Source of the DNA: Ilumatobacteraceae bacterium
Lineage (GTDB): Bacteria > Actinomycetota > Acidimicrobiia > Acidimicrobiales > Ilumatobacteraceae
Assembly (NCBI GenBank): GCA_021298195.1
Contig: JAJTEQ010000012.1
Span: 1-47,586 of the forward strand
Reading direction: 5' to 3'
Length of the DNA: 47,586 bases
Position numbers and translations under genes: made by a program. Shown in pieces: positions 1-47,586 of this stretch; position 1 is the stretch's first letter; every line of letters starts with the position of its first letter. Below the pieces are notes generated by a model. That model was not told the DNA's origin. It did no database searches and worked only from the letters and a program-made list of their open reading frames with translations.

Positions 1-648
1 GACTCGGGGGACGAGATGATGATCCATCTGCGGATGAGCGGTCAGGTCCTGATCGATTCGCGCGCGAACGCCCGACCTCCGCACACGCACGTGGTGCTGA
101 CCTTGGCGGGGCGACCCTCCGAGGAATTGCGCTTCGTCGATCCGCGCACGTTCGGTGAGGTGGTGGTGTACGACCCCGCGAGCGCGTCCGATGTCGTGCC
201 CGAATTGTCGCGACTGGGCCCCGATCCCGTGGCCGAGGGTCTCGATCTCGCGCAACTGCGGGTCGCTCTGGCGTCCACCACGCGCGCGGTGAAGGCGGCG
301 TTGCTCGATCAATCGCTCGTGGCTGGTATCGGCAACATTTACGGCGACGAGATTCTTCATCGAGCGCGCGTTCATCCCAAACGCCCCGCGCGCAAGGTGT
401 CGCGTGACCAAGCGCGGAGATTGCACGTGTCGATCCACGAGGTGTTGAGCGAGGCCATCGCTCAGGGCGGGTCCACGCTCGACGACGCCCAGTACGTCGA
501 CCTGTCGGGGGAGGCCGGTTCGTATCAGGACCACCATCGGGTCTACGGACGCGCGGGGCAACGATGCCTCTCGTGTGGCCGAGGTTTCGTGCTCTCGGGA
601 ACCATCGGCGGACGCACCTCGAGCTGGTGCGGCGTGTGTCAGCGTTGA
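1..648 (+). CDS. mutM: Formamidopyrimidine-DNA glycosylase (Fpg/MutM), 5'-truncated by window edge
   Basis: This base-excision repair enzyme removes 8-oxoguanine and formamidopyrimidines and nicks the abasic site. The frame is open from base 1, so the N-terminal catalytic Pro and Glu lie outside the window. Visible are the IHLRMSGQ strand, the RFVDPRTFGE motif, the helix-two-turn-helix segment with DQSLVAGIGNIYGDE, and a C-terminal zinc finger with CLSC and CGVC flanking the conserved Gly-Gly-Arg turn. The ATG at 16 is internal and is not the real start. smc follows 84 bases later on the same strand, which is the usual actinobacterial order. The call is firm; only the 5' end is missing. Confidence 0.95.
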   Translation, partial: DSGDEMMIHLRMSGQVLIDSRANARPPHTHVVLTLAGRPSEELRFVDPRTFGEVVVYDPASASDVVPELSRLGPDPVAEGLDLAQLRVALASTTRAVKAALLDQSLVAGIGNIYGDEILHRARVHPKRPARKVSRDQARRLHVSIHEVLSEAIAQGGSTLDDAQYVDLSGEAGSYQDHHRVYGRAGQRCLSCGRGFVLSGTIGGRTSSWCGVCQR

Positions 649-681
649 GCCACCGAGGGTGACGGCGCGCGGTTCGGTGGC
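649..681 (+). terminator. Hairpin after mutM, probable terminator
   Basis: A perfect 8-bp inverted repeat (GCCACCGA at 649-656, TCGGTGGC at 674-681) begins immediately after the mutM stop codon. There is no T-tract, as is common for terminators in high-GC actinobacteria, so the terminator role is inferred. Confidence 0.4.
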
Positions 682-732
682 GGTCCGGGGAGGAGGGAGC
701 GGGCGACCCCCGTGAACTAGGGTCGGGGCGTC

Positions 733-3700
733 GTGTTTCTCAAGTCCCTCACCCTCAAAGGCTTCAAGTCCTTCGCCGACAACACCGTGATGCACCTCGA
801 ACCCGGGGTGACCGTGGTGGTCGGTCCGAACGGCTCGGGAAAGTCCAACGTGGTCGATGCCATTGCGTGGGTTCTCGGTGCGCAAGCCCCGAGTGCGGTG
901 CGCTCGCAGAAGATGGACGACGTGATTTTCGCCGGTACCGCCAAGCGTCCGGCGCTCGGTCGGGCCGAGGTCACTCTCACGCTCGACAATGCCATGGGTC
1001 TGTTGCCCGTCGACGTCGCCGAGGTGAGCGTCAGCCGCGTTCTCTACCGAACCGGTGAGAGCGAGTACAGCATCAACGGGGTTCCGTGTCGATTGCTCGA
1101 CGTGCAAGAGCTCTTGTCCGATGCCGGTGTCGGGCGCCAGCAGCACGTCATCGTCAGTCAGGGACAGATCGATGCGGTTCTGAACGCGCGCCCCGAGGAT
1201 CGTCGGTCCATCATCGAAGAGGCCGCCGGTGTCCTGAAGTTCCGCAAGCGCAAGGAGAAGTCCGAGCGCCGTCTCGAGGCCACCGAGGGGTCTCTCTTGC
1301 GGGTGCAGGACTTGTTGCGCGAGGTGCGTCGCCAATTGCGACCGCTCGAGCGTCAGGCCGAGGCCGCGCGACGTCACGGCGACCTGGTGGCCGAGCTCAA
1401 CGCATTGCGGCTGTTCCTGAGTGGTCGGGAGATCGCCGGATTCCGTCGCCGACTCGAGACCTTGTCCGGCGATCGCACCGAGGCCGGACGCAAGGAAGAA
1501 GAACTCCGACGTTTGTTGGCCGAACTGGACACCAACGTCATGGCGGCCGAGGCCGAGTTGTCGGCCCGCGGCGAGAGCGGGCTGGGCGACGAGTTGGTGC
1601 GCGTCGAGCAACTGCGCGAGCGGGCCCGTGGAATCTCGATGCTCTTGGTGGAACGACGCCGTTCCTACGAACGCGATCGTGGTCAGATGATGGACTCGGG
1701 TGTCATCGCCAACCTCGAAGCCGATGCCTCGGCCTTGCGTGGCGAACTGGGCGAGGTGGCCGCGGCCATCGGTCGGCTCGAGCCGGAGAATCAGGAACTG
1801 GCTCATGATGAAGCCGCGTTCGAGGGCGAGCGCACGGCCGCGGCCACGTTGTTCGATCACCTCGCATCGTCGTCGTCGGCCGCCACCGCGGCGGCCGAGG
1901 TACGCGGAGAATTGCGCACGCTGCGGGCCTCGGTCGAAGCCGCCGACTCCGAGCACCGTCGTCTCGTGGCCCGCATCGCCAACCTCGACGAACGGCAGGC
2001 CCGATTGGTCTCCGAGGTGGACCGACTGCGCGGAGAGTGCGAGAAGTCCCAAGCGATCGAACTGCCCCTCGTCAACGAGGTGACCGAGGCCGAGTCGCGT
2101 CGATTGGCCGCGGAGGCCGCCCTGGAGACCGCCGTGGCGTCGCGCAACGCGGTGGCGGCCGAATTGGCTCGTTGGCAGGCGCGTTCGGAGGCGTTGCAAC
2201 TGGCGCTCGACAGTGCGCGTGCGCGAGCCGGTGCCGAGAAGTTGAAAGACGTCTCCGGAGTGGTGGGCACGCTGCTCGATCTGGTGGTCATCGAAGACGG
2301 CTGGGAGGCCTCGATCGAAGCCGCCCTGGGCGAGGCGTTGCTGTCGGTCGTGGTCGAGAACACCGAGTCGGCACGACGGGCGTTGTCGCATCTGCGCACG
2401 TCATCGGCCTCCGGTGCCGTGTTGGCGCTGGGGTCGCGCACGGGAGTGGCGGTGGCCAGCGTGGTGCCCGCGGGTGCCCAGCGGGTACGCGACCACGTTC
2501 GTTCTTCGCGGTCGGACGTCGAAGCACTCCTCGATCTGTTGCTCGCCAATTCCATTCGGGTGAGCGATTGGACCGCGGCGGTCGACGCCGTCATGGCGGA
2601 TCCGCGGCTGGTGGCCGTCACCGCCGAGGGTGATCGTTTCACCACGACGGGATGGCGTATCGGTGTCGCCGGTGGTGGTGCCACGGCGGCTGCTCTCGAG
2701 GATGCCTTGCGCAACGCCGAGCAATCGAAGATCGACCTCGGTGCCCGCGACGAGGCCGTGCGGGTGGCCACGTCCGAGAGTCAGATCGCGCGTCAACGAG
2801 AGCAGGACGTTCAAAAGCGACTCGACGCGAACGACGCCGCTTTCACGGCGGCATCGGAAGCCCTCGCACGAACCCAGAGCGAACGTCGTGAATGTGCGAC
2901 GGAGTCCGAGGGGCTGCAACCGACACTCGGGGAGATCGACGAGAGACTCGTTCGCTTGCGGTCACGGGTCGCCGAACTCGAACATCTCGTGCCGTCCTTG
3001 GAACACGAAGAGCAGGCCGAGGCCGAAGCCGCCAAGGCGCGGGGCGAGGCTCGTGCGACCATGGAAGCCAAGGCCGCCTTGTTGGTCGGACGCCGTCGCG
3101 ATCTCGAGGTCCGTTCGGCCGGACTGCTCGAGCGCAAGCAATTCATCGAGTCCCGCTTGGCCGAGGCCGAGCGACGACTCGAGGCCGATGCGGTGGCGCG
3201 GGCCGAGGCCGCCGGGCGCCGGGAGAAAATCGAACGAATTCTGGGTGCCTCCGAACGTCTCGCCGCGATCGTGGACGCGCACCGGGTGTCCATCGAAGCG
3301 CGACTGGCCGAACTTCACGAGATGCGACGTCGTCAGAGTGACGAGGTGCGGGCTCTGGCCACTCGTCTCGACGAGATGCGTCGTTCGCGCAGCGGGGCCG
3401 AGCGCGAACTGGAAGAGGTTCGTGAGCGCTCGCGCCGCACGGAGGTGGAAGAGGCCGAGGTCAAGATGCGCCTCGAGGCCACCGTCGAAACGTTGCGTCG
3501 TGACCTCGACGTCGAGCCGGAGGTCGCCGAGGCCGCCGAGTTGCCCGCGTTGCCCGAAGGTGTGAGTGCACCGGCGCGCGCCCGCGACCTCGAAAGGGAA
3601 TTGCGGTTGATGGGGCCCATCAACCCCTTGGCCCTGGAGGAATTCAACGAATTGCAGGAGCGCCACCGGTTCCTCGAGGAGCAACTCGAGGACGTTCGCA

Positions 3701-4218
3701 AGACCCGACGCGAGCTGATGCAGGTCATCACGGCCATCGACACCGAGATCCAGACCGTGTTCGCCTCGGCATTCGCCGACGTCAGTCGCAACTTCAACGA
3801 GTTGTTCGGCGGACTGTTCCCCGGCGGCACCGGCCGACTGATCCTCACCAACCCCGATGACTTGCTGAACACCGGTATCGAGGTCGAGGCCAAGCCGGGC
3901 GGCAAGAACGTCAAGAAGCTCAGCCTGCTGTCCGGTGGCGAGCGCAGCCTGACCGCGTTGGCGTTCTTGTTCGCCGTGTTCCGCAGTCGCCCGTCACCGT
4001 TCTACGTGATGGACGAGGTCGAGGCGGCCCTCGACGACGTGAACTTGCATCGCTTCTTGAACCTCATCAACGAATTCCGTCGTGAGGCGCAGCTGCTCAT
4101 CGTCAGTCACCAGAAGCGCACGATGGAAGCCGGTGACAGCCTGCTCGGCGTGAGCATGCAGCCGGGCGGCTCGTCGAAGGTGGTCACCGAGAAGTCGGCC
4201 GACTCCACGGCATCTTGA
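733..4218 (+). CDS. smc: Chromosome segregation ATPase SMC
   Basis: SMC condenses and segregates the chromosome, acting with ScpA and ScpB. The 1161 residues match the usual SMC size. The Walker A motif GPNGSGKSN lies at residues 31-39. Two long Glu/Arg/Ala-rich coiled coils flank a hinge at about residues 500-650. The ABC signature LSGGE is at about 1066-1070 and the Walker B segment FYVMDE at about 1090-1095. The GTG start is preceded by a TAGGGT -10-like box at 718-723, nine bases away, so the mRNA may be nearly leaderless. ftsY begins 7 bases after the stop, so the two are probably cotranscribed. No anomaly is seen. Confidence 0.97.
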   Translation: MFLKSLTLKGFKSFADNTVMHLEPGVTVVVGPNGSGKSNVVDAIAWVLGAQAPSAVRSQKMDDVIFAGTAKRPALGRAEVTLTLDNAMGLLPVDVAEVSVSRVLYRTGESEYSINGVPCRLLDVQELLSDAGVGRQQHVIVSQGQIDAVLNARPEDRRSIIEEAAGVLKFRKRKEKSERRLEATEGSLLRVQDLLREVRRQLRPLERQAEAARRHGDLVAELNALRLFLSGREIAGFRRRLETLSGDRTEAGRKEEELRRLLAELDTNVMAAEAELSARGESGLGDELVRVEQLRERARGISMLLVERRRSYERDRGQMMDSGVIANLEADASALRGELGEVAAAIGRLEPENQELAHDEAAFEGERTAAATLFDHLASSSSAATAAAEVRGELRTLRASVEAADSEHRRLVARIANLDERQARLVSEVDRLRGECEKSQAIELPLVNEVTEAESRRLAAEAALETAVASRNAVAAELARWQARSEALQLALDSARARAGAEKLKDVSGVVGTLLDLVVIEDGWEASIEAALGEALLSVVVENTESARRALSHLRTSSASGAVLALGSRTGVAVASVVPAGAQRVRDHVRSSRSDVEALLDLLLANSIRVSDWTAAVDAVMADPRLVAVTAEGDRFTTTGWRIGVAGGGATAAALEDALRNAEQSKIDLGARDEAVRVATSESQIARQREQDVQKRLDANDAAFTAASEALARTQSERRECATESEGLQPTLGEIDERLVRLRSRVAELEHLVPSLEHEEQAEAEAAKARGEARATMEAKAALLVGRRRDLEVRSAGLLERKQFIESRLAEAERRLEADAVARAEAAGRREKIERILGASERLAAIVDAHRVSIEARLAELHEMRRRQSDEVRALATRLDEMRRSRSGAERELEEVRERSRRTEVEEAEVKMRLEATVETLRRDLDVEPEVAEAAELPALPEGVSAPARARDLERELRLMGPINPLALEEFNELQERHRFLEEQLEDVRKTRRELMQVITAIDTEIQTVFASAFADVSRNFNELFGGLFPGGTGRLILTNPDDLLNTGIEVEAKPGGKNVKKLSLLSGGERSLTALAFLFAVFRSRPSPFYVMDEVEAALDDVNLHRFLNLINEFRREAQLLIVSHQKRTMEAGDSLLGVSMQPGGSSKVVTEKSADSTAS

Positions 4219-4225
4219 GGACGTC

Positions 4226-5392
4226 ATGAACGCTCAGACCATCCTGCTGATCCTGTTGGGGGTCGCGTTGGTCTTCGGATTGGGCGTGGTTCTGCTCAAC
4301 CGCCGTTCGGGGGCGCATCATCGCCCGACGGCGCCCCCCGTACCGCGAGCCGTCGACGAACCGAACGCCGCGCCGCCGCCGGCCGTTCCGTCCACGCGCG
4401 AGCAGACCGCGGTCGCCACCGTCGCCGTCGAACCCGAGCCCGAACCGGAACCCGAACCCGAACCCGACGCCGAGCCCGTCACACGCCCGTCGTTTCGCGA
4501 ACGGATGGCCCGCACCGCCACGGCCATGGCCGGCGTGTTCGGCGGCGTTCGTGCGCGCGGTGGTATCACGGCCGACACGTGGGACGATCTCGAGGAAGCG
4601 TTGTTGAAGGCCGATGTGGGCGTGGGAGTCACCGACGCGCTTCTCGATGGTCTGCGATCGCGCGTGAAGGCCAAAGAGATCGAGACCGCCGATGCGTTGT
4701 TGGCCGCGCTGCAATCCGACATGTCGAGTCGTCTCGCCGGCGCCGACCGAACGTTGCACCTGGAGACCGTTCCCGACGGTCACGTGAACGTGTGGCTGTT
4801 CGTCGGGGTGAACGGGGTGGGTAAGACCACCACCATCGGCAAGGTGGCGGCGCAGCAAGCGGCGCTCGGACGCACGGTGGTGCTGGCGGCGGGCGACACC
4901 TTCCGCGCCGCCGCCGCCGAGCAACTGGGAACGTGGGCCGAACGATCCGGAGCGGAACTGGTTCGTGGCAACGAAGGCGGTGACCCCAGTGCGGTCATCT
5001 TCGACGGAGTGCAACGCGCGGCGGCCAAGGGCGCGGATCTGGTGCTCGGTGACACGGCCGGTCGACTGCAGAACAAGTCGAACCTGATGGATGAGTTGCG
5101 CAAGGTGCGTCGCGTGGCGGGTCGTGAACCCGGCGTGGTGTCCGAGGTGCTGTTGGTGATCGACGCCACCACGGGGCAGAACGGACTCGCCCAGGCCCGC
5201 GAGTTCGCCGAGGCCGCGGGTGTCACCGGAGTGGTGCTGAGCAAACTCGACGGTTCGGCCAAGGGTGGAATCGTTTTCGCCATCGAAACCGAACTGGGTA
5301 TCCCGGTGAAGTTGGTGGGTTTGGGCGAGACCATCGCCGATTTGGTGGATTTCGACCCCGACGAGTTCGTGGCGGCCCTGTTCGGTGGCTGA
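4226..5392 (+). CDS. ftsY: Signal recognition particle receptor FtsY
   Basis: FtsY is the membrane-side GTPase that receives ribosome-nascent chain complexes from SRP (Ffh) and hands them to the Sec translocon. The N-terminus has a hydrophobic segment (about residues 3-23), then a Pro/Glu-rich linker with an EP repeat near residues 70-82. The NG domain carries the P-loop GVNGVGKTT (194-202), DTAGR (276-280) and SKLDG (339-343). The length of 388 aa is normal for the actinobacterial form. It sits between smc and ffh, so both SRP GTPases are in one neighbourhood. Confidence 0.96.
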   Translation: MNAQTILLILLGVALVFGLGVVLLNRRSGAHHRPTAPPVPRAVDEPNAAPPPAVPSTREQTAVATVAVEPEPEPEPEPEPDAEPVTRPSFRERMARTATAMAGVFGGVRARGGITADTWDDLEEALLKADVGVGVTDALLDGLRSRVKAKEIETADALLAALQSDMSSRLAGADRTLHLETVPDGHVNVWLFVGVNGVGKTTTIGKVAAQQAALGRTVVLAAGDTFRAAAAEQLGTWAERSGAELVRGNEGGDPSAVIFDGVQRAAAKGADLVLGDTAGRLQNKSNLMDELRKVRRVAGREPGVVSEVLLVIDATTGQNGLAQAREFAEAAGVTGVVLSKLDGSAKGGIVFAIETELGIPVKLVGLGETIADLVDFDPDEFVAALFGG

Positions 5393-5486
5393 TGGCGATG
5401 ACGTTGGTCCCCGATTCAGGAACCGATGTCGGAAATTTTCCGGAATCCTCGGGAACCGCGTCGCGACGTGGCATCGTCAGACGGAT

Positions 5487-6962
5487 ATGAAGCGTTCCCG
5501 TGCATCCGCTGTCGCCCTTCCCGTGCTCGTCGCGTTCGGACTGATCGCCACCTCGTGTGGCGATGACCCCGATGCATCGGGCCCGCCCGTTCTGGTGGTC
5601 TCTGGCTCGGGCATGAACGCTCCGAGCGCGTCGGCCGACATGGCCGCCGGAGCCAGCGAGAGCAAGATGTGGGCCCCGTGGCGTATGAATTTCGTGGCCG
5701 GCGCCGATCTGCCGGCGTTGGACTCCGACGCCGCGTCGTACTCCATCTCGGTGGGCTCGTTCTCGGCCGAGGACATCGCGGACGTGGCCGCGGCGTTCGG
5801 GGTGACGGGCGAGGTGGTGGAACTCGACGCCAACATCGGCGGCGGCTACCGCATCGGCAGCGAGGACGGCAGTGCGGATTCGTTCTGGGTGTCGGGCGAC
5901 GCCATGGGTTACTGGAGTTACTCACCGAAGTGGGACGAATCGATGATGAGCCGTGGATGCGCCGTGGCCCCATCGATCGGTTCCGATGTCGTCGGTGAGA
6001 CCGTCACGACCGAACCGGCCCCGATCGAGTGCGAGACGCCGCAGCCGCCGGCGAACGTTCCGTCCGAGGACGAAGCACTGGCGATGTTCGAGACCTTGAT
6101 GTCGGAGTTGAATCTGAACGCCGACGACATGGTGCTCGAGACCTACGCCGACGAGTGGAGCGCGAACGTGTACGGCTACCTGTTGATCGACGGAGTGCGC
6201 AGTCCGTTGACGGTCAACGTCGGATTCGGGGCGCAGGGTGCGGTCACCTGGGCGAGCGGATTCCTCGGTGAGGTCGTCCGAGGCGCCGACTACCCGCGCA
6301 TCGGCACGGCGGCGGCCTTGGAGCGACTGAACTCCGACTACGCGAATCCGATGCTCCGAGGCGGTGTGGCCGTCGATGACATCGCCGTGTCGTCCGGTGT
6401 CGCCGAAACCACCGCGTCCGCCGACGCGGCGACTTCGGACACCGTGGTGCCGGTGCCGGTGCCGTCGTCGGACGCCCCCGTCGAGACCACTCCCGTCGAC
6501 ATGCCGATCGAGACCGTTCCCGTCGAGGTGCAAGAGGTGAGCATCGTCGCCGTCGAGGAAGAACTGGTGATGCTCTACGGTCAGGACGGTTCCATCTATC
6601 TGGTCCCGGGCTACGCGTTCATCGCCGTCGAGGACGAATACGGGTACACGCCGCGCTACACCGTGTCGGCGTTGCCGGACGAGTACGTGCAGCAGGCCGA
6701 TCCCATCGACGTGTCACCCGAGCCCGCCGTCGAGGAGCCCGTACCGAGTGACCCCGTGGTCACCGAACTCGCCGTGGCCGACGCCGAGACCTTGGTGGGT
6801 CTGAGCGAATCCGAGGCGCTCGACACCGCCAAGGCGAACGGTTGGGACGCTCGCGTGGTGTCGCGGGACGGCGAGGACTTCGCGATCACCATGGACTACC
6901 GCGCGGACCGGGTGAACCTCACCGTCGTCGACGACGTGGTCACCGCCTCGACCGTCGGCTGA
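5487..6962 (+). CDS. Exported lipoprotein with C-terminal I78-like (protease-inhibitor-type) domain
   Basis: The reading frame stays open upstream to 5385, but the ATG at 5487 gives a clean lipoprotein signal: MKRSR, a hydrophobic stretch, then ATSC with the lipidated Cys followed by Gly-Asp-Asp. The mature protein (491 aa precursor) has a folded-looking middle region, a Pro/Val/Thr linker rich in VPVP and PVET, and a C-terminal segment of about 55 residues ending in TMDYRADRVNLTVVDD. The last part resembles the I78 peptidase-inhibitor family pattern (DYR-x-DR-x-N). It lies between ftsY and ffh on the same strand. The function is unknown; the I78 assignment is by pattern only. No transmembrane helix follows the signal, so it is probably tethered outside the cytoplasmic membrane. 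Confidence 0.8.
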   Translation: MKRSRASAVALPVLVAFGLIATSCGDDPDASGPPVLVVSGSGMNAPSASADMAAGASESKMWAPWRMNFVAGADLPALDSDAASYSISVGSFSAEDIADVAAAFGVTGEVVELDANIGGGYRIGSEDGSADSFWVSGDAMGYWSYSPKWDESMMSRGCAVAPSIGSDVVGETVTTEPAPIECETPQPPANVPSEDEALAMFETLMSELNLNADDMVLETYADEWSANVYGYLLIDGVRSPLTVNVGFGAQGAVTWASGFLGEVVRGADYPRIGTAAALERLNSDYANPMLRGGVAVDDIAVSSGVAETTASADAATSDTVVPVPVPSSDAPVETTPVDMPIETVPVEVQEVSIVAVEEELVMLYGQDGSIYLVPGYAFIAVEDEYGYTPRYTVSALPDEYVQQADPIDVSPEPAVEEPVPSDPVVTELAVADAETLVGLSESEALDTAKANGWDARVVSRDGEDFAITMDYRADRVNLTVVDDVVTASTVG

Positions 6963-7024
6963 CCACCCCGTACCCGGAACGCGACCGGAACCGCGTCGCG
7001 GGTGGGCGGTAACCTGCGGTCGTC

Positions 7025-8458
7025 ATGTTCGACAATCTCTCCAACCGTTTCGACGGCATCTTCAAGCGAATCCGCGGCAAAGGTCGCCTCACCGAGGCCG
7101 ACGTCGACGAGGTCCTGAAGGAGATCCGCACCGCGCTGCTCGAGGCCGACGTGAACGTCGGTGTCGTGCGCAACCTGGTGGCGCGCATTCGCGAGGGTGC
7201 GATCGGCATCGAGTCGTCGAAGGCGCTCGATCCCAGCCAACAGGTCATCAAACTCGTCAATCAGGAACTCACCAACATCCTCGGTGGCGAGACCCTGAAG
7301 ATCACCTACGCCAGTCGGCCGCCCACGGTGGTGTTGATGGCCGGTTTGCAAGGATCGGGCAAGACCACCAACTCGGCCAAGTTGGCTCGTTGGTTCAAGT
7401 CACAAGGACGACACCCGCTCCTCGTGGGCGCCGACCTGCAGCGACCGGCCGCGGTCGAACAGTTGCGCACCCTCGGTCGTCAGATCGACGTTCCGGTGTT
7501 CAGCGAACCCGGCGACCCGGTGAGCACGGCCACGCGCGGTCTGGCCGAGGCGCGTCGCCTGGGCAAGGACGTGCTCATCGTCGACACGGCCGGACGTTTG
7601 GCCATCGACGACGAGATGATGGCGCAGATCCGGCAGATCTCCGATCAGATCACGCCGAACTACACGTTCCTCGTGATCGACGCCATGACCGGTCAGGACG
7701 CGGTGACGGTGGCCGAGGCGTTCCACGCCACCTTGCAGATCGACGGTGTGATCCTGTCCAAGCTCGACGGTGACGCGCGCGGTGGTGCGGCCCTCAGCGT
7801 GAAAGAGGTCATCGGGCGACCGATCGCCTTCGCCAGCACCGGCGAAAAACTCGACGCTTTCGATCAGTTCCATCCCGACCGCATGGCCAGTCGCATCCTG
7901 GGCATGGGCGACGTTCTCACGCTCATCGAACAAGCCGAGAAGGCGTTCGAAAAAGATCAAGCCGAGGAAGCCGCCGCCAAATTGTTGGAGGGCGAGTTCA
8001 CCCTGGACGACTTCCTCGAGCAGATGCAGTCGCTCAAGAAGATGGGTCCGCTCGGCGGTCTGCTCGGAATGATGCCGGGCATGCCCAAGGAGTTGAAGAA
8101 CGCCCAGATCGGCGACGACGACCTGAAGCCCGTGGAGGCCATCATTCGTTCCATGACCCGCGAGGAGCGACGCAAGCCCGAGATCATCAACGGCAGTCGG
8201 CGCCAGCGCATCGCGGCGGGCAGTGGCCGTTCCATCGCCGAGGTGAATCGTCTGGTGAAGCAGTTCTCCGAGATGCAAAAGATGATGAAGCGCATGGGCG
8301 CCGCGGCCCCGGGCAAGAAGGGCAAGAAAGGCAAGATGGCCGGCTTGGCCGGACTGGGGGCCCTCGGCGGCGGAGGTCTGCCGGGTCTGGGCGGCCCCGG
8401 CGGCGGTCCTGCGGGCGGCCCCGGCGGCGGGTTTCCGGGCTTCCCCCCCTCTCGATAG
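7025..8458 (+). CDS. ffh: Signal recognition particle protein Ffh
   Basis: Ffh is the SRP54 GTPase that binds signal peptides and 4.5S RNA in the cytosol and docks on FtsY. The N domain is followed by the G domain with GLQGSGKTT (107-115), DTAGR (187-191) and SKLDGDARGG (from 245). A Met-rich M domain occupies roughly residues 300-430. The protein ends in a Lys-rich stretch and a Gly/Pro repeat tail of about 35 residues, longer than the core family. The ATG at 7025 has a TAACCT box at 7010-7015, nine bases upstream, suggesting a very short or absent leader. No SRP RNA gene was seen in the window. Confidence 0.97.
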   Translation: MFDNLSNRFDGIFKRIRGKGRLTEADVDEVLKEIRTALLEADVNVGVVRNLVARIREGAIGIESSKALDPSQQVIKLVNQELTNILGGETLKITYASRPPTVVLMAGLQGSGKTTNSAKLARWFKSQGRHPLLVGADLQRPAAVEQLRTLGRQIDVPVFSEPGDPVSTATRGLAEARRLGKDVLIVDTAGRLAIDDEMMAQIRQISDQITPNYTFLVIDAMTGQDAVTVAEAFHATLQIDGVILSKLDGDARGGAALSVKEVIGRPIAFASTGEKLDAFDQFHPDRMASRILGMGDVLTLIEQAEKAFEKDQAEEAAAKLLEGEFTLDDFLEQMQSLKKMGPLGGLLGMMPGMPKELKNAQIGDDDLKPVEAIIRSMTREERRKPEIINGSRRQRIAAGSGRSIAEVNRLVKQFSEMQKMMKRMGAAAPGKKGKKGKMAGLAGLGALGGGGLPGLGGPGGGPAGGPGGGFPGFPPSR

Positions 8459-8462
8459 GGCG

Positions 8463-8491
8463 TTGGGGAAGACGGGGTGGGCGGTTAGCCT
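8463..8491 (+). promoter_or_regulatory. Promoter of the rpsP operon
   Basis: TTGGGG at 8463-8468 and TAGCCT at 8486-8491 are separated by exactly 17 bases, a sigma-70-type arrangement just after the ffh stop. The predicted transcript has a leader of roughly 45 bases with an AGGAG ribosome-binding site at 8531-8535 before the rpsP ATG. Confidence 0.5.
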
Positions 8492-8544
8492 TCAGCGTCT
8501 GCCTGTGGCTGGTCCCGGGCGCCCCAGTCAGGAGTCATCACCGC

Positions 8545-8814
8545 ATGTCAGTCAAGTTGCGTCTCACCCGAGTCGGAAAGACCAAGCAGCCTCATTACCG
8601 CGTCATCGCCAGCGACAGTCGCTCGGCCCGTGACGGCGCGTTCCTCGAAATCATCGGTCAGTACAACCCGCGCCAGGAGCCGTCGGTGTTGAACATCGAC
8701 AACGACAAGGCCGTGCAGTGGCTGATGAAGGGTGCTCAGCCCACCGAGCGCGTGAAGAAGCTCCTCGAGATCTCGGGTGCGTGGGCTCAGTTCACCAGCG
8801 CCCGCGCCAAGTGA
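8545..8814 (+). CDS. rpsP: Small ribosomal subunit protein bS16
   Basis: This 89-residue basic protein of the 30S subunit carries the family signature LRLTRVGKTKQPHYRVIASD at its N-terminus, then the IGQYNPRQEP turn. Length and composition are standard. An AGGAG ribosome-binding site precedes the ATG by 9 bases. It heads the rpsP-khpA-rimM-trmD-rplS ribosome-maturation cluster, and khpA starts 10 bases after its stop. Confidence 0.98.
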   Translation: MSVKLRLTRVGKTKQPHYRVIASDSRSARDGAFLEIIGQYNPRQEPSVLNIDNDKAVQWLMKGAQPTERVKKLLEISGAWAQFTSARAK

Positions 8815-8824
8815 TTTCGTCGCG

Positions 8825-9088
8825 ATGACCGACGCCAATCAGATCGCCACTCCCACGGCCGTGGCCGTGCTCACCCACGTGGTTCGCTCCATCGTCGACG
8901 ATCCTGACGCCGTCAGCGTGGAAGAGACCGAGGGACGCCACCGTCTTCGTCTCGAAGTGAAGGTCGGCCCCGGAGACCTGGGCCGAGTCATCGGTCGTCG
9001 TGGTCGCACCGCGCAGAGCATCCGTACCCTCGTGCGGGCCGCCGCCGCCAAGGATGGCCACGAAGTCGACGTCGACTTCGTCGACTGA
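8825..9088 (+). CDS. khpA: RNA-binding KH-domain protein KhpA
   Basis: This 87-residue single KH-domain protein is the KhpA/YlqC type always found between rpsP and rimM in Gram-positives. The KH loop GRRG lies in the segment GRVIGRRGRTAQSIRTL. It binds structured RNA and, in other Gram-positives, pairs with KhpB to influence cell-wall elongation. The ATG at 8825 is chosen because upstream in-frame starts would overlap rpsP. It is expected to be cotranscribed with rpsP and rimM. Confidence 0.93.
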   Translation: MTDANQIATPTAVAVLTHVVRSIVDDPDAVSVEETEGRHRLRLEVKVGPGDLGRVIGRRGRTAQSIRTLVRAAAAKDGHEVDVDFVD

Positions 9089-9109
9089 TTCGCGTTCACG
9101 GAATCCGCC

Positions 9110-9643
9110 GTGACGACCGCATCGGAATCCACCTCACGCCCCGACGGGCTGTTGGAGGTCGGTCGATTCGGCCGCCCTCACGGAGTACGGGGCCAGATCT
9201 ACGTCAAGCTCACGACCGATCGTCACGAGCGGGTCGACCGCGGGGCGCGCCTGTGGGCCGGTTCCTGGTTCGAGGTGGCCTCCAGTACGCCCATGTTCTC
9301 CACTGGTCCGGATCGTTGGATCGTGTCGTTGGTGGGCATCGATGACCGCACTCTCTGCGAGCGTCTGGTGAACCGGGTCATCTGGGCCGAACCCATCGAC
9401 GATCCCGATGCCGTTTGGGTGCACGAGGCCATCGGAGCCGATGTGGTGGACATGGAAGGAACCCGTCACGGTCGTTGCGTGGCCGTGGTGGCGAACCCGG
9501 CCAACGATCTGTTGGAACTCGAGAGCGGCGCGTTGGTGCCGGTCAACTTCGTTGTATCGGTGCGTCCCAACGACGCCGGCGGATACACCGCACTCATCGA
9601 CCCGCCCGCCGGTTTGTTCGACGTGTTCGACGACGAGGAGTGA
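9110..9643 (+). CDS. rimM: 16S rRNA processing protein RimM
   Basis: RimM helps mature the 16S rRNA head domain and binds ribosomal protein uS19. The N-terminal domain shows the signature VGRFGRPHGVRG, and a PRC-barrel-like C-terminal half ends in the usual DPPAGLFDVFDDEE-type acidic tail. The 177-residue length fits the family. The start is GTG at 9110. trmD begins 2 bases after the stop, so the pair is translationally close. Confidence 0.95.
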   Translation: MTTASESTSRPDGLLEVGRFGRPHGVRGQIYVKLTTDRHERVDRGARLWAGSWFEVASSTPMFSTGPDRWIVSLVGIDDRTLCERLVNRVIWAEPIDDPDAVWVHEAIGADVVDMEGTRHGRCVAVVANPANDLLELESGALVPVNFVVSVRPNDAGGYTALIDPPAGLFDVFDDEE

Positions 9644-9645
9644 CG

Positions 9646-10392
9646 ATGCGCGTCGACGTGTTCACGATCTTCCCGTCGTTGGTCGACACCTTTTGCGCGG
9701 AGAGCCTGCTCGGCAAGTGTCGGGAGAACGGTTTACTCGACCTGCGTTGTCACGATCTGCGCGAGCACACCACCGACGTGCACCGCACCGTCGACGATGC
9801 CCCGTTCGGAGGAGGCGCCGGCATGGTGATGCGAGCCGAGCCGATCTTCGCGTCGGTCGAAGCGGCGAACCCACCACGACCACTGTTCTTGTTGAGCCCC
9901 GGCGGACGTCGTTTCGATCAGCGACTGGCCGAGGAACTGGCCGCCACGCACGTCGAGGGGGGCGGGTTCAGCCTGTTGTGCGGGCGCTACGAGGGAGTCG
10001 ACCATCGGGTGCGAGAGCACCTGTGCGACGGCGAGATCAGCGTGGGCGACGTGGTGTTGAACGGGGGAGAGGTGGCCGCCTGCATGGTGATCGAGGCCGT
10101 GACGCGCCTGCTCCCGGGGGCCATGGGCAATGCCGCCAGTCCGGTGACCGAGAGCTTCGGGCTCTCCGGCTTGCTGGAGGAGCCCCATTTCACGCGTCCG
10201 GCCGATTTCCGCGGCTGGACCGTGCCCGAGGTGCTGCGAGGCGGGAATCACGCCCAGATCGAGCGCTGGCGACTGGCTCAGGCCCTTCATCGCACCCTGA
10301 GGTCGCGCCCCGACCTGATCGACGCCCGCGGGGGGCTGTCGGATCGGGAGAAAGCCCTGTTGGAAGAGTTCCCTGCCTGCCCGTATCCTTGA
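9646..10392 (+). CDS. trmD: tRNA (guanine-N1-)-methyltransferase TrmD
   Basis: TrmD makes m1G37 in tRNAs that read CNN codons, preventing +1 frameshifts. The 248-residue protein starts MRVDVFTIFP, and has LSPGG at 83-87, CGRYEGVDHRV from 112, and SVGDVVLNGGE at 132-142, which together form the SPOUT trefoil knot that binds S-adenosylmethionine. The frame is open far upstream, but the ATG at 9646 is chosen because it gives the canonical N-terminus and lies just after the rimM stop. It belongs to the rpsP-rplS cluster. Confidence 0.97.
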   Translation: MRVDVFTIFPSLVDTFCAESLLGKCRENGLLDLRCHDLREHTTDVHRTVDDAPFGGGAGMVMRAEPIFASVEAANPPRPLFLLSPGGRRFDQRLAEELAATHVEGGGFSLLCGRYEGVDHRVREHLCDGEISVGDVVLNGGEVAACMVIEAVTRLLPGAMGNAASPVTESFGLSGLLEEPHFTRPADFRGWTVPEVLRGGNHAQIERWRLAQALHRTLRSRPDLIDARGGLSDREKALLEEFPACPYP

Positions 10393-10429
10393 CCAGCCGT
10401 GACCGGCGCCCCGCGCGGGCGAGCCGGTC
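10384..10429 (+). promoter_or_regulatory. rplS leader: -10-like box and strong hairpin
   Basis: A TATCCT box at 10384-10389 overlaps the end of trmD. It is followed by a long hairpin at 10401-10429 in which GACCGGC and GCCC pair with GGGC and GCCGGTC around a five-base loop, with a two-base bulge. The hairpin sits 21 bases before the rplS start. It may be a translational control element or a processing site; the role is inferred. Confidence 0.4.
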
Positions 10430-10450
10430 CACCAACCGAGGACGAATCCC

Positions 10451-10798
10451 ATGAAGACCACCGACATCGTTGACCAGCAGAACATCCGCACCGACATCCC
10501 CGAGTTCGGACCCGGCGACGAGTTGAAGGTTCATGTGCGCGTCGTCGAAAGCGGCAAGGAGCGCATCCAGGTGTTCCAGGGCAACGTCATCGGCCGTCAC
10601 GGCTCGGGCGTGCAGGAGACCTACACCGTGCGCAAGGTCAGCTACGGCGTGGGTGTCGAGCGCACCTTCCCCTTGCACACCCCCTCGGTCGCCAAGATCG
10701 AGGTCGTGAAGAAGGGCGACGTGCGTCGCGCCAAGCTGTACTACCTGCGCGACCGCACCGGTAAGGCCGCCAAGGTCCGCGAGAAGCGCGACTTCTGA
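10451..10798 (+). CDS. rplS: Large ribosomal subunit protein bL19
   Basis: This 115-residue protein lies at the 30S-50S interface. It shows the family patterns [23 protein letters not shown] and a C-terminal [20 protein letters not shown] block. Length is standard. The ATG at 10451 follows a leader with a strong hairpin. In many relatives lepB and rnhB surround this gene; here DUF2469 follows directly after 46 bases. Confidence 0.98.
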
Positions 10799-10844
10799 AC
10801 CCGCGTCGCGGACGTCAGACGGCATCGGGTCGAGGACCCCTCCA

Positions 10845-11156
10845 TTGAGCACCGACGATCTCGAGGATTTCGAGGCCGATCGCGAGCTTCATCTCGCGCA
10901 GGAGTACCAAGACGTGGCGGGCATGTTCCGCTTCGCCATCGAGACCGAGCGCCGTTTCTATCTGGCGAACAAGGTCGACGTGAAGGTCACCGGCGACGGT
11001 GCTCGGCCGCTCATCGAAGTGGAGCTGACCGACGCATGGGTGTGGGACATGTACCGCAAGAGCCGTTTCGTCCCCAAGGTGCGGATCCTCAGTTTCAAGG
11101 ACGTCAACGTGGAGGAACTTCCCCGCGAGGACGTGGTGGACCTCGACCAAGCCTGA
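10845..11156 (+). CDS. DUF2469 family actinobacterial protein
   Basis: The 103-residue protein matches the actinobacterial DUF2469 pattern (the type found next to yraN in mycobacteria): an acidic N-terminus, ETERRFYLANKVDV, DAWVWDMYR and RILSFKDVNVEELP. Its biochemical role is unknown. The start is TTG at 10845; no ATG or GTG gives the expected N-terminus. The stop overlaps the likely start of the yraN-like gene, which implies translational coupling. Confidence 0.9.
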   Translation: MSTDDLEDFEADRELHLAQEYQDVAGMFRFAIETERRFYLANKVDVKVTGDGARPLIEVELTDAWVWDMYRKSRFVPKVRILSFKDVNVEELPREDVVDLDQA

Positions 11157-11506
11157 ACCACAATCGCGATCTGGGGTCGCAGGGCGAGGACACGGTGGTC
11201 GAGTGGTATCGCGGTCACGGATACGAGATCATGGACCGGAACTGGCGCTGTCGCGCGGGTGAGATCGACATCGTCGCCGTGCGCGACGGTGAGTTGGTGT
11301 TCTGCGAGGTCAAGACGCGATCCACCGACCGCTTCGGATCGCCGGCTCACGCCGTGAACATCGAGAAGCAACGTCGCGTTCGGCGCTTGGCCGTGGCTTG
11401 GATGTCGGAACGCGGAGTGCGCGACGTTCGACTGCGCTTCGACGTGGCCTGCGTCGTCGGCGTCGGAGACTCGGCGATCGTCGAGGTGATCGAGGCGGCG
11501 TTCTGA
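11153..11506 (+). CDS. YraN family (UPF0102) endonuclease-like protein
   Basis: The core shows LGSQGEDTVVEWY, RNWRCRAGEIDIVAVRDGE and VFCEVKTR, the pattern of the YraN family with a restriction-endonuclease-like fold (E...D...E-x-K). The function is not well established. The start is a problem: the conserved LGSQGED segment lies upstream of the first in-frame GTG (11195), while the nearest ATG (11036) lies deep inside DUF2469. A CTG at 11153 overlaps the DUF2469 stop as CTGA and would give the right N-terminus. From there the protein has 117 residues, normal for the family. The start assignment is tentative. Confidence 0.8.
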   Translation: MNHNRDLGSQGEDTVVEWYRGHGYEIMDRNWRCRAGEIDIVAVRDGELVFCEVKTRSTDRFGSPAHAVNIEKQRRVRRLAVAWMSERGVRDVRLRFDVACVVGVGDSAIVEVIEAAF

Positions 11507-11507
11507 G

Positions 11508-11729
11508 TCAGGAAGCCGAACGTCGATCCCAACAGGCGTAGTGCCAATGACGACGCAGATCGGGTGCGTCGCGTGGAACGGCCACGTAATGACCCATGCC
11601 CGTGGGGATGCGCTGGTGACAGCCGGGGCAGACGTACTCCTTGACCGCCTGATACGGCTGAACCCGGCGCACCTCGACGGGGCCGTAGAGACCGTCCCAG
11701 ATGCCGGTTCGCCGCCGTGATGACGCCAT
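11508..11729 (-). CDS. Small actinobacterial protein with CxxC zinc-binding pattern
   Basis: This 73-residue protein starts at the ATG complementary to 11727-11729; the open frame continues upstream, but that part looks non-coding. It contains YVCPGCHQRIP, a GHYVAVP strand and DLRRHWHYACWDRR, so two Cys in CxxC plus a later His-x-His-x-x-Cys could bind one zinc. Proteins of this type are common in Actinobacteria and have no assigned function. It lies 4 bases after the small membrane protein on the same strand and ends 1 base from the yraN stop on the other strand. Confidence 0.8.
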   Translation of the reverse strand: MASSRRRTGIWDGLYGPVEVRRVQPYQAVKEYVCPGCHQRIPTGMGHYVAVPRDAPDLRRHWHYACWDRRSAS

Positions 11730-11733
11730 CGTC

Positions 11734-11844
11734 TCAGCCGGTGAAGGCCCAGACGACCAGGGCCACAGCGGCCACGAGGGCGGCCACGACGAACACGTAG
11801 TCGGCACGACGGGCCCGGAATTTCCGATAGGGGTTGAATCCCAT
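11734..11844 (-). CDS. Small membrane protein (36 aa)
   Basis: This is a 36-residue protein starting MGFNPYRKFRARRADYV, followed by a single hydrophobic helix of about 20 residues. The basic N-terminus suggests that it stays in the cytoplasm. The MGFNPYR start is a pattern I recognise from short actinobacterial proteins of unknown function. It is transcribed divergently from the enoyl-CoA hydratase gene. A GATAAT box on the minus strand lies 6 bases before the ATG, so the mRNA is probably leaderless. Confidence 0.75.
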   Translation of the reverse strand: MGFNPYRKFRARRADYVFVVAALVAAVALVVWAFTG

Positions 11845-11850
11845 GGCCTC

Positions 11851-11858
11851 ATTATCGT
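11851..11858. promoter_or_regulatory. Divergent leaderless promoter with overlapping -10 boxes
   Basis: Within a 21-base gap, the plus-strand box TATCGT (11853-11858) lies 7 bases before the GTG at 11866, and the minus-strand box GATAAT (complement of 11851-11856) lies 6 bases before the ATG at 11844. The two -10 elements overlap by four bases, so one symmetric element could serve both genes. Confidence 0.55.
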
Positions 11859-11865
11859 CGTCTTC

Positions 11866-12690
11866 GTGAGCCCTTCCAGCGATGCCACCAAGAATTACGA
11901 GACCCTCCTCGTCGAGCGTGACCGCGGAGTGGTCACCATCACCTTCAACCGACCCAAGAGCAAGAACTCCGTGAACGGTGTGATGTGGGTGGAGCTCATC
12001 GAGGTGCTCAACGAGATTCAGCACAACGGTGACGACCGCGTGGTGGTGTTCACCGGTGCCGGCAACGAGTTCTGCAGCGGTGCCGATTTGTCGAGCATCG
12101 GTTCGCGCGAGGGGCAGACCAAGGCCCGTCAACACGGGCACTACTACTACTCGATGCGCGAGGTGTCGACGGCGATTCTGGCCATCCACCGGCTGCCCCA
12201 ACCCACCATCGCCAAGGTTCGCGGCGTGGCCGTCGGTGTGGGGTGCAACATCGCCTTCGGTTGCGACCTGGTGGTGGCGTCCGACAACGCCCGCTTCTCC
12301 GAGATCTTCTCCAAGCGCGGACTTTCTCTCGACGGTGGTGGATCGTGGGTCCTTCCGCGTCGGATCGGAATGCACAAGGCCAAGGAATTGGCGTTCTTCG
12401 CCGACATCCTCTCCGCCGAGGAGGCCGATCGCTTCGGCCTGCTGAATCGGGTGGTGCCCGACGCGCAACTGGACGCGTTCGTCGGTGACTGGTGCGATCG
12501 ATTGTTGGCGTTACCGCCCATCGCGTTGGCTCAGTCGAAGCGCATGCTCAACAACGCGATGCAGGTGACCATGGAAGAGGCTCTCGACGACGAGGGAATC
12601 GCCCAGTCGGTCAACTTCAGCACCAAGGACACGGCCGAAGCGATCTCGGCCTGGATCCAAAAGCGCACCCCGACCTTCAAGGGGCGTTGA
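11866..12690 (+). CDS. Enoyl-CoA hydratase/isomerase family protein
   Basis: This crotonase-fold enzyme of 274 residues probably acts on acyl-CoA thioesters in fatty-acid or related catabolism. Visible motifs are TITFNRPKSKNSVNG, the oxyanion-hole segment GAGNEFCSGADLSS, and a C-terminal helical region with ALAQSKRMLNNAM. The GTG at 11866 is chosen over the far-upstream ATG at 11701 because it lies 7 bases after a -10 box and gives the normal family N-terminus. The substrate cannot be told from sequence. Confidence 0.88.
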   Translation: MSPSSDATKNYETLLVERDRGVVTITFNRPKSKNSVNGVMWVELIEVLNEIQHNGDDRVVVFTGAGNEFCSGADLSSIGSREGQTKARQHGHYYYSMREVSTAILAIHRLPQPTIAKVRGVAVGVGCNIAFGCDLVVASDNARFSEIFSKRGLSLDGGGSWVLPRRIGMHKAKELAFFADILSAEEADRFGLLNRVVPDAQLDAFVGDWCDRLLALPPIALAQSKRMLNNAMQVTMEEALDDEGIAQSVNFSTKDTAEAISAWIQKRTPTFKGR

Positions 12691-12697
12691 GCGACCG

Positions 12698-12714
12698 ACC
12701 CCGGACCGCGGGGT
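12698..12714 (+). terminator. GC-rich hairpin after the enoyl-CoA hydratase gene
   Basis: ACCCCG (12698-12703) and CGGGGT (12709-12714) form a 6-bp stem with a five-base loop, 7 bases after the stop. No T-tract follows, so a terminator role is tentative. Confidence 0.35.
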
Positions 12715-12735
12715 GCGTTCACTAGCGTGTCGCTG

Positions 12736-13515
12736 ATGGGAACGACACGGCGAGCCGCGAACGGTACGGTTCTCGTGCTCGTCGCTGGACTCGCACTGAT
12801 CTCACTCGCATTGATCTCGCTCGCACTGATCTCACTCTCATGGGGTTCGTCGTCGGTCTCGGCGTTGGCACCGCCCGTCACCGACCCGCCCGTCACCGAC
12901 GTTCCGGTGGAGGATGGGTCGGCCGGTGGCGGTGGTGGAACCACGGACACCACGGTGGTGGCGACGCCCACGAACACGGTGCCGGCCAGTTGCGTGATTC
13001 CCGCCCCGGTACGAGCCACCTTCGTGGGCACCATCGTCGCGGCCGATCCTCGCACGGCGCGCTTTCGCATCGATCAGATGCGCGGTGGAACTTTGGAGGG
13101 CTACGAGGCCACCGGTCTGGTCGACGTGCTCTACGAGGAGGACGTGAGGTTCCTCGCCATCGGTGACGACTACATCGTGGCCGTCGGGGTGAACGCCGAG
13201 ACCGGGGCCTTGTATTCGAAGGTGCGCGACCCTGAGCCCCTCTTCGGTGGAAGTCAGATCATCGGCATGGACAACTCCGACGCCGACTGTCCCGAAATCG
13301 AGGATGCGGTCCGCACGCTCACGATCGATGGTGGGCCGGTCGAGAGCGGGGTTCTGGCTCCGTTGTCCAATGCCAAGGGAAGACTCGCCCGTGCGATCCT
13401 GTTGCCGTTCCTGTGGGTCTTCGGCGGATTGCTCGGGCTCGCCACGTTGAGGGCTCTTGCGGTCACCGTGTGGCGGTCCGGCCGGCGGGCGTGGGACGGC
13501 GAGCCTCGTCGTTGA
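12736..13515 (+). CDS. Unrecognised membrane-anchored protein
   Basis: I do not recognise this 259-residue protein. It has an N-terminal hydrophobic helix built from a repeated LALIS unit, a Pro/Thr/Val and Gly-rich spacer, a central extracytoplasmic-looking domain with two Cys (ASCVIP and DSDADCPE), and a C-terminal hydrophobic helix before a basic tail. That suggests a domain outside the membrane held at both ends. The ATG at 12736 lies 7 bases after a TAGCGT box (12723-12728), which favours it over the GTG at 12727. It converges with rpe, 6 bases apart. Confidence 0.75.
   Translation: MGTTRRAANGTVLVLVAGLALISLALISLALISLSWGSSSVSALAPPVTDPPVTDVPVEDGSAGGGGGTTDTTVVATPTNTVPASCVIPAPVRATFVGTIVAADPRTARFRIDQMRGGTLEGYEATGLVDVLYEEDVRFLAIGDDYIVAVGVNAETGALYSKVRDPEPLFGGSQIIGMDNSDADCPEIEDAVRTLTIDGGPVESGVLAPLSNAKGRLARAILLPFLWVFGGLLGLATLRALAVTVWRSGRRAWDGEPRR
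12790..12834 (+). repeat. Three tandem 15-bp units encoding LALIS
   Basis: Units start at 12790, 12805 and 12820 and differ by only two bases (CTCGCACTGATCTCA form). They encode three copies of Leu-Ala-Leu-Ile-Ser inside the signal-anchor helix. Such an array is prone to slippage without breaking the frame. Confidence 0.85.
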
Positions 13516-13521
13516 GGTGCG

Positions 13522-14205
13522 TCAGCCGCGGGCGGCGAGTGCCTTGGCGCGAAGATCACTGACCGCGAACTCGAGTCCTTCGCTGTATCGAAAGAGCGCC
13601 GTGCCGGCGATCAGGACGTTCGCCCCGGCGGCCACCGCGCCTTCGATGGTGTTCGGTCCGATTCCTCCGTCCACCTCGATGTTCACGCGATCGGAGAGAC
13701 CACGTCGCTCGATCAATGCCCGAAGTTCGGCGATCTTGGGCTCCATGCTCGCGATGTAGGACTGACCGCCGAACCCGGGATTCACGGTCATGACGAGGAC
13801 CATGTCGACGAGGTCCAGCACGTTCTCGACCTCGCTGATGGGCGTGTGCGGGTTGAGTGCCACCGCGGCGTTGGCGCCCATCGAGGCGATGTTGCCCAGG
13901 GTGCGGTGAAGGTGCGGGCAGGCCTCGACGTGAACGATGAGTCGCGAGCATCCGGCTTCGACGTAGCGCGCGGCCAGCACGTCCGGGGTGAGAACCATCA
14001 GGTGCGCCTCGAAGGGCTTCGTCGTGTGTTTGCGGGCCGCGGCGATGACGTCGGGACCGAAGGTGAGGTTCGGAACGAATTGTCCGTCCATGACGTCCCA
14101 TTGGAAGTGGTCGACGCCGGCGGCATCGAGAGCCTCGATCTCGGCACCCAAGCGGGCGAAATCGCAAGGAAGGACGGAGGGAACGATCTGGATCGGCAGG
14201 GCCAC
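13522..14205 (-). CDS. rpe: Ribulose-phosphate 3-epimerase
   Basis: Rpe interconverts ribulose 5-phosphate and xylulose 5-phosphate in the pentose phosphate pathway. The 227-residue TIM barrel has PSVLPCDFA with Ser10, WDVMDGQFVPN with Asp37, HLMV with His68, NPGFGGQ, and EVDGGI with Asp179. The metal-binding His35 of the family is Gln35 here (FQWDVMDG). The start is GTG at 14205, with a TATCGT box on the minus strand 6 bases upstream. It is divergent from the RNA methyltransferase gene with a 32-base gap. Confidence 0.94.
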   Translation of the reverse strand: MALPIQIVPSVLPCDFARLGAEIEALDAAGVDHFQWDVMDGQFVPNLTFGPDVIAAARKHTTKPFEAHLMVLTPDVLAARYVEAGCSRLIVHVEACPHLHRTLGNIASMGANAAVALNPHTPISEVENVLDLVDMVLVMTVNPGFGGQSYIASMEPKIAELRALIERRGLSDRVNIEVDGGIGPNTIEGAVAAGANVLIAGTALFRYSEGLEFAVSDLRAKALAARG

Positions 14206-14211
14206 GCCGTC

Positions 14212-14230
14212 ACGATAGCCCCAATAGCCT
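14212..14230. promoter_or_regulatory. Divergent leaderless promoters for rpe and the RNA methyltransferase
   Basis: The minus-strand box TATCGT (complement of 14212-14217) lies 6 bases before the rpe GTG. The plus-strand box TAGCCT (14225-14230) lies 7 bases before the ATG at 14238. Both -10 boxes fit in a 32-base gap and any -35 contacts would fall inside the opposite gene. Confidence 0.5.
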
Positions 14231-14237
14231 CGGCACG

Positions 14238-15449
14238 ATGGCGACGGAGCGGGCTCGAACGACGGCGACCGTGCGCATCGAAAAGGTGGTGGCCGAAGGA
14301 GACGGCCTCGGCCGTCTCGATGACGGGCGCGTGGTGTTCGTCGAGGGTGCCCTGCCCGGCGAACTGGTGGAGGCCCACATCGTCAAGCAATCGCGGGACT
14401 ATGCCCGAGCCGCGACGACGAAGGTGTTGGAATCGAATCCACAGCGGGTGGATCCTCCCTGTCGATTCGTCCGCGAAGGATGTGGAGGTTGCGATCTGCA
14501 ACACGCCTCGGTGTCGCTCCAACGCGAGATCAAACGCGACATCGTGCGCGAATCGTTGGCTCGCCTCGGGCGCATCGTCGATCCCGACGTTCGTCTTCCC
14601 GATGTCGACGTGCCCTCCGTGGGTGCGCGAACGACGGTCCGTGTCGCTCGGTCCGCAGACGGTCGTGTCGGCTTTCGGCGTCGGCGCAGTCATGACGTGG
14701 TGACGGTCGATCGATGCCTGATCGCTCACCCGGGGTTGGCGCCCGTTTTCACCGACCTGCGCCTGGAGTCGGCCGAAGAGGCCGTCGTTCGCGTGAGCAA
14801 CCACGACGGCGCCGTGGTGGTGTGGGCGGAACCCACGGGAGTTTTCGGGATCGAGTCCTCGGTCGTCGGGGGTCCGGAGTCGACGATCACCGAAGTGGTG
14901 AACGGCGTCGAGTTCCGCGTGAGCGCGGCCTCGTTCTTCCAGTCCTCGCCACGGGCGGCCGAGGTTCTGGTGGAACGGGTGACGTCGGCGCTCGGTCCGT
15001 CGGCGTCATGGGGGTCGGGTCCGTTGCTCGACGCGTACGGAGGCATCGGGCTCTTCGCGGCCACGGTCGATGTCGGTGACCGCGAGGTGCTGGTGGTCGA
15101 ATCGAATCCGTCGGCGTGCGCGGACGCTCGACACAATCTCCGGAATCGCCGAGCCCGCGTGGTCGAATCCGCATTCGAGCGCTGGGTGTCGGAACCCTGT
15201 GGTGCGGTCGTGGCGGATCCGGCCCGCGACGGACTTCGTGCGGCGGGGGTGACCGCGTTGGTCGCCACCGGTGCCCCGATCATCGTGCTGGTGTCGTGCG
15301 ATCCGGCGTCCCTCGGGCGTGACGCCCGCCTGATGACCGAGGCGGGCTACCGGCTCGAGTACTCGGAAGTTCTCGATCTCTTCCCCCACACGCATCACGT
15401 CGAAGCCGTCAGTCGCTTCGTGCGTGATGCGAGACTGGATGCTCTATGA
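14238..15449 (+). CDS. Class I SAM-dependent RNA m5U methyltransferase (RlmD/TrmA family)
   Basis: This 403-residue enzyme should methylate C5 of a uridine in rRNA or tRNA. A TRAM-like N-terminal domain is followed by a 4Fe-4S site with Cys75, Cys82, Cys85 and a fourth Cys at 160, as in RlmD. The SAM site is DAYGGIGLF from 265, Gln235 in SFFQSS binds the cofactor, and VADPARDG, the nucleophile Cys354 in SCDPASLGRDA and Glu389 in HTHHVEAVSRF complete the catalytic set. The precise target is not readable. psuG overlaps its stop by 4 bases (ATGA). Confidence 0.92.
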   Translation: MATERARTTATVRIEKVVAEGDGLGRLDDGRVVFVEGALPGELVEAHIVKQSRDYARAATTKVLESNPQRVDPPCRFVREGCGGCDLQHASVSLQREIKRDIVRESLARLGRIVDPDVRLPDVDVPSVGARTTVRVARSADGRVGFRRRRSHDVVTVDRCLIAHPGLAPVFTDLRLESAEEAVVRVSNHDGAVVVWAEPTGVFGIESSVVGGPESTITEVVNGVEFRVSAASFFQSSPRAAEVLVERVTSALGPSASWGSGPLLDAYGGIGLFAATVDVGDREVLVVESNPSACADARHNLRNRRARVVESAFERWVSEPCGAVVADPARDGLRAAGVTALVATGAPIIVLVSCDPASLGRDARLMTEAGYRLEYSEVLDLFPHTHHVEAVSRFVRDARLDAL

Positions 15450-16354
15450 GCCTTCGTGTCGCCCCGTCCGATGAAGTGGCCACGGCGTTGGCGTCCGGTC
15501 GTCCGGTGGTGGCCCTCGAGTCGACGATCTTCTCGCACCTCGGTCTGCCCTCGCCGGCCAACGCCGACGCGTTGCGTCGATGCCTCGACGTGATTCGCGC
15601 GGCAGGCTGCGTGCCGGCGGTGACCGCGGTGCTCGACGGCGAGGTGCGTCTCGGGATCGAGGAGTCCGAACACCCGCGAATCCTCGGAGCGGCTCGCAAG
15701 GTGGCCGAACGCGACGTTCCCGTCGCCGTGGCCCAGCGGTGGGATTTCGGGGCGACCACGGTGTCGGCCGCCGTGGCCATCGCGGCCGCCGGTGGCGTGA
15801 GCGTGTTCGCCACCGGAGGTATCGGCGGTGTGCATCGCGGGGTCGAGATCTCCGGCGACGTGTCGGCCGATCTCGACGCCATCGCGTCCCACCCGGTGAT
15901 CACCGTCTCGGCCGGGGCCAAGGCGTTCCTCGATCTGCCGCGGACTTTGGAGTACTTCGAGACCGCCGGTGTTCCGGTGTTGGGGTGGCGACACGACTGG
16001 TTCCCGGCGTTCTACACGCGTTCGTCAGGCCTACCCATTCCGCATCGCGTGGAGACGGCCACCGAGGTGGCGTCGGTTCATCGCAATCGTTCGCGAGACG
16101 CGTCGGGCTTGTTGCTGACCGTGCCCATTCCGCCGGAATCCGAACTCGACGCGGCCCGAATCGACGCGGTGCTCGAGAACGCGTTGCGTGACTGCGAAGC
16201 CGCGGGCATCCGAGGTGCGGCGGTGACGCCGTTCGTGTTGGGCCGCATCGGCGAGGTCACCGAGGGTCGCAGCGTGCCCGCCAATCTGGCGTTGGCCGAG
16301 AACAACGCGCGCGTCGCCGCCGAGGTGGCCGTGGCGTTGGCCACCGCGCGTTAG
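15446..16354 (+). CDS. psuG: Pseudouridine-5'-phosphate glycosidase
   Basis: PsuG cleaves pseudouridine 5'-phosphate to uracil and ribose 5-phosphate, in the breakdown of modified RNA nucleosides. The 302-residue protein has ALESTIFSHLG near residue 23, TTVSAAVAIAAAGGV, FATGGIGGVHRG and ISGDVSADL, then SAGAKA whose Lys159 probably forms the Schiff base, and AENNARVAAEVA at the end. The start overlaps the stop of the RNA methyltransferase gene. No psuK kinase is next to it, so the phosphorylated substrate must come from elsewhere. It overlaps the convergent quinone reductase gene by 4 bases. Confidence 0.94.
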   Translation: MSLRVAPSDEVATALASGRPVVALESTIFSHLGLPSPANADALRRCLDVIRAAGCVPAVTAVLDGEVRLGIEESEHPRILGAARKVAERDVPVAVAQRWDFGATTVSAAVAIAAAGGVSVFATGGIGGVHRGVEISGDVSADLDAIASHPVITVSAGAKAFLDLPRTLEYFETAGVPVLGWRHDWFPAFYTRSSGLPIPHRVETATEVASVHRNRSRDASGLLLTVPIPPESELDAARIDAVLENALRDCEAAGIRGAAVTPFVLGRIGEVTEGRSVPANLALAENNARVAAEVAVALATAR

Positions 16355-16938
16355 AGGCGCGACGCCACGCGTTCGGCGCGACGCAGGAATCGCTCCCGCC
16401 GGTCCGGGGTGCTGGAGTCCATGGAGTACAGCGCGATCCATCGCGTTCGACACAACGGATGACAGATGACGCGCAACGAACGGTTGACGATCCGCCTCCC
16501 GGGCACTCCCTGCAACGCGTTGATTCGCCACGGTGAACCGTGCGTGGTGAACGTGACGATGCGACGCACGTTGTGCAGAGTGGGCTTCAGACGCTTGGCT
16601 CCCTCGGGGAGCTCCCAGGCCACTCCGCAGGCCCACACGCGGTCGATCCAGCCCTTGAGCATGGCCGGTTGGGCGCCCCACCAGGTCGGGTGGACGAACA
16701 CCAGCGCCTCGCACCACCGGAGTTCGTCGTAGTACTCGGCGAGTTGGGGCTTGGTGTCCGGAGGCGCGATGTGGTTCCGCTTCTCGTCGAGGCTGAGGCG
16801 GGGATCGAAGTTCTCGGCGTACAGATCGCGCACGCGAACGTCGTGATCGGCCGACCGCAATCCGCGGACGACCCGTTGCATCAACTCGTGGTTGAAGGAT
16901 TCGGGATCCGGATGGGCGTGCACGACCAGAACCTTCAC
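16351..16938 (-). CDS. NAD(P)H dehydrogenase (quinone), flavodoxin-fold NQO1-like
   Basis: This 195-residue flavoprotein resembles the two-electron quinone reductases of the NQO1/KefF/YwrO group. It starts VKVLVVHAHPDPESFN (flavin phosphate site), and has FVHPTWWGAQPAMLKGWIDR and THGSPW, the FMN/FAD-binding loops. The start is GTG at 16938, overlapping the upstream stop as GTGA. It is a diverged paralogue of the gene just upstream. The physiological acceptor is unknown. Confidence 0.88.
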   Translation of the reverse strand: MKVLVVHAHPDPESFNHELMQRVVRGLRSADHDVRVRDLYAENFDPRLSLDEKRNHIAPPDTKPQLAEYYDELRWCEALVFVHPTWWGAQPAMLKGWIDRVWACGVAWELPEGAKRLKPTLHNVRRIVTFTTHGSPWRINALQGVPGRRIVNRSLRVICHPLCRTRWIALYSMDSSTPDRRERFLRRAERVASRL

Positions 16939-17528
16939 GACAGTTTCTCCATCGAACGACGCACCCGATCGAGAAAGGCGGTTCGACCTTCGGGAGACTG
17001 ACCGTCGAGCGTGTAGAGGGGCAGCCACGTGGTGCGGGCTGTGCCCCCCGTGGACAGTCGGAGCGTTCGGGTGATCGTGCGGCGTCCGTTGTCGTTGACC
17101 AACTTCACGTACCAGCGAGGCGATCCGTAGGTGCTGATGCCGACGAGATGCCGCACGTGACCGAGGCCGGGCCGTATGAGACGGGTGCGCTCGTCGAGGG
17201 TGAAGGCGAGGCCCATCACCATGGTGCGTTCCAGCCAACTCTTCATGATCGCGGGCATCGCGCTCCACCACGTGGGGTACACGAAGACGAGGGCCTCGGC
17301 CGATCGCACCAACTCGACGTGTTCGGCGACCATCGGGTCGAGGACCGGGGACTCGGTTTCGTAGGCGCGCCACTCGTCGCGGGTCGGACCACCGGGATAA
17401 TCGAGCGCGTACAGATCGATCACGGTCGTGTCATGACCCGCGCGAGACAAGCCATCGAGAGCGGCAGTCAGAAGGGCACGACCGAACGACTCGGGGTCGG
17501 GATGAGCGTGGATCACGAGCACTCGCAT
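16935..17528 (-). CDS. NAD(P)H dehydrogenase (quinone), NQO1-like paralogue
   Basis: This 197-residue flavodoxin-fold protein starts MRVLVIHAHPDPESFG and has FVYPTWWSAMPAIMKSWLERT and STYGSPRWY, matching its downstream paralogue. A GGAG ribosome-binding site precedes the ATG at 17528. The two genes are translationally coupled and probably arose by tandem duplication, since motifs align while the rest has diverged widely. The gene may protect against quinones or oxidised lipids; that role is inferred. Confidence 0.88.
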   Translation of the reverse strand: MRVLVIHAHPDPESFGRALLTAALDGLSRAGHDTTVIDLYALDYPGGPTRDEWRAYETESPVLDPMVAEHVELVRSAEALVFVYPTWWSAMPAIMKSWLERTMVMGLAFTLDERTRLIRPGLGHVRHLVGISTYGSPRWYVKLVNDNGRRTITRTLRLSTGGTARTTWLPLYTLDGQSPEGRTAFLDRVRRSMEKLS

Positions 17529-17605
17529 GTTGCTCCGTTCCGTGACGAATCAGTGGGGAATCGACCGAAAAAGTGGCGTGTGAACCATCCGTGCCGGATT
17601 CGAGG

Positions 17606-17680
17606 TGGTGCACCCCCTGGGATTCGAACCCAGAACCAATGGATTAAGAGTCCACTGCTCTGCCGTTGAGCTAGAGGTGC
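17606..17680 (-). tRNA. tRNA-Lys (anticodon CTT)
   Basis: The cloverleaf closes on the minus strand. The acceptor GCACCTC pairs with GGGGTGC (one T-G pair), the anticodon loop is CTCTTAA, and the T arm is CTGGG-TTCGAAT-CCCAG. A CCA end is encoded at 17606-17608. It has its own promoter upstream. Confidence 0.96.
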
Positions 17681-17695
17681 CTAGCGCGAAGGGCA

Positions 17696-17724
17696 AGTGT
17701 AGATGCCCGAGCTGTTCCGCCCAA
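17696..17724 (-). promoter_or_regulatory. Promoter of tRNA-Lys
   Basis: On the minus strand TTGGGC (complement of 17719-17724) and TACACT (complement of 17696-17701) are separated by 17 bases. The -10 box lies 15 bases before the mature tRNA 5' end, leaving a short leader for RNase P. Confidence 0.55.
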
Positions 17725-17789
17725 GGATTCCCGTTTCCCACGAGATTCTCGGGTCCGGAACCGGTTCCGACGTGCGACTTCGTATGACT

Positions 17790-17867
17790 TGGGGTGAACG
17801 AGGGGATTCGAACCCCCGGCCTTCAGGGCCACAACCTGACGCTCTAACCGACTGAGCTACGCCCACC
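17790..17867 (-). tRNA. tRNA-His (anticodon GTG) with encoded G-1
   Basis: The cloverleaf closes on the minus strand. The anticodon loop is TTGTGGC on a TCAGG/CCTGA stem. An extra 5' G (position -1, base 17867) pairs with C73, the usual histidine identity feature, and CCA is encoded at 17790-17792. Confidence 0.96.
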
Positions 17868-17954
17868 ATGTGCTTGGTCATTCTGCCAGATCAGGTGCGG
17901 ATTCGCACCGCCCGTGGATGTTTGTGACTCCCGCTCAGACTCGTCTCGGAGCCC

Positions 17955-17982
17955 TGCTAGCATGGAGGCAACCTTGAAGGGG
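17955..17982 (+). promoter_or_regulatory. Extended -10 and ribosome-binding site of the aminotransferase gene
   Basis: TGCTAGCAT (17955-17963) is an extended -10 form. AAGGGG at 17977-17982 lies 9 bases before the GTG at 17992, which fixes that start against the in-frame ATG at 17962 that lies inside the -10 box. Confidence 0.45.
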
Positions 17983-17991
17983 TGTTTAACC

Positions 17992-19371
17992 GTGTCGACC
18001 ACGGAATCTTCAGTCAGCGCAACTCGTCGCCTCGGCGATCGGGCCAAGCAAATCACCGCCCGCGAGATCGCTCTCTACGCCGAGCGAACCGCCGGCTCTC
18101 GCCGCGCGAACGAGCGCGCCAGAAAGGTCCTGCCGCTCGGAGTGCCCTCCAGCTTCCAGGCCTATGACCCGCATCCCATCGTGGTGAAGCGAGCCGACGC
18201 CGCCTACATGTGGGACGTCGACGACAACGAGTACATCGACTACGACATGGGCTTCGGTGCGCTGTTCAGCGGGCACATCAACCCGGTCGTACGACGGGCG
18301 GTGGACGAGCAGCTCGCCAACGGCACCTTGTTCGTGACCCCGTGCGAACTGAACGCCGACGTGGCCGAGTTGTTGGGCGAGCGGTACGGGTTGCCCATGT
18401 GGCGTTTCACGAACTCGGGCACCGAGGCCACCATGGATGCCATTCGCGTGGCCCGTGGTGCGACCGGGCGCGACAAGATCGTCAAGGTCGAAGGCGGCTA
18501 TCACGGGCATCACGACGAGGTCATGATCTCCATGAAGCCCAAGCTGGAGGATGCCGGCCCCGCCGACAACCCGACGCCGGTTCCGAGCACCGCGGGCGTG
18601 ACCAAGGCGGTCCTGTCCGACACCATCGTCGTGCCGTACAACGATCCCGAGGCCCTCGAGCGCGCGCTCCGCAACGACGACGTCGCGTGTTTCATCGTCG
18701 AGCCGGTCATGGAGAACATCGGCATCTGTCTGCCCGACCCCGGCTACCTGCAGGCGGTCCGTGAGATCACCCAACGTCACGGAACGCTGTTGATCTTCGA
18801 CGAAGTCAAGACCGGGATCACCGCCGGCTGGGCCGGCGCCACCGGAGCGCTCGGGGTCACACCGGACTTGGTCGCATTGGCCAAGTCGATCGGCGGCGGC
18901 TTGCCCCTCGGTGCATTCGGTGGCAAGCGCGAGTACATGGATCAGATCACCCTCGGCCGCGTCATTCATCTCGGCACGTACAACGGAAACCCGTTGTGCA
19001 TGGCCGCGGCCAAGGCCGTGCTGTCCGAGGTGTGCACTCCGCAAGCGACCGCGGCCACGATCGGTCGTAACAAGATGCTCGTCGACGCGTGCAACGACAT
19101 CATCGACGACGCCGGACTTCCCGCGCACACCATTCAATTCGGGGCGAAGGGTTGCGTCACGTGGGCCCCCGAACCCATTCGCAATTACCGCGATTACAAG
19201 GCCACCGATCTCGATCTGGCGTTCGCTCAATGGATCCACGGCATCAACCGCGGAATCCTGTTGCCGCCGGGACTCGACGAACAGTGGTTGATCTCCATCA
19301 TGCACACCGAGCCCGATGCGATGCGATACGCCGACGTGTTCGCGGACTTCGTCGATGAACTGACCAAGTGA
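17992..19371 (+). CDS. Class III PLP-dependent aminotransferase (glutamate-1-semialdehyde aminomutase-like)
   Basis: This 459-residue fold-type I enzyme has GGYHGHHD, FIVEPVMEN, the cofactor Asp in LLIFDEVKTG, and the PLP lysine (about residue 298) in ALAKSIGGGLPLGAFGG. These motifs match the glutamate-1-semialdehyde 2,1-aminomutase branch, but the usual HemL sequence FDEVMTGFR is changed to FDEVKTGIT, and no other haem genes are near. It could therefore be another aminotransferase of the same subgroup. The GTG start is supported by the AAGGGG site. The DUF983 gene overlaps its stop by 4 bases. Confidence 0.85.
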   Translation: MSTTESSVSATRRLGDRAKQITAREIALYAERTAGSRRANERARKVLPLGVPSSFQAYDPHPIVVKRADAAYMWDVDDNEYIDYDMGFGALFSGHINPVVRRAVDEQLANGTLFVTPCELNADVAELLGERYGLPMWRFTNSGTEATMDAIRVARGATGRDKIVKVEGGYHGHHDEVMISMKPKLEDAGPADNPTPVPSTAGVTKAVLSDTIVVPYNDPEALERALRNDDVACFIVEPVMENIGICLPDPGYLQAVREITQRHGTLLIFDEVKTGITAGWAGATGALGVTPDLVALAKSIGGGLPLGAFGGKREYMDQITLGRVIHLGTYNGNPLCMAAAKAVLSEVCTPQATAATIGRNKMLVDACNDIIDDAGLPAHTIQFGAKGCVTWAPEPIRNYRDYKATDLDLAFAQWIHGINRGILLPPGLDEQWLISIMHTEPDAMRYADVFADFVDELTK

Positions 19372-19799
19372 CGATCGAAGCGCCGACGTTGGCGCGCATG
19401 TTGCTTCGCGCATCGATGCGGCGTTGTCCACGATGCGGTGACCGCCGTGCGTGGTTCGGGTCGTACTTTCGACAAGGGGAGCGTTGCGTCGGTTGCGGTT
19501 TGCGACGTACGCGCGGGGTCGACGGTCACGAGTTGGGCTCGATGACCATCGCGATCACGTTGAACATCGGTCTCATCATGGTGGCGATGGCCATCGCCGT
19601 GGCATTCACCATTCCGGACGTGCCGGTGGTGACGCTGTACGTGGTGTTGACGGTGTCGGCGCTGGTGATCCCGGTCGGCACATGGCCGATCACGCACACT
19701 CTGTGGTCGGCTATCGACCTGCGGGTCCGGCCCGTGTCGGATGAAGAAGCCGCCGACGCCCAATCGTGGGTGGGCACCCACCGCCTCCACGCCCGCTGA
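19368..19799 (+). CDS. DUF983 family membrane protein
   Basis: The 143-residue protein has two CxxC pairs near the N-terminus ([11 protein letters not shown] and CVGCGLR), which probably hold zinc, then two hydrophobic helices at about residues 58-82 and 87-108. This is the DUF983 pattern; the function is unknown. The GTG start at 19368 overlaps the aminotransferase stop as GTGA, so it is probably translated from the same mRNA. Confidence 0.85.
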
Positions 19800-19831
19800 G
19801 CAGGGCAAACATCTGTTCGTCTCGGCAATGC

Positions 19832-19860
19832 TTGACCGAACACTCGTTCGTAGTTACGCT
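19832..19860 (+). promoter_or_regulatory. recA promoter with SOS (LexA-type) box in the spacer
   Basis: TTGACC (19832-19837) and TACGCT (19855-19860) are spaced by 17 bases. The spacer holds CGAACACTCGTTCG (19837-19850), a perfect inverted repeat of the GAAC-N4-GTTC type bound by LexA in actinobacteria and bacilli. The repressor would cover the promoter. The leader to the recA ATG is about 115 bases. Confidence 0.85.
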
Positions 19861-19980
19861 CCTGTCATTCGCCAAACAGCGAGGTCACAGGCCCGTCGAA
19901 AGCCTGCCACACCCCGTTCGTACGGTCGTCAGTGTCATCAAGAACAGAACCCAGAGCACACCAGAAAGAAAGGCAGCACA

Positions 19981-21024
19981 ATGAGCAACGACCGTGAGAA
20001 GGCCCTCGACATGGCCTTGGCCCAGATCGACAAGCAGTACGGCAAGGGGTCCATCATGCGGATGGGCGAGAAGACCAACATGGCCATCGAAGCCGTGCCC
20101 ACTGGAGCCTTGGCGCTCGACGTGGCCCTCGGCGTGGGCGGCCTGCCCCGTGGTCGCGTCGTCGAGATCTACGGTCCGGAGTCGTCCGGTAAGTCCACCT
20201 TGGCCATGCACGTGGTCGCCGAGGCCCAGCGCAATGGCGGCATCTGCGCCTACATCGACGCCGAGCATGCGATGGACCCCATCTACGCCCGAGCCATCGG
20301 CGTCGACATCGACCAGCTGCTCATCTCCCAGCCCGACACCGGCGAGCAGGCCCTCGAGATCGCCGACATGCTCATCCGTTCCGGCGCCCTCGATGTGGTG
20401 GTCATCGACTCGGTCGCGGCCCTCACGCCCAAGGCCGAAATCGAAGGCGACATGGGAGACAGCCACGTGGGCTTGCAGGCTCGCCTCATGAGCCAGGCGT
20501 TGCGCAAGCTGACCGCCAACCTCAACAAGTCCAACACCATCGCCATCTTCATCAACCAGTTGCGCGAGAAGATCGGCGTGATGTTCGGTTCGCCCGAGAC
20601 CACCCCCGGCGGACGTGCGTTGAAGTTCTACTCGTCGGTGCGTCTCGACATCCGCCGCATCGAGTCCATCAAGGACGGCGCCGAAGTGGTCGGTAACCGT
20701 ACGCGAGTGAAGGTCGTGAAGAACAAGGTGTCGCCGCCCTTCCGCCAGGCCGAGTTCGACATCATGTACGGCAAGGGCATCAGTCGCGAGGGTTCCGTCC
20801 TCGACATGGCGGTCGACCTGGGCATCGTGAAGAAGTCCGGCGCCTGGTTCACCTACGAGGGTGAGCAACTGGGCCAGGGTCGCGAGAACGCCAAGAACTA
20901 CCTCATGGAGAACACCGAGGTCATGGTCGAGGTGGCCGAAAAGGTGCGGATCGCGGCCGGATTGGGCGACAAGGACGCGGCTGAGTTCACGGCCGCCGAC
21001 GAGGAACCCATCGACCTCGACTGA
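19981..21024 (+). CDS. recA: Recombinase RecA
   Basis: RecA forms filaments on single-stranded DNA, performs strand exchange and triggers LexA self-cleavage. The 347-residue protein has the Walker A motif GPESSGKST (65-73), [11 protein letters not shown] (Walker B), the loop region with MSQALRKLT, and [20 protein letters not shown]. The C-terminus ends in an acidic tail. The ATG at 19981 has an AGAAAGG ribosome-binding site. An SOS box controls the promoter. recX, which often follows in actinobacteria, is not present; tRNA genes follow directly. Confidence 0.98.
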
Positions 21025-21056
21025 GGCTCGCCCGTGGGCGTCACCGGCGCTCCTGA

Positions 21057-21062
21057 TAACCT
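21057..21062 (+). promoter_or_regulatory. -10 box of tRNA-Asn
   Basis: TAACCT at 21057-21062, preceded by TGA, lies 11 bases before the mature tRNA 5' end, leaving a 5' leader of about five bases. No clear -35 is seen. Confidence 0.4.
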
Positions 21063-21073
21063 CGGACACGCCT

Positions 21074-21146
21074 TCCGAGATAGCTCAGTTGGCAGAGCAG
21101 CTGACTGTTAATCAGCGGGTCGCAGGTTCGAGCCCTGCTCTCGGAG
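21074..21146 (+). tRNA. tRNA-Asn (anticodon GTT)
   Basis: The acceptor TCCGAGA pairs with TCTCGGA, the anticodon loop is CTGTTAA, and the T arm reads GCAGG-TTCGAGC-CCTGC. The discriminator is G and CCA is not encoded. Confidence 0.97.
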
Positions 21147-21151
21147 CACAA

Positions 21152-21179
21152 CACGGGGTCCGCTTCGGCGGACCCCGTG
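21152..21179 (+). terminator. Twelve-bp hairpin with TTCG loop between two tRNA genes
   Basis: CACGGGGTCCGC (21152-21163) and its exact complement (21168-21179) flank a TTCG tetraloop, which is exceptionally stable in RNA. Only TTT follows within the next bases. It is either a terminator for tRNA-Asn or a processing element in a two-tRNA transcript. Confidence 0.6.
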
Positions 21180-21185
21180 CCATTT

Positions 21186-21259
21186 GGGGCGGTAGCTCAG
21201 TCGGTTAGAGCAGGGGACTCATAATCCCTGGGTCGCGGGTTCGATCCCTGCCCGCCCCA
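21186..21259 (+). tRNA. tRNA-Met (anticodon CAT), elongator type; tRNA-Ile2 possible
   Basis: The acceptor GGGGCGG pairs with CCGCCCC, and the anticodon loop is CTCATAA on a GGGGA/TCCCT stem. The first acceptor pair is matched, so it is not an initiator. A CAT anticodon could also be tRNA-Ile2 after lysidine modification; sequence alone does not separate the two here. CCA is not encoded. Confidence 0.9.
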
Positions 21260-21285
21260 CGCGGTCGCCGGTACAGTCGCCGGTC

Positions 21286-22647
21286 ATGGGTGCGGTCACC
21301 GACATCGTGTCCGCGCTGGCGCAACGCAGTGCGGCAGAGTCCCTGGCACCGAGTATGGCCTGGGGAGTCGTGAGCGGCGGGGCGCTGGTTGCGTCGGGAG
21401 CCGTGGGTGATGGCGTCGACGTGAACACACCCTTTCGGATTGCATCGATGACCAAGAGTTTCACCGCGGCCGCCGTGTTGGGGTTGCGTGACGACGGGGT
21501 GCTGTCGCTCGAACGTCCGGTGGCCGAGTACGCCCCCGAGTTGGCGACCGTGGTTGGCCCCGACGATTCGGCGGCCATCACGTTGCGTCACCTTTTGAGC
21601 ATGAGTGCGGGCTTGGCCACCGATGACCCGTGGGCCGATCGGCACCTGGACGCCTCGCCCGAATTCATGAACGAGATCTACGCGAATCGACCGTATTTCG
21701 CGGTGCGCACCGGTGATGCTTTCGAATACTCGAATCTCGGTTTCGCCATGATCGGCCGGGTGGTGCGATCGGTGACCGGTTGTTCGGTGCGCGACCTCGT
21801 GGACGAACGTCTGCTACGCCCGTTGGGCATGGCGAACACGACCTGGGACGAGCCGTCGGTGCCATCGGCGCGCCCACATCGGGTGGTCGACGGCGTGGCG
21901 CAGGCCGAAGGGTACGAGCCCTTGGCCGATGGTGAGATCGCTCCGATGGGCGGTCTGTGGAGCACCGTGGCCGATCTGGCGCGATGGGTGTCGTGGTTGG
22001 ACGGGGCCAACAGCGGTCAGGAGTCCGGGAGTGCCGACCTACGACCCGCGTCACGACGGGAGATGCAGACGATGCACACCTACGTCGGACAATCGTCTCT
22101 CGATTCGGTGTCCGCCCCGAGCGGCTATGGCTTCGGACTTCTCCTGCGCGACGATCCGGTGATCGGATCGGTGGTCGGACACAGTGGGGGGCTACCCGGT
22201 TTTGGAAGCAACATGCGATGGAAAAAGGCGAGCGGTGTGGGCGTGATCGGCCTGGCCAATGTGACGTACGCGCCAATGTCCACCTTCACCCACCGGGCCC
22301 TGACGGAGCTTCGACGCGCCGGTCACGTGGAGGCTTCGGGGAACGAGCCGTCGGTGTTACTGCGCGATCGGGCACGAGCTTTGGTCGAACTGCTCGGCGC
22401 TTGGAACGACGAAGCGGCTCGGATCCTCTTCGCCGACAACGTGGAGCTCGACGAGTTGTTCGATCGTCGATCGAGTGAGGTGAGGCGTCGGCTCGGGGGA
22501 GAGGTTCTGCAGTTGGTCGAGGTGAAGGCGTCGAACCGAACCAGCGGCACCGCGGTGGCACGCGTCGGACCGCGGGTCATCGAGATCGACTTCACCTTGT
22601 CGCCCGCCGATGGCACGATTCAGGACTACACGTGGAAGGAGTCGTGA
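21286..22647 (+). CDS. Serine hydrolase of the beta-lactamase/penicillin-binding-protein family
   Basis: This 453-residue protein has the class C-type triad: SMTK with nucleophile Ser54 and Lys57, YSN at 148-150, and HSGG near 299. No signal peptide is evident, so it is probably a cytoplasmic esterase or peptidase rather than an antibiotic-resistance beta-lactamase. The ATG at 21286 lies 8 bases after a TACAGT box (21272-21277). The aldo/keto reductase gene overlaps its stop (TGATG). It heads a three-gene operon. Confidence 0.88.
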   Translation: MGAVTDIVSALAQRSAAESLAPSMAWGVVSGGALVASGAVGDGVDVNTPFRIASMTKSFTAAAVLGLRDDGVLSLERPVAEYAPELATVVGPDDSAAITLRHLLSMSAGLATDDPWADRHLDASPEFMNEIYANRPYFAVRTGDAFEYSNLGFAMIGRVVRSVTGCSVRDLVDERLLRPLGMANTTWDEPSVPSARPHRVVDGVAQAEGYEPLADGEIAPMGGLWSTVADLARWVSWLDGANSGQESGSADLRPASRREMQTMHTYVGQSSLDSVSAPSGYGFGLLLRDDPVIGSVVGHSGGLPGFGSNMRWKKASGVGVIGLANVTYAPMSTFTHRALTELRRAGHVEASGNEPSVLLRDRARALVELLGAWNDEAARILFADNVELDELFDRRSSEVRRRLGGEVLQLVEVKASNRTSGTAVARVGPRVIEIDFTLSPADGTIQDYTWKES

Positions 22648-23531
22648 TGAACGGCGCACGAACCATCGGACGAGACGCGGTCGGGCGATTGGCCTTCGGC
22701 TGCTGGCGCATGACCAACCCCGACGTGGGGTTCAACGCCGAACTGGTGGAGCGGGCCGTCGATTTGGGCATGAATCTGATCGACCAAGCCGACGTGTACG
22801 GCTTCGATTGGGGTGGCTCCGGCTTCGGTGCCTGCGAGGAGATGTTGGGCCGGGTGTTCGCGTCGCGGCCCGGACTTCGTGACCGCGTCGTGTTGGCCAC
22901 CAAGGGCGGCATTCGTCCGGGAGTTCCGTACGACAGCTCGTCAGCGTATTTGACGGTCGCGTGTGAGGGGGCGATGTCACGCCTCGGAGTGGACGTGATC
23001 GACCTGTATCAGATTCATCGGCCCGATTCGTTCGCGCATCCGGCCGAGGTGGCCGAGGCGATGATCACGTTGCGTCGTCGCGGTTTGGTGCGCGAGTTCG
23101 GGGTGTCGAATCACACGGTGGCCCAGACGCGGGCGTTGCAGAGTCACCTGCCGTTTCCGCTGGCCACCACGCAACCCGAGTTCTCGGTGGTGCACCTCGA
23201 TCCGCTGTCCGATGGCACGCTCGATCTGTGCAACGAGACCGGCATGGTTCCCCTGGCGTGGAGCCCGTTGGCCGGCGGTCGGGTGATGCGGGCCGAGCGC
23301 GTGAGGCCGGAGTTGGTCGGGGTGCTCGACGAACTGGCGGCCCGAGAGGGCGTCGGTCGTGACGCCGTCGCCGTGGCTTTCGCGTTGCACCACCCCAGTC
23401 GACCCGTGGCCATCGTGGGCACCCAGAACGTGGCGCACCTGGAGTCGGTGAGTGCCGCGACGGGCGTGGTGCTGTCACGCGCCGACCTGTATCGGATCAT
23501 CGAGGCCAGCACCGGAGCACCGCTTCCATGA
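22647..23531 (+). CDS. Aldo/keto reductase
   Basis: This 294-residue TIM-barrel oxidoreductase uses NADPH to reduce carbonyls. The catalytic tetrad can be read as Asp46, Tyr51 (DVYGFDWGG), Lys86 (ATKGG) and His124 (YQIHRPD). The C-terminus has SPLAGGRV and AIVGTQNVAHLE, the cofactor loops. The ATG at 22647 overlaps the upstream stop. It is cotranscribed with the serine hydrolase and the SsuD-like gene; the substrate is unknown. Confidence 0.9.
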   Translation: MNGARTIGRDAVGRLAFGCWRMTNPDVGFNAELVERAVDLGMNLIDQADVYGFDWGGSGFGACEEMLGRVFASRPGLRDRVVLATKGGIRPGVPYDSSSAYLTVACEGAMSRLGVDVIDLYQIHRPDSFAHPAEVAEAMITLRRRGLVREFGVSNHTVAQTRALQSHLPFPLATTQPEFSVVHLDPLSDGTLDLCNETGMVPLAWSPLAGGRVMRAERVRPELVGVLDELAAREGVGRDAVAVAFALHHPSRPVAIVGTQNVAHLESVSAATGVVLSRADLYRIIEASTGAPLP

Positions 23532-24601
23532 CGACGAACCTTCCGCCGTGCGAGGTCAGTTGGTTCGCCGCGTTGTGCGATGACGACTACGAGCAACTGG
23601 GGGTACCCAACGCCGATCTGGCGAGTTCGTGGGACCATTGCGCACGCATCGTCACCACCGCGGAGGGGCTCGGCTTCGACAACATCCTGTTGCCATCGGG
23701 ATACGGCCTCGGGATCGACTCGGTGGCCTTCGCCGCCGGAGTGGCGGGCCGAACCTCGACCATTCGCCTGTTGGTGGCCGTGCGTTGTGGCGAGATGTGG
23801 GCACCGCAATTGGCGCGCCAGATGGCCACCTTGGATCAGATGTTGGACGGACGACTGACCGTCAACATCATCTCCTCGGAGATGCCCGGCGAAAAGCTCG
23901 ACGGCGAGCCTCGTTATCGCCGCACCGCCGAGACCATGCGGGTGCTGCGGTCGCTCCTGAACGGGGAGTCGGTGAAACACCATGGTGAGTTCGTGAACCT
24001 CGACATCGACCCACCGCGGGTGCGCACCGTGAGCGGTGCCAGTCCGTTGCTGTACTTCGGGGGATTGAGCGAGCCGGCCCGCGAGGTGGCGGCCCGGGAA
24101 GCCGACGTGTACCTGATGTGGCCCGACACGCGCCAGCGCATCGCCGAACTGATCGACGACATGACGCAACGGGCCGCGCGACACGGTCGCACCTTGCGCT
24201 TCGGCTACCGCGCTCATGTCGTGGTTCGAGAGACCGAGGACGAGGCGCGTCGGGCGGCGGACCACATCGTGGCGGCTCTCGACGACGAGGTGGGCGCGGC
24301 GATTCGGGCTCGATCGCTCGACAGCGACTCGGTGGGGGTGCGACGTCAGGCCGAGTTGCGCGGTTCATCATCGGACGACGGTTTCGTGGAGCCCCATCTC
24401 TGGACCGGTATCGGTCGCGGACGTAGTGGGTGCGGGGCGGCCATCGTGGGCGACCCGTCACAGGTGCTCGCGAAGTTGAACGACTATCGCGACATGGGCA
24501 TCGACGCGTTCATTTTGTCGGGCTATCCGCATCTGGACGAGTGCGAACGCTTCGGACGGATGGTGCTGCCGATGCTCGATCATGGGGGCCTGCCGACGTA
24601 G
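23528..24601 (+). CDS. LLM-class flavin monooxygenase (alkanesulfonate monooxygenase SsuD-like)
   Basis: This 357-residue luciferase-like TIM barrel follows the SsuD layout: VSWFAALCDD at the start, LLPSGYG, ISSEMPGEKLDGEPRY, HGEFVNLD, LYFGGLSEPAREVAA, and at the end FILSGYPHLDECERFG. SsuD cleaves sulfonates with reduced FMN. The partner reductase and ABC transporter are absent here, so another substrate or F420 as cofactor is possible. The start overlaps the aldo/keto reductase stop as ATGA. Confidence 0.88.
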   Translation: MTTNLPPCEVSWFAALCDDDYEQLGVPNADLASSWDHCARIVTTAEGLGFDNILLPSGYGLGIDSVAFAAGVAGRTSTIRLLVAVRCGEMWAPQLARQMATLDQMLDGRLTVNIISSEMPGEKLDGEPRYRRTAETMRVLRSLLNGESVKHHGEFVNLDIDPPRVRTVSGASPLLYFGGLSEPAREVAAREADVYLMWPDTRQRIAELIDDMTQRAARHGRTLRFGYRAHVVVRETEDEARRAADHIVAALDDEVGAAIRARSLDSDSVGVRRQAELRGSSSDDGFVEPHLWTGIGRGRSGCGAAIVGDPSQVLAKLNDYRDMGIDAFILSGYPHLDECERFGRMVLPMLDHGGLPT

Positions 24602-24646
24602 CCGATCTCCCCGTCACTAGTGTCGGGTCGGACGGACGGAGAACCG

Positions 24647-25036
24647 ATGAACGCACCACGACGCCGCAACATCGCCCTCGTGGCCCACGATCACAAGAAA
24701 GCCGATCTCATCGAGTGGGCGCGGATCAACAAGGACACGTTGGCGCAGCACGATCTGGTGGCCACCGGCACCACCGGCAGAATGCTCGGCGAAAAGGTCG
24801 GCCTCAACGTGAAATGCCTGCGCAGCGGACCCCTGGGTGGCGATCAGCAATTGGGGGCGTTGATCTGCGAGGACCAGGTGGACATGTTGGTGTTCTTCTG
24901 GGATCCCTTGGAGCCCCAACCGCACGACCCCGACGTGCGGGCGTTGCTGCGCATCGCGGTGGTCTACGACACTCCCACGGCCTGCAACCGGGCCACAGCG
25001 GATTACCTGATCTCGTCGCCGCTGTTCGCGGCCTGA
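24647..25036 (+). CDS. mgsA: Methylglyoxal synthase
   Basis: MgsA turns dihydroxyacetone phosphate into methylglyoxal and phosphate, a bypass that frees phosphate. The 129-residue protein aligns with the E. coli enzyme with a constant shift of five: His14, Asp15, Lys18 (AHDHKK), TGTTG at 40-44, SGPLGGDQQ with catalytic Asp66, FFWDPL with Asp86, then His93 and Asp96. A TAGTGT box (24618-24623) and a GGAG site precede the ATG at 24647. It is convergent with the next gene. Confidence 0.95.
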   Translation: MNAPRRRNIALVAHDHKKADLIEWARINKDTLAQHDLVATGTTGRMLGEKVGLNVKCLRSGPLGGDQQLGALICEDQVDMLVFFWDPLEPQPHDPDVRALLRIAVVYDTPTACNRATADYLISSPLFAA

Positions 25037-25046
25037 GTCGCGATCC

Positions 25047-25403
25047 TCAGGGTTCGACCACGATCCAGCCACGACTTTGAAGTTCGGCGGCCAACACCGA
25101 ATCGGGCAGAGCGCGGGCCGCCTTTTCGGGCGCGGAGAGACGAGTCGGTGTCGGCTTCACGGGGGCGGGATCGCTGTCGCGCGTCGCCGAGATCGCTTCC
25201 TCGAACTCGGCCTCGGCGCGCAACTGGTTGATGAAGTCGTCGGCCTCTTGCCGGGTGAAACGTCCGGCCGCTTGGCGCTGGTTGAACTGCAACGGCCCGC
25301 GGGCGTCGCGGAAGTCGGTGTGCCCTGCGGCCTGCAACAACTCGAGCAGTTCGTTGAGCTGTTGCTTGGAAGCCGGAGGGCCGGCAGGTTGTCCGAAGGC
25401 CAT
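25047..25403 (-). CDS. Conserved hypothetical protein
   Basis: I cannot name a function for this 118-residue protein. The N-terminal half reads like a small helical domain (KQQLNELLELLQAAGHTDFRDARG, with FTRQEADDFINQL), a pattern I recognise from uncharacterised actinobacterial proteins. The rest is a Pro/Ala/Arg linker and a short C-terminal strand. It lies 13 bases downstream of the hot-dog-fold gene on the same strand and is probably cotranscribed. Confidence 0.7.
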   Translation of the reverse strand: MAFGQPAGPPASKQQLNELLELLQAAGHTDFRDARGPLQFNQRQAAGRFTRQEADDFINQLRAEAEFEEAISATRDSDPAPVKPTPTRLSAPEKAARALPDSVLAAELQSRGWIVVEP

Positions 25404-25416
25404 GCTCCAGTCTCGT

Positions 25417-26226
25417 TCAGGGGTGTGGCGGGTCGGGGGATGGGTCGTCGGTGGCGAAGACGAAGGTGTTGGTGAACCGAGCGGCGGTCCGACGACCGAC
25501 GCGAAAGTTGCACTCCAGATGGGCCACGTGGTGTTGTGCTCTCCGCCCGCGAGTGGAGATCCGTCCGATGTGCGAATGCATGGTCACCTCGTCACCGTCG
25601 ACGATGGGTTCGCACAGCACGGCGTCGGCGGCCACTTGTTGCCAACGCCCCGTCGACGCGTCCCGACTCGCGAAGTCGATGTTGCGCATGATGGTCGCAT
25701 TGGTGGCCGTGCCGAGCCAGGCCGGGTGCGCCCAGCCACGTTCTCTCCATGCGGAGGCATCGGCTTGGCCGTCCAGGAAAGCCAGATCGCGCCGAGCATC
25801 GAAGGAAAACGTCATCGGGGGCATCGCTGCACCCTCCAGTGCCGTGGCACGCGGAGCCAGTCGGTCGGTGATCGGGGTGCCGCGGATGGCGAGGTCGAGC
25901 GCGGACTCGTCACGGGTCTCCTTCGTGCCGATCGTGGACCGTCCCGTGACGCACGGTCGACCATCAGCGTCGACGTACGACACGTCGACGGTCGTCTCGC
26001 CCACGATCAGGTCCATGTCGAGGCTCTGGCCCGCGACCACGGGTCGCGTGAACGTGGCGTGCAGGGTGCCGTGACGCATCCATGATTCGCCCCAAGCGGC
26101 CACCGGATGTTCGGTCAACCAACCGAGCACCGCCATGCCCATGATGTGGTCACCGAGCGGGCCGGGGGTTTCGGTTCCGTGGGGGAAAGGTCGCAACGGC
26201 AGTTGCCGCGCGACGACGATCGTCAC
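25417..26226 (-). CDS. Hot-dog-fold thioesterase/dehydratase-like protein
   Basis: This 269-residue protein looks like two hot-dog halves: an N-terminal half with GPLGDHIMGMAVLGWL and a strand-rich core, and a C-terminal half with HPAWLGTATNATIMRNIDF and NFRVGRRTAARFTNTF. This layout is seen in MaoC/FAS1-type dehydratases and acyl-CoA thioesterases, but the classic D-x-x-x-x-H motif is not clear, so the reaction is open. The GTG start at 26226 overlaps the stop of a 17-codon upstream ORF (GTGA). Confidence 0.65.
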   Translation of the reverse strand: MTIVVARQLPLRPFPHGTETPGPLGDHIMGMAVLGWLTEHPVAAWGESWMRHGTLHATFTRPVVAGQSLDMDLIVGETTVDVSYVDADGRPCVTGRSTIGTKETRDESALDLAIRGTPITDRLAPRATALEGAAMPPMTFSFDARRDLAFLDGQADASAWRERGWAHPAWLGTATNATIMRNIDFASRDASTGRWQQVAADAVLCEPIVDGDEVTMHSHIGRISTRGRRAQHHVAHLECNFRVGRRTAARFTNTFVFATDDPSPDPPHP

Positions 26227-26276
26227 CGGACCAGGAGTCCGGCCACGGCGGCGACGACTCCGACGCAGGACCCCAT
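26223..26276 (-). CDS. Possible 17-codon leaderless ORF coupled to the hot-dog gene
   Basis: The minus-strand ORF reads ATG GGG TCC TGC ... GTC CGG TGA and would give a 17-residue hydrophobic peptide (MGSCVGVVAAVAGLLVR). A TAAAGT -10 box (complement of 26283-26288) lies 6 bases before its ATG, the spacing of other leaderless genes here. Its TGA overlaps the GTG start of the next gene, so ribosomes ending here could restart there. Coding status is uncertain. Confidence 0.35.
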   Translation of the reverse strand: MGSCVGVVAAVAGLLVR

Positions 26277-26300
26277 GCGTTCACTTTAGGACGAAGGGAA

Positions 26301-26606
26301 TCAGCGGCGGGACGTGTGGGCCCGTTCGAGATCGATGATGTCGGCGGTGTGGTTCGTTTGAACCTCGCCGGAGACGCTCTCCATGGCGTCGATGAACTCC
26401 TCGACGTCGTTGGAGTCGCCACCGATGAGCCAGACCACCTGCTCGCCGCCGCTGTCGGCGGGGTCACGCAACATGACTCCCTCGACCTCGAACTGATCGA
26501 CGGTGATCTCGTCGGCATCGGCCGAGACCGGAGCGACAATGGCCATCTCCACGATCGTTTCGGGATCGAAGTCGCGCAGGATGTCGAGCAGTTCGGCGAC
26601 GTTCAC
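26301..26606 (-). CDS. Unrecognised small acidic protein
   Basis: I do not recognise this 101-residue protein. It begins VNVAELLDILRDFDPETIVEMAIV, then has a strand-rich acidic middle and a segment DSNDVEEFIDAMESV. The acidic composition and absence of hydrophobic helices suggest a soluble cytoplasmic protein. The GTG at 26606 is chosen because codons upstream run into repeats and look non-coding, and a CACAAT box (complement of 26613-26618) lies 6 bases upstream. Confidence 0.55.
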   Translation of the reverse strand: MNVAELLDILRDFDPETIVEMAIVAPVSADADEITVDQFEVEGVMLRDPADSGGEQVVWLIGGDSNDVEEFIDAMESVSGEVQTNHTADIIDLERAHTSRR

Positions 26607-26650
26607 GCAAGCATTGTGGCACGGGCTCGGATCGAAATCGGGGAACCGGC

Positions 26651-26750
26651 TCTCGCCGACGGGTTGGATGTCGGCTCGCACCGACGGAACGCCCGTCAGT
26701 TCTCGCCGATGGGTTGGATGTCGGCTCGCACCGACGGAATGGCCGTCAGC
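26651..26750. repeat. Tandem duplication of a 50-bp unit
   Basis: Units 26651-26700 and 26701-26750 are identical at 46 of 50 positions. Each contains GTCGGCTCGCACCGAC, a hairpin with a 5-bp stem. The second unit ends across the stop codon (26746-26748) of the next minus-strand gene, and the first carries the matching TCA, so the unit seems to derive from the gene's 3' end and flank. Confidence 0.9.
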
Positions 26751-27315
26751 CCTCGCCAACCCAGACCGGAGCGCGTTCGAGGAGGTAGAGGCTGACGTCG
26801 CCGCACTTCTCGAGGATGCGACAGAACGCACTGTCGTCGTTCACGTACACCTCGGCCAGCGAGACCGACAATCGCGCCACGATCGAGAGTCGTCGTTCGG
26901 GAGCGTCGATGACCGAAGCCGTGGAGTCGATGGCCGACAACTCGAGGGGCAGTTCGGTTCCTCCGAGCCCCGCCAGTTCGGTGGCCAGAACCAACAAGTC
27001 GGGCGGTCGCGACAGCGGGGGCAACGCCCAGGTGAACAACAAGGGGAACTCGAAACCCGTGGGCGGATCGGCATCGGGGTCGTCGAGCTTGGCCATCTCG
27101 TCCTCGAAGCCCAGCAAGGCCCGGGGGTCCACCTCGAGCGAGAGGTGCAGATCGATGGGGCCGTCACAGGCCTCCTCGGGATGCAGGTCGACTTCCCACA
27201 GTTGGCGCAACGAGTAGGTCTCCACGAAATGTCGCTCGTCGTGCACGTGGAAACCATGGTCCACGGCGTGGCTCTTCATGTCGGACACGAATCCGGCCAC
27301 ATCGATGAATGCCAT
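26746..27315 (-). CDS. Unrecognised protein (189 aa)
   Basis: I cannot assign a family. From the ATG at 27315 the protein reads MAFIDVAGFVSDMKSHAVDHGF, then an acidic region with LHLSLEVDPRALLGFEDEM, a hydrophobic LLVLATELAGL segment and a C-terminal LEKCGDVSLYLLE. No signal peptide is seen. A minus-strand TAGTGT box (complement of 27324-27329) lies 8 bases before the ATG. It is divergent from the phosphatase-family gene and its 3' end lies in a tandem repeat. Confidence 0.6.
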   Translation of the reverse strand: MAFIDVAGFVSDMKSHAVDHGFHVHDERHFVETYSLRQLWEVDLHPEEACDGPIDLHLSLEVDPRALLGFEDEMAKLDDPDADPPTGFEFPLLFTWALPPLSRPPDLLVLATELAGLGGTELPLELSAIDSTASVIDAPERRLSIVARLSVSLAEVYVNDDSAFCRILEKCGDVSLYLLERAPVWVGEG

Positions 27316-27323
27316 GTCAACCG

Positions 27324-27333
27324 ACACTACTCT
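27324..27333. promoter_or_regulatory. Divergent leaderless promoter with overlapping -10 boxes
   Basis: The minus-strand TAGTGT (complement of 27324-27329) lies 8 bases before the ATG at 27315. The plus-strand TACTCT (27328-27333) lies 7 bases before the GTG at 27341. The boxes overlap by two bases. This decides both starts. Confidence 0.5.
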
Positions 27334-27340
27334 CGACCTC

Positions 27341-28087
27341 GTGTCGCCGGAGTCCCTGCTGGAGTTGTTCCATGAGATCGCCGATGCGGTGCACGAGCAA
27401 CTGGCCACGGTGACCGATTGGGGTCCGTCCGGTGTGCGCGACAGCCAGTACGTCGCCGACTTGGTGGCCGATGAAGCGGTTCTGACTCGTCTGCGCGCGG
27501 CGGGCTGCGGTGTCCTGTCAGAAGAGAGCGGGTCGGAGAACCTCGACCGGCCCATTGTGGTCGTCGTCGACCCGCTTGACGGATCGACGAACGCCAGTCG
27601 TGGGGTGCCGCACTTCGCCACGTCACTGTGTGCCGTCGACGCATCGGGTCCGCTCGTCTCGCTGGTCGCTCACTTGGCCGGCGGTCCGCGCTGGTGGGCG
27701 GTTCGTGGTGGCGGAGCGTGGCGAGACGGGCGTCGAATCGAACGACTCGGGGTCCCGACATGGGAGCAGTCCGTGGTGGCCGTGTCGGGCCGTCCCCCCG
27801 AATCTCCGGGCTGGGCGCAGTACCGAAGTTTCGGCGCCTCGGCGATCGACCTGTGCTTCGTGGCCGACGGAACGGTGGACGCCTTCATCGACATGAGTCC
27901 GAGCGCCCACGGGGTGTGGGACTATTCGGGAGCCATGTTGGTCTGTGCCGAGGCCGGCGTCGACGTCCGTGACGCGCAGGGACGCGAGCTGCTGGTGCTG
28001 GACCATGCGGCCCGTCGCACACCGGTGGCGGCCCCGGCGGGGATCATGGATCGAGCGTTGGACGTGCGGCGCCGATTGCCGCTGTGA
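27341..28087 (+). CDS. Inositol monophosphatase family protein
   Basis: This 248-residue Mg-dependent phosphatase has EESG (metal Glu), VVVVDPLDGSTNASRG (metal Asp pair and substrate loop) and GVWDYSGAMLVCAEAG (second Asp motif). The substrate may be inositol, histidinol or a nucleotide phosphate; sequence does not decide. An in-frame ATG at 27314 would overlap the start codon of the divergent gene and leave no room for a promoter; the GTG at 27341, seven bases after a TACTCT box, is preferred. It converges with the sigma factor gene, 3 bases apart. Confidence 0.9.
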   Translation: MSPESLLELFHEIADAVHEQLATVTDWGPSGVRDSQYVADLVADEAVLTRLRAAGCGVLSEESGSENLDRPIVVVVDPLDGSTNASRGVPHFATSLCAVDASGPLVSLVAHLAGGPRWWAVRGGGAWRDGRRIERLGVPTWEQSVVAVSGRPPESPGWAQYRSFGASAIDLCFVADGTVDAFIDMSPSAHGVWDYSGAMLVCAEAGVDVRDAQGRELLVLDHAARRTPVAAPAGIMDRALDVRRRLPL

Positions 28088-28090
28088 CGA

Positions 28091-29032
28091 TCAGCCGACG
28101 TCGGCGGCGCGCTGACCCTCGTGCCACACCCGCGACACGCTGGGATGACGCAACTTGCCCAGGGCTCGGGCCTCGATCTGGCGCACCCGCTCCCGGGTGA
28201 CGCCCATCTTGTCGCCGATCTCGGCCAGCGTCAGGGGCACGCCGTCGATCCCGAACCGGGCCCGCAGCACTTCCTCTTCACGCTCCTCGAGGCGACGCAA
28301 CTGCTCGGTGAGGGCTCGCTTTTCCAAGGCGGCCGCGGCGGCTTCGTACGGCGAGACCGCTCCCTCGTCGGGGATGATCTCGCCCAGTTCGGTCTCACCC
28401 TCGGCGTCGAGAGGGGTGGACAGCGACACGAGGGGCCGACGGTGTTGGCGCACCAAGGCCACCCGCTCGGCACTGACGCCCGACAACTCGGCGACCTCCT
28501 CGACGGTCGGTTGGCGGTCGAGTTCGGCGGCCAGTTTGTCGGTGCTCTGATCGATGAGCGAGTACACCTCGCGCACGTGCGAGGGCACCCTGATGGTCCG
28601 CGAGGAGTCGGCGAGCGCACGACCGATGGACTGGCGAATCCACCACGTGGCGTAGGTGGAGAACTTGAAGCCCTTCTGGTGGTCGAAACCCTCGACGGCG
28701 CGCATCAAGCCGAGGTTGCCTTCCTGGATGAGGTCCAGAAGGCCGAGACCGGCACCTTCGTAGCGACGCGCGACGCTGACGACGAGACGCAGGTTGCACT
28801 GGATGAACTCGGCGCGCGCGGCGTCACCGGCGCGCACGACGCGGTTCAGTTCGGTGCGTTCGCGACCCTTCGGAGCCGGCTCGGTGTCCAGGCGTTCCTG
28901 GGCCACGCGGGATTCGACGATGATGGCGGCCAAGCGACGCTCGTCATCGGCGTTGAGCAACGGATACGTGCCGATGTCGTCGAGGTACTGCCGGAGCAGT
29001 TCACTCTCTGCGTCTCCGGAACGAGGTGCCAT
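28091..29032 (-). CDS. RNA polymerase sigma factor, primary-type (SigA/HrdB-like)
   Basis: This 313-residue sigma-70 has region 1.2 (LLRQYLDDIGTYPLL), region 2 (NLRLVVSVARRYEGAGLGLLDL with GFKFSTYATWWIRQSI), region 3, and region 4.2 with GVTRERVRQIEARALGKLRHP, which matches the -35-reading helix of primary sigma factors. It lacks a long N-terminal region 1.1, so it may be the principal factor in short form or a group 2 paralogue. A minus-strand TACGGT box lies 7 bases before the ATG, so the mRNA is probably leaderless. Confidence 0.93.
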   Translation of the reverse strand: MAPRSGDAESELLRQYLDDIGTYPLLNADDERRLAAIIVESRVAQERLDTEPAPKGRERTELNRVVRAGDAARAEFIQCNLRLVVSVARRYEGAGLGLLDLIQEGNLGLMRAVEGFDHQKGFKFSTYATWWIRQSIGRALADSSRTIRVPSHVREVYSLIDQSTDKLAAELDRQPTVEEVAELSGVSAERVALVRQHRRPLVSLSTPLDAEGETELGEIIPDEGAVSPYEAAAAALEKRALTEQLRRLEEREEEVLRARFGIDGVPLTLAEIGDKMGVTRERVRQIEARALGKLRHPSVSRVWHEGQRAADVG

Positions 29033-29039
29033 GAGGCAA

Positions 29040-29045
29040 ACCGTA
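29040..29045 (-). promoter_or_regulatory. -10 box of the primary-type sigma gene
   Basis: TACGGT (complement of 29040-29045) sits 7 bases before the ATG at 29032. Transcription from it would begin at or next to the start codon. Confidence 0.45.
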
Positions 29046-29077
29046 ATGGCGCGGTTCCCGCGCACGGTGGATACCCG

Positions 29078-31636
29078 TCAGGCGAAGAATCCCCTCAGTG
29101 CGTCGGCCATCTTCTTTCGGGGTCCGGCGCCCGAAGGCAACATGTCGACCATCGTGAGGGACGTGTGGACGTGTCCGCGAGCCTTCAGGTGTTGCACGGG
29201 CACACCGGCGGCCCGAAGAGCCGCCGCGTACGCGTCGCCCTCGTCGCGCAGTGGGTCGAACTGACAGGTGACGATCATCGCCGGCGGCAAGTCGGCGAGG
29301 TTCGCCGCCAGCAACGGCGACGCCTTGGGGCTCGTGCGCTCGGAGGGGTCGGCGTAGTGATTCCAGAACCATTCCATGAGCGACTTGGTGAGGATGAAGC
29401 CGCTGGCGTTCTCGTCATGGGACGGATGTTGGCGTGATCCGTCGGTGACGGGTGTCAGCAACAATTGTCCGCTCAAACGCGGTCCGCCGGCATCGCGCGC
29501 CGTCTGGGCGGCCACGGCGGCCACGTTGCCGCCGGCGCTCCAGCCCGCCACGGCGAGTTGGTCCGGGCGTCCACCGAGAGCCTCCGCGTGTTCGGCGACC
29601 CAGCACACGGCGGCGTATCCGTCGTCGGCGGCGGCGGGGAACCGATTCTCGGGTGCGTGGCGATAGTCGACCGACACGATGATCACGTCGGCGAGCGAGC
29701 ACAGGGCCCGACACAACGGGTCATCGGAGGTGTGGCTGCCGAACACCCAGCCACCGCCGTGGAAATAGACGACGACCGGATGCGGTCCGGGGGAGGCGGG
29801 TCGATAGAGCCGGTAGTTCAGGTCACCTCCGGCGCCCGGCAGGACACCGTCGACGATCTCGCCGACGGCGGGGCCGGGCGGGCGCATGGCCGAGGAGGCT
29901 TCGGAGAAGGCCCGCGCATCGACGGGACTCATGGACTCGATGGGGGGCAGGCCGAGTGAGGCCATCATGTCCACGACCATCTCCACGTCAGGTTGGATCT
30001 CGCGGATCGGACCGTCGTTCACTTGTCGCTTGCCGTCGCCCTCGAGCACGAAGCCGAGGTAGCCACGGGCGCGAACCTCGTCGCAGATTCGGCGATAGCG
30101 ACCCACACCACCGATGTAGGGAAAGAGCACTCGCGGCTTGCCGGGCACGTTGGCTCCCATGTACCAGGAGTCGGTCTCCTGGAACAGCGTGATGTCGGCG
30201 CAGTCGGTGCAGTGCTTGCGCCAGGCCTCTTCGGCGAACGGTGTGGCCTCGATGGTGTCGAACCCTTTGTCGCGCAAGTCGACGAGAGTGTCGGTGATCC
30301 AGTCGACGTGCTGCTCGATGGACACCATCATGTTCGAGAGCACCGACGGGCTGCCCGGTCCGGTGATCATGTAGAGGTTCGGGAAGCCGACCGTGGTGAG
30401 TCCCAGATAGTTGTGCGGACCGTGTTCCCACTTCTGCTTCAACGTCACGCCGTCCTTGCCCGTGATGTCGACGTTGACGATGGCGCCCGTCATGGCGTCG
30501 AAACCCGTGGCGTAGACGATGGCATCGAAGTCGTGCGACTCGCCGCCGAAGTCGATGCCGGTCTCGGTGATGGTGCGAATCGGGCTGGTGTTGAGGTCGA
30601 CCAGGCGCACATGGGGTCGGTTGAACGTCTGGAAATAGTTCGTGTCCATGCACGGACGCTTGGTCCCGTAGGGGTGTTTGCGCGGGGAGAGCAGTTCGGC
30701 GGTGGCGGGATCCTTCACCACGGCGCGGATCTTCTCGCGCATGAAGTCGGCCACCACCTCGTTGGCGACCCGATTGGTTCCCACATCGGTGAAGACCGCA
30801 CCTGGTTCGAGCAGCTCGCCCTTGTTCCAGGCGACCTCCAGCATCTCGAAAGCCGTTTCCCGAGGAACTCCGAGCGCCGACATCGTGGGCAGGGTCATGG
30901 GTACGCCGGACATCGACTGCTTCGCCTCGGCCTCGTAGGCGGCGCGGTCGGCCTTCAGGCGGTCGAGCCGATACTTCGGCGGCGACCCGTTGAGGGCGGG
31001 AATGGAGAAGTTCGGTGTCCGCTGGAACACCACGAGTTCGCTGGCTTGATCGGCGATGAGGGGGATGGACTGGATTCCCGACGAACCGGTGCCGATGACG
31101 GCCACCTTCTTGCCCGTGAAATCCACGCCCTCGTGGGGCCAACGACCGGTGACGTAGACGTCGCCTCGGAATCGATCGGTTCCGGCGATGTCGGGTTCCT
31201 TGGGGACCGAGAGACAACCGGTGGCCATCACGTAGTGACGACAGGTGATGGTCTCGCCCGTCGAGGTGTGTATCGACCACTTCTTGGTGGAGTCGTTCCA
31301 TTCCGCGCCGTTCACACGAACGTCGAAGTCGATACCCGAGTACAGATCGTGCTTCTTGGCGACGAATTGGGCGTAGCGCAGGATCTCGGGTTGGGCGGCA
31401 TGCTTCTCGGACCACGTCCATTGCTCGTGCAACTCGGGGTCCCAGGTGTACTGGTAGTCGGTGGTGGAGATGTCGCAGCGGGCACCGGGGTAGCGGTTCC
31501 AGTACCACGTTCCACCGACGTCGTCGGCCGCCTCGAGGACACGATGACTGAATCCGTTCTGGCGCAACTGGCGCAGAAGGTACATGCCGGCGAAGCCGGC
31601 TCCCACGACCACGACATCGACATCGGACTTCGTCAT
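29078..31636 (-). CDS. Fusion of a Baeyer-Villiger-type flavin monooxygenase and an alpha/beta-hydrolase esterase
   Basis: The 852-residue protein joins two enzymes. Residues 1-540 form a class B flavoprotein monooxygenase: FAD motif GAGFAGMY at 12-19, [20 protein letters not shown] motif GTGSSG at 182-187, and YATGFD. Residues about 570-852 form a hormone-sensitive-lipase-type hydrolase: oxyanion HGGG at 626-629, GWSAG with Ser700, Asp794 in DPLRD and His824. The pair could turn a ketone into an ester and then cleave it. The fingerprint F-x-G-x3-H-x3-W-P has Val162 in place of His. A GGGGGG ribosome-binding site precedes the ATG at 31636. No other catabolic gene is adjacent on this strand. 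Confidence 0.9.
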
Positions 31637-31746
31637 GAATTTTCCCCCCGTGAACGGTGTGAGCCGTCCCCGCCATCCTCGCAGACGAGAGCCGTGGTGC
31701 TCAACCGCAGGAGCCACGACGAAACGGGGCCGACGGGGTGCGCCGG

Positions 31747-31752
31747 TAGCAT
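31747..31752 (+). promoter_or_regulatory. -10 box of tRNA-Val
   Basis: TAGCAT at 31747-31752 lies 14 bases before the mature tRNA 5' end, leaving a leader of about seven bases. The -35 region is not recognisable. Confidence 0.35.
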
Positions 31753-31766
31753 TTCCCGCCGGTGCC

Positions 31767-31840
31767 GGGCGCATAGCTCAGTTGGTTAGAGCGCTTCCCT
31801 TACAAGGAAGATGTCGGGGGTTCGAGTCCCTCTGCGCCCA
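31767..31840 (+). tRNA. tRNA-Val (anticodon TAC)
   Basis: The acceptor GGGCGCA pairs with TGCGCCC, the anticodon loop is CTTACAA on a CTTCC/GGAAG stem, and the T arm is GGGGG-TTCGAGT-CCCTC. The discriminator is A; the next bases are CCG, so CCA is not fully encoded. It lies in the gap between two minus-strand genes. Confidence 0.97.
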
Positions 31841-31845
31841 CCGAA

Positions 31846-32649
31846 TCAGGGCTTCCCGGGGCTCCCGGACCACCGAGGTGGCCGTCGTTCGAGGAAGGCC
31901 TCCACGCCCTCGCGCGCGTCGGGCGAACGCATCAAATGGTGGTGCAATTCCGTCTCGAGGGCGTCGATCCGTTCGCGGGTGGACGTCATCGACTCCCAGA
32001 GCGCGCGCTTGCTGGCCGCGGCCGATGCCGGCGCCACGTTCACCGCGATGTCGTGAGCGATCTCCATCGCCACGTCGAGCACCTCGTCATTGGGAGTCAC
32101 TCGGCTGCACAGGCTCATCGCCCGCGCCTCGTCGCCGTCGAAGGTGCGTCCCGTCAGAAGAATGTCGGCGGCGTTGGCGAACCCGACGATGCGCGGGAGG
32201 GTCCAGTGCGACATTCCGTCACCCATCACTCCACGGCGCACCTGGACGATGCCGTACTTGGCGTCGCGTGCCATCACGCGAATATCGCATTGGAGGGCCA
32301 GAGTCAGTCCGATGCCGATGGCATGACCGTTGATGGCCGCGATCACCGGTTTGCGCACGTCCCAGGGACGAAACGCCACGCCCGAGGTGGTGAAGTCCTC
32401 GTCGCGGGGACGGAACGTGTCGCCACCCGACGTCAGGTCGGCGCCGGCGCAAAACGCCGGGGGAGTGCCGGTCACCACGACCGCACGGATGGCGTCGTTC
32501 TCGTCGCAATGTCGATAGTGCCCCGCGAGAAGTGTCCCCATCTCGGCGTTGAAGGCGTTGCGAACCTCGGGCCGGTTCAGGGTGATCACTGCGACGCCAC
32601 CCTCGACGCGGAACAGAACCGGACCGGAACTCGTGGGCGGCATGTTCAT
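31846..32649 (-). CDS. Enoyl-CoA hydratase/isomerase family protein
   Basis: This 267-residue crotonase-fold enzyme has VAVITLNRPEVRNAFN, the oxyanion segment FCAGADLTSGG, PVIAAINGHAIGIGLTLAL and a C-terminal region ending EGVEAFLERRPPRW, typical of the family. It is the last gene of a four-gene operon and its ATG (32649) overlaps the upstream stop as ATGA; a second ATG lies two codons in. The 3' end lies 5 bases from tRNA-Val on the other strand. The acyl-CoA substrate is unknown. Confidence 0.88.
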   Translation of the reverse strand: MNMPPTSSGPVLFRVEGGVAVITLNRPEVRNAFNAEMGTLLAGHYRHCDENDAIRAVVVTGTPPAFCAGADLTSGGDTFRPRDEDFTTSGVAFRPWDVRKPVIAAINGHAIGIGLTLALQCDIRVMARDAKYGIVQVRRGVMGDGMSHWTLPRIVGFANAADILLTGRTFDGDEARAMSLCSRVTPNDEVLDVAMEIAHDIAVNVAPASAAASKRALWESMTSTRERIDALETELHHHLMRSPDAREGVEAFLERRPPRWSGSPGKP

Positions 32650-34343
32650 TCGCGGGGCTTCACGGACGAGCGATATCGATCGGCGTTGCCGGTGCTCGGG
32701 TGCGTGTCGCCGGCCGGTCCGGCGGCGAAGGCCCGCAGGATGTTGGTGGTCGCGGTGCGAACGAACGCGGTGGTCGCTTCGTCGCCCCACTCGTCGGCAT
32801 CGAGGGCGTTGATCCAGGCGATGGTGCCGGTGGCGATGACCCCGGCACCGCTCGGATGCGAGTAATAGGTCATCGCGTGGTTAAACACGAAATCCTTGTA
32901 GTTGACCGGCCCCGAGGCCAACACTTCCAAGGTCTCAGGTTCGCGACCCGGGGGGCCGAGTCCATCGGCTTCGATCGAGACGAGTCGGCGGAAGGCCTGG
33001 CCGTTGCGAACATCGGTTCCCGCGAACACCCAGTTGGTGGGGTTGACCACCCGGAAGTTGGCGGTGATACCGGCCGCGAAGTACTGAACTCCGATCAACT
33101 CGTTCTCGGGAGCGTTGAGGGGCGCGTTGCGCCACTGGACCGTCGCCTCCATCGGATCGGTCTCGGACAGGGGGTCGTCGTCGATCGTCCGGTAGTTCGC
33201 CATCTGGCGGTAGGCGAGCCCGTCGTCGTTCGGTTCGAGCCGTACGTGTCGGTACACGGCGTTCGCACCGAAGAAGGCCAGATTGACCCCCGCGTCCCGT
33301 GCTCGCTCCAGACACGTGCGCATCCCGCGCGAGTAGTACTCGTCGTGACCGGTCGTGAGCAGGGCGGTACGGTTGGCGAACACGGCGTCGAGTTCGTCGT
33401 TCTCGCCCAACCCACTGGTGTGCAGATCGATGTCGGTCGCGTACGCGGTGTCGATTCCCAACTCCTCGATCAACGCGATGAGTGGTAGCTCGTGGGTGAG
33501 GAAGTCGGCCGACCCCCAGCTGTAGGCCAGATCGTAGGGACGGTCGAAGGACACCACCATGGAGCGATCGAATCGGCTGCCGGCACCGAAGTTCTCGTAC
33601 AAGCTGCGCCCGCCCCAGGGGTTGTAGGCCTGCCACGTCGTGACGGCCGAAACCACCACGAGCGAGGCCGCGCATTCGTCGCGTCGCACCGTGAGTGGCA
33701 CGTAATGGGCACCCCCCTCGGAGGAGACCAACTTCAACAGGTACGAACCCGGGGGCCACGTGTCGTCGATGGTGAACGACGTCGCCGCGGCCCAATTCGA
33801 CACGTGCATGCGGGTTTCGCGATCCATTGACGGTTCCTCGAATTGCCACGGCTGTTCGAGTTCGTCCGATCGCCAGATCAAGCGACCGAGGGCGCCGCCG
33901 TAGTGACCCATGCGGTAGGCCTCGATGTGCCACGTGGGCGCGGCGGTCGCGACGTACAGCGACACGGTCTGGCCCGGTCGCGCACTGGTGGTGTCGGCGA
34001 AGCCTTCGATGATGCCGGGCATGGCCGCTCGCTTCGTCGGGGCGATGTCGTCGAGAATTCTCCACGCGTCCGTGCCCTCGAGGCTGTTCTCGGCGGCGAG
34101 CCAACCGGGCTGGGTGTAGGGGGCGACCGGTGCCGACGTCGTACTGGTGCTGGAGGGCGACACGATGGTGGACGAAGACGTCGCGTCGGCCACGGTCGAG
34201 TCGGCCACGGTCGAGTCGGGCGGGGTACCTCGAGTGACATCGGACCCGTCGGCGTTGTCATTCGACGAGGAACACGCGGCGACCACGGCTGAGGCACCGA
34301 GGGCCAGGAACACGCGACGGGAGACGGGGAACTCGGGAATCAT
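32646..34343 (-). CDS. Tat-exported lipoprotein with N,N-dimethylformamidase large-subunit-like domain
   Basis: The 565-residue precursor has a twin-arginine motif SRRVFLALG and a lipobox ending AAC (Cys24), then a Ser/Thr linker and a beta-rich domain with PGQTVSLYV and MGHYGGALGR. The catalytic-type domain has TTWQAYNPWGGRSLYEN, GHDEYYSRGMR and FFGANAVYRHVR. The Tyr residues near 336-337 and 364 sit where dimethylformamidase places two iron-binding tyrosines; this correspondence is inferred. The ATG at 34343 is preferred; a GTG at 34367 would overlap the Gfo/Idh gene. It is exported and anchored, unlike cytoplasmic dimethylformamidase. Substrate unknown. Confidence 0.78.
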   Translation of the reverse strand: MIPEFPVSRRVFLALGASAVVAACSSSNDNADGSDVTRGTPPDSTVADSTVADATSSSTIVSPSSTSTTSAPVAPYTQPGWLAAENSLEGTDAWRILDDIAPTKRAAMPGIIEGFADTTSARPGQTVSLYVATAAPTWHIEAYRMGHYGGALGRLIWRSDELEQPWQFEEPSMDRETRMHVSNWAAATSFTIDDTWPPGSYLLKLVSSEGGAHYVPLTVRRDECAASLVVVSAVTTWQAYNPWGGRSLYENFGAGSRFDRSMVVSFDRPYDLAYSWGSADFLTHELPLIALIEELGIDTAYATDIDLHTSGLGENDELDAVFANRTALLTTGHDEYYSRGMRTCLERARDAGVNLAFFGANAVYRHVRLEPNDDGLAYRQMANYRTIDDDPLSETDPMEATVQWRNAPLNAPENELIGVQYFAAGITANFRVVNPTNWVFAGTDVRNGQAFRRLVSIEADGLGPPGREPETLEVLASGPVNYKDFVFNHAMTYYSHPSGAGVIATGTIAWINALDADEWGDEATTAFVRTATTNILRAFAAGPAGDTHPSTGNADRYRSSVKPRE

Positions 34344-34351
34344 CGGCTCGG

Positions 34352-35395
34352 TCAGGGAGTCTTCCACAGCTGCAAGGGTGTACGCGTGCGATCACACCCA
34401 CTGGGAACCGGGGTCGACGAGCCATCGTGGGCCGCCGACACGTAACAGGCGCACACGATCTCCATCATCCAACGACCGAAAACCGCGTCCATGAAGGGCG
34501 CTCGCCGGTTCGCCAGATCGTCGATGAACTCGCGCATCTGTGCGATGTATCCGAAGTTCTCGATCATCGGAATGGTGGCCGTCGTTCGCGGCAGTGCGAT
34601 CGGATCACCGTTGTGCTCCAAGGAAAGCGACGGCAACAACTCGGCCCGCACCACATGGTTGGCCGACGACACCTGGATGTCCCACGAGGGCACCTCGCCC
34701 CCCTCCCAACTGGAGATCACGGATCCCCTCAGCCCGGATTCGAAGACCAAGGTGACCTCGGCGTGGGTGTCGGTCGTGTCCCCGCGGAGTCGGGACTCGA
34801 CCGCGACGACCTCCCCGGCGCGAGCGACTCGTCCGATGAGCACGGCCACGGCCACGGGGTGGATGCCGAGGTCGTACAACGCGCCTCCGCCCCACTCGGG
34901 AGAGGTGAAGTTGCCCCACGTGGGCAGCGATTGGATCGTCCGTAACTGCAGATGGTCGACGGGCGATCCGTCGGCGACGATGCGCGCCACGAGCCCGATG
35001 ATGGCGTGGGTGATGGGGGCGTAGGCGAGGTTCTCGGCGTAGAGCAGTCGATCACCGTGTCGGTGGGCCAGGTCCACCAATCGGTCGGCTTCGTTCAACG
35101 TGAGCACGAGAGGCTTCTCCAGCAGCACCGCGGCGCCTCGCTCCAACGCGTGACACGCGTGATCGAAATGTTGGGCCGGTGGAGTGGCCACCACCACGAT
35201 GTCGGCTCCGGCGGGGAGTCGGGCGTAGTCGACCGCGTGAGCGCCGAGATCGCCGGCCAACTTGGCGCGCGACTGCTCGGATCGCGAAGCGACCGCCACG
35301 ACGGACGCGCCCGCCTCGCGGGCCGCCAACGCGTGTGCACCCGCGATCATTCCGGCGCCACACAGCGCGACCGAAGTCGGTCGACCCGCGACCAT
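34352..35395 (-). CDS. Gfo/Idh/MocA family NAD(P)-dependent oxidoreductase
   Basis: This 347-residue enzyme has an N-terminal Rossmann fold (VALCGAGMIAGAHA) and the family catalytic motif LLEKPLVLT with its Lys, then the substrate domain with GGGALYDLGIHPV, whose Asp and His complete the usual site. Members oxidise or epimerise sugars, inositols or pyranose-like rings. It starts 3 bases after the LLM gene stop and precedes the lipoprotein, so all four genes are likely one transcript. The substrate is not readable. Confidence 0.9.
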   Translation of the reverse strand: MVAGRPTSVALCGAGMIAGAHALAAREAGASVVAVASRSEQSRAKLAGDLGAHAVDYARLPAGADIVVVATPPAQHFDHACHALERGAAVLLEKPLVLTLNEADRLVDLAHRHGDRLLYAENLAYAPITHAIIGLVARIVADGSPVDHLQLRTIQSLPTWGNFTSPEWGGGALYDLGIHPVAVAVLIGRVARAGEVVAVESRLRGDTTDTHAEVTLVFESGLRGSVISSWEGGEVPSWDIQVSSANHVVRAELLPSLSLEHNGDPIALPRTTATIPMIENFGYIAQMREFIDDLANRRAPFMDAVFGRWMMEIVCACYVSAAHDGSSTPVPSGCDRTRTPLQLWKTP

Positions 35396-35398
35396 GAT

Positions 35399-36340
35399 CT
35401 ACTTACCGGCGAGGGCGGCCACCACCGGGGCGAAGCCGTCGACATCGTCGGACCCGACGATCACGTAGGAGAACCCCCAACGCTCGCGACGGGCCAGTAG
35501 GTCCTCGATGAGCTTGTCGGTGGGCCCGACCAGAGCGAACGGAGTGTCCTCGACCATCTTGGGCTCGACTTTCAACATCGACGCGATGGCGGCCGCGGCC
35601 GCCGTGGCGTCGGGGGAGATGTTCACGAGGAACGCCCGGATGTTCATCTCGATGTCGTTCATGCGTTCACCGGCGGCCTCGCGAACGATGTTCACCTTCT
35701 CGTCGACCGCTTCGGCGGTCATGGTGGTGAACGCGTCGGGTCCGACGACTCCGGCTGACATGGTCGCGTTCACGCCGACGATGTCGGCCTCGCGGGCCGC
35801 GATGCTCAGAACCCGCTTGCCGCCTCCGCCGATCAGCACCGGCGGGCACGGAGCCTGCACGGGCTTGGGTGTGCCGTTGTGGTTGGTGATCGTGTAGTGC
35901 TGGCCGGTGTACGAGAACGGGCCGTCGGACATCAGTCCGCGAATCACGTGGAGACCCTCGACGAACCGATCGATTCGGACTTTGGCGCTGTCGTAGGGCA
36001 TACCCGATTGCTCGTAGTCACTGATCATCCATCCGGCTCCCAAACCGATCTCGACCCGGCCGTCGGAGAGCACGTCCATGGTGGCCAGTTCTTTGGCCAA
36101 CACGAGCGGGTGCTTGTAGTCGTTGTCCCACACGAGCGCTCCGATGCGCAGGTCGGTGGTGACGTTCGCCGCCGTCATCAACGCCGGGACGGGGGCCAAT
36201 TGGTCGTCGAAGTGATCGGGCATCGTGAGACACGAGAAACCCGTGGCCTCGACGCGCCGAGCCAACTCGGTCCACTCGGTGCGACTCTGGATACTGCGGG
36301 CTTGAACACCGAAACGAAACGGGCGGGGAGACGACGACAT
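35399..36340 (-). CDS. LLM-class F420-dependent oxidoreductase
   Basis: This 313-residue luciferase-like barrel reads FRFGVQARSIQSRTEW, TMPDHFDDQLAPVPAL, EIGLGAGWMISDYEQSG and PPVLIGGGGKRVLSIAAREAD, which matches the actinobacterial F420-dependent subgroup of mycobacterial MSMEG_2516 type. F420 use is inferred from the subgroup. The ATG at 36340 lies 6 bases after a minus-strand TACTTT box (complement of 36347-36352). It heads the operon with the Gfo/Idh, dimethylformamidase-like and enoyl-CoA hydratase genes. Confidence 0.88.
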   Translation of the reverse strand: MSSSPRPFRFGVQARSIQSRTEWTELARRVEATGFSCLTMPDHFDDQLAPVPALMTAANVTTDLRIGALVWDNDYKHPLVLAKELATMDVLSDGRVEIGLGAGWMISDYEQSGMPYDSAKVRIDRFVEGLHVIRGLMSDGPFSYTGQHYTITNHNGTPKPVQAPCPPVLIGGGGKRVLSIAAREADIVGVNATMSAGVVGPDAFTTMTAEAVDEKVNIVREAAGERMNDIEMNIRAFLVNISPDATAAAAAIASMLKVEPKMVEDTPFALVGPTDKLIEDLLARRERWGFSYVIVGSDDVDGFAPVVAALAGK

Positions 36341-36346
36341 GCGACG

Positions 36347-36397
36347 AAAGTAGCCGATTCGGGGTGACCGGTCGTCGGTCGGGCCGCCAAGTACCGT
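36347..36397. promoter_or_regulatory. Divergent leaderless promoters of the LLM operon and the PBP gene
   Basis: On the minus strand TACTTT (complement of 36347-36352) lies 6 bases before the ATG at 36340. On the plus strand TACCGT (36392-36397) lies 9 bases before the GTG at 36407. The two boxes are 39 bases apart. Confidence 0.45.
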
Positions 36398-36406
36398 TGA
36401 ATCGTT

Positions 36407-38947
36407 GTGAGACTCCTGACGTGGTGGGTGCGACTCGGCGTGATCGTGGTCGCCGGAGCATTGATCGTGTCCAGTCTCGTGGTGGGCGTCGCTCCGCGAC
36501 TGTGGAACATCGTCAACGCCCACGAAGAAGGCGCCATCAGCCTCCCCGAATGGGAGAGCATCGCCCAACGCACCTACGTGTACGACTCGCAGGGGAACGA
36601 GATCGCCGCGTACGAACTGGAGAACAGTCAGCCGGTCGCGCTCTCGGAGATCCCCGCCGACGTGATCGCCGCCATCCTGGCGGTGGAGGATCGCGAGTTC
36701 TACAACCACCACGGAGTGAACGTGCGTGGTCTGTTCCGAGCCACTCTGTCGAACTTCGAGGGTGGAGCCCGTCAGGGGGCGTCGACCATCACCCAACAGG
36801 TGGTGAAGATGGAATACCTCGCGGGTCTCGAACGTGACGGGCGGTACAAGATCCTGCAGATCATCGACGCACTACGACTGGAGAAAGTGCGCACGAAGGA
36901 CGAGATCCTCGAGCGCTACCTGAACACCGTCTTCTTCGGCAACAACACCTACGGCATCCAGGCGGCATCCGAGGTGTACTTCGGAAAGCGCGTCGGCGCG
37001 CTCACATTGATCGAGGGGGCGTTCTTGGCCGGTTTGATCCAAGCGCCATCGGCCTACGACCCCATCCGGCACCCCCAGCAGAGTCGTCGGCGCTTCGGTC
37101 AAGCGCTCGACGCGGTGGTGGAGGAACGTCTCATGGACGCCACGACCGCCGAGGAGATCAAGTTCTGTCTGATCGACTCCGATGACCCGATCGCCGAGGC
37201 ACGCTGCGCGGGCAGTTGGCAGTTGCCCGAGGTCGTGAAGCAGATCGAAGAGGAAAAGATCGCCCGCACGCATTTCAGCGAAGAGGTGAAGTCCTATCTG
37301 TTGAACAAGAGCAACCTGCTCGGCGACACCTATCAGGAGCGTTACAACAAGCTCTTCCGTGGGGGTCTGCGCATCTACACCACCCTCGACCCCGTCGCCC
37401 AGGAGGCCGCAGAGAAGGCCCGACGGGAGCAATTGCCCGCCAACACTGCCGGAATCGACACCGCGATCGTGTCGCTCGACAGCAAGACCGGCGCGGTGCG
37501 CGCCATGGTGGGCGCCAAGCCCTTCGTGGCCGGTCGCAACGAGGTGAACATGGCGTTGGCACCGCGTCAGACCGGATCGAGCATCAAGATGTTCATCCTC
37601 GCCGCGGCCATCGCCGCCGGCGCACAGGGTGACGATCTGATCGATGGCACCTTGCCGTGCACGTTGCCCAATCCGGACGATCCCGACAATCCGTTCGTGG
37701 CCACCGATGGCGTCAGTCGTCCAGTGGGCACCTTGTCCGAGATGACCTGGGCCTCGATCAACTGTGCCTACGCCCGACTCTCGCAGATCGTCGGATTGGA
37801 CCGCGTGGTCGACACCACGTACCGAATGGCGAACAACCTGTACTTGTACCCGGGGCGTAACCCGGAGGAACGTGCTCCGTTGCGGCCCTACGCCAGTTTC
37901 GCCACCGGCGCCAACGAGATGAGCCCGCTCGACATGGCGTCCGGCGCCCAGACCCTGGCCAACGGTGGGCTGCACATGCAGCCCTATTACATCGAACGCA
38001 TCGAGGGTCCCGATGGTGTGCTGTTCCAACACACCGACGCCGGGGTCCAGGTGCTCACTCCCGAGGTCAACGCGCGCACGGTGAGCATTCTCGAAGGGGT
38101 GCTCGTCACCGGTACGGCGCGACGCTCGCAATTGGAGGGTCGCGTGGCCGCGGGCAAGACCGGCACCCAGGACAACAACACCAACTCGTGGATGGTCGGT
38201 TTCACGCCCGAACTCACCACCGCGGTGTGGGTGGGGCACCCCGATCTGTACCTGCCCATGAACGACATTCCCGAGTTCGTCGCCGCGGGTGTGGATCGGG
38301 TGATCGGCGGAACGTTCCCCGCACGCATCTGGAAAGCCACCATGGACGCGGCGTTGGCGGGTCGGCCCGCCACCTTGTTCCCGACACCACCCGCGAATCC
38401 GCGCGAGCCGATGCGTTTGTATCTCCCGGAGTCCGACTGCCCGGCGCCGGTGACGGTTCCCACGATCCCGACGGCCTCGACCACGCCGACCGATCCGACC
38501 GCGTCCACCACCGTGGCGCCGACCACCACCACGTCGACCACCACCACGTCGACCACCACCACGATCGTCGCGCAGCCGGGTGTCATCATCAGGTCGATCC
38601 CACCTGGCCGCTACCCACGTTGCCGGTCGACGAGTACACATTCGCGGCTTGTCCCTGAGCCGAGCGTCTTGTGGTCCGTGCCGGCACGTGGCACAGTCAG
38701 TCGATGGATCTACGGGCCCTTTTGGATGTGCAACGTCTCGACACGGCCATGGATCAGGCACGTCACGCGCGGGCGAATCTTCCCGAGTCGGCGGTCCAGG
38801 AGTCCGCGGCCGGGAAGTTGGCGACGTTGCGGGCTCGTATCGGGGATCTGTTGCGCGAGCAAGGAACCCTGGAATCCGAATTGGCGGGAATCGAGAAGCA
38901 TGACGCCGAGATCGGGACCCATCTGGCGAGGCTGGAGAAGCAGTTGA
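36407..38947 (+). CDS. Class A penicillin-binding protein (transglycosylase/transpeptidase), probably frameshifted at the 3' end
   Basis: This bifunctional enzyme polymerises and cross-links peptidoglycan outside the membrane. A signal-anchor helix (about 10-30) is followed by the glycosyltransferase domain with EDREFYNHHG (94-103) and GASTITQQ (124-131), then the transpeptidase domain with SSIK (391-394), SIN (450-452) and KTGT (584-587). A Thr-rich tail starts near 690. After about residue 724 this frame becomes Arg/Ser/Trp-rich and overlaps the next gene by 244 bases. The other frame (stop at 38656-38658) continues the tail as VDPTWPLPTLPVDEYTFAACP without overlap, so one base seems to be missing near 38576-38585 and the intact protein would end at 38658. 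Confidence 0.9.
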   Translation: MRLLTWWVRLGVIVVAGALIVSSLVVGVAPRLWNIVNAHEEGAISLPEWESIAQRTYVYDSQGNEIAAYELENSQPVALSEIPADVIAAILAVEDREFYNHHGVNVRGLFRATLSNFEGGARQGASTITQQVVKMEYLAGLERDGRYKILQIIDALRLEKVRTKDEILERYLNTVFFGNNTYGIQAASEVYFGKRVGALTLIEGAFLAGLIQAPSAYDPIRHPQQSRRRFGQALDAVVEERLMDATTAEEIKFCLIDSDDPIAEARCAGSWQLPEVVKQIEEEKIARTHFSEEVKSYLLNKSNLLGDTYQERYNKLFRGGLRIYTTLDPVAQEAAEKARREQLPANTAGIDTAIVSLDSKTGAVRAMVGAKPFVAGRNEVNMALAPRQTGSSIKMFILAAAIAAGAQGDDLIDGTLPCTLPNPDDPDNPFVATDGVSRPVGTLSEMTWASINCAYARLSQIVGLDRVVDTTYRMANNLYLYPGRNPEERAPLRPYASFATGANEMSPLDMASGAQTLANGGLHMQPYYIERIEGPDGVLFQHTDAGVQVLTPEVNARTVSILEGVLVTGTARRSQLEGRVAAGKTGTQDNNTNSWMVGFTPELTTAVWVGHPDLYLPMNDIPEFVAAGVDRVIGGTFPARIWKATMDAALAGRPATLFPTPPANPREPMRLYLPESDCPAPVTVPTIPTASTTPTDPTASTTVAPTTTTSTTTTSTTTTIVAQPGVIIRSIPPGRYPRCRSTSTHSRLVPEPSVLWSVPARGTVSRWIYGPFWMCNVSTRPWIRHVTRGRIFPSRRSRSPRPGSWRRCGLVSGICCASKEPWNPNWRESRSMTPRSGPIWRGWRSS
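38521..38565 (+). repeat. Tandem 15-bp repeat encoding a Thr/Ser tail
   Basis: GACCACCACCACGTC occurs at 38521-38535 and 38536-38550, followed by a nearly complete third copy from 38551. It encodes the Thr-rich linker of the PBP and lies just before the apparent frameshift. Confidence 0.85.
38576..38658 (+). other. Probable frameshift site and true C-terminus of the PBP
   Basis: From 38581 the shifted frame reads TGT CAT CAT CAG GTC GAT ... TGT CCC TGA and gives a Pro-rich acidic tail ending in a Cys-Pro, stopping 45 bases before the next gene. One extra base in CCGGGTGTC (38576-38584) would join the frames. It may be a sequencing error, a real deletion, or recoding. Confidence 0.7.
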
Positions 38948-39408
38948 AGTCGGTGATCGCCCCGCGAGAAGCCGAAGCACTGCAACACGAGATGAAGAAT
39001 CTGATGATCGAACGTGAGGCCGCCGACGAGCGAGGGCTCGCGATGCTGGACGCGTCGAGTGCCGCCGAAGCCGCGCTCATCGAGATTCGGGCCGCCGATG
39101 CCGAGGCCGCGCGGGAGTTGGCGGCGGCCGAGGCCACGTTGCGTGATGCCGAGAAAGAAGCCGATCGGGCCATCGCGGAGTTGTCGGTCGCGCGAGCCGA
39201 TCTGATCGCGTCGATCGACGCGTCGGACCTGGCCACGTACGAGCGTTTGCGCGCGAATCACGCCGGCGTGGCCATCGCCGAGATCAAGCACGGCGTGTGC
39301 GGCGGTTGCCACATGGACATTTCGGCCAGCGAGTTGGATGCCATCAAGCGACTACCCGCGGATCAGTTCGCCGAATGTCCCAATTGCACCCGCTTGCTCC
39401 TACGGTAG
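38704..39408 (+). CDS. Coiled-coil protein with C4-type zinc ribbon
   Basis: The 234-residue protein is mainly one long Ala/Glu/Arg-rich coiled coil (about residues 5-170), then a C-terminal zinc ribbon with CGGCHMDIS and CPNC, followed by RLLLR. This is the COG1579 layout. The role is not established; such proteins are often near RNase H-type and phosphatase genes, and a phosphatase follows here. The ATG at 38704 gives the expected start MDLRALLDVQRLD. The upstream PBP frame as it stands runs across its first 244 bases. Confidence 0.88.
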   Translation: MDLRALLDVQRLDTAMDQARHARANLPESAVQESAAGKLATLRARIGDLLREQGTLESELAGIEKHDAEIGTHLARLEKQLKSVIAPREAEALQHEMKNLMIEREAADERGLAMLDASSAAEAALIEIRAADAEAARELAAAEATLRDAEKEADRAIAELSVARADLIASIDASDLATYERLRANHAGVAIAEIKHGVCGGCHMDISASELDAIKRLPADQFAECPNCTRLLLR

Positions 39409-39412
39409 GAGC

Positions 39413-39886
39413 GTGATCTTCTGGTTCATCGGTACCGCGGTTCTCTCGGTCTGGTTCGTCTTCCGTGATTCGCGATTCGACCACCGACTTCTGATCCTCG
39501 GTGTCCTGCTGCCCGACGTGATCGACGGAATCTGGGGTGGGGCACGGGCACTGCACTCGATCACCGGCAGCGTGGCGATTCTCGTCGTGGTCATGGTCGC
39601 GACCACCGGGCGCAAACCGATTCGGCGACGACTGCTGGCCATCCCCATCGGGACCTTTCTGCATCTCATCTTCGACGGAGCGTTCAGCTCCACCAAGGTG
39701 TTCTGGTGGCCGGTGACGGGCGTGTCTTTCGAAGGTGCCCGACTTCCGGTCGTCGAACGTGGATGGCTCAACGCGGCTTTCGAGATCGCCGGGCTGCTCC
39801 TCTGCGCGCATGTTTGGCGACGATTCGGTTTGTCCGACCCGGCGCGTCGTCGGGATTTCGTTCGCGGCGGAACACTTCATGAGTGA
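39413..39886 (+). CDS. Membrane protein resembling DUF457/YdjM-type metal-dependent hydrolases
   Basis: The 157-residue protein has three to four hydrophobic helices. Conserved-looking polar residues sit in LPDVIDG, LHSITGS and GTFLHLIFDGAF, which resembles the Asp/His pattern of DUF457-type membrane hydrolases. This is an inference from the motif order; the family is recognised as conserved in actinobacteria but without known function. The GTG at 39413 lies 6 bases after TACGGT and has an AGGAG site. Its end overlaps the phosphatase start by 8 bases. Confidence 0.65.
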   Translation: MIFWFIGTAVLSVWFVFRDSRFDHRLLILGVLLPDVIDGIWGGARALHSITGSVAILVVVMVATTGRKPIRRRLLAIPIGTFLHLIFDGAFSSTKVFWWPVTGVSFEGARLPVVERGWLNAAFEIAGLLLCAHVWRRFGLSDPARRRDFVRGGTLHE

Positions 39887-40502
39887 CGCCGTTCGCCTCG
39901 TTCTGGTCCGCCACGGTCGCACGGCGTTCAATGCCGCCGGCCGCATCCAGGGACGCATCGACAACCCGCTCGACGATGTCGGGCGTCGCCAAGCCGTAGC
40001 TGTCGGACGTGCGCTGTCGTCCGACGTCCGCGACGGTGCGGTGGTGGTGCACAGTCCGTTGTCGCGCGCCACGGAGACGGCCCGCGAGATCGTCGCGGCG
40101 TCCGGTCGCGCCATCGAGACGATCGTCGACGCGGACTGGATCGAACTGGACTACGGAACGTTCGACGGAGTGCACCAATCGGAGATCGAGCCGACGACGT
40201 GGTCGCAGTGGCGGGCCGATCCGAACTTCCGTCCCCCCGGTGGGGAGTCGCTGGTCGACGTGGAGGGCCGGGTGCGCGGCGCGATGGATCGGGTGCTCGA
40301 ACTCGGCGCGCGGACGGTGATCGTGGTCAGCCACGTGTCGCCGATCAAGGCCGCCGTCACGTTGGCGCTCGGTGTGGATTCCGGGGTGGCCTGGCGAACT
40401 CGGCTCGATCCGGCGTCGATGTGTCGCATCGAAATGTCGGCGCGCGGATTGGCACTGGCGGGCTTCAACGACACGTCGCACCTGACGAACGTGACGGCCT
40501 GA
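39879..40502 (+). CDS. Histidine phosphatase family protein
   Basis: This 207-residue member of the phosphoglycerate-mutase-like superfamily has the catalytic RHGRT (Arg11, His12), then SPLSRATETA, a Glu in the ELDYGTFDG segment, GGESLVDVEGRV and the second His in VVSHVSPIKA. It could act on phosphorylated metabolites such as alpha-ribazole phosphate or phosphoglycerate analogues. It overlaps the membrane protein gene and follows the zinc-ribbon gene, as often seen in actinobacteria. Confidence 0.9.
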   Translation: MSDAVRLVLVRHGRTAFNAAGRIQGRIDNPLDDVGRRQAVAVGRALSSDVRDGAVVVHSPLSRATETAREIVAASGRAIETIVDADWIELDYGTFDGVHQSEIEPTTWSQWRADPNFRPPGGESLVDVEGRVRGAMDRVLELGARTVIVVSHVSPIKAAVTLALGVDSGVAWRTRLDPASMCRIEMSARGLALAGFNDTSHLTNVTA

Positions 40503-40587
40503 AATTCGCGACGTTTGCGACTCCGTTGGCGCGTGATGACTACGATTCGGGAACCGCACCTCGCGTGCCCGAACCCCTGGAGTCGTC

Positions 40588-41790
40588 ATGCCCGAAGCAG
40601 TCATCGTTGCCACCGCCCGTAGCCCCATCGGTCGTGCCCACAAGGGCTCGCTCACCACGTTGCGCACCGACGACATGGCTGCCCAGATCGTGCGAGCCCT
40701 GATGGACAAGGTTCCCCAGGTGAAGGGCGCCGACATCGAGGACCTCATCATCGGTGTGGGTCAGCCCGCCGGCGAGGCCGGTTTCAATCTCGGCCGTATC
40801 GTCGCGCTGTTGGCCGGCATCCCCGAGGCACCCGGTGTCGTGGTGAATCGGTACTGCTCGTCGTCGCTGCAGACCATTCGTATGGCCGCCCACGCCATCA
40901 AGGCCGGCGAGGGTGATTGTTTCATCGCTGCCGGTGTGGAGACCGTCAGCCGCTACGGATCGGGTGCCTCCGACACCGCGCCGAACCCCATCTTCCAGGG
41001 GCCCGGTGAGCGTTCGAAGTTGCGTTCCGGTGGCGGTCAGCCCACCTGGACCCCGCCCTCCGGTCTGTCCGACGCGTACATCGCCATGGGTCAGACCGCC
41101 GAGAACGTGCGCGAGGTCGAAGGGGTCACCCGTGAAGAGATGGACGCGTTCGCCAAGTTGAGCCAGGACCGCGCCAGCGCGAACGTGGCCAACGGCTTCT
41201 TCGAAGCCGAGATCACTCCGTTGACGCTGCCCGACGGCACCGTCGTCAGCAAGGACGACTGCCCCCGCGAGGGAACGACTCTCGAGGGTTTGGCGTCGTT
41301 GAAGCCGGCCTTCCGGCCCGACGGACAGATCACCGCCGGCAACGCCTGCCCGTTGAACGACGGTGCGGCGGCCGTGATGGTGATGAGCGACACCAAGGCC
41401 AAGCAGTTGGGTCTCACCCCGCTGGCTCGCGTGGTGTCGAGTGGCGTCTCCGCGCTGAACCCCGAGATCATGGGTCTCGGCCCGATCGAGGCCAGCCGTC
41501 AGGCGTTGAAGCGCGCCGGCATGACCATCGATCAGATCGACCTGGTCGAGATCAACGAGGCGTTCGCCGCCCAGGTCATCCCGTCGGCCAAGCACCTCGG
41601 CATCTCGTGGGACAAGCTGAACGTGCACGGCGGCGCCATCGCCCTCGGTCACCCCTTCGGTATGACGGGTGCGCGCATCATGACGACCCTCATTCACGGT
41701 CTGCAGGAGACCGACAAGACGTTCGGCCTCGAGACCATGTGCGTCGGTGGTGGCCAAGGCCTGGCCATGATCGTCGAACGTCTCAGCTGA
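40588..41790 (+). CDS. Acetyl-CoA C-acyltransferase (thiolase)
   Basis: This 400-residue thiolase cleaves or condenses 3-ketoacyl-CoA. The nucleophile is Cys90 in RYCSSSLQT, with EINEAFAAQ, His355 in GGAIALGHPFGMTGAR and the second Cys385 in CVGGGQG. The N-terminus AVIVATARSPIG is typical. The gene has a GGAG site, and a TACGAT box lies at 40541-40546. It is convergent with the MFS gene and overlaps it by 8 bases. A degradative role fits the acyl-CoA genes elsewhere in the window. Confidence 0.94.
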   Translation: MPEAVIVATARSPIGRAHKGSLTTLRTDDMAAQIVRALMDKVPQVKGADIEDLIIGVGQPAGEAGFNLGRIVALLAGIPEAPGVVVNRYCSSSLQTIRMAAHAIKAGEGDCFIAAGVETVSRYGSGASDTAPNPIFQGPGERSKLRSGGGQPTWTPPSGLSDAYIAMGQTAENVREVEGVTREEMDAFAKLSQDRASANVANGFFEAEITPLTLPDGTVVSKDDCPREGTTLEGLASLKPAFRPDGQITAGNACPLNDGAAAVMVMSDTKAKQLGLTPLARVVSSGVSALNPEIMGLGPIEASRQALKRAGMTIDQIDLVEINEAFAAQVIPSAKHLGISWDKLNVHGGAIALGHPFGMTGARIMTTLIHGLQETDKTFGLETMCVGGGQGLAMIVERLS

Positions 41791-42940
41791 GAATCGGTTC
41801 GGGCAACTTGCGCGCGAGGAAGCGTGCGAACAACCCGATCATCAGCAGACCGAGTCCGGCCGCACCGAAGATGGTGCGCGCCGAGAAGTGTCCGTACCCC
41901 CACGTGGCCAACATGGCCACGGCGGCGGCGATCAGTTGGTTGCACGCACCCGCGAGGCCTTGCGCGGCACTCGCGCGTCCCGGGGGTGCCCCGGCGGCCA
42001 ACATGCCACTGGCCGCGGGCTGGGCGGCCGCCTGGAAACTGGCCTCGACCACCCCGAACATGATGGGAATCAGGGGCACCGTGAACAATCCGTAGGTCGC
42101 GGTCAATGGCGCGATGAAGAGCAACGACACGAAGGCCACGCGAACCCGATTCGTGCGATCGGCCAATCGCCCACCGAATCGGGAGAGAAGGACGAACGGA
42201 GCGGCGTAGGCGGCCAGACTCAGCCCCACCACCATGTCGCTGGCTCCGATGTCGGTGAGGAACCGATCCCACAAACTGTCGTAGATGCCCACTGGCAGCG
42301 CGATGGCGACGAGGAAAAGGATCGGCACCAACACCGACCGATTTCGCAACAAGCCGAAGGCCAGACGGCTCGACTCGGTCGTTCGCACGAGCGTCGGAAG
42401 GTGTTGCGTCGACACGATGAGGGTCGCGATGGCCGCCGTGGACGCGAACAGCACGAAGGGCCAACGCAATCCGAGCGGACCGACGAGAAATCCACCGATG
42501 ACGGGCCCGGTGACGAAACCGGCCAACTCGATTCCACGCATCGCTCCCATGCGTTCCGACGTTCCGCTGGTCGAGAGCGACGCCATCAACGCGTAGGCGG
42601 GAGGCATGAAGCAACCGGTCGACATTCCTCCGATGGCCCGGGCCAGAACGAACACCCAGAGCGACGAACCCGACGCGAACACCAGATTGGCCACGATGGC
42701 CAGCAACGTCCCGATGATGAGGAGCAATTTGGCATGTCCACGATCGGCGAGCGGAGCGACCAACACCATCATCATGAACGACGACAGGAAGGCGGCCGCG
42801 GCGATGAAGCCGAGGCCGGCGTCGGTGAACCCGTACTCGTCCTGCAGGTTTCCCATGAGGGCGAACACCAGGCTGTTGCTCGCCGACAGGATGAATGCGG
42901 CACCCAGCAAGATGCGTTCGGTCGTACGGGTGGAGGGCAT
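41783..42940 (-). CDS. Major facilitator superfamily transporter
   Basis: The 385-residue protein has about twelve hydrophobic helices and the MFS loop pattern APLADRGHAKLLLIIG between helices 2 and 3, with a second-half counterpart GGRLADRTNRVRVAF. Its length and layout fit drug/proton antiporters or sugar efflux carriers, but no substrate is readable. It lies 40 bases downstream of a serine-hydrolase gene on the same strand. It overlaps the thiolase end by 8 bases. Confidence 0.88.
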   Translation of the reverse strand: MPSTRTTERILLGAAFILSASNSLVFALMGNLQDEYGFTDAGLGFIAAAAFLSSFMMMVLVAPLADRGHAKLLLIIGTLLAIVANLVFASGSSLWVFVLARAIGGMSTGCFMPPAYALMASLSTSGTSERMGAMRGIELAGFVTGPVIGGFLVGPLGLRWPFVLFASTAAIATLIVSTQHLPTLVRTTESSRLAFGLLRNRSVLVPILFLVAIALPVGIYDSLWDRFLTDIGASDMVVGLSLAAYAAPFVLLSRFGGRLADRTNRVRVAFVSLLFIAPLTATYGLFTVPLIPIMFGVVEASFQAAAQPAASGMLAAGAPPGRASAAQGLAGACNQLIAAAVAMLATWGYGHFSARTIFGAAGLGLLMIGLFARFLARKLPEPILS

Positions 42941-42980
42941 GCGTCGGGAGAGGGGTCAGATGCGGGATCGAGGGCGCGCG

Positions 42981-43817
42981 TCAGCGAACGGATGCGACGA
43001 CCGCGTCGCTCAGGCTACGCCACTGCTCCAGAGCTTGCTCGGACCACTCGTCGAAGTTCCGATCGGTGAGGGCGATCAACGCGGTGTCGATCGCGGGATC
43101 GATCCACATCATCGTTCCCGAACCGCCGAAGTGACCGTAGGTGTGCTCCGAGTTGGTGACACCCGTCCAATGCGGCGTTTTGTGTCCCCGAATCTCGGTC
43201 CCGAGACCCCAAGGGTTCGGGGCGTACGAGCCGAGACCGGGAATCACACCGTTCAGTTCGGGGAACTGGATCGTGGAGATCATCGATGCCGTGTCGGAGG
43301 TGATCAACGTGGGGTTCATCAATTCGAGCACGAAACGAACGAGGTCGTCGACGGTGCTCCACATCCCGTACGCGGGGGACGACTTCGCGGTGCTGTCGGA
43401 CATGGACAGGGGTTCGAAGACGGCTTCGCGCACGTAATCGGCGAACGCGATTCCCGTTCGTTCGGCGACGTGTCCAGCCGCGCGTTCGATGCCGGTGTTC
43501 GAGTACACGCGACGCTTGCCCACGCCGACGATGGTGTTCGCGGTGTCGAAGCCGTAGCCGGCGGCGTGAGCAAGGCAATGTCGAAGGGTCGCGCCCGGTG
43601 GACCGACCGGGTCGTCGAGGGAGACCGACCCTTCCTCCACGGCGATCAGGCACGCCCAGGCCGTGATCACCTTGGAAATGCTGGCCAGGCGAAAGCCGTA
43701 CGAAGTGTCCCCGTGCGTGATGATCGACGTTCCGTGGACGCGAGCCGCGGCCGCGTGCGGAACCGGCCACGTGTCGATGACCGCGAGGACGGTGCCCGAA
43801 CGATCGTTGGCGGTCAT
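42981..43817 (-). CDS. Serine hydrolase of the beta-lactamase family
   Basis: This 278-residue protein has SISK (nucleophile Ser and Lys) in RLASISKVITAW, YSN in VYSNTGIE and HFGGSGT near the C-terminus, the class C-type triad. It is short for the family and has no signal peptide, so it is probably a cytoplasmic esterase-like enzyme. It starts 4 bases after the DAHP synthase stop and is likely cotranscribed. It is only distantly similar to the serine hydrolase at 21286. Confidence 0.86.
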   Translation of the reverse strand: MTANDRSGTVLAVIDTWPVPHAAAARVHGTSIITHGDTSYGFRLASISKVITAWACLIAVEEGSVSLDDPVGPPGATLRHCLAHAAGYGFDTANTIVGVGKRRVYSNTGIERAAGHVAERTGIAFADYVREAVFEPLSMSDSTAKSSPAYGMWSTVDDLVRFVLELMNPTLITSDTASMISTIQFPELNGVIPGLGSYAPNPWGLGTEIRGHKTPHWTGVTNSEHTYGHFGGSGTMMWIDPAIDTALIALTDRNFDEWSEQALEQWRSLSDAVVASVR

Positions 43818-43821
43818 CGAA

Positions 43822-45177
<1,356 letters not shown>

Positions 45178-45221
45178 GAAAAAAGCCTAACGACCCGAGG
45201 CGAAAAGCCATCGGGTCGTTT
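45178..45221 (-). terminator. Intrinsic terminator fused to the leaderless DAHP synthase promoter
   Basis: On the minus strand AACGACCCGA and TCGGGTCGTT (45190-45221) form a 10-bp stem with an inner GGC/GCC, then AGGC and seven T (45179-45185), a complete terminator for the sigma gene. The -10 box TAGGCT (complement of 45185-45190) overlaps the stem end and T-tract and lies 7 bases before the ATG at 45177. The inverted repeat could also be an operator. Confidence 0.7.
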
Positions 45222-45263
45222 TGGCGACGTGACCACGCGGGTCACGGGAATTCGGTTCGCGGG

Positions 45264-46091
45264 TCAGGCGACGAAGATGTCTTCGGCTTCTTCCTTCAGT
45301 CCGGCCACGGCGCGCGACACCAAACGGCGAGCGGCCTCGGCGGTGACACCCAACTTCTCGCCGACTTCACGGAAGCTCTTGCGCTCACCGTCGATCAGCC
45401 CGAAGCGGGCTTCCACGGCGTACCGGGCCCGAGCATCGAGGGTGTCGAGCAACTGGTTCAGTTGATCGGTCTCGCCCTGAGCGATGATGTGATCCTCGGG
45501 GGTGGGGTCACCGTTGGCCATGAGGTCGCCGAGGGTGGCGTCGCCGTCGTCGCCGATGGTCTTGTCGAGCGACACCGGGGTGGTGAGGCGATGCAGTTCG
45601 GCGTTGGTCATGTCGAGGGTTTCGCCGTCGCCACTGGCCTGACGCAACGCGGCACGCAGGCTGGCCGAACGATCGCCAGGAATACGAATGAGACTGGCCT
45701 TCTGATCGAGAGCGCGACCGATGGCCTGACGGATCCAGAACGTGGCGTAGGTGGAGAACTTGAAGCCGCGGCGCCAGTCGAACTTGTCGACGGCGTGCTC
45801 GAGTCCGAGGTTGCCTTCCTGGATGAGGTCGAGGAGGTCCATGCCCTGGGGCAGGGGATAGCGGCGCGCGATCGACACCACCAGTCGCAGGTTCGCCCGG
45901 ATGAAGCGATCCTTGGCCTTGGCGGCCTCGCGGATGTCGCGCTTCACGGCGGCGGTCTTCTCGCCAGCGGCGAGCTTGGTGGCGGCTTCGCGGCCCTTCT
46001 CGATGGCGCGCGACAGCACCCGCTCGTCTTCGGCGGTGAGCAAGGGGACCTTGCCGATGTCATTCAGGTAGATACCGATGGAGTCGTTCAT
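45264..46091 (-). CDS. Alternative sigma-70 factor with divergent region 4.2
   Basis: The 275-residue protein has region 1.2 (DSIGIYLNDIGKVPLLT), region 2 with NLRLVVSIARRYPLPQGMDL and FKFSTYATFWIRQAIG, a short region 3 and region 4 with FREVGEKLGVTAEAARRLVSR. The -35-reading helix TRERVRQIE of primary factors is TAEAARRLV here, so the -35 specificity should differ. The ATG at 46091 is preceded by a GAGAAGAAG ribosome-binding site. It is followed by a terminator. It belongs with group 2/3 sigma factors; the regulon is unknown. Confidence 0.88.
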   Translation of the reverse strand: MNDSIGIYLNDIGKVPLLTAEDERVLSRAIEKGREAATKLAAGEKTAAVKRDIREAAKAKDRFIRANLRLVVSIARRYPLPQGMDLLDLIQEGNLGLEHAVDKFDWRRGFKFSTYATFWIRQAIGRALDQKASLIRIPGDRSASLRAALRQASGDGETLDMTNAELHRLTTPVSLDKTIGDDGDATLGDLMANGDPTPEDHIIAQGETDQLNQLLDTLDARARYAVEARFGLIDGERKSFREVGEKLGVTAEAARRLVSRAVAGLKEEAEDIFVA

Positions 46092-46391
46092 TGTTCTTCT
46101 TCTCAACTGTTCTGCTGCTCGAAATCTTCCCGCCTGACGTCACACGTCTCTTCGAGGTGAAGGCGACGCGAGGGCGCAGGAAAGAAGTCGTTTGTGGGGG
46201 TGTATCGGCATGGCTCCGTGATGATCGGGCCGGGGGGACCGACGCTTCGGGCCTGGGGGGTCCGAAAGGGAGACCATTAAGTTATCAACTCGTCATACTG
46301 TCTGCATCACCGAATTCCTTCGCCGATGCGGGGAACGACGGGGTTGTCGGTCCGTGTGTGGTCTTTCGGGAGGAATCAGCGCCAACTTGAG

Positions 46392-46407
46392 GAATTCTTG
46401 AGAATTC
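46392..46407. promoter_or_regulatory. AT-rich inverted repeat, candidate operator
   Basis: GAATTCT and AGAATTC are perfect inverted copies separated by TG. The right half also lies within the 12-bp palindrome TGAGAATTCTCA (46399-46410). In this GC-rich sequence such an AT-rich symmetric element stands out. It lies about 80 bases before nadD and 300 before the sigma gene. Which gene it controls is unknown. Confidence 0.45.
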
Positions 46408-46473
46408 TCACGGGTGGCCACGTGACCTCGGTGAGGGTCATGACTCGGCAGGTAGGTCGACCAAAGCCCCCCA

Positions 46474-46479
46474 TAGACT
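46474..46479 (+). promoter_or_regulatory. -10 box of nadD
   Basis: TAGACT at 46474-46479 lies 7 bases before the GTG at 46487, so the transcript would be leaderless. No clear -35 is seen. Confidence 0.45.
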
Positions 46480-46486
46480 GCCCGCA

Positions 46487-47119
46487 GTGTCTACGCCCGC
46501 AGTCCCCCAATCGACCGGAAAAGCCCTGCGTATCGGGCTCTTCGGGGGCACCTTTGATCCACCCCATGTGGGCCATTTGGTGACCGCGGTCAACGTGATG
46601 CACGCCCTCGACCTGGATCAGGTGATCTTGATGGTGGCCAACGTGCCCTGGCAGAAGCAGGGGTCCCGGCGGATCACCCCGGCCGAGGATCGCTTGGTCA
46701 TGGTCGAAGCGGCGGTCCGCGGGGTGCCTGGTCTGGTGGCCGGACGTACCGAGATCGACCGTGGCGGAGCCAGTTACACCGCCGACACCCTGGGAGCCCT
46801 GGCGCAGGATCACCCCGGCGCGGAATTCTTCACGATCGTGGGCGACGATGCCGCCGCCGGCCTGCCCACCTGGGAACGCTTCCGCGACGTGCTCGATCGG
46901 TCGCGGATCGTCGTGGTGGATCGTCCCGGCACGCCGGTCGTTCTCCCCGCGGGTATCGACTGGGTTCGAGTGGAGGTTCCCCGACTGGAGGTGTCGAGCA
47001 CGGATCTCCGATCGCGTTTCGTCGACGGTCGACCCCTCGATTACCTGATCACTCCGCCGGTGCTCGAGGTGATCCGGGAACGGGCGCTGTACGGATCACT
47101 GGCGGGTTCCCCCTCATGA
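46487..47119 (+). CDS. nadD: Nicotinate-nucleotide adenylyltransferase
   Basis: NadD adenylates nicotinate mononucleotide to deamido-NAD in NAD synthesis. The 210-residue protein has the nucleotidyltransferase motif GLFGGTFDPPHVGHL, VPWQKQ, AAVRGVPGL, DTLGAL, FTIVGDDAAAGLPTW and the C-terminal VSSTDLRSRF (ISSTxIR type). The GTG start gives a short extra N-terminus before the motif. The next gene overlaps its stop as ATGA, as in other actinobacteria where an LCP gene and rsfS follow nadD. Confidence 0.95.
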   Translation: MSTPAVPQSTGKALRIGLFGGTFDPPHVGHLVTAVNVMHALDLDQVILMVANVPWQKQGSRRITPAEDRLVMVEAAVRGVPGLVAGRTEIDRGGASYTADTLGALAQDHPGAEFFTIVGDDAAAGLPTWERFRDVLDRSRIVVVDRPGTPVVLPAGIDWVRVEVPRLEVSSTDLRSRFVDGRPLDYLITPPVLEVIRERALYGSLAGSPS

Positions 47120-47586
47120 CGTCGTTGGTCGAGATCCGTCGCCGGCGCACGCTCGTGGTTCTGGCGTCGTCGTTGGTGGTGTTGCTCCTTCTTCCGGTGT
47201 CGGTCGTCGTGGCGTGGCGAGCGGTGCGTGACTCCAAGGCCGCCCAGGAAGTCGTCACCCTTCCCTCACGCACCTTGCCCACCACGCCGACCGCGGTGAT
47301 CGGGGTCACCGACGAGCAGAACTTCCTGGCGTCGCTCGCCGTCGTGGCACTCACTCCCACCGGCGCGGGCGGCACCGTGATGTTGTTGCCCGTTGGTGCG
47401 TCGGTCGGCGGACAACCCGATGGTGAGCCGAAGCGTTTGGCCGACGTCTACGGAAGCGATGGCCCGGATGCATTGAAGAAGGCCGTCGAGGACATGACGA
47501 ACAGCCAGATCGATTTGGTGTCGGTGAGTGGTGTCGACGGCACGGCCGAGTTGATCGCGCGTGCCGGAACCATCACGCCCACTTTC
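47116..47586 (+). CDS. LytR-CpsA-Psr (LCP)-like membrane protein, 3' end outside the window
   Basis: The first 157 residues are visible. A basic N-terminus with RRRR and a hydrophobic helix (about 13-33) form a signal anchor. After it comes an extracytoplasmic domain with LAVVALTPTGAGGTVMLLPVG, a KRLADVYGSDGPDALKKAVED segment and IDLVSVSGVDGTAELI, resembling the LCP fold that attaches polymers to peptidoglycan. The Arg and Asp residues of active LCP enzymes are not clear in this part. Position after nadD supports the call. It starts in the nadD stop. Confidence 0.7.
   Translation, partial: MTSLVEIRRRRTLVVLASSLVVLLLLPVSVVVAWRAVRDSKAAQEVVTLPSRTLPTTPTAVIGVTDEQNFLASLAVVALTPTGAGGTVMLLPVGASVGGQPDGEPKRLADVYGSDGPDALKKAVEDMTNSQIDLVSVSGVDGTAELIARAGTITPTF

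Follow-up and report, generated by a model that had tools for sequence, protein, structure and literature searches.

A single reading frame in the window, the 47,586-nucleotide stretch of an Ilumatobacteraceae genome analysed here, joins a Baeyer-Villiger-type monooxygenase (BVMO) to an HSL-type esterase. Judged from its sequence, the product is likely to be a ketone-cleaving enzyme complete in itself, with an active site in each half, a reading to which we assign a probability of about 0.68, with both activities and the class of substrate predicted. The N-terminal flavin monooxygenase, similar to phenylacetone monooxygenase (PAMO), would use NADPH and O2 to insert an oxygen beside the carbonyl of a ketone, forming an ester. 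The C-terminal esterase, tethered by about 14 residues, would split this ester into an alcohol and an acid (acetate in the case of a methyl ketone), following a presumed handover of the ester between the two halves. Owing to the kinship with PAMO and steroid monooxygenase, methyl ketones and acetate esters are suggested, and the substrate is probably a methyl ketone of the aryl, alkyl or steroid type.

Architecture of the fusion protein

The initial annotation had described two enzymes in one frame with no frameshift needed, and this stands: the frame runs exactly from ATG to stop (Table 1) on the minus strand, which that annotation had left unstated, and is uninterrupted in 48 genomes of the family. 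The linker, put there at about 30 residues, is shorter, at about 14, the monooxygenase ending near residue 532 and the esterase starting near residue 547. GC3 is similar across the two halves (0.846 and 0.83), and an AlphaFold2 model of the fusion, based on a 45-row alignment, has a mean pLDDT of 84.1 and a pTM of 0.80. Among the 60 entries listed of the 208 PDB sequences matched, none spans both halves. A scan of promoters and terminators found none.

Table 1 Features of the fusion gene in the window (counts refer to the aligned acidimicrobial fusions).
Feature	Position	Strand	Basis or conservation
Whole fusion gene, 852 aa, ATG to stop	29078..31636	(-)	Full length kept in relatives
G-rich ribosome-binding-like GGGGGGA, 6 bases 5' of the fusion ATG	31643..31649	(-)	Read from sequence
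PAMO-like monooxygenase domain, residues ~1-532	30041..31636	(-)	1w4x, E 4.4e-175; fold search, 2yls, TMt 0.93
First Rossmann GxGxxG (FAD), residues 12-17	31586..31603	(-)	G12, G14, G17 in 40/40
BVMO1 fingerprint, residues 41-55, last residue Asp55 (PAMO Asp66)	31472..31516	(-)	Pattern 40/40, D55 40/40
BVMO2 fingerprint region, residues 156-167; His position is Val162 (codon 31151-31153)	31136..31171	(-)	
Second Rossmann GxGxxG (NADPH), residues 182-187	31076..31093	(-)	G182, G184 40/40; residue 187 Gly 24, Ala 14, Ser 2
Arg327, aligned with PAMO Arg337	30656..30658	(-)	40/40
Linker, residues 533-546	29999..30040	(-)	Ends of domain alignments
HSL-type alpha/beta-hydrolase domain, residues 547-852	29081..29998	(-)	
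HGGG oxyanion motif, residues 626-629	29750..29761	(-)	40/40
Nucleophile Ser700 in GWSAGG (usual: GDSAGG)	29537..29539	(-)	Ser 40/40; Trp699 39/40
Triad Asp794	29255..29257	(-)	40/40
Triad His824	29165..29167	(-)	40/40

Residues 4–531 of the monooxygenase half (query, residues 1–540) align with PAMO (PDB 1w4x, E of 4.4e-175), and the 50 PDB matches listed for a fold search with the model are all BVMOs, with PAMO first (TMt of 0.93). Identity over the whole domain is about 51% with PAMO and about 47% with steroid monooxygenase (PDB 4aos), neither of which carries a fused esterase. Shared with PAMO are the FAD and NADPH motifs and the positions of Asp66, Arg337 and Met446, which have functional roles in PAMO. 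Both GxGxx[GA] Rossmann motifs are present in the window protein; across the 40 acidimicrobial fusions the first is kept in all and the second in 38, two having Ser as the last residue. Asp55, Arg206, Thr207, Lys326 and Arg327 are each found in 40/40, as is the BVMO1 fingerprint [AG]GxWxxxx[FY]P[GM]xxxD.

By fold, and by its close similarity to BVMOs of known structure, this half belongs among the type I BVMOs. The second fingerprint, FxGxxxHxxxW[PD] (BVMO2), is lacking in the window protein, in which Val162 replaces the His (His173 of PAMO); the strict pattern occurs in 0/40 acidimicrobial fusions as against 55/66 other rows. The fingerprint-His column holds Val (20), Phe (13), Tyr (3), Leu (2) and Ser (2) in the acidimicrobial fusions, and His in 58 of the other 66 rows, the eight exceptions being Gln (2, the sister pair), Trp (2), Phe (2), Tyr (1) and Arg (1). 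The earlier description of a complete FAD/NADPH monooxygenase covering residues 1–540 overstates this half, which matches PAMO strongly but ends near residue 532 and is missing the fingerprint His. Descent and fold make it a homologue of the type I BVMOs, though not a strict member by fingerprint.

The esterase half (residues 547–852) matches the esterase Est8 (PDB 4ypv) at an E of 5.4e-72, and EST2 (PDB 1evq) was also aligned. The whole fusion protein matches Pfam Abhydrolase_3 (PF07859; E of 7.4e-72, 241.9 bits with a cut-off of 25) and scores 351.5 with NCBIfam LipP1 (NF058653, cut-off 350), two other acidimicrobial fusions falling narrowly below this cut-off (348.0 and 340.1). The initial assignment as an HSL-type esterase with HGGG, Ser700, Asp794 and His824 was correct in every position, and these residues, together with GxSxG, are kept in 40/40 acidimicrobial fusions. 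The HGGG motif and Ser-Asp-His triad are common to the HSL or family IV esterases Est8, EST2 and LipP1, from which the present esterase differs in being fused, in having GWSAGG for GDSAGG, and in the residues after the catalytic His, which are His-Thr-Ser in the fusions where others have His-Gly-Phe. The exact GDSAG elbow is replaced by GWSAG in 39 of the 40 and by GYSAG in one, with the catalytic Ser retained; the elbow position is Asp in 63 of the 69 other esterase rows.

Around the time of fusion the esterase apparently underwent more change than the monooxygenase, as the stem of its clade measures 1.04 changes per column versus 0.3 for the monooxygenase stem, and the larger change may reflect a dedicated substrate. 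A stand-alone esterase (L069, 5968-6936, plus strand) is about 61% identical to the fused esterase, has the same GWSAG and HTS signatures, and is a possible fission product; a tree test of its nesting within the fused clade, which would mean fission, gave a p-AU of 0.504.

Distribution, origins and gene neighbourhood

In a class-level sample of 395 genomes, one unbroken frame spanning almost the full query occurs in 18, and in a further genome (G374) the frame runs off a contig end. The family sample comprised 200 genomes, and 62 gave a match (E up to 1e-200): in 48 it is one frame covering at least residues 6–812, and in 14 it is partial. A search for the two-domain architecture across the phylum, as suggested at the outset, gave 30 matches (E up to 1e-140) in 396 genomes, with full-length fusions in six, all of the same family; the three samples overlap. 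Three carriers, G002, G027 and G157, are single-contig genomes, in agreement with the initial description of a natural fusion as distinct from an assembly artefact. Of the 134 plasmid records with a match, ten contain 80% or more of the query at a single site. The 40 aligned fusions, from which 12 of the 48 full-length family matches are absent, are called acidimicrobial on the strength of how close relatives are titled (L031, L039 and L040, for example), a few titles in the clade disagreeing (Bifidobacterium and Acidobacteria MAGs).

Purifying selection acts on both halves. By a simple count, dN/dS against relative L033 is 0.10 for the monooxygenase and 0.085 for the esterase, and lies at about 0.08–0.20 for either half in 4 of 11 pairs, the other seven being saturated at synonymous sites. 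The halves evolve in step (Mantel r of 0.84, with 0 of 1,000 permutations as high), as shared descent alone would also have it.

The monooxygenase tree has 106 rows, of which 47 are fused, 23 have an adjacent esterase gene and 36 are single. The 40 acidimicrobial fusions group in a single clade (SH-aLRT 100), and four changes of the fused label are required across the tree. A common origin of acidimicrobial and Bacillaceae fusions, a grouping chosen for the constraint after a quick tree had been viewed, is rejected (log-likelihood 143 lower, p-AU of 0.001). The trees indicate that the BVMO–esterase fusion arose more than once, in Bacillaceae independently of the acidimicrobial clade. Near-duplicates (L001–L006 and L111–L120) and pieces (L019, L032, L047, L048, L134 and L135) were dropped before tree building, as were L056 (split) and L070 (short) from the monooxygenase tree and L057, L063, L068 and L073 from the esterase tree; L141 and L171 are identical in sequence. 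The esterase tree labels L056 and L070 as solo although each adjoins a monooxygenase frame.

Sister to the Bacillaceae fusions (L052–L055 and L058) are adjacent pairs of the Cytobacillus type, in which the esterase match starts 59–77 bases past the end of the monooxygenase frame. The linkers of three of the five fusions (L052–L054) contain AAGGAGG or GGAGG followed by ATG, and L055 and L058 have lost the ATG. In Bacillaceae, it would seem, a separate esterase gene's ribosome site and start codon were turned into linker codons. With an apparent ribosome site and ATG kept in the linkers of L052–L054, translation of the esterase by itself from this mRNA might still occur.

Outside these groups, genome G027, a carrier of the first kind of fusion, has another built on a PtlE-type monooxygenase (L133, 1632-4904, minus strand), which scores 711.9 bits with NF045818 (cut-off 1100), five other fusions scoring 249.8–285.8. 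A possible fourth fusion on a Bradyrhizobium CB82 plasmid (L159), annotated there for its hydrolase half only, is not counted as firm: within 2700-3300 its first Rossmann motif is read in a different frame from the remainder, which means that this copy is either disrupted or carries a sequencing error. A further BVMO of the genome under study, on another contig (C97, L132), was rejected as a fusion, being a separate gene of 572 amino acids.

Unfused relatives of the monooxygenase have an adjacent esterase gene in 23 of 59 tree rows, 18 of them in the same order; in the other 36, many with a flank of only about 1.5 kb, an HSL-type neighbour was not found. Two genomes of the same family (G240 and G413) carry, besides the fusion, neighbouring unfused genes for the two enzymes, which share about 50% identity with it. 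At one locus (L021, 3057-4577, plus strand) an esterase gene of a different family, PF00756, directly follows a relative of the fused BVMO gene, touching or overlapping its end, and its product could do the same job as the HSL-type esterase; the monooxygenase tree labels L020 and L021 as single although the PF00756 esterase adjoins L021.

Across 32 loci compared for signs of a pathway in the gene neighbourhood, no family is common to more than six once frames overlapping the fusion are removed, the widest families in the comparison being those frames themselves. A fusion carrying its own partner fits this lack of conserved neighbours. The neighbours in the window are kept only in near relatives (E up to 1e-15, in flanks of at most 6 kb and often less). 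Starting 12 bases past the fusion stop on the same strand is a sigma-70-type factor (28091-29065, minus strand; regions 1.2, 2, 3 and 4), an order kept only in close relatives. Between the fusion and an enoyl-CoA hydratase gene, on the strand opposite the fusion, is a tRNA-Val (31767-31842, plus strand; anticodon tac), and the start of the hydratase frame is overlapped by the gene of a protein (32646-34367, minus strand) with an N,N-dimethylformamidase-beta-like C-terminal domain (PF20254).

Predicted chemistry and competing explanations

Counting against a ketone-cleaving enzyme are the loss of the fingerprint His in 40/40 acidimicrobial fusions, the Ser in the second Rossmann motif in 2/40, the GWSAGG elbow, the 36 of 59 unfused rows in which an HSL-type neighbour was not found (many with short flanks) and a context that gives no substrate. 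The missing His is the main doubt: its mutation reduced the efficiency of CHMO and inactivated HAPMO, as cited in PMC3762062. The strict BVMO2 motif is treated as a super-hallmark in PMC9044951, though it can be degenerate, and belongs to the stretch that connects the FAD domain with the NADPH domain, not strictly to the active site (PMC9044951). BVMOAf1 of Aspergillus fumigatus naturally has Gln in place of the fingerprint His and is active as the wild type (PMC3762062). Because of this natural variant and of a motif that lies outside the strict active site and tolerates degeneracy, the loss is probably tolerated in the acidimicrobial fusions, where the replacements (Val, Phe, Tyr, Leu and Ser) are less conservative than the Gln of BVMOAf1.

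The clade-wide absence of the His, the failure of the strict BVMO2 pattern in 40/40 and the precedent of HAPMO would also suit a monooxygenase half that has given up Baeyer-Villiger chemistry and acts as an S/N-oxygenase or NADPH oxidase, the esterase being the working part or acting on unrelated esters. We consider this unlikely, given that Arg327, Asp55, Lys326 and the BVMO1 fingerprint are retained in 40/40, that selection is strong, and that BVMOAf1, its Gln notwithstanding, accepts a bicyclic ketone as substrate, albeit with sulfides oxidized as well (PMC3762062). Distinctly improbable is a fusion that serves mainly as a co-expression device, its halves belonging to one pathway with freely diffusing metabolites and no gain from proximity; unfused neighbouring pairs do occur in other lineages, but the fusion persists in several families of the order where its gene neighbourhood is not conserved. 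Those separate genes elsewhere are also all that could speak for two genes having been joined by an assembly or sequencing error, which is effectively ruled out by one uninterrupted frame in many assemblies, the three single-contig genomes included.

Returning to the ketone-cleaving enzyme, the sequential action of the two halves proposed in the initial annotation is backed in its logic by the conserved single frames, by catalytic residues kept with one exception, and by the adjacency of unfused genes in 23 of 59 rows. The accompanying idea that hydrolysis drives the reaction forward is weak chemistry, as oxygen insertion by the flavin peroxide is already effectively irreversible; relief of product inhibition, ester capture or fixed stoichiometry would be better reasons for coupling. 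More tentatively, and with the odds against it, the acidimicrobial fusions may constitute a distinct bifunctional ketone-cleaving class, in which the linker between the FAD and NADPH domains was rebuilt so that the His was no longer needed, and the esterase elbow and post-His residues were remodelled alongside it to capture one particular ester directly. The rebuilding would be placed at or just before fusion because the sister pair has Gln, and the class would have been overlooked because mining relies on the strict fingerprint.

Relation to known systems and meaning

The BVMO–esterase fusion has unfused counterparts made of two polypeptides, among them, going by a title in the references of PMC4498894, the SAPMO and esterase of Comamonas KF-1. 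AcmA of Gordonia TY-5 converts acetone to methyl acetate, and the esterase AcmB, encoded in the same two-gene operon, hydrolyses the product, which establishes the two-step logic for unfused enzymes (PMC6215540). AcmAB, like the Apiotrichum BVMO and ZOM hydrolase (PMC11291262), has the same two-step logic as the fusion but on two polypeptides, the hydrolases being likened by logic and not by sequence comparison. In alkane breakdown, 2-hexadecanone and myristyl acetate are intermediates, and a BVMO has been characterized for that pathway (PMC12724338). BVMOAf1, too, is naturally extended by a further C-terminal domain and has another residue in place of the fingerprint His, and it is active after removal of that domain; the domain is described as a putative polynucleotide synthase, not an esterase (PMC3762062).

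The open-access literature searched contained no report of a natural BVMO–esterase fusion, which is weak evidence of absence, as subscription papers were mostly outside its scope. PMC9141793, PMC7814890, PMC11423324, PMC6600887, PMC11291262, PMC6801914, PMC6215540 and PMC12943553, in the portions available, concern engineered fusions of a BVMO with an ADH or an ene-reductase, BVMOs and esterases as separate proteins, or tags of an unrelated kind. From the available parts of PMC4498894 and PMC10682829 the word 'hydrolase' is absent, as are 'fusion' from the first and 'fused' from the second.

If active, the protein would be a natural one-protein form of the two-step cascade, ketone to alcohol plus acid, that is built by hand in biocatalysis. 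Owing to the loss of the fingerprint His across the clade, strict fingerprint mining misses these close relatives of known BVMOs, and the loss amounts to a natural experiment on the role of a supposedly important residue. That fusion happened repeatedly suggests a selective advantage in linking BVMO and esterase.
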